40,834 nucleotides of DNA. Origin: Burkholderiales bacterium. Its GTDB lineage: Bacteria; Pseudomonadota; Gammaproteobacteria; Burkholderiales; Burkholderiaceae_E. The stretch covers positions 1-40,834 of the forward strand of contig RPRK01000021.1 in assembly GCA_003818495.1 (NCBI GenBank), written 5' to 3'. A program made the position numbers and the translations under genes. The notes beneath the pieces were generated by a model that was given only the letters and a program-made list of their open reading frames with translations, had not been told where the DNA came from and did not search any database. Below, piece after piece: positions 1 to 40,834 of this stretch. Numbering within the stretch: position 1 is the stretch's first letter; every line of letters starts with the position of its first letter.

Positions 1-19
1 AGCGGGCGAGTTTTTTTGC

Positions 20-119
20 CGGCCCGTCGCGGCCCCCCGCCTCGCGGGCACCCTCGGGCCGCAGGCCCGAGGGCGCGGGGTCAGCGAAGCGATGCCCGCC
101 CCCGGGCGACGACGGGCCG
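20..119. repeat. Nested inverted repeats (potential cruciform or structured RNA)
   Basis: Three sets of complementary arms are nested here. The outer arms are 20-29 and 110-119 (10 bp, perfect), the middle arms 44-50 and 93-99 (7 bp, perfect), and the inner arms 51-60 and 64-73 (10 bp, perfect, with a 3-nt GCA loop). The 3' middle arm could instead pair locally with 75-79, giving an alternative fold. A T7 run at 11-17 precedes the element; it could be the U-tract of a terminator for a plus-strand gene left of the window, but its hairpin would be cut off. In DNA this GC-rich some pairing is expected by chance; three nested perfect arms are less so. The function is unknown. Confidence 0.45.
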
Positions 120-127
120 CGCCGACC

Positions 128-246
128 GTCGAACGTCGAACGTCGAACGTCGAACGTCGAACGTCGAAAGACGAAAGACGAAAGACGAACGACGAAAGAC
201 GAAAGACGAACGACGAACGACGAACGACGAACGACGAACGACGAAA
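128..246. repeat. Heptanucleotide tandem repeat array, 17 units
   Basis: There are seventeen contiguous 7-bp units without an indel. Five are GTCGAAC (128-162), one is the hybrid GTCGAAA (163-169), and the rest are GACGAAA (170, 177, 191, 198, 240) or GACGAAC (184, 205, 212, 219, 226, 233). The consensus is G-W-C-G-A-A-M. Variants are grouped, as expected from slipped-strand expansion. The array starts 29 bp after the stop of the CodA-like gene. Seven is not a multiple of three, so changes in unit number would shift any reading frame; the frames that stay open through it encode low-complexity peptide and I do not regard them as genes. Confidence 0.9.
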
Positions 247-274
247 CGGCGAACCGGCAAAACAGAGAGACCGA

Positions 275-1591
275 TCAGCCGCGGTGCAGGAAGTCCACCG
301 TGCCCGGCCGCCCCTCGAGATGCAGCGTCGCCGTCGCCGGGCGCTGCTCGGCGATCACCCGGCCGCGACGGACCACCGCCAGCCGCGCCGCGCGCAGCCG
401 GATCGCCTCGACCGGATGGCCCGCCTGCAGCAGCACCATGTCCGCGCGACAGCCCGCCTCGAGCCCGTAACCCTCCAGCCCCAGGATCCGCGCCGGCGTC
501 GTCGTGACCGCGTCGAACGCCGCCCTCATGCCCGCCTGCCCCGTCATCTGCGCCACCTGCAGCCCCATCGAGGCCACCTCGAGCATGTCGCCCGAGCCCA
601 TCGGGTACCACGGGTCCATCACGCAGTCGTGGCCGAAGGCGACCGGCACGCCGGCCGCCATCAGCTCGGGCACCCGCGTCATGCCGCGCCGCTTCGGATA
701 GGTGTCGTGCCGCCCCTGCAGCGTGATGTTGATCAGCGGGTTCGCGATCGCCGCGACGCCCGCTTCGGCGATCAGCGGGATCAGCTTGGACACGTAGTAG
801 TTGTCCATCGAATGCATGGACGTCAGGTGCGAACCGGCGACCCGCCCCTGCAGCCCCAGCCTGCGCGCGTGGTACGCCAGCGTCTCGATGTGGCGCGACA
901 TCGGGTCGTCCGACTCGTCGCAGTGCATGTCGACCCGCAGCCCGCGCGCGGCGGCGATCTCGCACAGCAGCCGGACCGACTCGCGGCCGTCCTCCATGGT
1001 GCGCTCGAAGTGCGGGATGCCGCCGACCACGTCAACGCCGCGGTCGAGTGCACGCTCGAGCAGCTGCAGCGCGCTGAGGCTGCACGACGGATCGTCGCGG
1101 CGCGGCTCGTAGCGCAGCACGCCGTCCTGCGGGAACGCCACCAGCTGCAGATCGAGGTAGGGGGCGACCCGGCGCCTGACCTCGAGGAGCGCGTCGACCG
1201 CGAGCAGCCGCGGGTCCGAAGTGTCGACATGGCTGCGGATCGCGAGCAGGCCGCGCGCCACCGCCATGTCGCAGTAGGCGAGCGCGCGTTCGACGATCGC
1301 CTCCTGGGTCAGGTGCGGCTTGAGTTCGCCCCACAGCGCGATGCCCTCGAGCAGCGTGCCCGACTGGTTCAGCCGCGGCAGGCCGAGCGAGAGCGTCGCA
1401 TCCATGTGGAAGTGCGCATCGACGAAGGGCGGTGCGAGCAGCATCCCGGCCGCGTCGAGCTCGCGCCCGGCGGCAGCGCCTGCCAGCACCGCATGCGGCT
1501 CGACCGCCTCGATGCGCTCGCCGCGCACCGCGACGTCGATGCCGGTGCGCCCGTCGGGCAGCGTCGCGTTCCGGACGATCAGGTCGAACAT
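275..1591 (-). CDS. CodA-like cytosine/nucleobase deaminase (amidohydrolase)
   Basis: This is a 438-aa amidohydrolase that resembles cytosine deaminase over its whole length. Metal ligands are visible as H60 and H62 (DAHFHMD), H223 with E226 (MHCDESDD), H255 (SHLTSMH) and D322 (FGHDCVMDPW). They line up with E. coli CodA H61, H63, H214, E217, H246 and D313. CodA Q156 is matched in VAFPQDG and W319 in DPWYP. CodA D314, which contacts the cytosine ring, is replaced by C323, so the true substrate may not be cytosine. It is the last gene of the importer operon: its ATG follows the permease stop by 3 nt, and there is no local signal peptide. The likely role is cytoplasmic hydrolytic deamination of the imported base. 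Family is certain; specificity is not. Confidence 0.88.
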   Translation of the reverse strand: MFDLIVRNATLPDGRTGIDVAVRGERIEAVEPHAVLAGAAAGRELDAAGMLLAPPFVDAHFHMDATLSLGLPRLNQSGTLLEGIALWGELKPHLTQEAIVERALAYCDMAVARGLLAIRSHVDTSDPRLLAVDALLEVRRRVAPYLDLQLVAFPQDGVLRYEPRRDDPSCSLSALQLLERALDRGVDVVGGIPHFERTMEDGRESVRLLCEIAAARGLRVDMHCDESDDPMSRHIETLAYHARRLGLQGRVAGSHLTSMHSMDNYYVSKLIPLIAEAGVAAIANPLINITLQGRHDTYPKRRGMTRVPELMAAGVPVAFGHDCVMDPWYPMGSGDMLEVASMGLQVAQMTGQAGMRAAFDAVTTTPARILGLEGYGLEAGCRADMVLLQAGHPVEAIRLRAARLAVVRRGRVIAEQRPATATLHLEGRPGTVDFLHRG

Positions 1592-1594
1592 GGC

Positions 1595-2539
1595 TCAGCG
1601 CTCCCCTTTGCGATACGGCTTCATCAAGGCCTGCGGATAGGCGGCCCGGCGCGCGACCAGCACCAGCGCCAGGATCGACAGCAGATACGGCAGCATCAGC
1701 CAGAGCTGGTAGGGCACCTCGCTGCCCGCCCCCTGCTGCAGCCTGAGCTGCATCGCGTCGAAGCCCGCGAACAGCAGCGCCCCGAGCAGCGCCTTGCCGG
1801 GTCGCCACGAGGCGAACACCACCAGCGCGACGCAGACCCAGCCGCGGCCGTTGACCATGTTGAAGAAGAACGCGTTGAAGGCGGCCAGCGTCAGGAACGA
1901 GCCGGCGATGCCCATCAGCGCCGATCCGGCCGCGATCGCCGCGATCCGGGTGGCGGCCACCGGGATGCCGGCGCTCTCGGCAGCCGCGGGGTTCTCGCCC
2001 ACCATCCGCAGCGCCAGACCGGCGGGCGTGCGGTACAGCAGCCAGCCGATCGCGGGCACCAGTGCGAAGGCCAGCAACGCCAGCGGCGTCTGCGCGGCGA
2101 GGATCGGACCGACGACCGGGATCGCGTCGAACGGCGCGCCGATCGCGGTGAACGGCTCGATGGTCGGCGGGGTGCTCACCTTGGGGAAGCCGACGCGGTA
2201 CGCGTAGTAGGACAGGCTGGTAGCGAACAGCGTGATGCCGAGACCCGAGACGTGCTGCGACAGCGCCAGCACCACCGTGAGCACGCCATGCAGACCGCCG
2301 AGCAGCGCACCGACGAGCGCCGCCGCGAGCACCCCGCCCCAGAGCCCCGCGCCCTGGTAGGCGGCGAACCAGCCGACGAAGGCGCCCGCGACCATGATCC
2401 CCTCGATGCCGAGGTTGAGCACGCCGGCGCGCTCGCACAGCAGCACGCCGAGCGTGCCGAGCACCAGCGGCGTGGCGATGCGCAGCACGGCGATCCAGAA
2501 GTTCGCCTGCAGCAGGGTGTCGACGAGGTCGGCGAGCAT
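1595..2539 (-). CDS. BMP-type ABC transporter permease, second subunit (NupQ/YufQ-like)
   Basis: This 314-aa hydrophobic inner-membrane permease belongs to the branched-chain/BMP family. The family signature GVLNLGIEGIM is seen near residues 39-49, and about eight to ten membrane segments follow. I chose the ATG at 2537-2539 because it follows the upstream permease stop by 2 nt and begins directly with the first hydrophobic segment; the open frame runs further upstream only as a shadow of the neighbour. It pairs with the permease at 2542-3603 to form the channel. The gene is followed 3 nt later by the CodA-like deaminase, so the transported compound is probably a nucleobase or nucleoside. That is inferred from context. 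Confidence 0.9.
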   Translation of the reverse strand: MLADLVDTLLQANFWIAVLRIATPLVLGTLGVLLCERAGVLNLGIEGIMVAGAFVGWFAAYQGAGLWGGVLAAALVGALLGGLHGVLTVVLALSQHVSGLGITLFATSLSYYAYRVGFPKVSTPPTIEPFTAIGAPFDAIPVVGPILAAQTPLALLAFALVPAIGWLLYRTPAGLALRMVGENPAAAESAGIPVAATRIAAIAAGSALMGIAGSFLTLAAFNAFFFNMVNGRGWVCVALVVFASWRPGKALLGALLFAGFDAMQLRLQQGAGSEVPYQLWLMLPYLLSILALVLVARRAAYPQALMKPYRKGER

Positions 2540-2541
2540 GC

Positions 2542-3583
2542 TCAGCGCCTGCGGATGCGGTACTGCGCGAGCATCGTCGCCACCAGCATCGCCAGCAGCG
2601 ACACCGACACGATCACGTCGGCGATGTAGCTCGGCACGGCGACCTCGCGGCTCATGCTGTCGGCACCGACGAGCATGCCGGCGACGAAGACCGCGGCGCC
2701 GACGACGGCGAGCGGGTGCAATGCGGCCAGCATCGCGATCACGATCCCGGCGTAGCCGTAGCCCGGCGACATGTCGAGGGTCACGTAGCCGGTCCGGCCG
2801 GCGACCTCGGAGACCCCGGCCAGTCCGGCGAGCGCCCCCGACAGCAGCGCCGCGCGCAGCATCACGCGACCGACCGGCACGCCGACGAAGCGCGCCGCCT
2901 CCGGGCTCGCCCCCACCGCGCGCCACTCGAAGCCCCAGGTGGTGAAGCGCTGCACGGCCCAGACGAGGACCGCGAGGCCGACCGCCCACAGCAGCCCCGC
3001 GTGCACGCGCGACTTCTCGAGCAGCCGCGCGAACTCGAGCTCCGGATCGAGGGCGACCGACTGCGGCCAGCCCATCGCGGTGGGGTCCTTCATCGGTCCG
3101 TCGAGCATCCAGGAGACGAACAGCAGCACCACGAAGTTCATCAGCAGCGTGGTGACCACCTCGTCGACGCCGAACCGGTTGCGCAGCAGCGCGGGACCGG
3201 CGACGAGGGTCGCGCCCGCGGCCATGCCCGCCGCCACCATGCCGGCGAACAGCAGCGGCAGCGGCGCGTCGAAGCCGCTGCCCTCGTGAAGCCCGCCGAC
3301 CGCGACCGCCGCGAGCGCGCCGAGGTAGAGCTGCCCCTCGGCGCCGATGTTCCAGAAGCGCGCGCGGAACGCCACCGCGGCGGCGAGCCCGGTCAGCATC
3401 AGCGGCGTGGCGCGGGTCAGCGTCTCGGTCAGCGCGAAGCGCGAGCCGAAGGCGCCGTCGAACAGCAGCCCGTAGGTGCGCCCCACCGGTGCACCGGCCC
3501 ACGCGACCAGCAGCGCGCAGGCCGCGAGGGTGACCGCGACCGCGACCAGCGGCGCGACCAGCATCGCCGTGCGCGAGGCGGTC

Positions 3584-3603
<20 letters not shown>
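2542..3603 (-). CDS. BMP-type ABC transporter permease, first subunit (NupP/YufP-like)
   Basis: This 353-aa membrane permease is the larger of the two in the importer. The family motif around FWNIGAEGQLYLGA lies about one third of the way in, and many hydrophobic segments follow. I chose the ATG at 3601-3603 because a strong ribosome-binding site, AAGGAGG, sits 6 nt upstream; a more upstream ATG at 3625-3627 lacks one. The start overlaps the end of the ATPase gene by 20 nt, which suggests translational coupling. It acts in the inner membrane with the permease at 1595-2539. Substrate is inferred from the neighbouring deaminase to be a nucleobase or nucleoside. Confidence 0.9.
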
Positions 3604-5146
<1,543 letters not shown>

Positions 5147-5150
5147 CGCG

Positions 5151-6164
5151 TCACTTGGCGTTCGGCTTCGGCTGGTTGTCGTCGATCTTGACGGTGAACT
5201 TGCCGTCGTAGATCGCCTTCTCGCGATCGCGGACCTTCTTCACCAGATCGGCCGGGATCTTCGACTCGAAGGTGCCGAGCGGCGACAGGGCCGAGCCCTT
5301 GTACTTCATCATCGAGAACTGGCCGTAGTCCTCGGCCTTGAACTTGCCGCCCTTGACCGCCTCGAGCGCGCGCTCGATGGTCGGCTCCATGTTCCACAAC
5401 GCCGAGGCGACCACCGTCTCGGGGTACTTGTCCTGGGTGTCGATCACGTTGCCGATCGCGAGCTTGCCCCGCTCCTTGGCCGCGTCGGACACGCCGAAGC
5501 GCTCGGCGTACATCACGTCGGCGCCCTTGTCGATCATCGCGAACGCCGCCTCCTTGGCCTTGGGCGGGTCGAACCAGGAGTTGATGAAGGTCACCATGAA
5601 CTCGACCTTCGGATTGACCTCCTTGGCGCCGGCCATGAACGCGTTCATCAGCCGGTTGACCTCGGGGATCGGGAAGCCGCCCACCATGCCGATCTTGCCG
5701 GTCTTGGACATGCCGCCGGCGATCATGCCGGTCAGGAAGGCCGGCTCCTGGATGTAGTTGTCGAACACCGAGAAGTTCGGCGCCTGCGGCTTGCCGGACG
5801 AGCCCATCAGGAAGGAGATCTTCGGATAGTCCTTGGCGACCTTGCGGGCGGCCGCCTCGACAGCGAACGACTCGCCGACGATGAACTGGGCGCCCTTCTC
5901 GGCGAACTGGCGCATCACGCGCTCGTAGTCGGCGTTGGCCACGCTCTCGCTGAATTCGTAGTCGATCGCGCCGCGGTCCTTCGCCGCATTCAGCGCCTTG
6001 TGAATCCGGCTCACCCACTGCTGCTCGACCGGCACGGTGTAGACCGCGGCGACCTTGATCTTCGACTGCGAGAAGGCCGTCATCGGCACGCCGGCGGCGG
6101 CCAGGACGGAGGCGGACACGGCGGCGGACAGGACGGCTCGGCGAGCGCGCGGCATGGTGGGCAT
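5151..6164 (-). CDS. BMP-family (basic membrane protein) substrate-binding protein
   Basis: This 337-aa protein is the binding component of the importer. It has an N-terminal signal peptide: basic residues (PRARR), an Ala/Val-rich core to about residue 30, and a likely cut near AFS-Q. There is no lipobox cysteine, so it should be soluble in the periplasm rather than a lipoprotein as in Gram-positive PnrA/Med. The mature part has the family pattern of FIVGESF, ISFLMGSSG, MIAGGMSKTGKIGMVGGF and a conserved NSWFDPPKAKEAA stretch. The family binds nucleosides, nucleobases or related purines. The ATG at 6162-6164 is supported by GAGG 8 nt upstream. It is the first gene of the operon and has a TATAAT element ahead of it. 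Confidence 0.93.
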   Translation of the reverse strand: MPTMPRARRAVLSAAVSASVLAAAGVPMTAFSQSKIKVAAVYTVPVEQQWVSRIHKALNAAKDRGAIDYEFSESVANADYERVMRQFAEKGAQFIVGESFAVEAAARKVAKDYPKISFLMGSSGKPQAPNFSVFDNYIQEPAFLTGMIAGGMSKTGKIGMVGGFPIPEVNRLMNAFMAGAKEVNPKVEFMVTFINSWFDPPKAKEAAFAMIDKGADVMYAERFGVSDAAKERGKLAIGNVIDTQDKYPETVVASALWNMEPTIERALEAVKGGKFKAEDYGQFSMMKYKGSALSPLGTFESKIPADLVKKVRDREKAIYDGKFTVKIDDNQPKPNAK

Positions 6165-6193
6165 CGGGGACCTCGGACTGGGCGGGAACCGCG

Positions 6194-6199
6194 ATTATA
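6194..6199 (-). promoter_or_regulatory. -10 element upstream of the BMP importer operon
   Basis: The minus strand reads a perfect TATAAT about 30 nt ahead of the binding-protein ATG. No convincing -35 hexamer lies 16-18 bp upstream (CGCGTG at 17 bp), so an activator or a weak promoter is possible. This is the only AT-rich stretch in the 93-bp gap. Confidence 0.45.
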
Positions 6200-6257
6200 G
6201 AGAGGGGACCGAGGCCCACGCGAGCCTCGCGACGGATGCCGCAGCGGTGTCCGGAGC

Positions 6258-8243
6258 TCAGTCGGCGACCGGGGACTCGGCGCGCACCGCAGCGGGGGGC
6301 GGGCGCACCAGATCGAGCGGGTGCGCCAGCGCGCGACGCACCAGCTCGCGCCATGTCGCCCCGATGCCGCGCGTGTCCAGCCGTCGGGCGCGCAGCGCCA
6401 GCATCAGCGAGAGCGTGAAGCTGACCGCGAGGTTGGTGAGTGCGATCACCGCGACACCGACCGCTGCCAGCACGATGGGCTGCCACGTCAGGTGTGTCCA
6501 GAGGACCGTGCCCGCCATGCCGAGGTTGGCCGACGCGAACGCGACGTGACGGATGTCGAGCGGCAGCCCGGACAGCGTGCCGAGCAGCGAGACGCCGCCC
6601 AGCATGCAGCCGAACAGGAAGTTGCCCGCCAGCGCGCCGAAGTTGTGTTCGACCCAGGCCCCCACGGCCTGCGCGCGCCGCTCGCCGACGATCGACACGA
6701 GCAGCGGCATCCGAGCGACCCGCCGCGGCAGCCGATGGAACACGGTCAGGTTGTCGCAGTAGCCGGACACGATGCCGGCGAGGAACAGGCACACGCCGGC
6801 GATGGCCGCATAGAACACGGTGAGGCCCAGCGGGTCGAGCTGATCGATCAGTGCGGCGGACTTCTCGGGCGAGGCCGGCGCCCAGCCGATGGCCGCGAGC
6901 AGCCCCCAGGTGAGCAGCGCCGCGAGCGGCAGCGCGACGCAGACGTTGCCGAGCACCGCGACGAACTGGCTCCGGACGACCTGGACCAGCAGTTCGGCGA
7001 CGCGCGGCATCCAGGCGCGGGCACCGCCCGCCTGCCCCGCGTCGACCTCGGCGGCGATGCGGGCGGCCGTCATCGCCGGCTGCTTGGTCGCCACCGTGCC
7101 GTGCAGCAGCTGGATCAGCACGAATCCGAGCCCGTAGTTCAGCGACACCAGCACGCCCTCGACGAGCGGCGGCGCGTGCATCGCGGTGATCAGCACCTTG
7201 GCGATCGCCATGAAGGCGACCACGACGCCGCCGACGGCGGCCGAACGCAGCATCGCCCACCACTGCGCGCGATCGGTGGCGATGTAGTGCTCGCCCGTCC
7301 GGCCGGCGTGCTCGGTGATCTCGAGGGCGGCGAGTTCGGTGCCCTTGCGCCAGACCGAGCGCAGGCTGGTCTCGTCGGCGCAGGCGCGCACCTGCTGACG
7401 GAAGAACCGCATCCAGGCCGCGTCGCGCTGCGCGCTCGGCTGCGTGAAGTCGAGGAGGTCGAGCAGCAGCTCGAGCCGGTCGACGATCTCGGAGAGCCGC
7501 TGCAGCTTGAAGGTCAGCGACACGGTGACGCCGGTGCGCCCGGTGTTCCGCCGGATCCGGCGGATCACGTCGCGGCACTGCTGGAGCATCACGCGAACCG
7601 GACGGTCGTCCTCGGCGGGCGCCTCCTCGCCGGCGACCAGGGCGGTGACCCAGCCGTCGACGTAGGTGCGCACCGCGGGCTGCTGCTCGAGGAAGGGCGA
7701 GGCCGAGCGCTGCGCGTCCGGGTACACGCGGGCCAGGCCCGGATCGACGCCGGTGGCCGCGATCCGGGCGGACAGCACCTTCAGCGCCTCGAGCATCTCG
7801 GCGGCGAGCCGCTGGCGGGCAGGCTCGGGCATCGCGCCGATGTCGAGCAGCCGGGCCAGCCGCTGCCAGCGGTCGCCGGGGATCGAGAGCGCCCAGGAGG
7901 CGGCGCGCGGATCGCCGAACAGGCGGCGCAGCCAGTCCTTGAGCTGGTCGTCCTCGAGGTCCTCGGGCAGCAGGCGGTGGAGCGCCCGGCGGCGCAGCTC
8001 GGCGCCGAACCCGTCGGGCGGCGCGATCCCGAGGTCGGCGAAGAAGCCGACGTGCTGAGTGCCGGCGACGATCGCGGCCAGCCGGCCCGCGATCTCCACC
8101 CGTGCCGCATCGTCCCGCTCGACGGCGTCGAGCCAGGCGTCGAAGCGCGCCGCCGCACCGGCGGTCCACGCCCGGTCGCGACCGCGCAGGCGTCGCACGA
8201 GGGCGACCAGCGCGGAGGGATCGATGGGGGCGGCGTCGGACAT
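6258..8243 (-). CDS. Gcr-family membrane protein (annotated 'site-specific recombinase')
   Basis: This 661-aa protein matches the Gcr / SpecificRecomb family (PF10136) found in beta- and gammaproteobacteria. The N-terminal half is soluble and helical; the C-terminal half has several hydrophobic segments, beginning near SAAVGGVVVAFMAIAKV, with conserved stretches such as SLNYGLGFVLIQ, GIVSGYCDN and HNFGALAGNFLFG. Despite the family name I see no tyrosine- or serine-recombinase catalytic motif, and a multi-pass membrane protein is an unlikely recombinase. The ATG at 8241-8243 opens at MSDAAPIDPS; no clear ribosome-binding site precedes it. The function is unknown. It is separated by 125 bp from the diguanylate cyclase gene upstream on the same strand. 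Confidence 0.85.
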   Translation of the reverse strand: MSDAAPIDPSALVALVRRLRGRDRAWTAGAAARFDAWLDAVERDDAARVEIAGRLAAIVAGTQHVGFFADLGIAPPDGFGAELRRRALHRLLPEDLEDDQLKDWLRRLFGDPRAASWALSIPGDRWQRLARLLDIGAMPEPARQRLAAEMLEALKVLSARIAATGVDPGLARVYPDAQRSASPFLEQQPAVRTYVDGWVTALVAGEEAPAEDDRPVRVMLQQCRDVIRRIRRNTGRTGVTVSLTFKLQRLSEIVDRLELLLDLLDFTQPSAQRDAAWMRFFRQQVRACADETSLRSVWRKGTELAALEITEHAGRTGEHYIATDRAQWWAMLRSAAVGGVVVAFMAIAKVLITAMHAPPLVEGVLVSLNYGLGFVLIQLLHGTVATKQPAMTAARIAAEVDAGQAGGARAWMPRVAELLVQVVRSQFVAVLGNVCVALPLAALLTWGLLAAIGWAPASPEKSAALIDQLDPLGLTVFYAAIAGVCLFLAGIVSGYCDNLTVFHRLPRRVARMPLLVSIVGERRAQAVGAWVEHNFGALAGNFLFGCMLGGVSLLGTLSGLPLDIRHVAFASANLGMAGTVLWTHLTWQPIVLAAVGVAVIALTNLAVSFTLSLMLALRARRLDTRGIGATWRELVRRALAHPLDLVRPPPAAVRAESPVAD

Positions 8244-8368
8244 CGGGCGGACCGTGGTTTCGCCGTGCGTCCCTGCGCGCCGCGCGGGACCGCGCGGCCA
8301 TGCACGCCGCACGAACCGTGGCCGCAAGCTTAACCCGGATGCGGCCGCATCGAGGGCGGCCCCGCCGG

Positions 8369-9577
8369 TCAGAACAGTTCGAGCTCCGCGTCGTTCGACT
8401 TCGGGGCCAGGTGCCCGGCCGCCACGAGCGCCTCCCAGCCCAGGACCTGATTGCGGCCGGTCTCCTTGGCGTGATAGAGCGCCGCATCGGCGCGGCCGAA
8501 CGCGCCCGCGGTGTCGTCGAGCGGTCCGATCCGGGTGTAGCCGATGGACACCGTGACCCGTCCCACGCGCGAGAACGTCCGCGCCTCGACGCTGGCACGC
8601 AGCCGCTCCAGAGGCGAACGCGCGACATCGATGGCCGTTCGCGAGAGCACGACGACGAACTCCTCGCCGCCGAACCGATAGAGCCGGTCGATCGGGCGGA
8701 ACTGCGCGCGCATCATCTGGGCGAGCAGCAGCAGCACCTCGTCGCCGTACAGGTGGCCGTACTCGTCGTTGATGCGCTTGAAGCGGTCGACATCGACCAC
8801 CGCGAGCCAGTGCGGCGCGTCCTGAGGGGCGGGGGTCCGGGACTCGTCCACGTCGGCCGGCGCATCGACGACGGCCTGCTCGCGGAGCATCCGGCTGAAG
8901 TCGGCGTCGAAGGTCCTGCGGTTGCGCAGCGAGGTCAGGGTGTCGTGCTCGCCGTAGTCGAGCAGCGCCAGATGGTTCCGATAGATCCGCAGCAGGTTGG
9001 CGACCGCCGCCTCCCGCTCCGGCGGCAGCATCGCGTCGACCCCCACGGCTTCGATCAGCCCGATCGGCTCGCGTTCGGAGAGCACCGGGAACAGGTAGCC
9101 GCAGCGCGGCGCGTCGCGGGTCGACAGCCGCAGCGCGGCGCGCTCGTCGAGACAGCGAGCGTGCGAGCCCGACACCGCCGGGAGCAGGCGTGGGTCTCCC
9201 GTCTCGCGCAGACGCTGGGTGCCGTCGGCGGTGGCACGCAGCACCGGCCACAGGCGGGCGCCGTCCTCGCCGGCCACCAGACGCATGTAGGTCACGCTGC
9301 TGGCACCGAGCTGCGCGCGCAGCAGTTGCGCGACCGAACCTTCGAGCGAATCCCGGTCGCGCTCCGCGGTCAGGTCTGCGACGGTCTCGATCAGGGTGGA
9401 TGTCGGCACGGAGAGCACGGGGCGGCGAGTCGATACGGTGGGCGGCGTCGAAAGCGGGTCGCCGGAACGACGGTCCGGGCAGGACACGTCGGCCAGGGTT
9501 CCAACTGATGGGTTATCGGCCCGCCCGGGCCCGGACTTGAGCGATCTGCGATCCGCGCTCAAGACGGACGCCGCCAC
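8369..9577 (-). CDS. Diguanylate cyclase with N-terminal GAF-like domain (GGDEF)
   Basis: This protein, up to 402 aa, makes cyclic di-GMP from GTP. The C-terminal GGDEF domain shows VVDVDRFKRINDEYGH, the active-site GGEEF and the closing DAALYHAKETGRNQV pattern. An RPID motif lies exactly five residues ahead of GGEEF; this is the RxxD inhibitory site, so product feedback is likely. The region from about residue 60 to 210 looks like a GAF-type sensor with no membrane segment, so the enzyme should be cytosolic. The start is uncertain: the longest frame opens with GTG at 9575-9577, but a GTG at 9407-9409 (VPTSTLIETV) fits the start of the folded region better. Neither has a good ribosome-binding site. 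The input signal is unknown. Confidence 0.85.
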   Translation of the reverse strand: MAASVLSADRRSLKSGPGRADNPSVGTLADVSCPDRRSGDPLSTPPTVSTRRPVLSVPTSTLIETVADLTAERDRDSLEGSVAQLLRAQLGASSVTYMRLVAGEDGARLWPVLRATADGTQRLRETGDPRLLPAVSGSHARCLDERAALRLSTRDAPRCGYLFPVLSEREPIGLIEAVGVDAMLPPEREAAVANLLRIYRNHLALLDYGEHDTLTSLRNRRTFDADFSRMLREQAVVDAPADVDESRTPAPQDAPHWLAVVDVDRFKRINDEYGHLYGDEVLLLLAQMMRAQFRPIDRLYRFGGEEFVVVLSRTAIDVARSPLERLRASVEARTFSRVGRVTVSIGYTRIGPLDDTAGAFGRADAALYHAKETGRNQVLGWEALVAAGHLAPKSNDAELELF

Positions 9578-9634
9578 TGCATGAAAAGCGGTCGCGCGAG
9601 CGGCCCGGTCCTCCGGGATGCCGTCGCGCCGCCC

Positions 9635-10903
9635 TCAGTACGTCTCGAAGTGCAGCCGGCCCTCGGCCTTCATCCGGGCGTGCAGCCCCGCCCAGTCGAT
9701 GCCGTGGGTCGCGGCCACGTCCCGCAGTGCCTCGAGCACGCCCGTCTCCATGCCCTTGAGCCCGCAGACGTAGACATGGGTGGCCTCGTCCTGCAGCAGC
9801 GAGGCGACGTCGCCGGCGCGCTCGCGCATCGCGTCCTGCACGTAGCGCCGGGGCTGGCCCGGCACCCGGGAGAAGGCGAACTCGATGTCGATGAAGTCGT
9901 CCGGCAGCTTCGTCAGCGGTCCGAAGTACGGCAGCTCCTGCTGCGTGCGCGCGCCGAAGAACAGCATCAGACGGCCGCCCTCGCCTTCGCCCGCGGCCCG
10001 GCGGCGACGCCGGCGCTCGGTCATCGCCCTCATCGGCGCACTGCCGGTGCCGGTGCAGATCATCAGCAGGTTCGAGCCCGCATGGTTGGGCATCAGGAAG
10101 CTCGAGCCGAACGGCCCGATCACCTGCACCGTGTCGCCCTTCTTCAGGTCGCACAGGTAGTTGGACGCCACGCCGCGGACCGGGCGACCCTCGTGGTCGA
10201 CCAGCACGCGCTTGACGGTGAGCGAGACGTTGTTGTATCCGGGCCGCTCGCCGTCGCGGGGGTTCGCGATGGAGTACTGCCGCGCGTGATGCGCGCGGCC
10301 GTGCGCGTCGGTGCCCGGGGGCAGGATGCCGAGCGACTGCCCCTCGAGCACCGGAAACGGCGTGACGCCGAAGTCGAGCACGAGGTGATGCGTGTCGCTG
10401 TCGGTGCCGAGCTCGGTGACGCGGTAGTTGCCTGCGACCGTCGCCGTCACCGGATTGCGATGCCCGTAGAGGTTGACGTACGGATGCGCGGCCGACCAGG
10501 GCGGCATCTGGGAGCCGGGCACGAGGTCGGCGCCGGCCGACGCCGCTGCCTGCGGTGCCTCCGCGGCAGACGCCGCCTCGGCCGCCAGGGGCACTGCCTC
10601 GGCCGTCGCATCGCCGACCGCCACGCCGAGCGCCTTCTCCGAAGGCAGCTCGTCCCAGGTCAGCTGCGCCTCGGTCGAGTACGCCTCCACCCGCAGCATC
10701 GTGCGCCAGTTGTCGATCGAGCCGGTCGGACACGGCGGCACGCAGGCCATGCACAGGTTGCACTTGTCCGCATCCACCACGTAGTTGCGCGAGTCGTGCG
10801 TGATCGCGTCGACCGGGCAGGTCTCCTCGCAGGTGTTGCAGCGGATGCAGATCTCGGGGTCGATCAGGTGCTGCTTGATGACCTCGGGCAACGGTGCGTT
10901 CAT
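9635..10903 (-). CDS. boxA: Benzoyl-CoA 2,3-epoxidase reductase component BoxA
   Basis: BoxA (422 aa) passes electrons from NADPH to the oxygenase BoxB for epoxidation of benzoyl-CoA. The N-terminus has two 4Fe-4S motifs, C19-x2-C22-x2-C25-x3-C29 and C48-x2-C51-x2-C54-x3-C58. An Ala-rich linker follows, then a ferredoxin-NADP reductase-like module with [12 protein letters not shown] for flavin binding and [13 protein letters not shown] for nucleotide binding. The length is typical. The ATG lies 7 nt after the boxB stop, so the two are co-transcribed. It is the last gene of boxC-boxB-boxA. The protein acts in the cytoplasm. Confidence 0.96.
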
Positions 10904-10910
10904 GCGGGCC

Positions 10911-12338
<1,428 letters not shown>

Positions 12339-12399
12339 CGCGGTGCTCCTGGGGATTCGGTTGGAACGTGTCTTGAAGAAGAAGGTGTGACGCGGAAAC

Positions 12400-14073
12400 T
12401 CAGACGCGGTTGCGGTCGAACTGGGGTTTTTCGCCCTTGCCGTACAGCTTGAGCGCGCCCTTGTCGCCGACGGCGTTCGGCCGCTGGAAGATCCAGTTCT
12501 GCCAGGCGGTGAGCCGGCCGAAGATCCGGGTCGCCATGGTCTCGGGGCCGTTGAAGCGCAGGTTCGCCTCGAGGCCGGTCAGCGCGTCGGGCGACATCGC
12601 CGCGCGCTCCTCGATCGCGATGCGGACCTCGTCGGCCCAGTCGATGTCGTCGGGGGCCGAGGTGACGAGGCCGAGCGCGAACGCCGCGTCCGCGTCGATC
12701 GGCTCGCCCGTGCGGGCGCGGACCGCGTCGAGTGCGGGCGCCTCCTCGTAGAAGCGGCGCGCGAGGCGCGACTGCTCGGTGGCCATCGGGTAGAGCCCGA
12801 AGTTCACCTCGGTGGCGACCAGGCGCGGCGCGCGCGCGGGCTCGTCGGGCAGCGCCAGCATGTAGGTCCGGTCGGCGGCGAGCGCCAGCTCGAGGAAGGT
12901 GCCGGCGAAGCACGAGCCCGGCTCGATCAGCGCGAACAGCGTGCGCGAGGACACGTCCAGGCGCGACAGCGTGCGGCGCAGCAGGCCGATGGTCTCGCGC
13001 ACGAACCAGTGCTCTCGGTGCGCGAGCAGCGTGGCATCGGCCGCGAGCACCGCCTGCGCATCGCCCTCGGTCTTGAGCAGCCAGGTGCCGATCTCGAGCT
13101 CGTTGGTGCGCATCGACAGGATGGCGTCATCGAGCTCGCGGGCCATGGCGAGCGGCCACCAGCCCGCGCCGGCCGCGACGATCGCCTCGACCGTCGTCGG
13201 CTGCGCGGCGGCGGGCGCCTTGAGGGTGAAGGTGGCGGTGCGCGCGGCTCGGTCGATCGTCACGACGACGTTCGGATAGCGCAGCGCGTCGGCCTCGATC
13301 GTGCGCTCGAGCGGCGTCAGCGCGACGCCCGCGGCACCCGCCGGCCGGTCGCTCGTCGCGGCGAGCGCCGCGGCGCGGTCGCGCACGGCCTGCCCGAAGA
13401 CCGCGGGCTTGGCGATCGCATCGACCAGCCGCCAGTCCTGGGCCTTCTTGCCGCGCACGCCCTCGGTCGTCGTGCAGAACACGTCGGCGAGGTCGTGGCG
13501 CACGTGGCGCTTGTCGGTCAGGCGCGTGAGGCCGCCGGTGCCGGGCAGCACGCCGAGCAGCGGTACCTCGGGCAGCGACACCGACGAGCTGCGGTCGTCG
13601 ACCAGCAGGATCTCGTCGCAGGCGAGCGCGAGCTCGTAGCCGCCGCCGGCGCAGGCGCCGTTGACCGCGGCGAGGAACTTCAGGCCCGAGTGCCGGCTGC
13701 TGTCCTCGATGCCGTTGCGCGTCTCGTTGGTGAACTTGCAGAAGTTCACCTTCCATGCGTGCGGCGAGACGCCGAGCATGAAGATGTTCGCGCCCGAGCA
13801 GAAGATGCGCTCGCGCAGGCTCGTGACCACCACCACGCGGACCGACGGATGCTCGAAGCGCACGCGGTTCAGCGCGTCGTGCAGCTCGATGTCGACGCCG
13901 AGGTCGTAGCTGTTGAGCTTGAGCTTGTAGCCGGGACGCAGGCCCGCGTCCTCGTCGACGTTCATGGCGAGCGTGGCCACCGCACCGTCGACCGACAGGG
14001 TCCAGTGGCGATAGCGCGAGGGCTCGGTCTGGTACTCGACGCGGGCGAGCTCGGGAGCGAACGGTGCGTTCAT
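12400..14073 (-). CDS. boxC: 2,3-epoxybenzoyl-CoA dihydrolase BoxC
   Basis: BoxC (557 aa) hydrolyses the ring of 2,3-epoxybenzoyl-CoA, releasing formate and 3,4-dehydroadipyl-CoA semialdehyde. It is a large crotonase-superfamily enzyme with two crotonase-like halves. Oxyanion-hole and active-site stretches are seen in ERIFCSGANIFMLG, NGACAGGGYELALACDEI and VPLLGVLPGTGGLTRL, and the C-terminus GALKLYGKGEKPQFDRNRV is characteristic. I chose the ATG at 14071-14073 (MNAPFAPEL), which has GGAGA 8 nt upstream; the frame extends further only through the promoter. It is the first gene of boxC-boxB-boxA and has its own strong promoter overlapping a presumed BoxR site. Confidence 0.96.
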   Translation of the reverse strand: MNAPFAPELARVEYQTEPSRYRHWTLSVDGAVATLAMNVDEDAGLRPGYKLKLNSYDLGVDIELHDALNRVRFEHPSVRVVVVTSLRERIFCSGANIFMLGVSPHAWKVNFCKFTNETRNGIEDSSRHSGLKFLAAVNGACAGGGYELALACDEILLVDDRSSSVSLPEVPLLGVLPGTGGLTRLTDKRHVRHDLADVFCTTTEGVRGKKAQDWRLVDAIAKPAVFGQAVRDRAAALAATSDRPAGAAGVALTPLERTIEADALRYPNVVVTIDRAARTATFTLKAPAAAQPTTVEAIVAAGAGWWPLAMARELDDAILSMRTNELEIGTWLLKTEGDAQAVLAADATLLAHREHWFVRETIGLLRRTLSRLDVSSRTLFALIEPGSCFAGTFLELALAADRTYMLALPDEPARAPRLVATEVNFGLYPMATEQSRLARRFYEEAPALDAVRARTGEPIDADAAFALGLVTSAPDDIDWADEVRIAIEERAAMSPDALTGLEANLRFNGPETMATRIFGRLTAWQNWIFQRPNAVGDKGALKLYGKGEKPQFDRNRV

Positions 14074-14140
14074 CGGGGGTCTCCGGTGGGGGCGTGCGGC
14101 GGCGGCGAGTCGGACGTGCGCGGCGTCGCCTGCCCTGCGA

Positions 14141-14176
14141 TGACATGCATCATACTGCACACTTGTCGGGTGTCAA
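14141..14176 (-). promoter_or_regulatory. boxC promoter with overlapping BoxR-like operator
   Basis: On the minus strand TTGACA (14171-14176) and TATGAT (14149-14154) are separated by 16 bp, a strong sigma-70 promoter about 70 nt before the boxC ATG. The -10 lies inside the block GCAGTATGATGCATGTCA (14141-14158), which contains TGCA-N6-TGCA. The block is nearly repeated over the boxR -10 (15212-15229; 14 of the first 16 bases agree). BzdR/BoxR regulators are known to use TGCA-containing operators. I infer that BoxR represses here by covering the -10. Confidence 0.75.
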
Positions 14177-14183
14177 GCGCAGA

Positions 14184-14199
14184 GCACGCATTTTACTGC
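14184..14199 (-). promoter_or_regulatory. Second, weaker BoxR-like operator upstream of boxC
   Basis: The minus strand reads GCAGTAAAATGCGTGC. This agrees with the boxC operator block at 12 of 16 positions and keeps the GCAGTA...ATGC frame. It lies 41 bp upstream of the main block, close to four helical turns, so both sites face the same side of the DNA. That spacing would suit cooperative binding of two regulator dimers. Binding is inferred. Confidence 0.45.
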
Positions 14200-14210
14200 C
14201 TACCGCGCGT

Positions 14211-15182
14211 TCAACGGCCGGTCGCCTCGCGGACCGCCTCGCGCAGGGCGTCGAACGCCTGCCCGAGGCTGCGCCCGCTGGTGTCGACCTGGCGATCGGC
14301 GCGGCCGTAGAACGCGGCGCGCCCCGCGAGGATGCGCTTGAGATCGTCCATCGCCTCCTGGTTGCCCGCCATGGGGCGCAGGTCACCCTGGGCGACGACG
14401 CGCTGCATGTGCTCCTCGGGCGAAGCCTTGAGCCAGACCGTCGTGCAGTGCGCCAGCAGCAGGTTGAAGGTCGCCGGATCCGAGACGATGCCGCCCGGGG
14501 TGGCGATCACCGCGTCCGGATAGAGCTGGATGGTCTCCTCGAGCGCGCGCCGCTCGTAGCGCCGGTAGGCCGCGGGGCCGAGCAGGCCGTGGATCTCGGC
14601 GAGGCTGCAGCCGGCGACGCGCTCGAGCTCCCGGTTGAGCTCGACGAACGGCAGCGCGAGCGCGTCGGCGAGCATCCTGCCGAGCGTCGACTTGCCCGCG
14701 CCGCGCAGACCGACCAGCGCGATCCGCCCGGCCCTCGCCTCGGCGCGGGCCGATTCGCCGAACAGGTCACCGAGCGCGATCCTCGCGCGTCGCAGCTCGT
14801 CCTCGTCGCGACCGGCGAGCAGGTCTCGGATCAGCAGCCACTCGGGACCGGCCGTGGTCTCGTCGCCGATCAGCTCGGCCAGCGGTGCGCCGAGCGCCTG
14901 GGCGACCTGACGCAGGACCAGGATCGAGGCGTTGCCCACGCCGAGCTCGAGATTGGCGAGGTGGCGCTCCGACACCTCCGAGGCGGACGACAGCGCACGG
15001 CGCGTCATGCCCCGGCGCGCCCGCAGCGACCGGGCCCGCTCGCCGAGCGCGACCAGGAACGGGTCGCGCGGCGGCTCGGCGCGCTCGGCGCGCTCGGCGG
15101 GTGACGGGATCACCGACGCTTCATCCGCCGCCGCCCGATCCATCGCAGCCTCGCCCGGTGAATCCGGGCCGTGTTCGTCCAT
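14211..15182 (-). CDS. boxR: BoxR transcriptional regulator, HTH fused to shikimate-kinase-like domain
   Basis: BoxR (323 aa) is the benzoyl-CoA-responsive repressor of box genes. It has an XRE-type helix-turn-helix at about residues 48-104 (MTRRALSSASEVSERHLANLE), a short linker, and a shikimate-kinase-like domain with P-loop GLRGAGKST at about 158-166. In the BzdR/BoxR family the kinase fold serves as the benzoyl-CoA sensor. I chose the ATG at 15180-15182 because AGGAGG lies 4 nt upstream; a longer frame would need an initiator without one. Its promoter carries the same sequence block as the boxC promoter, so autoregulation is likely. The gene ends 137 bp before boxC and could also be read through into it. 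Confidence 0.93.
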   Translation of the reverse strand: MDEHGPDSPGEAAMDRAAADEASVIPSPAERAERAEPPRDPFLVALGERARSLRARRGMTRRALSSASEVSERHLANLELGVGNASILVLRQVAQALGAPLAELIGDETTAGPEWLLIRDLLAGRDEDELRRARIALGDLFGESARAEARAGRIALVGLRGAGKSTLGRMLADALALPFVELNRELERVAGCSLAEIHGLLGPAAYRRYERRALEETIQLYPDAVIATPGGIVSDPATFNLLLAHCTTVWLKASPEEHMQRVVAQGDLRPMAGNQEAMDDLKRILAGRAAFYGRADRQVDTSGRSLGQAFDALREAVREATGR

Positions 15183-15211
15183 GCCGCCTCCTGGCCTGCT
15201 CGAGCCGCCGA

Positions 15212-15229
15212 GAACATGCATTATAGTGC
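15212..15229 (-). promoter_or_regulatory. boxR -10 element with overlapping BoxR-like operator
   Basis: The minus strand reads GCACTATAATGCATGTTC, with a perfect TATAAT at 15220-15225 about 40 nt before the boxR ATG. No good -35 lies upstream. The block is nearly identical to the one on the boxC -10, and it directly abuts the plus-strand TTGACA of bclA. A regulator bound here could therefore affect both divergent genes. Confidence 0.7.
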
Positions 15230-15258
15230 TTGACAGTCCCTTCGACGGATTGTAACTT
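15230..15258 (+). promoter_or_regulatory. Candidate bclA promoter
   Basis: TTGACA at 15230-15235 is a perfect -35. The -10 is poorer: TAACTT at 15253-15258 (17-bp spacing) or TGTAAC at 15251-15256 (15 bp). The -35 is adjacent to the boxR operator block, so bclA is probably under the same control. The leader to the bclA ATG would be about 70 nt. Confidence 0.5.
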
Positions 15259-15335
15259 CAATTCATGAAGCGGATTGCCGTTCACGGCGACCACCATCGC
15301 CGCCGCCCGCCGCGCGGCACGAGGAGACCCCCCGC

Positions 15336-16922
15336 ATGACGATCGCCGCGCCGCCCGAGCGGTTCAACTTCGCTGCGCACCTGTCCACGCTGAACGCCTC
15401 GCGCGCCGCCCGGACCGCCTACGTCGACGACACCGGCTCGATCGGCTATGGAGAACTCGACGCACGCGCGGCGCGCTTCGCGGGCGGTCTCGGCGCACTC
15501 GGCCTGCGGCGCGAGGAGCGGGTGCTGCTGCTGATGCACGACTGCATCGACTGGCCGGTCGCCTTCCTGGGCTGCCTGCGCGCGGGGGTGGTGCCGGTGG
15601 CGGTCAACACGCTGCTGACGGTCGACGACTACGCCTACATGCTCGACCACAGCCGGGCGCGGGCCGCGATCGTGTCGGCCGCGCTCGTGCCGATCCTGGG
15701 CCAGGCGATGGCCCGGGCGACCCACGAGGTGACGCGCCTGCTCGTCTCCACGCGCGGCGCACCGTTCTGCGCCGATCCGTCGGTCCCGTCCGACGACCTC
15801 GAGGCCTGGCTGCCCGGGCAGCCGACCGCGCCGCCGGCCGACACCCGCGGCGACGACATGGCGTTCTGGCTCTACTCGTCGGGCTCGACGGGCCGCCCGA
15901 AGGGCACCGTGCACACGCACGCCAACCTGTACTGGACGGCGGCGCTCTACGGCGGACCGGTGCTCGGCCTGACCGAGGCCGACGTCTGCTTCTCCGCGGC
16001 CAAGCTCTTCTTCGCCTACGGGCTGGGCAACGCGCTGACCTTCCCGCTGTCGGCGGGCGCCACCACGGTGCTGATGGCCGAACGCCCCACCCCCGACGCG
16101 GTGTTCCGCCGCTGGACGGGTCCGCAGCGCCCGACCGTGTTCTTCGGTGCGCCCACCGGCTACGCGGGCATGCTCGCCTCGGCCGCGCTGCCCGCCCGCG
16201 ACCAGGTCGCGCTGCGGCTGTGCTCGTCGGCCGGCGAGGCGCTGCCGCGCGAGATCGGCGAACGCTTCGGCGCCCGTTTCGGATGCGAGATCATCGACGG
16301 CATCGGCTCGACCGAGATGCTGCATGTCTTCCTGTCGAACCGGCCGGGCGACGTGCGCTACGGCACCACCGGCAAGCCGGTGGACGGCTATCGCGTGGAG
16401 CTGCGCGACGACAGCGGCGCGCCGATCGAGGGCGCCGAGCAGATCGGCGACCTGTACATCGAGGGCCCGTCGGCCGCGCTGATGTACTGGGCCGATCGGG
16501 CACGCTCGCGCGCGAGCTTCCAGGGCGCCTGGACGAAGAGCGGCGACAAGTACTTCCGTGATGCCGACGGGTACTACGTCTACGCCGGGCGCGGCGACGA
16601 CATGCTCAAGGTCAGCGGGCAGTACGTGTCGCCGTTCGAGGTCGAGTCGACGCTGATGCAGCATCCGGCGGTCCTCGAGGCGGCGGTGATCGGCGTCGAC
16701 GACCCGCAGGGCCTGACGCGCGCCAAGGCGTTCGTCGTGATGAAGGATCCGGCCCACGCGACCGAGGCGATGTCGGCCGAACTGCAGGCCTTCGTCAAGG
16801 CCCGGCTCGCGCCGTTCAAGTATCCGCGCCAGATCGCCTTCGTGGTGGAGCTGCCCAAGACCGCGACCGGCAAGATCCAGCGGTTCCGGCTGCGCGAGGC
16901 CGAACGCGGGACGGGGACGTGA
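15336..16922 (+). CDS. bclA: Benzoate-CoA ligase
   Basis: This 528-aa enzyme activates benzoate to benzoyl-CoA with ATP and CoA, the entry step of the box pathway. It is an ANL-superfamily member: the AMP-binding loop SSGSTGRPKG is near residues 185-194, the motif DGIGSTEMLHVFLSN follows, and YYVYAGRGDDMLKVSGQYVSP leads to the C-terminal domain with the catalytic lysine in KTATGKIQR. The family-specific ERFNFAAH start and the total length fit benzoate-CoA ligase. GAGGAG lies about 9 nt before the ATG. It is divergent from boxR and overlaps the next gene by 4 nt (GTGA), so the two are translationally coupled. It acts in the cytoplasm. Confidence 0.95.
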   Translation: MTIAAPPERFNFAAHLSTLNASRAARTAYVDDTGSIGYGELDARAARFAGGLGALGLRREERVLLLMHDCIDWPVAFLGCLRAGVVPVAVNTLLTVDDYAYMLDHSRARAAIVSAALVPILGQAMARATHEVTRLLVSTRGAPFCADPSVPSDDLEAWLPGQPTAPPADTRGDDMAFWLYSSGSTGRPKGTVHTHANLYWTAALYGGPVLGLTEADVCFSAAKLFFAYGLGNALTFPLSAGATTVLMAERPTPDAVFRRWTGPQRPTVFFGAPTGYAGMLASAALPARDQVALRLCSSAGEALPREIGERFGARFGCEIIDGIGSTEMLHVFLSNRPGDVRYGTTGKPVDGYRVELRDDSGAPIEGAEQIGDLYIEGPSAALMYWADRARSRASFQGAWTKSGDKYFRDADGYYVYAGRGDDMLKVSGQYVSPFEVESTLMQHPAVLEAAVIGVDDPQGLTRAKAFVVMKDPAHATEAMSAELQAFVKARLAPFKYPRQIAFVVELPKTATGKIQRFRLREAERGTGT

Positions 16923-17740
16923 GCACGGGCACGGGCACGAGCACCGGCACCGGCGGCGACTTCGTCCATCTGGCGGGCGGGCTGCGCATCGAGGTCGCCC
17001 GTGTCGGGGTCGACGATCCGTCGGCCCCGCTGATGGTGTTCCTGCACGAGGGCCTCGGCTCGGTGGCGCTCTGGAAGGACACCCCGGCGCGGCTGTGCGC
17101 GGCCGGCGGCTGGCGCGGCCTCGTCTACTCGCGTCCCGGCTACGGTCGCTCGACGCCGCGCGGCGCGGGGGAACGCTGGGCCACCGACTTCATGCACCGC
17201 CAGGCCACCGAGGTGCTGCCCGCGGTGCTCGAGGGCTGCGGCGTGGACGCCGCCGTCGATCCGCCCTGGCTGTTCGGGCACAGCGACGGCGGCACCATCG
17301 CGCTGATCCATGCCGCGACCTCGCCGGATCGGGTCGCCGGCGCGATCGTGCTGGCGCCGCACGTGTTCGTCGAGGACATCTCAGTCGAGAGCATCGTGCG
17401 CGCCCGCGAGGGCTACGCGACGGGACTTCGCGAGCGGCTCTCGCGCTTCCACGACGACGTCGATTCGGCGTTCTTCGGCTGGGCGGACGCCTGGCTCGAC
17501 CCGGCGTTCCGCACCTGGTCGATCACCCCGCTGCTGTCCGCGATCCGCTGCCCGGTGCTGGCCATCCAGGGCCACGACGACGAGTACGGCACGATGGCGC
17601 AGATCGACGCGATCGTGCAGGCGACGCCCGGTGCGGCGGCCCTCGCACTGGACGGCTGCGGCCATTCGCCGCATCGCGAGCGCCCCGACGCCGTCACCGA
17701 GGCGACGCTCGCCTTCGTGCGCCGACCGCGGACCCGGTAG
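16919..17740 (+). CDS. Alpha/beta hydrolase coupled to bclA
   Basis: This 273-aa alpha/beta-hydrolase-fold protein has a nucleophile elbow GHSDGG, a likely acid Asp in IQGHDDEYG and a late His in GCGHSPHRE, so the triad looks complete. There is no signal peptide. The GTG start at 16919-16921 overlaps the bclA stop. The first dozen residues are a Ser/Thr/Gly run encoded by short repeats of a GGCACG-like unit, so the folded protein begins at about residue 14 (DFVHLAGGLRIEV). Hydrolases of this type occur in other box clusters, where a thioesterase or lactone-hydrolase role has been considered. The real substrate is unknown. Confidence 0.85.
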   Translation: MSTGTGTSTGTGGDFVHLAGGLRIEVARVGVDDPSAPLMVFLHEGLGSVALWKDTPARLCAAGGWRGLVYSRPGYGRSTPRGAGERWATDFMHRQATEVLPAVLEGCGVDAAVDPPWLFGHSDGGTIALIHAATSPDRVAGAIVLAPHVFVEDISVESIVRAREGYATGLRERLSRFHDDVDSAFFGWADAWLDPAFRTWSITPLLSAIRCPVLAIQGHDDEYGTMAQIDAIVQATPGAAALALDGCGHSPHRERPDAVTEATLAFVRRPRTR

Positions 17741-17785
17741 CCCCCACGCTCCGGCGTCGGCGCAGGGGTGCGCCGTGCCCGGGGC

Positions 17786-18985
17786 TCAGCGCAGCGGCTC
17801 GAGCAGCCGATCGCGGGTCGCCGCGAAGCAGCGCGGCGGCACGTCGCCCTGATGGTAGCGGCCGAGGTCGTCACGGGACGCGGTGGCGGGCGGGAGCCCG
17901 ACCTGCAGGATCGGGTCGGTCTCGACGTCGAGAACGGTCACCGTCGCGCCGCGCGCGGTGAAGTCGGCCGCTGCGCGCGTGGTGTTGGCGAACGGCACGA
18001 TCGGGTCGCGTGAACCGCCGCACAGCAGCACGGGCGCCTGCGGCCGCCAGCCGATCACGGAGTTCGCCCTCAGCACGTCGGCGAGCTGGGAGCCGCCCTG
18101 CACGAGCTCGCTCGCGCTGGTGCCGAGCGAATCGCCCAGGCGCAGCAGCGCATCGCGGGCGGTCCCGGAACTGCCCACCGACGCCGCCGCTTGCTGCGGC
18201 AGGGCCTGCGCGCTCTCGGCGAGGGTGGCCGCGAGGTCGTACGGTCCCGACATGGCACTGGTCGCCAGGGGGGCATAGACACCGTCCGGACGGTCACGCT
18301 CGATCGCGCGCTGGATGGCCAGCGCCGCATGCCCGCCCTGCGAGTAGCCGACGACCGCCAGGCGGCCGGACTCGGGCACGCCGAGTCCGGCGAGCAGCGT
18401 GCGTGCCGCCCGCAGCGCGTCGATCCCGGTGCGGGCCTCGGACTCGGCATGCAGGTACGGGTGGTACGGGAACGAGGACCGGGCGTAGCCCAGATAGTCG
18501 GAGGCGACCACCACCCAGCCGCGCGCCGCGAAGAAGGCCGCCACCGCCTGCGTCTCGCGGTCGTCCGGGTTGGCCATCGACCGCGACCGGTCCAGGTCGG
18601 TGCCGCGGGAGTACGACAGCAGCGGATACGGGCCGGGGCAGCCCTCGCCCGTCGGCACCATCACCGCGCCGGATGCGTCGGTCGCCTCGCCCTTCGGCCC
18701 GGCGGTCGGATGCAGGATCTCGTGCAGCGTGACGTCGCAGCGCGCCGGCCCGAGCAGCGCGGTCCAGCCCTGGGCGGCGGCCGCCGCCTCGATGGTCGCC
18801 TTGGGCAGGGGCGCGACCACCCGGGTCTGGGTCAGCCAGCCGGGTTGCGGGGCGGCGACCTGCGAGCTGCCCGCGACGGCCGTCGGCGGCGGCTCGGCGG
18901 CGGCCGGCGGGGGCGCCGGATCGTCGTCCTGGCCGCAGCCCGCGATCGCGAACGCGAGGCAGGTCACGACGATGCCGGTGCGCAT
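17786..18985 (-). CDS. Putative secreted lipoprotein lipase/esterase
   Basis: This 399-aa alpha/beta hydrolase resembles secretory lipases (LIP-like). The start MRTGIVVTCLAFAIAGC gives a lipoprotein signal with the lipobox IAGC, so it should be lipid-anchored. A Pro/Ala linker follows. The nucleophile serine is in GYSQGGHAAL, the probable acid in CGGSRDPIVPF, and the late His candidate in GRYHQGD. I chose the ATG at 18983-18985 because it places the signal peptide at the very N-terminus; an ATG at 19100-19102 would prefix 39 Pro-rich residues. Neither has a good ribosome-binding site. The gene is convergent with the bclA operon. The substrate is unknown. Confidence 0.75.
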   Translation of the reverse strand: MRTGIVVTCLAFAIAGCGQDDDPAPPPAAAEPPPTAVAGSSQVAAPQPGWLTQTRVVAPLPKATIEAAAAAQGWTALLGPARCDVTLHEILHPTAGPKGEATDASGAVMVPTGEGCPGPYPLLSYSRGTDLDRSRSMANPDDRETQAVAAFFAARGWVVVASDYLGYARSSFPYHPYLHAESEARTGIDALRAARTLLAGLGVPESGRLAVVGYSQGGHAALAIQRAIERDRPDGVYAPLATSAMSGPYDLAATLAESAQALPQQAAASVGSSGTARDALLRLGDSLGTSASELVQGGSQLADVLRANSVIGWRPQAPVLLCGGSRDPIVPFANTTRAAADFTARGATVTVLDVETDPILQVGLPPATASRDDLGRYHQGDVPPRCFAATRDRLLEPLR

Positions 18986-19024
18986 CGACCTGCGCGGCGG
19001 CTCGGGCAACGCGGCGGAATCGGA

Positions 19025-19063
19025 GGGGGCGACGCCGGGGGCGACGGGGGGAGCGTCCGGGGG
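19025..19063 (+). other. G-quadruplex-forming motif
   Basis: Four plus-strand G runs (19025-19029, 19037-19041, 19046-19051, 19059-19063) are separated by loops of 7, 4 and 7 nt, which fits the canonical G3+N1-7 quadruplex rule. It sits 40 bp upstream of the lipoprotein start, on that gene's template strand. Otherwise the 221-bp gap 18986-19206 shows no gene or clear promoter. Confidence 0.5.
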
Positions 19064-19206
19064 CGTGACGGAGGCGGCGGCGAGGCGTCGATGGACATGC
19101 ATCGGCCGAGTGTGGCCCAAGTGCTCCGGCCACGCTGCCGGTGCGACTTCTGGGAGGCTCGACCGACGCCGCGTCGGAGCGCGCGCAGCGGCCCGCCCGT
19201 GGCGGA

Positions 19207-20199
19207 TCAGCCCGGGTGGGACGCCCGCTCGAGCCGGTCGCGCAGCGCGGCCCACTGCGCGCCCGGCGGGGGCGCCTCGACGAGGATGCGCCGCAGTCCG
19301 AGGCGATCGAGGCGCCGCAGGACCTCGTAGAGCGCGGCCTCCCGACCGGCCGCGTCGGATGCCGCGGGCTCCCAGTGCGCGACCGCGTGCCCGGGCCGCG
19401 TGCCCGACCAGACCGCGACGCCGTCCCCGCCGAGCGAGGCGGCACGCGCGTCGATCGCACCGGCGTCGATCAGCTCGACCGGGGTGGCCGGCTGGTAGTG
19501 CGCGGCCAGCGTGCCGGAGGCGCGCGGGGCGTCGTCGTCGCGCTCCGCGACCGGCTCGCCGAGCACCGCCTCGAGCGCGTCCCGCCCGATGCGTCCGGGG
19601 CGCAGCAGCACCGCCCGCCCCCGCGTGAGATCGACGATCGTCGATTCGACCCCGACCTCGGCCGCGCCGCCGTCGAGCACCAGCGGCGCATCGGCGCCGA
19701 GGTCGTCGACGACGTGCTCGGCACGGGTCGGACTGACCCGGCCGAAGCGGTTGGCCGAGGGGGCGGCCACACCGCTGCCGCCGAGCGCCACGAAGCGCTC
19801 CAGGAGCGCGCGCGCGACCGGGTGCGACGGGCAGCGCAGGCCGATGCTCGCCTGTCCGCCGCAGGCCCACGCCGGCGCGGCCGGAGCGCGTGGCAGCACC
19901 AGCGTCAGCGGCCCCGGCCAGAACGCCGCGACCAGCCGCTCGGCGCGCGCATCGAACTGCGCCCAGCGCCGGCCCTGGGCGACATCCGGCACGTGGACGA
20001 TCAGCGGATGCCCGGGAGGACGGCCCTTGGTGGCGTAGATCAGCTCGACCGCGTCGCGCTGCGCCGCGTCGGCGCCCAGCCCGTAGACGGTCTCGGTCGG
20101 CAGCGCGACCAGGCCCCCGGCGAGCAGTACCCGCGCGGCGCGGTCGATCGACGCCTCGGTCGCCGGCTCGACGGTGCCGCCCTGCCCCGCGCGGCTCAC
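19207..20199 (-). CDS. tsaC: L-threonylcarbamoyladenylate synthase (Sua5/YrdC/TsaC)
   Basis: This 330-aa enzyme makes threonylcarbamoyl-AMP from threonine, bicarbonate and ATP for the t6A37 modification of tRNAs. The N-terminal YrdC domain shows [32 protein letters not shown] and [13 protein letters not shown]. Residues beyond about 200 form the extra Sua5 domain, including LRPGRIG and GTLAAHYQP, so it is the long Sua5 type rather than short YrdC. The GTG start at 20197-20199 overlaps the purK stop by 4 nt. The gene is the last of purE-purK-tsaC. Confidence 0.93.
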
Positions 20200-21364
20200 C
20201 GCGCGATGCCCAGGTCCTGCTCGATCGCGGCCGCGATGGCGATCGCCTCGGCGGCGGTCTCGCCGACCACCGTCACGTGGCCCATCTTGCGGCCCGGCCG
20301 CGCGTCGGCCTTGCCGTACAGATGCAGCCGCGCCTGCGGCCGCCGCAGCACCGCCGCCCAGTCGGGCTCGGTCGGGTGCGCCGCGCCGCGGAACCAGACG
20401 TCGCCGAGCAGGTTGACCATCACCGCGGGCGAGTGCTGCCGCACGCTGCCGAGCGGCAGCCCGGCGAGCACGCGCGCCTGCTGCTCGAACTGGCTGGTCA
20501 GGCAGGCGTCGATCGTCCAGTGCCCGGAGTTGTGCGGCCGCGGGGCGAGCTCGTTGACCACCAGGCGCCCGTCGTCGAGCACGAAGAACTCGACGCAGAG
20601 CACGCCGACGTAGTCGAGCGCCGCGGCGATCGAGAGCGCCGCTTCGGTGGCGCGGGCAGCGAGCCCCGCGTCGACACGAGCGGGCACGGTCGACAGCGCC
20701 AGGATGCCGCCGCGATGCTCGTTCTCGGCGATCGGCCAGGCGCGGGCCTCGCCGTCGAAGCCGCGCGCCACCAGCACGGAGACCTCGAGCGCGAGCGGCA
20801 GGCGCTGCTCGAGCACGCAGGGCACCCCGCCCATCGCCCGGAATGCCTCGAGCGCGGCGTCACGGTCGGCGACCCGTGCCTGCCCCTTGCCGTCGTAGCC
20901 GAGCCGCGCGGCCTTCAGGATGCCCGGGAACAGCGCCGCGTCGGCCTCGCGCAGGTCGGCCTCGGCGAGCACCGCCCGGTACGGCGCGACCTCGATCCCG
21001 GCCCTCTGCACGAAGGCCTTCTCCGCGATCCGGTCCTGCGCGATGGCGACCGCCGAGGCGCGCGGGGCGACGACGAGGTCGCGGGCCAGCCGCTCGAGCG
21101 CCTGCGCGGGCACGTTCTCGAACTCGGTGGTGGCCGCACGGCAGGTCCGCGCAAGCTCGTCGAGTGCGGCGGCATCCAGATAGTCGGCGCGCAGGTGGCG
21201 ATCGGCGACGCTGCCGGCCGGGCTGTCGGTGCCCGGATCGAGCACGCAGACCTTGTAGCCCAGGCTCTGCGCGGCGAAGCAGAACATGCGGCCGAGCTGG
21301 CCGCCGCCGAGCAGGCCGAGCCAGGCGCCCGGAGGCAGGGGCGGCACGGGGCGGTGCACGCGGG

Positions 21365-21368
<4 letters not shown>
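20196..21368 (-). CDS. purK: N5-carboxyaminoimidazole ribonucleotide synthase PurK
   Basis: PurK uses ATP and bicarbonate to convert AIR to N5-CAIR in purine biosynthesis. It is an ATP-grasp protein: [11 protein letters not shown] for the N-terminal fold, ATTEFENVP, the glycine-rich [33 protein letters not shown] with metal-binding residues, and a C-terminal [18 protein letters not shown]. The longest frame opens with TTG at 21366-21368, overlapping the purE stop; a GTG at 21357-21359 ([11 protein letters not shown]) has AGGG about 10 nt upstream and may be the real start, giving 387 aa. It is followed by tsaC with a 4-nt overlap. Confidence 0.93.
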
Positions 21369-21862
<494 letters not shown>

Positions 21863-21991
21863 CGGTCGCTCCATCGAAAGCGCGAGTTTAGCCGGTCGAC
21901 CGCCGACCCCCTGTCAGGAACCCGGCGTCCGCACCGACCACGAACCCATCGGTCACATCTTGACCGGTAAGTTCAACAAACCGGAGTTTCC

Positions 21992-22468
21992 ATGATCAAG
22001 CCCTTCACCTCGATCAAGCTCGCCGCGGCCGCCCTCACGCTGGTCGCCGGCCAGGCCGCCTACGCGGCTCAGGACATCGTCGACACCGCCGTCGGCGCGG
22101 GCCAGTTCACCACCCTCGTCGCCGCGGTCAAGGCCGCTGGCCTCGTCGAGACGCTCAAGGGCCCCGGCCCGTTCACCGTGTTCGCGCCCACCGATGCAGC
22201 GTTCGCCAAGCTGCCCGCGGGGACCGTCGATGGCCTGCTGAAGGACCCGGCCAAGCTGCGCGCGATCCTGACCTACCACGTCGTCGCGGGCAAGGTGATG
22301 GCCAAGGACGTCAAGACCGGCGAGGCGAAGACGGTCAACGGCCAGACGGTCGCGCTCAAGGCCGAAGGCGGCAAGGTGATGGTCAACGGCGCGAACGTGG
22401 TGATGGCCGACGTGGCCGCCACCAACGGCGTGATCCACGCGATCGACGCGGTGATCCTGCCGAAGTGA
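21992..22468 (+). CDS. Secreted single-domain fasciclin (FAS1) protein
   Basis: This 158-aa protein consists of a Sec signal peptide (cut near AYA-AQD, residue 25) and one FAS1 domain. The H1 motif [17 protein letters not shown], the YHVV motif ([10 protein letters not shown]) and the closing [13 protein letters not shown] are all intact. Family members act in cell-surface adhesion or in the periplasm; the role of single-domain bacterial forms is poorly known. GGAG lies 6 nt before the ATG. It sits between purC and purE on the opposite strand and looks like an insertion into a purine gene block. Confidence 0.93.
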
Positions 22469-22521
22469 TCGCGACGGCGTGCCGTGCGGGGTGGCCCACC
22501 TCGCCGGCGCGCCGGTCGATC

Positions 22522-22553
22522 GGCAGCGGCGCCGTTCCCGCGGCGCCGCTGCC
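22522..22553. terminator. Strong hairpin between convergent FAS1 gene and purC
   Basis: A 13-bp perfect stem (22522-22534 with 22541-22553) closes a 6-nt loop. It lies between two convergent genes and touches the purC stop, so it could terminate both transcripts. There is no long U-tract on either strand. Confidence 0.55.
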
Positions 22554-22554
22554 T

Positions 22555-23451
22555 TCAGTCGAGCGTCAGGCCCGTCAGGCGGTGCAGCGCCTCGCGGTAC
22601 TTGGATGCGGTCCGTTCGATGACTTCGGGCGGCAGCGGCGGCGGCGGCGGCGTCTTGGCCCAGCCGGTCAGCGTTTCGAGATAGTCCCGCACGTACTGCT
22701 TGTCGAAGCTCGGCGGCGAGGTCCCGACCGCATACGAATCGGCCGGCCAGAACCGAGAGGAGTCGGCGGTCAGCACCTCGTCCATCAGGTGCAGCGTGCC
22801 GGCGTCGTCGAGGCCGAACTCGAACTTGGTGTCGGCGATGATGATGCCGCGCGTCGCCGCGTACTCGGACGCACGCCGATAGAGCTCGAGCGAGATCTCG
22901 CGGATCCGCTCGGCGAGCGGCGCGCCGACGGTGGCGACCACGTCGGCGAACGAGATGTTCTCGTCGTGCTCGCCCATCTCGGCCTTGGCCGCGGGCGTGA
23001 AGATCGGCTCGGGCAGCTTCTCGGCCATCCGCAGGCCCGTCGGCAGCGCGATGCCGCAGACCGCGCCGCTCGCCTGGTAGTCCTTCCAGCCGGAGCCGAT
23101 CAGGTAGCCGCGCACCACCGCCTCGACCGGGATGGGCTTCAGGCGCTTGACCACCATCGAACGGCCCGCGACCTGCGCGGCCTCGGCGGGCGCGACCACC
23201 GACTCGGGCGCGATGCCGGTCAGGTGGTTCGGCACGACGTCGGCGAGCCGGTCGAACCAGAACAGCGCCATGCGGTTCAGCACCCGGCCCTTGTCGGGGA
23301 TGGGCTCGGCCATCACGACGTCGAACGCCGAGAGCCGGTCGCTGGTCACGATCAGCAGCTTGTCGTCGCCGACGGCGTAGTTGTCGCGGACCTTGCCGCG
23401 CGACAGCAGCGGCAGCGAGCGCAGGTCGCTCTGGTGGAGGGCACGGGCCAT
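22555..23451 (-). CDS. purC: SAICAR synthetase PurC
   Basis: PurC (298 aa) joins CAIR and aspartate with ATP to give SAICAR in purine biosynthesis. Motifs include [49 protein letters not shown] and [32 protein letters not shown]. It is the long bacterial type found in proteobacteria, with a Pro-rich [11 protein letters not shown] near the end. The ATG at 23449-23451 opens at [10 protein letters not shown]; the ribosome-binding site is weak (GGA, 7 nt upstream). It is divergent from the serine hydrolase, with a 66-bp gap. Confidence 0.96.
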
Positions 23452-23517
23452 GGTCGATCCGGAGAGGCGTGAAGGCGGCATTGTGCCCGACCCGACCGTC
23501 CGGTTTACGATCGGGGG

Positions 23518-24648
23518 ATGGACACCTTCCCCCTGCCCGCCGGCGACCTCGCGTCCTCCGGCCTTCGCACCGACCGGCTCGAGCGGCTGGCCGGCTTCAT
23601 CGATTCGCAGATCGCCGAGGGCCGCTATCCCGGCGCGCAGATCGCGATCGCCCGCCATGGCCGCCTGCTGCTCGAGCGCACCGTCGGCGATGCGCGCCTG
23701 CTGCCCGAGCGCGTGCCGGCGCGGCCCGACACGCTGTGGCTGCTGTACTCGAACACGAAGGTGCTGATGGCGACCGCGCTGTGGCGGCTCGCCGAGGACG
23801 GGCTCTTCTCGTTCGACGACCGCGTCTCCGACCACGTTCCCGACTTCGCGAAGCACGGCAAGCGCGACATCACGATCCTTCAGGTGATCACCCACCAGGG
23901 CGGATTCCCGAACGCGCAGATCTCGCGCGAAGGCTGGCTCGACCGCGAGGCGCGGCTGCGCTCGGTCTGCGAGTTCACGCTCGAGTGGACGCCCGGCACG
24001 CGCATCGAGTACCACGCGCTGTCGGCGCACTGGGTGCTCGCCGCGCTGATCGAGCGGCTCACCGGCCGCGACTTCCGCGAGCAGGTGCGCGCCTCGGTGA
24101 TCGAGCCGCTCGGGCTCGGCCGCGACCTGTACATGGGCCTGCCGCCGTCGGAGGACGCGCGCGTCTCCGACATGCACGAGCCGGGCGCCGACGGCGGCCA
24201 GTCGCTGCGCGCCGACAGCAACAACGAGACCTGGCGGCGTGCCTGCGCGCCCGGCGGCGGCGCCTACGGCACCGCCCGCGGGATGGCGGCGCTCTACCAG
24301 ATGATGCTCGCGGGGGGCACGCTCGGCGGCGTGCGCCTGCTCTCGCCCCGCACCCTCGCCTTCGCGATCCGCAACCACACCGGCGACCGGCTCGACCACT
24401 ACATGGGCATGCCGATGCACCGCGGCCTCGGCCCGCACCTGCGCGGCACGACGACCACGATCCGCGGTCTCGGCTCGCACGCCTCGCCCGGTACCTTCGG
24501 GCACGGCGGCGTCGGCTCGTCGTACTGCTGGGCGGATCCGGAGTCGGGCGTGTCCTTCGCCTACCTCACCAACAGCCGCGTGCCCGATCCGTGGCATTCG
24601 GTGCGGCTCGATCGGGTCAGCAACCTGGTGCACGCGGCGATCGTCTGA
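23518..24648 (+). CDS. Serine hydrolase of the beta-lactamase/esterase (class C) family
   Basis: This 376-aa protein has the penicillin-binding fold used by class C beta-lactamases and EstB-type esterases. The catalytic S78-x-x-K81 is in LYSNTKVL. The second motif is Y165-H-A rather than the classical Y-x-N. The third is HGGVGSS in the C-terminal part. No signal peptide is present, which argues against a periplasmic beta-lactamase and for a cytoplasmic esterase or peptidase. It lies on the plus strand between purC and the BtuF-like gene. The substrate is unknown. Confidence 0.88.
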
Positions 24649-24690
24649 GCGGCGCGCCGCGACCGCGGTCGCCGCGCACGCCGCGCCCGA

Positions 24691-25515
24691 TCATCCCTGC
24701 GTCCGCCCCTCGGCCCAGTCGCGCACGATCCGCTCGAGCCGCGCCAGGCCGTCGGTCAGCGCCGCCGGCCCGGGCTGCAGGATCTCGGGCGACTTCACCT
24801 CGTGCAGGGCGCCATCGCGCACCGCCGGCACGTCCTGCCAGCCGGCGCGCGTGCGCACCTGCTCGGGCCTGAACTTCTTGCCGCACCAGGAGCCGACGAT
24901 CACGTCCGGCGCACGGCGCACGACCTCCATCGGATCCTCGATGATCCGCCCGCGCGCAGCGGCCGAGCACGCCTGGTCGGCGAACACGTCCTCGCCGCCC
25001 GCGATGCCGATCAGCTCCGAGACCCAGCCGATGCCGCAGATCGGCGGTTCGTCCCATTCCTCGAAGTAGACGCGCGGACGGCGGGGCAGCGTGGCCGCGC
25101 GGGCCGCGGTGGCCTCGAGGTTCGCGCGCAGCGCGGCGATCAGCGCCTCGGCCTTCCCGGGCACGCCGACCAGGTCACCGACGGTGCGGACCATCCGCAG
25201 GATGCCGTCGATCGAGCGCTGGTTGAACACATGGACCGAGAGCCCCGCACGCGCGAGCGCCGCGACGATGTCGGCCTGCATGTCGGAGAACGCGAGCACC
25301 AGGTCGGGCTCGAGTTCGAGGATCCGGTCGAGCTTCGCGGAGGTGAACGCCGAGACGCGGGGCTTGTCGCGCCGGGCCTCGGGCGGGCGCACCGTGTAGC
25401 CGGAGATGCCGACGATGCGGTCCTGCTCGCCGAGCAGGTACAGCGTCTCGGTCGTCTCCTCGGTCAGGCAGACGATGCGCGAGGGCCGCGCATCGCGCGC
25501 GACGCCGACGTTCAC
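24691..25515 (-). CDS. BtuF/FepB-like periplasmic-binding-fold protein lacking a signal peptide
   Basis: This 274-aa protein has the class III binding-protein fold (PF01497) used for cobalamin and siderophores: SRIVCLTEETTETLYLLG near the N-terminus, LDRILELEPDLVLAFSDMQ, VHVFNQRSIDGILRMVRTVG and the mid-region YFEEWDEPPICG. There is no signal peptide even with the GTG start at 25513-25515, and no permease or ATPase is adjacent. It may be a cytoplasmic corrinoid- or metal-binding protein. The ribosome-binding site is weak. It is 40 nt downstream of hyi on the same strand, so the two may be co-transcribed. Confidence 0.82.
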   Translation of the reverse strand: MNVGVARDARPSRIVCLTEETTETLYLLGEQDRIVGISGYTVRPPEARRDKPRVSAFTSAKLDRILELEPDLVLAFSDMQADIVAALARAGLSVHVFNQRSIDGILRMVRTVGDLVGVPGKAEALIAALRANLEATAARAATLPRRPRVYFEEWDEPPICGIGWVSELIGIAGGEDVFADQACSAAARGRIIEDPMEVVRRAPDVIVGSWCGKKFRPEQVRTRAGWQDVPAVRDGALHEVKSPEILQPGPAALTDGLARLERIVRDWAEGRTQG

Positions 25516-25555
25516 CGCGAACTCACCGGGACCTCGGCGACGCGTCGCCGCGACC

Positions 25556-26338
25556 TCACCGGTACGGCGCGAACCAGCCGAGCCCGGCGGAGGTGCCGGC
25601 GCGCGGCCGGTACTCGCAGCCGATCCAGCCGTCCCAGCCCAGTTCGTCGAGCAGCGCGAACAGGTACGGATGGTTGACCTCGCCCAGGTCCGGCTCGTGT
25701 CGCAGCGGCACGCCGGCGATCTGGAAGTGGCCGACGCGGCCGGTGGGCAGGTACTGGCGGATCTTCATGGCGAGGTCGCCCTCGACGATCTGGCAGTGGT
25801 AGAGGTCCATCTGGACCTTCAGGTTGGGCGCGCCGACCTCGGCGATGACGGCGTGCGCATCGGCCTGGGTGTTGAGGAAGAAGCCCGGGATGTCCCGGGT
25901 GTTGATCGGCTCGATCAGCAGGTCCAGGCCGGCGTCCGCGCAGCGGCGCGCCGCTTCGCGCAGGTTCTTCACGTAGACCGCGCGACGCTCGGCGCGGTCC
26001 GCGCCGGCCGGCAGGAGCCCGGCCATCGCATGCAGCCGCGGGCATTTCAGCGCGCGGGCGTAGCCGATCGCACGGTCCACGCCCTCGAGGAACTCGCGCT
26101 CGCGACCGGGCAGCGAGGCGAGGCCGCGCTCGCCGGCGTCGAAGTCGCCGGGCCAGGTGTTGAACAGTGCCTGCTGCAGGCCGTGGCGCTCGAGTTCGGC
26201 GGCGATGGCGCCGGCCTCGAAGGCGTACGGGAACAGGAACTCGACCCCCTTGAACCCGTCCTTCGCGGCCGCGCCGAAGCGCTCGAGGAACGGGACCTCG
26301 GTGTACATCATCGACAGGTTGGCGGCGAAACGCGGCAT
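25556..26338 (-). CDS. hyi: Hydroxypyruvate isomerase family protein (Hyi/OtnI)
   Basis: This 260-aa TIM-barrel protein of the xylose-isomerase-like AP-endonuclease-2 family opens with [20 protein letters not shown], typical of Hyi. Metal and catalytic residues fit [29 protein letters not shown] and GHFQIAG, and the C-terminus has [11 protein letters not shown]. Relatives interconvert hydroxypyruvate and tartronate semialdehyde or isomerise 2-oxo-tetronate. I chose the ATG at 26336-26338, with GAGGAGGAG about 6 nt upstream. No glyoxylate carboligase or tartronate reductase gene is nearby, so the pathway cannot be read from context. It is divergent from the carboxyltransferase gene. Confidence 0.9.
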
Positions 26339-26451
26339 GGAATCTCCTCCTCGGGCCGAGAGGGTACCGCAGGCTATGATCGTCGCCCAACGACGACCGA
26401 CCATCGACACCCACTGCAACGCCCACGACAACGCGGGGGAGACACCGATCC

Positions 26452-28008
26452 ATGAGCTGGCAACCCGAACTCGACGAGATCGAACGGCGCAGGCGGATCG
26501 CCGCCGGCCATGGCGGCCCCGACAAGGTGGCGAAGCATCGCGCGCAGGGCCGCCAGCCGGTGCGCGAGCGCATCGATGCGATCCTCGACGCCGGCAGCTT
26601 CGACGAGGTCGGCTCGGTGTCCGGCTTCCCCGAGTACGACGCCGAGGGACGTCTCGTGTCCTTCCTGCCGGCGAACCTGATCTGCGGTCGGGGCACGGTC
26701 GAGGGCCGGCCGGTGTTCGTCACCGGTGACGACTTCACCGTGCGCGGCGGCGCCAACGACGGCGGCGTGCGCGAGAAGTTCGCGTTCGCGGAGACCCAGG
26801 CGTCGCGCTGGCGCGTGCCGCTCGTGCGACTGGTCGACGGCACCGGCGGCGGCGGCTCGGTCAAGCACCTCGAGACCATGGGCCGCACCTACCTGCCCGA
26901 CGTGGAGGTGTTCACCGAGGTGCTCGATGCCCTCAACGAAGTGCCGGTGGTGGCGCTCGGCCTGGGTTCGGTCGCGGGCATGGGCGCGGCCCGCGTCTGC
27001 GCGAGCCACTACTCGCTGATGGTGCGCGGCTCCTCGCAGCTCTTCGCCGCCGGCCCGCCGGTGGTCGAGCGCGCCTTCGGCGAGCCGATCGACAAGGAGA
27101 CGCTGGGCGGCGCCGCGATCCACGCGAAGGCCGGCACCATCGACGACGCGGTCGACAGCGAGGCCGAGGCCTTCGAGCGCGCGCGGCGCTTCCTGTCCTA
27201 CCTGCCCTCGTCGGTGCACGACGTGGCGCCGCGCGCGCCGGTCGGTGCCGACGACCCGCCGACGCGCCGCGAGGAGCGGCTCCTGTCGGCGGTGCCGCGC
27301 GACGCGCGTCGGGTCTACAAGATGCGCACCATCGTCGAGGACGTCGTCGACCGCGGCTCCTTCATGGAGATCGGCCGCGAATGGGGCCGCTCGGTGATCA
27401 CCGGCCTGGCGCGGCTCGACGGCTGGCCGGTCGCCGTGCTCGCGAGCGATCCCTATCACTACGGCGGCGCGTGGACATCCGAGGCCTGCCGCAAGGCCAT
27501 CCGACACGTCGACCTCGCGCAGACCTTCCACCTGCCGGTCGTGCACTTCGTCGACATCCCCGGCTTCCTGATCGGCCCCGACGCCGAGCGCGGCGGCGTG
27601 ATGCGCGACGGCTCGCGCGCGCTCGCCGCCGTCCGCCAGAGCACGGTGCCGTGGTGCGCGGTGATGGTCCGCAAGGCCTTCGGCATGGCCGCGCTCGCGC
27701 AGCGCAACGGCTCGCCGGCCTTCACGCGCATCGCCTGGCCGAGCGCGCAGTGGGGCTCGCTGCCGATCGCCGGCGGCGTGGCCGCCGCCTACCGCGCGGT
27801 CATCGAGGCCGCGCCCGACCCGGCGGCGGCGCGGGCCGAGATCGAGGGCCGTCTCGAGAAGCTGCAGGACCCGCTGCGCACCGCCGAGGCGTTCGGCGTG
27901 GAGGAGATCGTCGATCCACGCGACACGCGCGCGCACCTGTGCCGGTTCGCGAATCTAGCGGCGCCGCTGCGTGCGGCGGGGCGGCCGCGCTTCGGGTATC
28001 GGCCCTAG
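26452..28008 (+). CDS. Orphan acyl-CoA carboxylase carboxyltransferase (beta) subunit
   Basis: This 518-aa protein is the carboxyltransferase component of a biotin-dependent acyl-CoA carboxylase (AccD/PccB-like). It has both crotonase-like halves: the first with [34 protein letters not shown] and [20 protein letters not shown], the second with [25 protein letters not shown] and MVRKAFGMA. No biotin carboxylase, biotin carrier or CoA-ligase gene lies nearby, so its partners must be encoded elsewhere, or it may act without biotin as in a decarboxylase complex. GGGGAG lies about 10 nt before the ATG. The stop is 3 nt from the convergent neighbour's stop. Confidence 0.88.
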
Positions 28009-28011
28009 GCG

Positions 28012-28653
28012 TCAGCAGGTCGCCATCGCCCCCGTGCGCAGGCACGGACGACCGCCCGGCCCGATCAGCACGCCGTCCCCCCCGGACGGCATCGCGCGCC
28101 CGTTCGCATCGAAGCAGCCGGCCGGACCGCAGGTCGGCAGCGCGATCGGCGGCCCGCCGGGCTCGCCGGCCTGGGGAATGGCGATGCGCGGCGGCGGCGG
28201 CATCGACAGCACCGGGGGGGCGTCGGGCTGGATGCGCGGCGTCGGCTGCGGCGACGGCGCGAGGCCGCCGCGCAGCCGGCGGGCGTCGCGCTCGCGCTCG
28301 CCTTGGCGGCGCAGGGCTTCGGCCTGCGCGGGCTCGATCTCGCGCGGCTCGCCGAGCGGCGCCGGCAGCGTGCCGGGCGCGCCCGCCTGCGGACGGGCCG
28401 CGGGCGGCATGTCGCGCGCGCGCCGCTCGGCATCGCGGCGCAGGTGGTCCGCGCCCTGCCCGTCCGTCCAGGGCACCGCTGCCGGTCGCAGGCCCTCGGG
28501 CGTGGCAGCCGGACGAGGCGGATCGAACAGACCCCGTGCGGCATCGGCCGGCGAAGGCTGCGCTCGAGCGCACGGCATGCCGAGCACGACCAGCCCGACC
28601 GCGCTCGCGAGCGCGACGCGCCCCCTCCAGCCCGACCGCGTGCGCCCCGGCAT
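28012..28653 (-). CDS. Secreted proline-rich protein with four-cysteine C-terminal tail, unknown function
   Basis: I do not recognise this 213-aa protein. It has a signal peptide (basic RTRSGWRGR, hydrophobic core, likely cut at ARA-QPS near residue 31). The middle is rich in Pro, Ala and Arg with an EAQ/R-rich stretch at about 105-130, and looks disordered. The last 45 residues are Gly-rich and carry a C-x4-C-x23-C-x8-C pattern that could make two disulphides in the periplasm or outside. The ATG at 28651-28653 follows the P450 stop by 1 nt (TGA-G-ATG), so it is translated with the P450. Codon use resembles the neighbours. Confidence 0.75.
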   Translation of the reverse strand: MPGRTRSGWRGRVALASAVGLVVLGMPCARAQPSPADAARGLFDPPRPAATPEGLRPAAVPWTDGQGADHLRRDAERRARDMPPAARPQAGAPGTLPAPLGEPREIEPAQAEALRRQGERERDARRLRGGLAPSPQPTPRIQPDAPPVLSMPPPPRIAIPQAGEPGGPPIALPTCGPAGCFDANGRAMPSGGDGVLIGPGGRPCLRTGAMATC

Positions 28654-28654
28654 C

Positions 28655-29890
28655 TCAGCCGCCGAGCCTCGCCGGCAGCGTCGTGAACCCGCGGAAGCGG
28701 ATCCGCCGGTCGCGCGTCGGCGGATCGCCGGGCTCGAGGCTCGGGAAGCGCGCGAGCAGCCGGCCGACCGCGATCCGCCCCTCCATGCGCGCGACGTTCA
28801 TCCCCGCGCACGCGTGCTCGCCGTGTCCGAAGGCCAGCTGCCGGTTGGGCCTGCGGCCGACGTCGAAGCGCTCGGCGTCCGGAAACGGCGCCGGGTCACG
28901 GTTGGCGGCGCCGATGCACAGCGTGACGAAGGTGCCTTCGCCGAACGTCCGCCCGCCGATGTCGCTGGCCGCGGTCAGCATCCGGTTGTTGAGCTGCAGC
29001 GGACTCTCCCAGCGCAGCATCTCCTCGATCGCGGCCGGCAGCAGCGACGGATCCTCGCGCAGGCGCCGCTGCTCGTCCGGGAAGCGCATCAGCGCGTGCA
29101 GACCGTTGCCCAGCAGGTTGGTGGTGGTCTCGTGGCCGGCGTTCAGCAGGAAGATGCAGTTGTGCAGCAGCTCGCGCTCGGTGAGCCGCTCGCCCCCGAC
29201 CTCGCCCTGGATCAGCCGGGTCAGCACGTCCTCGTCGGCATCGAGCGGATGGGCGCGCCGATGGGCGACGAGGTCCCTCAGATAGGCCAGGAAGTCCGTC
29301 ACCGCGCGATTGCCGGCATCGAGCATCGCCTGCGTCGGCCGGGGCTCGAGCGCGGCGAGGATCGCCAGCGACCAGCCGCGCAGCGGCGCGCGGTCCTCGC
29401 GCGGGAACGACAGCAGGTTGCCGATCACCTCGACCGGGATGGCCGCCGCGAAGTCCTCGATCAGATCGACCTGCGCGCCGCCGGCGGCGCGCCCGGCCAT
29501 CGCCTCGAGCAGCGTGTCGACCAGCGCGAGCACGCCCGGCTCCATCCGCACGATCGCCCGCTGGTTCACCGCGCCGAGCATCAGGCGCCGCACCCGCGTG
29601 TGCGAGGGCGGATCGTTGAAGACGAGGCTGCTGGTGTGATGCTCGAAGAGCGGCGTGTCGCCGTACTTCGGGGCGAACTCGCGCTGCTTGTCGGAGCTGA
29701 CCGAGGCGCTTCGGTACAGGGCCGCGACGTCGTCGTAGCGGGTCAGGAACACCGCGCCCGAATCGAGCACGCGCACGGGATCGTGCTCGCGCAGCGCACG
29801 GTAGGTCGGATACGGGTCGTCGTAGAACGACTCGGACGGCGAGGACAGCTGGAACGTGCGGGCCAGCTCGGCTGCGGACGGTGTCTCCAT
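28655..29890 (-). CDS. Cytochrome P450
   Basis: This 411-aa soluble bacterial P450 has all the key motifs: the oxygen-binding I-helix AGHETT (251-256), the K-helix E290-x-x-R293, and the haem loop FGHGEHACAG with the ligand C361. There is no membrane anchor. No ferredoxin or reductase gene is next to it, so redox partners must come from elsewhere. The substrate is unknown; nothing in the surrounding genes forms an obvious biosynthetic or degradative pathway. The gene is co-translated with the secreted Pro-rich protein downstream. The ATG at 29888-29890 opens at METPSAAEL. Confidence 0.94.
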   Translation of the reverse strand: METPSAAELARTFQLSSPSESFYDDPYPTYRALREHDPVRVLDSGAVFLTRYDDVAALYRSASVSSDKQREFAPKYGDTPLFEHHTSSLVFNDPPSHTRVRRLMLGAVNQRAIVRMEPGVLALVDTLLEAMAGRAAGGAQVDLIEDFAAAIPVEVIGNLLSFPREDRAPLRGWSLAILAALEPRPTQAMLDAGNRAVTDFLAYLRDLVAHRRAHPLDADEDVLTRLIQGEVGGERLTERELLHNCIFLLNAGHETTTNLLGNGLHALMRFPDEQRRLREDPSLLPAAIEEMLRWESPLQLNNRMLTAASDIGGRTFGEGTFVTLCIGAANRDPAPFPDAERFDVGRRPNRQLAFGHGEHACAGMNVARMEGRIAVGRLLARFPSLEPGDPPTRDRRIRFRGFTTLPARLGG

Positions 29891-29937
29891 CGGGCGATCG
29901 TAGCGTAGGCACCCGTCGCCGCGATGCCGGAAACGGC

Positions 29938-29961
29938 GAGGCCCCGACGGGGCGGGGCCTC
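29938..29961 (-). terminator. Hairpin downstream of fba
   Basis: GAGGCCCC (29938-29945) and GGGGCCTC (29954-29961) form a perfect 8-bp stem with an 8-nt loop. In the fba direction it is followed by a short T-rich patch (CCGTTTCC). It separates fba from the P450 gene. Confidence 0.5.
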
Positions 29962-30032
29962 TGCGCGATCCGCGCCGACGGGCAGTACGGCCCCCGCGCC
30001 GGAGGTCGGGCCGCCGGCCCGCGATCAGGGGA

Positions 30033-31097
30033 TCAGATGACGGCCTGCGCCAGCTCGCCGTTGCGGTACTTCTCGACCATCACCGACAGGGCCGTCGCCT
30101 TGATCTTCGAGCCCTGACCCGCGCAGCCGAACTCGGCGTAGCGCTGCAGGCAGATCTTCTTGGCCGCCTCGCGCGCGGGCTTGAGGTACTCGCGCGGATC
30201 GAACTTCTCCGGATGCTCGGCGAAGAACTTCCGGATCGCGGCGGTCATCGCCAGCCGGATGTCGGTGTCGATGTTGATCTTGCGCACGCCGTGCTTGATC
30301 GCTTCCTGGATCTCCTCGACCGGCACGCCGTAGGTCTCCTTCATGGCGCCGCCGTACTTGCGGATCTCCTCGAGCAGGTCCTGCGGCACCGACGAGGAGC
30401 CGTGCATCACCAGGTGCGTGTTCGGCAGCCGCGCGTGGATCTCCTTGATCCGCGAGATCGCGAGGATGTCGCCGGTGGGCTTGCGCGAGAACTTGTAGGC
30501 GCCGTGGCTGGTGCCGATGGCGATCGCGAGCGCGTCGACCTGGGTGCGCTTGACGAAGTCGGCGGCCTGCTCCGGATCGGTCAGCAGCTGCTCGCGCGTC
30601 ATCGTCGCGTCGGTGCCGTGGCCGTCCTCCTTGTCGCCCTTCATCGTCTCGAGCGAGCCCAGGCAGCCGAGCTCGCCCTCGACCGTGACGCCGACCGAGT
30701 GCGCCATGTCGACCACGCGGCGGGTGGTGTCGACGTTGTAGTCGTAGCTGGCGATCGTCTTGCCGTCCTCCTCGAGCGAGCCGTCCATCATCACCGAGGT
30801 GAAGCCGAGGTCGATCGCGCCCTTGCAGACCGTCGGCGACTGGCCGTGGTCCTGGTGCATGACGACCGGCACCGACGGGTACGACTCCACGGCGGCCTGG
30901 ATCAGGTGGCGCAGGAAGTGCTCGCCGGCGTACTTCCGGGCACCGGCCGAGGCCTGCATGATCACCGGCGCGTCGATCTCGGCCGCGGCCGACATGATGG
31001 CCTGGACCTGCTCGAGGTTGTTGACGTTGAAGGCCGGGATGCCGTAGCCGTTCACGGCGGCATGGTCGAGCAGCTGGCGCATCGATACGAGGGGCAT
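30033..31097 (-). CDS. fba: Class II fructose-bisphosphate aldolase
   Basis: This 354-aa zinc enzyme cleaves fructose 1,6-bisphosphate to glyceraldehyde 3-phosphate and DHAP in glycolysis, and runs in reverse in gluconeogenesis or the Calvin cycle. Class IIB features are present: [25 protein letters not shown] with the metal and catalytic residues, [45 protein letters not shown] and [17 protein letters not shown] lies 8 nt before the ATG at 31095-31097. It is downstream of pyk on the same strand, with a 152-bp gap containing a palindrome. I see no Rubisco or other Calvin-cycle gene here, so a glycolytic role is the default. Confidence 0.96.
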
Positions 31098-31108
31098 GGA
31101 GGAACTCC

Positions 31109-31126
31109 TGTGTGAAATTTCGCACA
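31109..31126. promoter_or_regulatory. Near-perfect 18-bp palindrome in the fba leader
   Basis: TGTGTGAAATTTCGCACA is symmetric apart from one base pair (T against G at positions 5 and 14). It lies immediately upstream of the fba ribosome-binding site. Its GTGAAA...TTTCGC core is reminiscent of Cra/FruR-type operators, but identification of the regulator is guesswork. Confidence 0.4.
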
Positions 31127-31249
31127 GCCCCGCGCGTCGTCGCCTGTCGGCAGAGGGGCTCTGCGAAAGTCCCGGAAGCTTTGATTATGCCGCGCCGATC
31201 CCGGCGGGCGCCGGGAAAATCGCACGGCCGGGCGTCGGCCGCCGCCCCG

Positions 31250-32683
31250 CTACGCGCGGTCGCCGACCCTGACGATCTGCAGCGTGTTCGTGCCGCCCGA
31301 CTTGCCGATCGGGGTGCCGATGGTCATCAGCACCAGGTCCCCGCGCTCGACGATGCCCAGGTCGACCAGCTTGTGCTCGACCTCGAGCAGCAGGCTCTCG
31401 CGGTCCGACCCGGTGTAGGTCATCGGCACCGGGTGCACCTCGCGGTACAGCGACATCCGGCGCCGGCTGCCCTCCTCGGGCGTGAGCGCGTAGATCGGCA
31501 CGCCGGAGTCGAGCCTCGACATCCACAGCGCGGTCGAGCCCGACTGCGTGAGCGAGGCGATCGCCTTGATCTTCATGTGCGCGGCCGTGAACAGCGCCGC
31601 CATCGCGACGGCCTGGTCGATGCGCCCGAACGTGCGGTTGAGGAATTCCTTGTCGAGCGAGAACGAGCCCGAGCGGTCGGCCTCGTCGCAGACCCGCGCC
31701 ATCGCGGCCACGGTCTCGACCGGATACTTGCCGGCGGCCGTCTCGGCCGACAGCATCACCGCGTCGGTGCCGTCGAGCACCGCGTTGGCCACGTCGGACA
31801 CCTCGGCTCGGGTCGGCACCGGCGACTCGATCATCGACTCCATCATCTGGGTCGCGGTGATCGTCAGCCGGTTGAGCTCCTTGGCCATGCGGATCATGCG
31901 CTTCTGGAGCGCCGGCACAGCCGCGTCGCCGACCTCGACCGCCAGGTCGCCGCGGGCGACCATGATCCCGTCGGAGGCCTTCAGGATCTCCTCGAGGTTG
32001 CCGATCGCCTCGAAGCGCTCGATCTTGGCGATCATCAGCGCCTTGCCCCCGGCGGCGCGGCAGAGCTCGCGCGCCATGTACATGTCCGAGGCGTTCTTCG
32101 GGAACGACACCGCGACGAAATCGGCGGCGAAGCCGACCGCGGTCTTGATGTCGTCCATGTCCTTGGCCGTCAGCGCCGGCGCCGACAGGCCGCCGCCCTG
32201 GCGGTTGATGCCCTTGCGGTTCGACAGCACGCCGCCCAGCGTGACCGTGCAGTCGATGGTCCGGTCGGTCACGCGGTCGACCCGCATGATCATCCGGCCG
32301 TCGTTGAGCAGCAGCGTGTCGCCCGACTTCACGTCGTTGACGAGGTCCTTGTAGTCGAGCCCGACCCGGGTCTCGTCGCCGATCTCGCAGTCGATGTCGA
32401 AGGTGAACCGGTCGCCCTCGACCAGCGTGACCTTGCCGTCGGCGAACTTCCCGATCCGGATCTTCGGACCCTGCAGGTCGGCGAGCACGCCGATGTCGCG
32501 CCCCAGGCGCTTGCCGATCTCGCGGACCCGGCTCACCACGCCGATATGCTCCTCGGCGGTGCCGTGCGAGAAGTTGACCCGCACCACGTTGACGCCCGAC
32601 AGGATCATCCGCTCGAGGGTGGCCGAGTCGGTGGAGGCGGGGCCGAGCGTGGCCACGATCTTGGTGGCGCGCGGAATGGTCAT
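31250..32683 (-). CDS. pyk: Pyruvate kinase
   Basis: This 477-aa enzyme converts phosphoenolpyruvate and ADP to pyruvate and ATP. It opens with the typical RATKIVATLGPAS, followed by VNVVRVNFSHG, ADLQGPKIRIG, IAKIERFEAIGNLEEI, MVARGDLAVEVG and TATQMMESMI. The C-terminal domain ends in the usual GTPIGKSGGTN. I favour the ATG at 32681-32683 (MTIPRATK); an ATG at 32696-32698 would add five residues, and neither has a clear ribosome-binding site. It is divergent from ccoI, with an FNR-like box and a short palindrome between them. Confidence 0.95.
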   Translation of the reverse strand: MTIPRATKIVATLGPASTDSATLERMILSGVNVVRVNFSHGTAEEHIGVVSRVREIGKRLGRDIGVLADLQGPKIRIGKFADGKVTLVEGDRFTFDIDCEIGDETRVGLDYKDLVNDVKSGDTLLLNDGRMIMRVDRVTDRTIDCTVTLGGVLSNRKGINRQGGGLSAPALTAKDMDDIKTAVGFAADFVAVSFPKNASDMYMARELCRAAGGKALMIAKIERFEAIGNLEEILKASDGIMVARGDLAVEVGDAAVPALQKRMIRMAKELNRLTITATQMMESMIESPVPTRAEVSDVANAVLDGTDAVMLSAETAAGKYPVETVAAMARVCDEADRSGSFSLDKEFLNRTFGRIDQAVAMAALFTAAHMKIKAIASLTQSGSTALWMSRLDSGVPIYALTPEEGSRRRMSLYREVHPVPMTYTGSDRESLLLEVEHKLVDLGIVERGDLVLMTIGTPIGKSGGTNTLQIVRVGDRA

Positions 32684-32714
32684 CTCGGGCGGGTCCATAG
32701 GGGGTCGCAAGGGC

Positions 32715-32727
32715 TTGCATTGTGCAA
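32715..32727. promoter_or_regulatory. Small perfect inverted repeat upstream of pyk
   Basis: TTGCA-TTG-TGCAA is a perfect 5-bp inverted repeat 17-32 bp upstream of the two possible pyk starts. Its position suits an operator for pyk. The regulator is unknown, and a 5-bp arm could arise by chance. Confidence 0.25.
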
Positions 32728-32750
32728 CGAAACGCCAGGCCCCCGACCAT

Positions 32751-32770
32751 GACTTGACCTGCGTCAAGTC
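32751..32770. promoter_or_regulatory. FNR/Anr-type box for ccoI
   Basis: TTGACCTGCGTCAA (32754-32767) fits TTGA(T/C)-N4-(A/G)TCAA, and the symmetry extends to 8-bp arms. The centre is 32760.5. A TATGAT at 32810-32815 would start transcription near 32822, which puts the box at -61.5, a classical class I FNR position. Low-oxygen activation of ccoI is inferred. Confidence 0.75.
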
Positions 32771-32855
32771 ATCCCCGGGCGTGGCCGCCCGACCGGCGGC
32801 GGCCGTGGCTATGATCGGTCCACCCACATTCGGCACCTTCGCCACGCCCGCACGG

Positions 32856-35141
32856 ATGCATCCGACCGACGCCTACCGCCACCTCGACGACCCGGAGGAG
32901 CTCGCCGAGGTCGCCCGCGAGCTCCCGGCCCGCGGCGACGGGGCACGGCGGCTGGAGGCGGTGCTCACCGTCGACGGCGTGCACTGCGCGGCCTGCGTGG
33001 TGTCGATCGAGCAGGCGCTGCGCGGCGCGGTCGACGAGGTCTCGGTCAACGCCGCCACGCGGCGCGCGCGGATCGTGTTCCGGCCGGAGCGCCAGCCGCT
33101 GTCGGGCCTGCTCGCGCGGATCGCCGCGCTCGGCTACGCGCCGCGCCCGGTCTCCCGGTCGGCGATGTCCGACGTGCAGGCCGCGGGACGGCGCACCGCG
33201 CTGTGGCGGATGCTGGTCGCGGTGCTCTGCATGATGCAGGTCATGATGTACGCCGTGCCCCGCTACGTCGCGGGCCCCGACGGCATGACGGACGACGTCA
33301 GGCAGCTGCTGATGTGGGCGGAGTGGATGCTGACCCTGCCCACGCTGCTGTTCGCCGCCGGACCGTTCCTGCGCAGCGCATGGTTCGACCTGCGCGCCCG
33401 CCGGATCGGCATGGACGTGCCGGTGTCGCTCGGCATCGTCGTGACCTTCGTCGCGAGCTGCGCCGGCGCGCTCGAGGGGGGCGAGGTCTATTTCGACTCG
33501 CTCACGATGTTCGTCGCGTTCCTGCTGATCGGCCGCTGGCTCGAGGCGGCGGCCCGCGAGCGCGCGCTGTCCGGCGTGGCCGACCTGCTCGCGAGACTGC
33601 CCGAGACCGTCGAGCGCCTGCTCGACGCCGACCGCACGGAGACGGTGACGCTGCGAAAGCTGCGCCCGGGCGACCGGGTCCGGGTGGCGGTCGGTCAGGC
33701 GGTGCCGGCCGACGGCATCGTCGAGACCGGGCGGTCCCATGCCGACGAGTCCCTGCTGACCGGCGAGAGCACCCCGATCGCGAAGCACCCGGGCGACCCG
33801 CTCGCCGCGGGCAGCCTGAACCTGAGCGGTCCGCTGACCGTCCGCCTGACGCGCGCCGCGCGCGACTCGCGCCTGCAGGAGATCGCCGATCTGGTCGAGG
33901 CCGCCTCGGCCCGCAAGCCGCGGATCGCCCAGGTCGCCGACCGCTGGGCCGGTCCGTTCCTGATCGCGGTGATGGTGCTCGCCGCGCTCGCCTGGGCGGT
34001 GTGGCACACCATCGACCCCTCGCGGGCGATCTGGATCGCCGCCTCCGTGCTGGTGGTCACCTGTCCGTGCGCGCTGTCGCTCGCCACGCCGACCGCGCTG
34101 CTCGCAGCCGCGGGCACGCTCGCGCGGCGCGGCCTGCTGGCCCGCTCGCCGCAGGCGATCGAGGCGCTCGCCGGCGTCGATGCGTTCGTCTTCGACAAGA
34201 CCGGCACCCTCACGCACGACAGGCTGTCCCTCGAACGGCTCGACCTGCTCGAAGGCGCGCTCGAGCTGTCGCTCGACGGACCGCGGGTGCTCTCGGTGGT
34301 GGCGGCGCTCGAGGCCGGGTCGCTGCATCCGGCGGCGACGGCGCTGTGCCGTGCGGCCCAGGCGGGGACGCCGCCCGCCGTGCGCGATCTCGAAGAGCAC
34401 GGCGGCTCGGGCATCTCCGGGCAGGTGCTGCTCGACGGCCGCTGGCTCGACGCCCGGATCGGCAACGCGGCCTTCGCGGGGGTCGGGAGCGAGAGTTCCG
34501 GCGGCGGCATCCGCCTGATGCTCGACGGCCGGCCGATCGCCCGCTTCGAACTGGCCGAGACCGCGCGCGCCGACGCCGCCTCGGCGCTGGCGGCCCTGCG
34601 CGCCGACGGCGTCAGCGTCGAGATCCTGTCGGGCGACGACGTCGCGCGGGTCGCGCGGCTCGCCGAGCGGCTCGACGTCGACGCCTGGCGTGCCGAGGCC
34701 TCGCCGCAGGAGAAGCTCGCGACACTCGCCGCGCGCCAGGCGGAGGGACATCGCGTCGCGATGGTCGGCGACGGCATCAACGACGCGCCGGTGCTCGCGC
34801 GCGCGGACGTCTCGGTGTCGTTCGCCACCGCCGCACCCCTCGCCCAGCACCAGGCCGACCTGCTCCTGCTCGGCGGGCGGCTCGATGCGCTCGTGCAGGC
34901 CCGGCGCCTGGCGCGCCGGACGATGCGGGTGGTGACCCAGAACCTCGCCTTCGCCGCGGTCTACAACGCGGTGTGCATTCCGCTCGCCCTCGCCGGCCTG
35001 CTGCCCCCGTGGCTCGCCGGCCTGGGGATGGCCGCGAGCTCGCTGGTCGTGGTCGTCAACGCGCTGCGCCTGGCGGACCGCCCGGCGATCGCGCGCGAGC
35101 CGGTCCGCGGCATCGCCGCCGACCCGTCCGCGCTCGCCTGA
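32856..35141 (+). CDS. ccoI: Copper-exporting P1B-type ATPase CcoI/FixI for cbb3 assembly
   Basis: This 761-aa Cu(I) P-type ATPase is needed for maturation of the cbb3 oxidase copper centre. An N-terminal metal-binding domain has C44-x-x-C47 (GVHCAAC). Hydrophobic segments follow, then the actuator motif LTGESTPI, the transmembrane C403-P-C405, the phosphorylated D447 in DKTGTLT, an ATP-binding domain, and [10 protein letters not shown] before the last membrane pair. Length and order match FixI/CcoI rather than CopA. The ATG at 32856-32858 opens at MHPTDAY. It precedes ccoS by 36 nt and probably starts an operon reading into the oxidase genes, under an FNR-type box. Confidence 0.95.
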
Positions 35142-35177
35142 CGGCGCGCGCTGCGGACATCCACGAGGAGCGCAGCC

Positions 35178-35342
35178 ATGGACATCCTCTACATGCTGGT
35201 GCCACTGTCGGTGGTGCTCGTCCTCGCGATCGTCGGAGTCCTCGCCTGGTCGGTCTGGAACGGACAGTTCGACGACGTCGAGCAGGAAGGCGAGCGCATC
35301 CTCGAGGACGACGATTCCCCGGAGCGGCGCCCGCCGCAGTGA
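35178..35342 (+). CDS. ccoS: cbb3 oxidase maturation protein CcoS
   Basis: This 54-aa protein opens with [16 protein letters not shown]. It has one membrane segment (about residues 5-26) followed by the conserved [10 protein letters not shown] and an acidic tail, which is the CcoS/FixS pattern. It is needed for insertion of haem and copper into the cbb3 oxidase. GAGGAG lies about 7 nt before the ATG. It sits between ccoI and ccoN as in other proteobacteria. Confidence 0.93.
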
Positions 35343-35358
35343 CCGCCGCAGTGTCCGC

Positions 35359-35372
35359 TTGACCTGGATCAA
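35359..35372. promoter_or_regulatory. FNR/Anr-type box for ccoN
   Basis: TTGACCTGGATCAA matches TTGA(T/C)-N4-ATCAA and is centred at 35365.5. CACAAT at 35394-35399 is a plausible -10 that would start transcription near 35407, which places the box at -41.5, the standard class II FNR position. The leader to ccoN would be only about 24 nt. Confidence 0.8.
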
Positions 35373-35430
35373 GGCGGACGGCGTGCCGCTCAGCACAATT
35401 GATGCTGGGCACTCCAGGGGAGAGAAGAAC

Positions 35431-36864
35431 GTGAGCACTTCGGTATCGACGACCTACAACTACACGGTCGTCAGACAGTTCGCCGTGATGACGGTGGTCT
35501 GGGGAATCGTCGGGATGCTGGTCGGCGTGATCATCGCCGCGCAGCTGGCCTTCCCGGCCTTGAACTTCGACCTGCCATGGCTGTCGTACGGTCGCCTGCG
35601 GCCGCTGCACACCAATGCGGTCATCTTCGCGTTCGGCGGGTGCGCGCTGTTCGCCACCAGCTACTACGCGGTCCAGCGCACCTGCCAGACGCGCCTGTTC
35701 GGCGGTCCGCTGGCGGCGTTCACCTTCTGGGGCTGGCAGCTCGTGATCGTGGCGGCCGCCGTGTCGCTGCCGCTCGGCTACACCACCTCGAAGGAGTACG
35801 CCGAGCTGGAATGGCCGATCGACATCCTGATCACGCTGGTCTGGGTCTCGTACGCGATCGTGTTCTTCGGCACGCTCGCCACCCGCAAGGTCAAGCACAT
35901 CTACGTGGCCAACTGGTTCTACGGCGCGTTCATCCTCACGGTGGCCCTGCTGCACGTGGTGAACAGCGCCGCGATCCCGGCCGGCCCGATGAAGTCGTAC
36001 TCGGCCTTCGCGGGCGTGCAGGACGCCATGGTGCAGTGGTGGTACGGCCATAACGCCGTCGGCTTCTTCCTCACCGCCGGCTTCCTGGGGATGATGTACT
36101 ACTACGTGCCCAAGCAGATCGGGCGCCCGGTGTACTCGTACCGCCTGTCGATCGTGCACTTCTGGGCGCTGATCTTCACGTACATGTGGGCGGGTCCGCA
36201 CCACCTGCACTACACCGCGCTGCCCGACTGGGCGCAGTCGATCGGCATGGCGTTCTCGCTGATCCTGCTGGCGCCGTCCTGGGGCGGCATGATCAACGGG
36301 ATCATGACGCTGTCGGGCGCCTGGCACAAACTGCGCGACGACCCGATCCTGCGCTTCATGATCGTCTCGCTGTCCTTCTACGGCATGTCGACCTTCGAAG
36401 GTCCGATGATGTCGATCAAGACGGTCAACGCGCTGTCGCACTACACGGACTGGACCATCGGCCACGTGCACTCCGGCGCGCTCGGCTGGGTCGGCCTGAT
36501 CTCGATGGGCTCGCTCTACTACCTGATCCCGCGCCTCTTCGGCAAGGAGAAGATGTACAGCATCCGTGCGATCGAGGTGCACTTCTGGGTGGCCACCATC
36601 GGCATCGTGCTGTACGCGGTCTCGATGTGGATCAGCGGCGTGACCCAGGGCCTGATGTGGCGCGCGGTCGAGCCCGACGGCACCCTCACCTACTCGTTCG
36701 TCGAGTCGGTCAAGGCCAGCTACCCGTACTACTACGTCCGGCTCATCGGCGGCCTGCTGTACTTCACCGGCATGCTGATCATGGCCTGGAACGTCGCCAA
36801 GACCATCGCCGGTGCGCAGCCGGTGGACGCGCCCGTGCTCGCCGCCGAGCCGGCCCACGCCTGA
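35431..36864 (+). CDS. ccoN: cbb3-type cytochrome c oxidase catalytic subunit I (CcoN)
   Basis: CcoN (477 aa) holds the haem b and b3-CuB centres that reduce oxygen with high affinity and pump protons. It has about twelve membrane segments. Haem and CuB ligand regions are visible in [50 protein letters not shown] and [11 protein letters not shown]. The tyrosine expected to cross-link to a histidine in C-type oxidases fits the later helices. I chose the GTG at 35431-35433 ([11 protein letters not shown]), with GGGGAGAG ahead; an upstream in-frame ATG would fall within the FNR box. It is followed by ccoO after 19 nt. Confidence 0.96.
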
Positions 36865-36883
36865 CGCGCCGAGGAGAACGAAC

Positions 36884-37489
36884 ATGCCCTTGTCCCACGA
36901 GAAGATCGAGACCAACACCTTCCTGCTGATCGTCCTGACCCTGCTCACGGTCGCGGTCGGCGGGCTGGTCGAGATCGTTCCGCTGTACTTCCAGAAGTCC
37001 ACCACCGAGCCGGTGCAGGGGCTGCAGCCCTACGACGCGATGCGGCTGGCCGGACGCGACATCTACCAGCGGGAGGGCTGCTACAACTGCCACTCGCAGA
37101 TGGTCCGTCCGTTCCGCGCCGAGACGCTGCGCTACGGCCCGTACTCGGTCGCCGGCGAGTTCGTCTGGGACCATCCGTTCCAGTGGGGCAGCAAGCGCAC
37201 CGGGCCGGACCTGGCACGCGTCGGCGGCCGCTACAACGACGAATGGCACCGCGCCCACCTGGTGAATCCGCGTGACCTGGTGCCCGAGTCGAACATGCCC
37301 GGCTACCCGTGGCTCGAGAAGAACCTCGTCGACCACACGACCATCGCGGCCCACATGTCGGCGCTGCGCAAGGTCGGCGTGCCGTACACGGACGAGGACA
37401 TCGCCAAGGCGCCCGAAGTCGTGCGCGGCAAGACCGAGATGGAGGCGCTGATCGCGTACCTCCAGGGTCTCGGCACCGTCATCAAGTAA
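36884..37489 (+). CDS. ccoO: cbb3-type cytochrome c oxidase mono-haem subunit II (CcoO)
   Basis: CcoO (201 aa) is a membrane-anchored c-type cytochrome that carries electrons to CcoN. One N-terminal membrane helix (about 12-34) leads to a periplasmic domain with the haem motif C66-Y-N-C69-H70 ([13 protein letters not shown]) and an axial Met, probably in [11 protein letters not shown]. The length is typical. GAGGAG lies 7 nt before the ATG at 36884-36886. ccoQ begins 13 nt downstream. Confidence 0.96.
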
Positions 37490-37501
37490 AGGACCGCCGA
37501 C

Positions 37502-37636
37502 ATGGACGTCAACGTGCTGCGCGGTGTCATCACCGCACTCTCCCTCGCCTGCTTCGTCGGCATCGTCGTCTGGGCCTACTCGCCGCGCAACAAGGCGCGA
37601 CTCGAGCAGGACGGCCGCATCCCGCTCGACGACTGA
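37502..37636 (+). CDS. ccoQ: cbb3 oxidase small subunit CcoQ
   Basis: This 44-aa membrane peptide has one hydrophobic helix (about 8-25) followed by WAYSPRNKARLEQDGRIPLDD. The YSPRNK...F/L-E pattern with an acidic end is typical of CcoQ/FixQ. It stabilises the complex and links CcoP to it. AAAGGA lies ahead of the ATG. It is placed between ccoO and ccoP as expected. Confidence 0.92.
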   Translation: MDVNVLRGVITALSLACFVGIVVWAYSPRNKARLEQDGRIPLDD

Positions 37637-37658
37637 GAAGAACGGAAGGAATCCGATC

Positions 37659-38579
37659 ATGGCTGATTTCACGAGTGGGTTCTGGTCGTCGTTCATCACG
37701 ATCGCAACCATCGTCTCCATCGTCTTCTGTCTGCTGCTGCTGCTCGTCAACAGCAAGAAGCCGCCGAAGACCGCCGACAACACCACCGGCCACGTCTGGG
37801 ACGGCGACCTGCGGGAGGCGAACAATCCCCTGCCGCGCTGGTGGAGCGGACTGTTCGTCATCACGATCGTCTTCGCGGCGGTCTACCTGTGGATGTATCC
37901 GGGCCTCGGGGCCTACGCGGGTGCGGCGAAGTGGTCCGCGCACGGCCAGTACGACGCCGAGAAGCAGGCGCTCGACGCCGAGATGGCGCCGCTCTACGCG
38001 AAGTACCAGGCGCAGCCGATTCCCTCGCTCATCGGTGACCCGCAGGCCCGCGCGATCGGCGAGCGGCTGTTCCTCGCGAACTGCTCGCAGTGCCACGGCT
38101 CGGATGCGCGCGGCGCCAAGGGGTTCCCGAACCTGACCGACGGCGACTGGCTGTACGGCAACGCGCCCGAGCAGATCGTCGAGACGCTCGCCAAGGGTCG
38201 CAACGGCGTGATGCCCGCGCTCGGTGCGGCGGTCGGCGGGGCGCCCGAGGTCGAGCAGCTCGCCCAGTACGTGCTGTCGCTGTCGGGCAGCGCCACCGAC
38301 CCGGTCAAGGCCGAGCTCGGCAAGCCGAGGTATGCGGTCTGCGCGGCGTGCCACGGTCCGGACGGCAAGGGCAACCAGGCGCTGGGCGCGCCGAACCTGA
38401 CCGACCGCGTCTGGCTGCACGGCGGCGGCCTGCAGCAGGTCGTCTCGATGATCAACAACGGCAAGAACAACATGATGCCGGCGTGGAACACGAAGCTGAC
38501 CGAAGGCCAGATCCACGTGCTCGCCTCGTACGTGCTCGGGCTGTCGCAGCGCGCACCCGCGAGCGCCGCCTCCAAGTGA
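37659..38579 (+). CDS. ccoP: cbb3-type cytochrome c oxidase di-haem subunit III (CcoP)
   Basis: CcoP (306 aa) receives electrons from soluble cytochrome c and passes them to CcoO. Two membrane segments (about 8-30 and 62-82) flank the conserved TTGHVWDGDLREANNPLPRWW. The periplasmic part has two haem sites, C142-S-Q-C145-H146 and C228-A-A-C231-H232, each with GxPNLTD downstream and a Met ligand region. GGAAGGA lies about 8 nt ahead of the ATG at 37659-37661. It is the last structural oxidase gene. Confidence 0.96.
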   Translation: MADFTSGFWSSFITIATIVSIVFCLLLLLVNSKKPPKTADNTTGHVWDGDLREANNPLPRWWSGLFVITIVFAAVYLWMYPGLGAYAGAAKWSAHGQYDAEKQALDAEMAPLYAKYQAQPIPSLIGDPQARAIGERLFLANCSQCHGSDARGAKGFPNLTDGDWLYGNAPEQIVETLAKGRNGVMPALGAAVGGAPEVEQLAQYVLSLSGSATDPVKAELGKPRYAVCAACHGPDGKGNQALGAPNLTDRVWLHGGGLQQVVSMINNGKNNMMPAWNTKLTEGQIHVLASYVLGLSQRAPASAASK

Positions 38580-38619
38580 TCCGGCAGCGACCGTCCCGCA
38601 TCCACGCAACGAGCAGTCG

Positions 38620-40056
38620 ATGGCCGAAGTCCGCAAGGTGATCCCGATCCAGCCCGCCGTCGGCGACGACGAAGACGGCGGGCTGTTCTCCCTGTACCAG
38701 GCCCATCGGAAGATCTACCCCCGGGCGGTCACGGGACTGTTCGCGCGGCTGCGGTGGGCGGCGGTGCTGTTCACCCAGATCATCTTCTACGGCCTGCCCT
38801 GGCTGACCTGGAACGACCGCCAGGCCGTGCTGTTCGACCTCGGCGCGCGCAAGTTCTACCTGTTCGGCGTGGTGCTGTGGCCGCAGGACTTCGTCTACCT
38901 GGCGGGTCTCCTGGTCGTCGCGGCGCTGTCGCTGTTCTTCTTCACGGCGGTCGCGGGCCGGCTGTGGTGCGGGTACGCCTGCCCGCAGACGGTCTACACC
39001 GAGCTCTTCATGTGGATCGAGCGGCGCGTCGAAGGCGACCGCACGGCACGCATGAAGCTCGACGCCTCGCCGATGTCGTTCGCCAAGCTGCGCACGAAGG
39101 CGACGAAGCATGCGCTGTGGCTGGCGCTCGCGCTGGTCACCGGCTTCACCTTCATCGGCTACTTCGCGCCGATCCGCGAGCTCGGTACCCAGGTGCTCGC
39201 GTTCTCGCTCGGCCCGTGGCAGTGGTTCTGGATGCTGTTCTACTCGTTCGCGACCTGGGGCAACGCCGGCTTCATGCGCGAGCAGGTCTGCAAGTACATG
39301 TGTCCGTACGCGCGCTTCCAGGGTGCGATGTTCGACAAGGACACGATGATCGTGACCTACGACGCGGAACGCGGCGAACCCCGCGGCTCCCGCTCGAAGA
39401 AGGTCGATCCGAAGGCAGCCGGGCTGGGGAGCTGCGTCGACTGCACGCTCTGCGTCCAGGTGTGCCCCACGGGCATCGACATCCGGAACGGCCTGCAGTA
39501 CGAGTGCATCGGCTGCGCGGCGTGCGTCGACGTCTGCGACTCGGTGATGGACAAGATGGGGTATCCGCGCGGCCTGGTGCGCTACGCGACCGAGAACGCC
39601 ATGACCGGGCACCTGGGTCGCTCGAGCATGCTGCGCAACGTGCTGCGCCCGCGCGTGCTGGTCTACGCGACGCTGCTGGGCGTGCTGGTGGTGGCGCTGT
39701 TCGGCTCGCTCGCCCTGCGCAATCCGCTGCGGGTCGACGTGATCCGCGATCGGAACGCGCTCGCGCGGATCGTCGACGCCGGCGCCGTCGAGAACACCTA
39801 CCGTCTGCACTTCATGAACGCGTCCGAAGCCCCGCACCGGCTGCGCGTGACCGTCGAGGGGCTCGACGGCATCCGTCTGGCGAGCCCGCAGGAGTACGAC
39901 GTCGAGCCGGCCTCGAACCGCGCGGTGCCGGTCAACGTCCAGGTTCCGCCCGGCGTCGGTGCGCCGGGGTCCAATCAGATCCGCTTCGTGGTGGAGGCGA
40001 TCGACGACCCGTCGCTCGCCCGCAGCGAGAAAGCCGCGTTCATGGTCCCGCGCTGA
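38620..40056 (+). CDS. ccoG: cbb3 oxidase accessory protein CcoG (membrane ferredoxin-like, cupric reductase)
   Basis: CcoG (478 aa) reduces Cu(II) to Cu(I) for delivery to the oxidase assembly path, as shown for family members. Several N-terminal membrane helices carry CGYACPQTVYTELFM and CKYMCPYARFQ. They are followed by a two-cluster ferredoxin region (C-x2-C-x2-C-x3-CPTGID and C-x2-C-x2-C-x3-C) and a C-terminal periplasmic Ig-like domain with NTYRLHFMN. The length is typical. The ATG at 38620-38622 lies 40 nt after the ccoP stop, within the same operon. Confidence 0.95.
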   Translation: MAEVRKVIPIQPAVGDDEDGGLFSLYQAHRKIYPRAVTGLFARLRWAAVLFTQIIFYGLPWLTWNDRQAVLFDLGARKFYLFGVVLWPQDFVYLAGLLVVAALSLFFFTAVAGRLWCGYACPQTVYTELFMWIERRVEGDRTARMKLDASPMSFAKLRTKATKHALWLALALVTGFTFIGYFAPIRELGTQVLAFSLGPWQWFWMLFYSFATWGNAGFMREQVCKYMCPYARFQGAMFDKDTMIVTYDAERGEPRGSRSKKVDPKAAGLGSCVDCTLCVQVCPTGIDIRNGLQYECIGCAACVDVCDSVMDKMGYPRGLVRYATENAMTGHLGRSSMLRNVLRPRVLVYATLLGVLVVALFGSLALRNPLRVDVIRDRNALARIVDAGAVENTYRLHFMNASEAPHRLRVTVEGLDGIRLASPQEYDVEPASNRAVPVNVQVPPGVGAPGSNQIRFVVEAIDDPSLARSEKAAFMVPR

Positions 40057-40083
40057 ATGCGCGGACCGATACAGGAGACTCCG

Positions 40084-40596
40084 ATGGCCGCAACCCCGAT
40101 CGTTCCCGTTCGCCCCGCCTGGCGCGAGCCGCTGGTGTGGCTGGTCGTCGGGATTCCCGCCGCCACCGTGGTGGCCGGCTTCGTCACCTGGTGGATCGCC
40201 GCGCAGCGCGCCGACAGCAACGTCGCGGACGACTACTACAAGCGCGGACTGGCGATCAACCGCTCGCTCGAGCGCGAGTCCCGGGCGAAGGCGCTCGGGC
40301 TGCGCGCCGAGGTGTCGCTGGCGGCCGAGAACGACCTGCGGCTGCGGCTGACCGCCGGCGCCGCGCTGCCGCCGACCGTCACCGTGATGCTCACCCACCC
40401 GGTGCGCGCCGAGCAGGACCGCAAGCTCTCGCTCGACCGGCAGGTCGACGGCACCTACCGGATCGTCGCCCCGCAGGTGGGCGCCGGCACCTGGGACATC
40501 TCGATCGAGGCGCAGGACTGGCGGGTCGCGACCCGGCACGTCGCGCTGCGCGAAGGTGCGGTGGTCGTGATGTCGGCCGACGGCCGCGTCGACTGA
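40084..40596 (+). CDS. ccoH: cbb3 oxidase assembly protein CcoH/FixH
   Basis: This 170-aa FixH-family protein has one N-terminal membrane helix (about 18-42) followed by the hallmark NVADDYYKRGLAINR and a periplasmic beta domain ending in WDISIEAQDW and VALREG. CcoH stays with the assembled oxidase and stabilises it. AGGAG lies 6 nt before the ATG at 40084-40086. It follows ccoG by 27 nt. Confidence 0.93.
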   Translation: MAATPIVPVRPAWREPLVWLVVGIPAATVVAGFVTWWIAAQRADSNVADDYYKRGLAINRSLERESRAKALGLRAEVSLAAENDLRLRLTAGAALPPTVTVMLTHPVRAEQDRKLSLDRQVDGTYRIVAPQVGAGTWDISIEAQDWRVATRHVALREGAVVVMSADGRVD

Positions 40597-40608
40597 ACGG
40601 AGCCCGAC

Positions 40609-40834
40609 GTGCCCCGCAACTCACGCGAATGGATCGCGGTGCTGTGGCCCGCGTTCGTCTCGGCGTGTCTGCTCGAGATGGTCGTGTTCGCGGCATTCGA
40701 TCCGCACGACTTCAACCTCTTCGGCTGGCAGATCGACGCGGAGCAACGCGATGCGGTCTATTCGCTGGCGTTCTTCGCGTTCTGGGCGATCGGCACCGCC
40801 ACCGGCGTGGTCACCTGGTCGCTGTCGCGCTCCT
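40609..40834 (+). CDS. Small membrane protein downstream of ccoH, truncated by the window edge
   Basis: This frame starts with GTG at 40609-40611, 12 nt after the ccoH stop, with CGGAG about 7 nt upstream, and stays open to the end of the window (75 codons). Two hydrophobic segments are seen: IAVLWPAFVSACLLEMVVF and SLAFFAFWAIGTATGVV. Between them lies an FDPHDFNLFGWQ loop. The pattern looks like a short two-helix inner-membrane protein. I do not know its function; position suggests a role in, or co-regulation with, the oxidase. Confidence 0.8.
   Translation, partial: MPRNSREWIAVLWPAFVSACLLEMVVFAAFDPHDFNLFGWQIDAEQRDAVYSLAFFAFWAIGTATGVVTWSLSRS

Follow-up and report, generated by a model that had tools for sequence, protein, structure and literature searches.

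Predicted BoxR operators on sigma-70 promoter elements in a box gene cluster of an uncultured Burkholderiales lineage

Introduction

BoxR of Azoarcus sp. CIB represses the box genes and responds to benzoyl-CoA (Valderrama et al. 2012, cited in PMC4424350 and PMC6449761). In the related BzdR system, operator region OR1 of the Azoarcus promoter PN overlaps the -10 and +1, and benzoyl-CoA is the inducer (PMC6678401). Suvorova and Gelfand (2019; PMC6449761) gave the BoxR/BzdR consensus as ATGCACTATAGTGCAT and described multiple sites, mainly 3-5 helical turns apart. The motif, its multiplicity and the 3-5-turn spacing are already published. A preliminary description of a 40,834-base stretch of Burkholderiales DNA (the window, meaning the whole stretch analyzed) proposed three operator-like blocks around boxR, two of them on the -10 elements of boxC and boxR. 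We compared this locus with related boxR loci and with the published operator.

Methods

Relatives were represented by the best 80 of 570 boxR loci, which are mutually related. The boxR-boxC gaps numbered 69, comprising 68 from the best 80 loci plus that of the window; the other 12 of the 80 had no usable gap, boxC being absent, only partly present, or separated by more than 700 bp. Clustering to non-redundant gaps used 67 of the 69, and the two gaps of 60 bases or fewer were omitted. Sequence upstream of boxR was lacking in one locus, L119. Sites were counted with the published consensus because the pattern derived from the three blocks was narrower: at one mismatch, only 7 of the 12 genus genomes gave sites, and its reversed control matched in 4 genomes. 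The composite of the boxR-bclA operator (op1) with a -35 was counted in 66 of 80 regions at a site cut-off of 11, the figure adopted here, or in 67 of 81 at the looser cut-off of 10. The adopted count takes in one doubtful region (L110, -35 ATGACA) and misses at least one other (L052), whose composite, a 19/20 match, lies beyond the edge of the extracted region.

Results

The genes boxC, boxB and boxA followed boxR, and bclA was divergent from them, which is the arrangement of a box divergon; BoxA, BoxB, BoxC and BclA all scored above their family cut-offs (Table 1). The regulator had the expected architecture, an N-terminal XRE-type HTH and a C-terminal shikimate-kinase-like domain. Its closest named relatives among the best 80 of 570 loci were Burkholderiales metagenome assemblies, with best-segment BoxR identities of 90 and 88%. 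On the minus strand beyond boxCBA (275-6164) were genes for an amidohydrolase, a permease, an ABC ATPase and a BMP-type substrate-binding protein, the last of which scored below its family cut-off. A GGDEF diguanylate cyclase gene was located just 3' of boxA (8369-9577, minus strand).

Table 1. Genes, promoter elements and predicted operators of the boxR region in window coordinates.
Feature	Position	Strand	Details
boxC, 2,3-epoxybenzoyl-CoA dihydrolase	12400..14073	-	TIGR03222 976.7 bits, cut-off 712.3
BoxR-type operator on boxC -10	14145..14160	-	ATGCATCATACTGCAC on +; 12/16 to consensus
boxC -10 TATGAT	14149..14154	-	11/12 promoter match, sole one found in 13800-15600
boxC -35 TTGACA, 16-nt spacer	14171..14176	-	TTGAC kept in all 10 aligned sequences, the window among them
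Upstream second BoxR-type operator for boxC	14186..14201	-	11/16; 41 bp from first
boxR, HTH + shikimate-kinase-like regulator	14211..15182	-	NF006015 443 bits, cut-off 204; PF01381, PF01202
op1, BoxR-type operator between boxR and bclA	15216..15231	.	14/16 to consensus
Possible boxR -10, perfect TATAAT	15220..15225	-	sequence
bclA -35 TTGACA	15230..15235	+	first two bases are the last two (TT) of op1
bclA -10 TAACTT, 17-nt spacer	15253..15258	+	weak, 3/6; position and TAAxTT kept in 7 aligned sequences, window included
op2, degenerate operator over predicted bclA start	15265..15280	+	8/16 to consensus; 49 bp from op1
bclA, benzoate-CoA ligase	15336..16922	+	TIGR02262 752.5 bits, cut-off 375.25

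When the whole window was scanned with the consensus, matches of at least 11/16 were found at the three blocks only, and this agreement with an independently published motif (12, 11 and 14 of 16) favors the proposal that the blocks are BoxR/BzdR operators. The sites resembled the TGCA-N6-TGCA palindrome; the boxC site alone had exact TGCA in both half-sites (14146-14159), and the upstream boxC copy was a weak match. Spacing at boxC fell within the published range, and in the divergon the only second site in the window was a degenerate one. The boxC and boxR blocks had been said to agree at 14 of their first 16 bases. It is the last 16 that agree at 14 (14143-14158 compared to 15214-15229); the first 16 agree at 12, and the full blocks (14141-14158 and 15212-15229) are identical at 14 of 18 bases. 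The third copy (14184-14199) agreed at 12 of 16 bases with each of the other blocks and, as described, was separated from the boxC copy by 41 bp.

A genome scan with the block pattern, which had been suggested as a check, returned the three sites plus one match with a single mismatch, and at two mismatches or fewer there were 14 matches in total compared to 9 for the reversed control. The one-mismatch match (C11:35501-35516, or L004:1501-1516) was intergenic and outside the box cluster, flanked by genes named by eye as LysR-like and HMG-CoA-lyase-like. One-mismatch matches in six other genus genomes were mostly on boxR-bearing contigs, with three elsewhere (G053 and G055).

Operators were conserved at the orthologous promoters of the best 80 of 570 loci. 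With the window included, one or more sites scoring 11/16 or above were present in 68 of the 69 boxR-boxC gaps, and 79 of 81 boxR upstream regions also contained sites, L119 accounting for one of the two misses. The 69 gaps held 138 sites, compared to approximately 2 per plain-base-shuffled set. Across these best 80 loci, the 51 kb of selected regions contained 123 positions of at least 13/16 and the remaining 589 kb contained 9; judging by coordinates, those 9 too were next to either end of boxR or the boxC start.

A sigma-70 promoter of at least 9/12 was present in 61 of the 69 boxR-boxC gaps, window included, and 58 of those 61 had the first base of the -10 precisely at operator position 7 (best 80 of 570 loci). 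The operator core is -10-like in its own right, so the independent evidence in this register test comes from the -35. Among the non-redundant gaps of the same best 80 loci, TTGACA at 5/6 or better was found at spacers of 16-18 in 39 of 47, compared to 3 in total at 19 other spacers. Operators with a -35 also differed from the other operators of the same gaps (best 80 of 570 loci): position 11 was A in 31 of 39 of them compared to 15 of 61 (Fisher p ~1e-7), and they fitted TATAAT better forward than in reverse (25 vs 2; 11 vs 8 for the others). Most simply read, these sequences point to dual selection on the boxC -10 operator, as an operator and as a -10. The locked register and the directional skew uphold the earlier suggestion of steric repression at this element, and repression through covering of the boxC -10 is a well supported prediction.

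The upstream boxC site had counterparts in near relatives, which carried an upstream partner 39-41 bp away that was mostly a stronger match (12-15/16; 11/16 in L045). Over the 69 gaps of the best 80 of 570 loci and the window, the promoter operator had a partner downstream only in 30, upstream only in 10, on both sides in 9 and on neither side in 10, and an operator with a -35 was absent from the remaining 10; the commonest distance to a downstream partner was 33 bp. The upstream geometry is lineage-specific, since 30 of 69 gaps had a partner only downstream, 10 had no partner and 10 had no operator with a -35. Judged from these counts, sites are generally paired, and the four-turn upstream site is a real but local form of this pairing.

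On the divergent side, TTGACA began at 15230, directly after the boxR block, as had been described. This op1/-35 composite occurred in 66 of 80 regions, window included, or in 26 of 38 once redundant regions were collapsed, and was absent from 14 of 80 by the same test (best 80 of 570 loci). It was also present in 10 of 12 genus genomes, with none in the reversed control, and G049 and G052, the genomes that lacked it, were also without a boxR match above the family cut-off. A -10-like hexamer followed TTGACA, mostly at a spacing of 17 nt. The preliminary description had one site serving two divergent genes. This is plausible because the end of op1 is part of the divergent -35, but it is incomplete, as relatives mostly had two sites. 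Within the 67 composite-bearing regions (best 80 of 570 loci), a second operator of at least 11/16 was present over the predicted start, 49-51 bp from op1, in 52, and a second operator at 48-55 bp was found in 58. We read 15265-15280 in the window as a degenerate form of this op2, which was absent from the earlier list of blocks. In the closest relatives op2 was likewise only 8/16 to consensus; the window copy was identical at 13 of 16 bases to the op2 of L051, which itself scored 11/16. The op2 half-sites TTCATGAA and GATTGC were invariant in seven aligned sequences, in which nearly all of the -35/-10 spacer varied.

A 24-codon open reading frame (15265-15339) had its ATG at 15265 on the predicted bclA start and a TGA overlapping the bclA ATG. 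It was open at equal length in the window, L045, L046 and L029, ran in frame into bclA in L048, and met a stop after two codons in L051-type loci. We rejected it as a leader peptide, as differences were spread across the three codon positions and the majority of altered codons were non-synonymous.

An operator at boxD, which the preliminary description had raised, was not borne out. The boxD model gave 12 matches in the genome and none on this contig. The best candidate (C5:35546-37081) was PaaZ-like, scoring 701.6 with PaaZ (cut-off 562.8) and 594.5 with the boxD model (cut-off 444), and its 4.5-kb locus (L125) contained no BoxR site above 9/16. A true boxD could be missing, since the assembly is in 572 contigs.

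Discussion

These results could be explained in more than one way. If the blocks arose by chance, or simply resembled promoters with no repressor involved, the pairwise 14/16 match would be the point in favor; taken alone it is only mildly unusual, for once the two intergenic regions had been shuffled the best 16-mer agreement still reached 14 in 2 of 60 trials. However, the match to an independently published motif, the concentration of sites in the boxR flanks (best 80 of 570 loci) and the conserved register across relatives all stand against chance, which we consider very improbable. Dinucleotide shuffles of the boxR-bclA gap scored above 12 in 0 of 2000 sets (observed 14), and those of the boxC gap reached 12 in 4 of 2000 and 11 in another 34 (observed 12 and 11 together). 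We regard it as highly probable that the three blocks are operators of the BoxR encoded between them and that they act by the repression mechanism set out below.

What op1 does for boxR itself is a separate question. A perfect TATAAT is indeed present where the preliminary description placed the boxR -10, but it comes without a clear conserved -35 and op1 shows no directional skew. No recognizable boxR -35 was found in the window, which has CCGTCG at the 17-nt spacer. Among the best 80 of 570 loci, a boxR-direction -35 of at least 4/6 at spacer 17 occurred in only 4 of 37 non-redundant sites, with a mean of 2.0 matches there compared to roughly 1-2 at the remaining spacers. TATAGT can be read on either strand of the operator consensus, and in these best 80 loci op1 fitted TATAAT about equally on the two strands (mean 4.95 vs 4.88 of 6). 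Autoregulation via a covered boxR -10 is thus without independent support, there being no recognizable -35 and op1 being symmetric. The boxR half of the repression reading is the weaker one, and the firmest link of op1 is to the divergent bclA promoter. One scenario is that op1 serves the bclA promoter alone, the boxR-strand TATAAT being a by-product of the core CTATAG and boxR being transcribed weakly from elsewhere. The symmetric op1 cores and the want of a clear boxR -35, set beside a divergent -35 fused to op1 in most regions of the best 80 of 570 loci, fit this scenario, whereas the perfect TATAAT of the window and the AGGAGG that precedes its boxR ATG do not, and neither do the boxR-direction promoters of at least 9/12 in 23 of 81 regions (best 80 of 570 loci), all at operator position 7, although the window is not among them; we treat it as possible but somewhat doubtful. 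Alternatively, the palindromic core of op1 could be a symmetric -10 driving both directions, so that operator and bidirectional promoter are one element. Pseudo-symmetrical bidirectional promoters of this kind have been described in E. coli (PMC12825309), and op1 resembles TATAAT on both strands; but the bclA direction has another conserved promoter (TTGACA, 17 nt, TAAxTT) approximately 30 bp away, and we find this explanation unlikely.

Returning to BoxR as repressor of both transcription units, we infer that in the absence of benzoyl-CoA a BoxR dimer on 14145-14160 would cover the boxC -10 and exclude RNA polymerase, and that another dimer, bound about four turns (41 bp) upstream, would stabilize it. 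In the divergon, a dimer on op1 would overlap the bclA -35 by two bases and cover the only good boxR -10-like hexamer; one site could therefore repress bclA and autoregulate boxR. The degenerate op2 over the bclA start may contribute a weak contact, and benzoyl-CoA would free the operators from BoxR. Binding, cooperativity, repression and the response to inducer are all predictions made from DNA sequence.

A further suggestion, which we put forward tentatively and at a little under even weight, is that BoxR operators have co-evolved with sigma-70 elements into hybrids. The boxC palindrome would have been bent to a directional -10, and the outer half-site in the divergon would have changed from TGCA to TGCT, its end becoming the opposite -35, so that the 20-bp ATGCACTATAGTGCTTGACA would be operator, boxR -10 and bclA -35 together in many Burkholderiales. 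The part of the literature that was searched made no mention of a register lock on the boxC -10 or of a fusion to the divergent -35. Recognition by repressor and polymerase on the same bases, as indicated here, would constrain the evolution of these promoters or their use as benzoyl-CoA sensors. The analysis also provides exact operator coordinates for the box pathway in an uncultured Burkholderiales lineage.

The find is real yet largely expected, because the arrangement is common to related bacteria. In the Betaproteobacteria BoxR/BzdR regulon (PMC6449761), boxD is in the divergent part, whereas here it was not found on the contig. Otherwise that regulon has, like this locus, boxR-boxCBA divergent from bclA, and several sites per promoter with the TGCA-N6-TGCA palindrome at a spacing of a few turns. 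Azoarcus PN (PMC6678401) has three operator regions that take four dimers, together with AcpR, in contrast to the two sites at boxC, and its OR1 has TGCA spacings other than those of the sites here. Induction of PN depends on its additional sites (PMC6678401). Like boxC, however, PN is paired with a related repressor, has OR1 on its -10, and carries TGCA-N6-TGCA sites upstream (OR2 and OR3).
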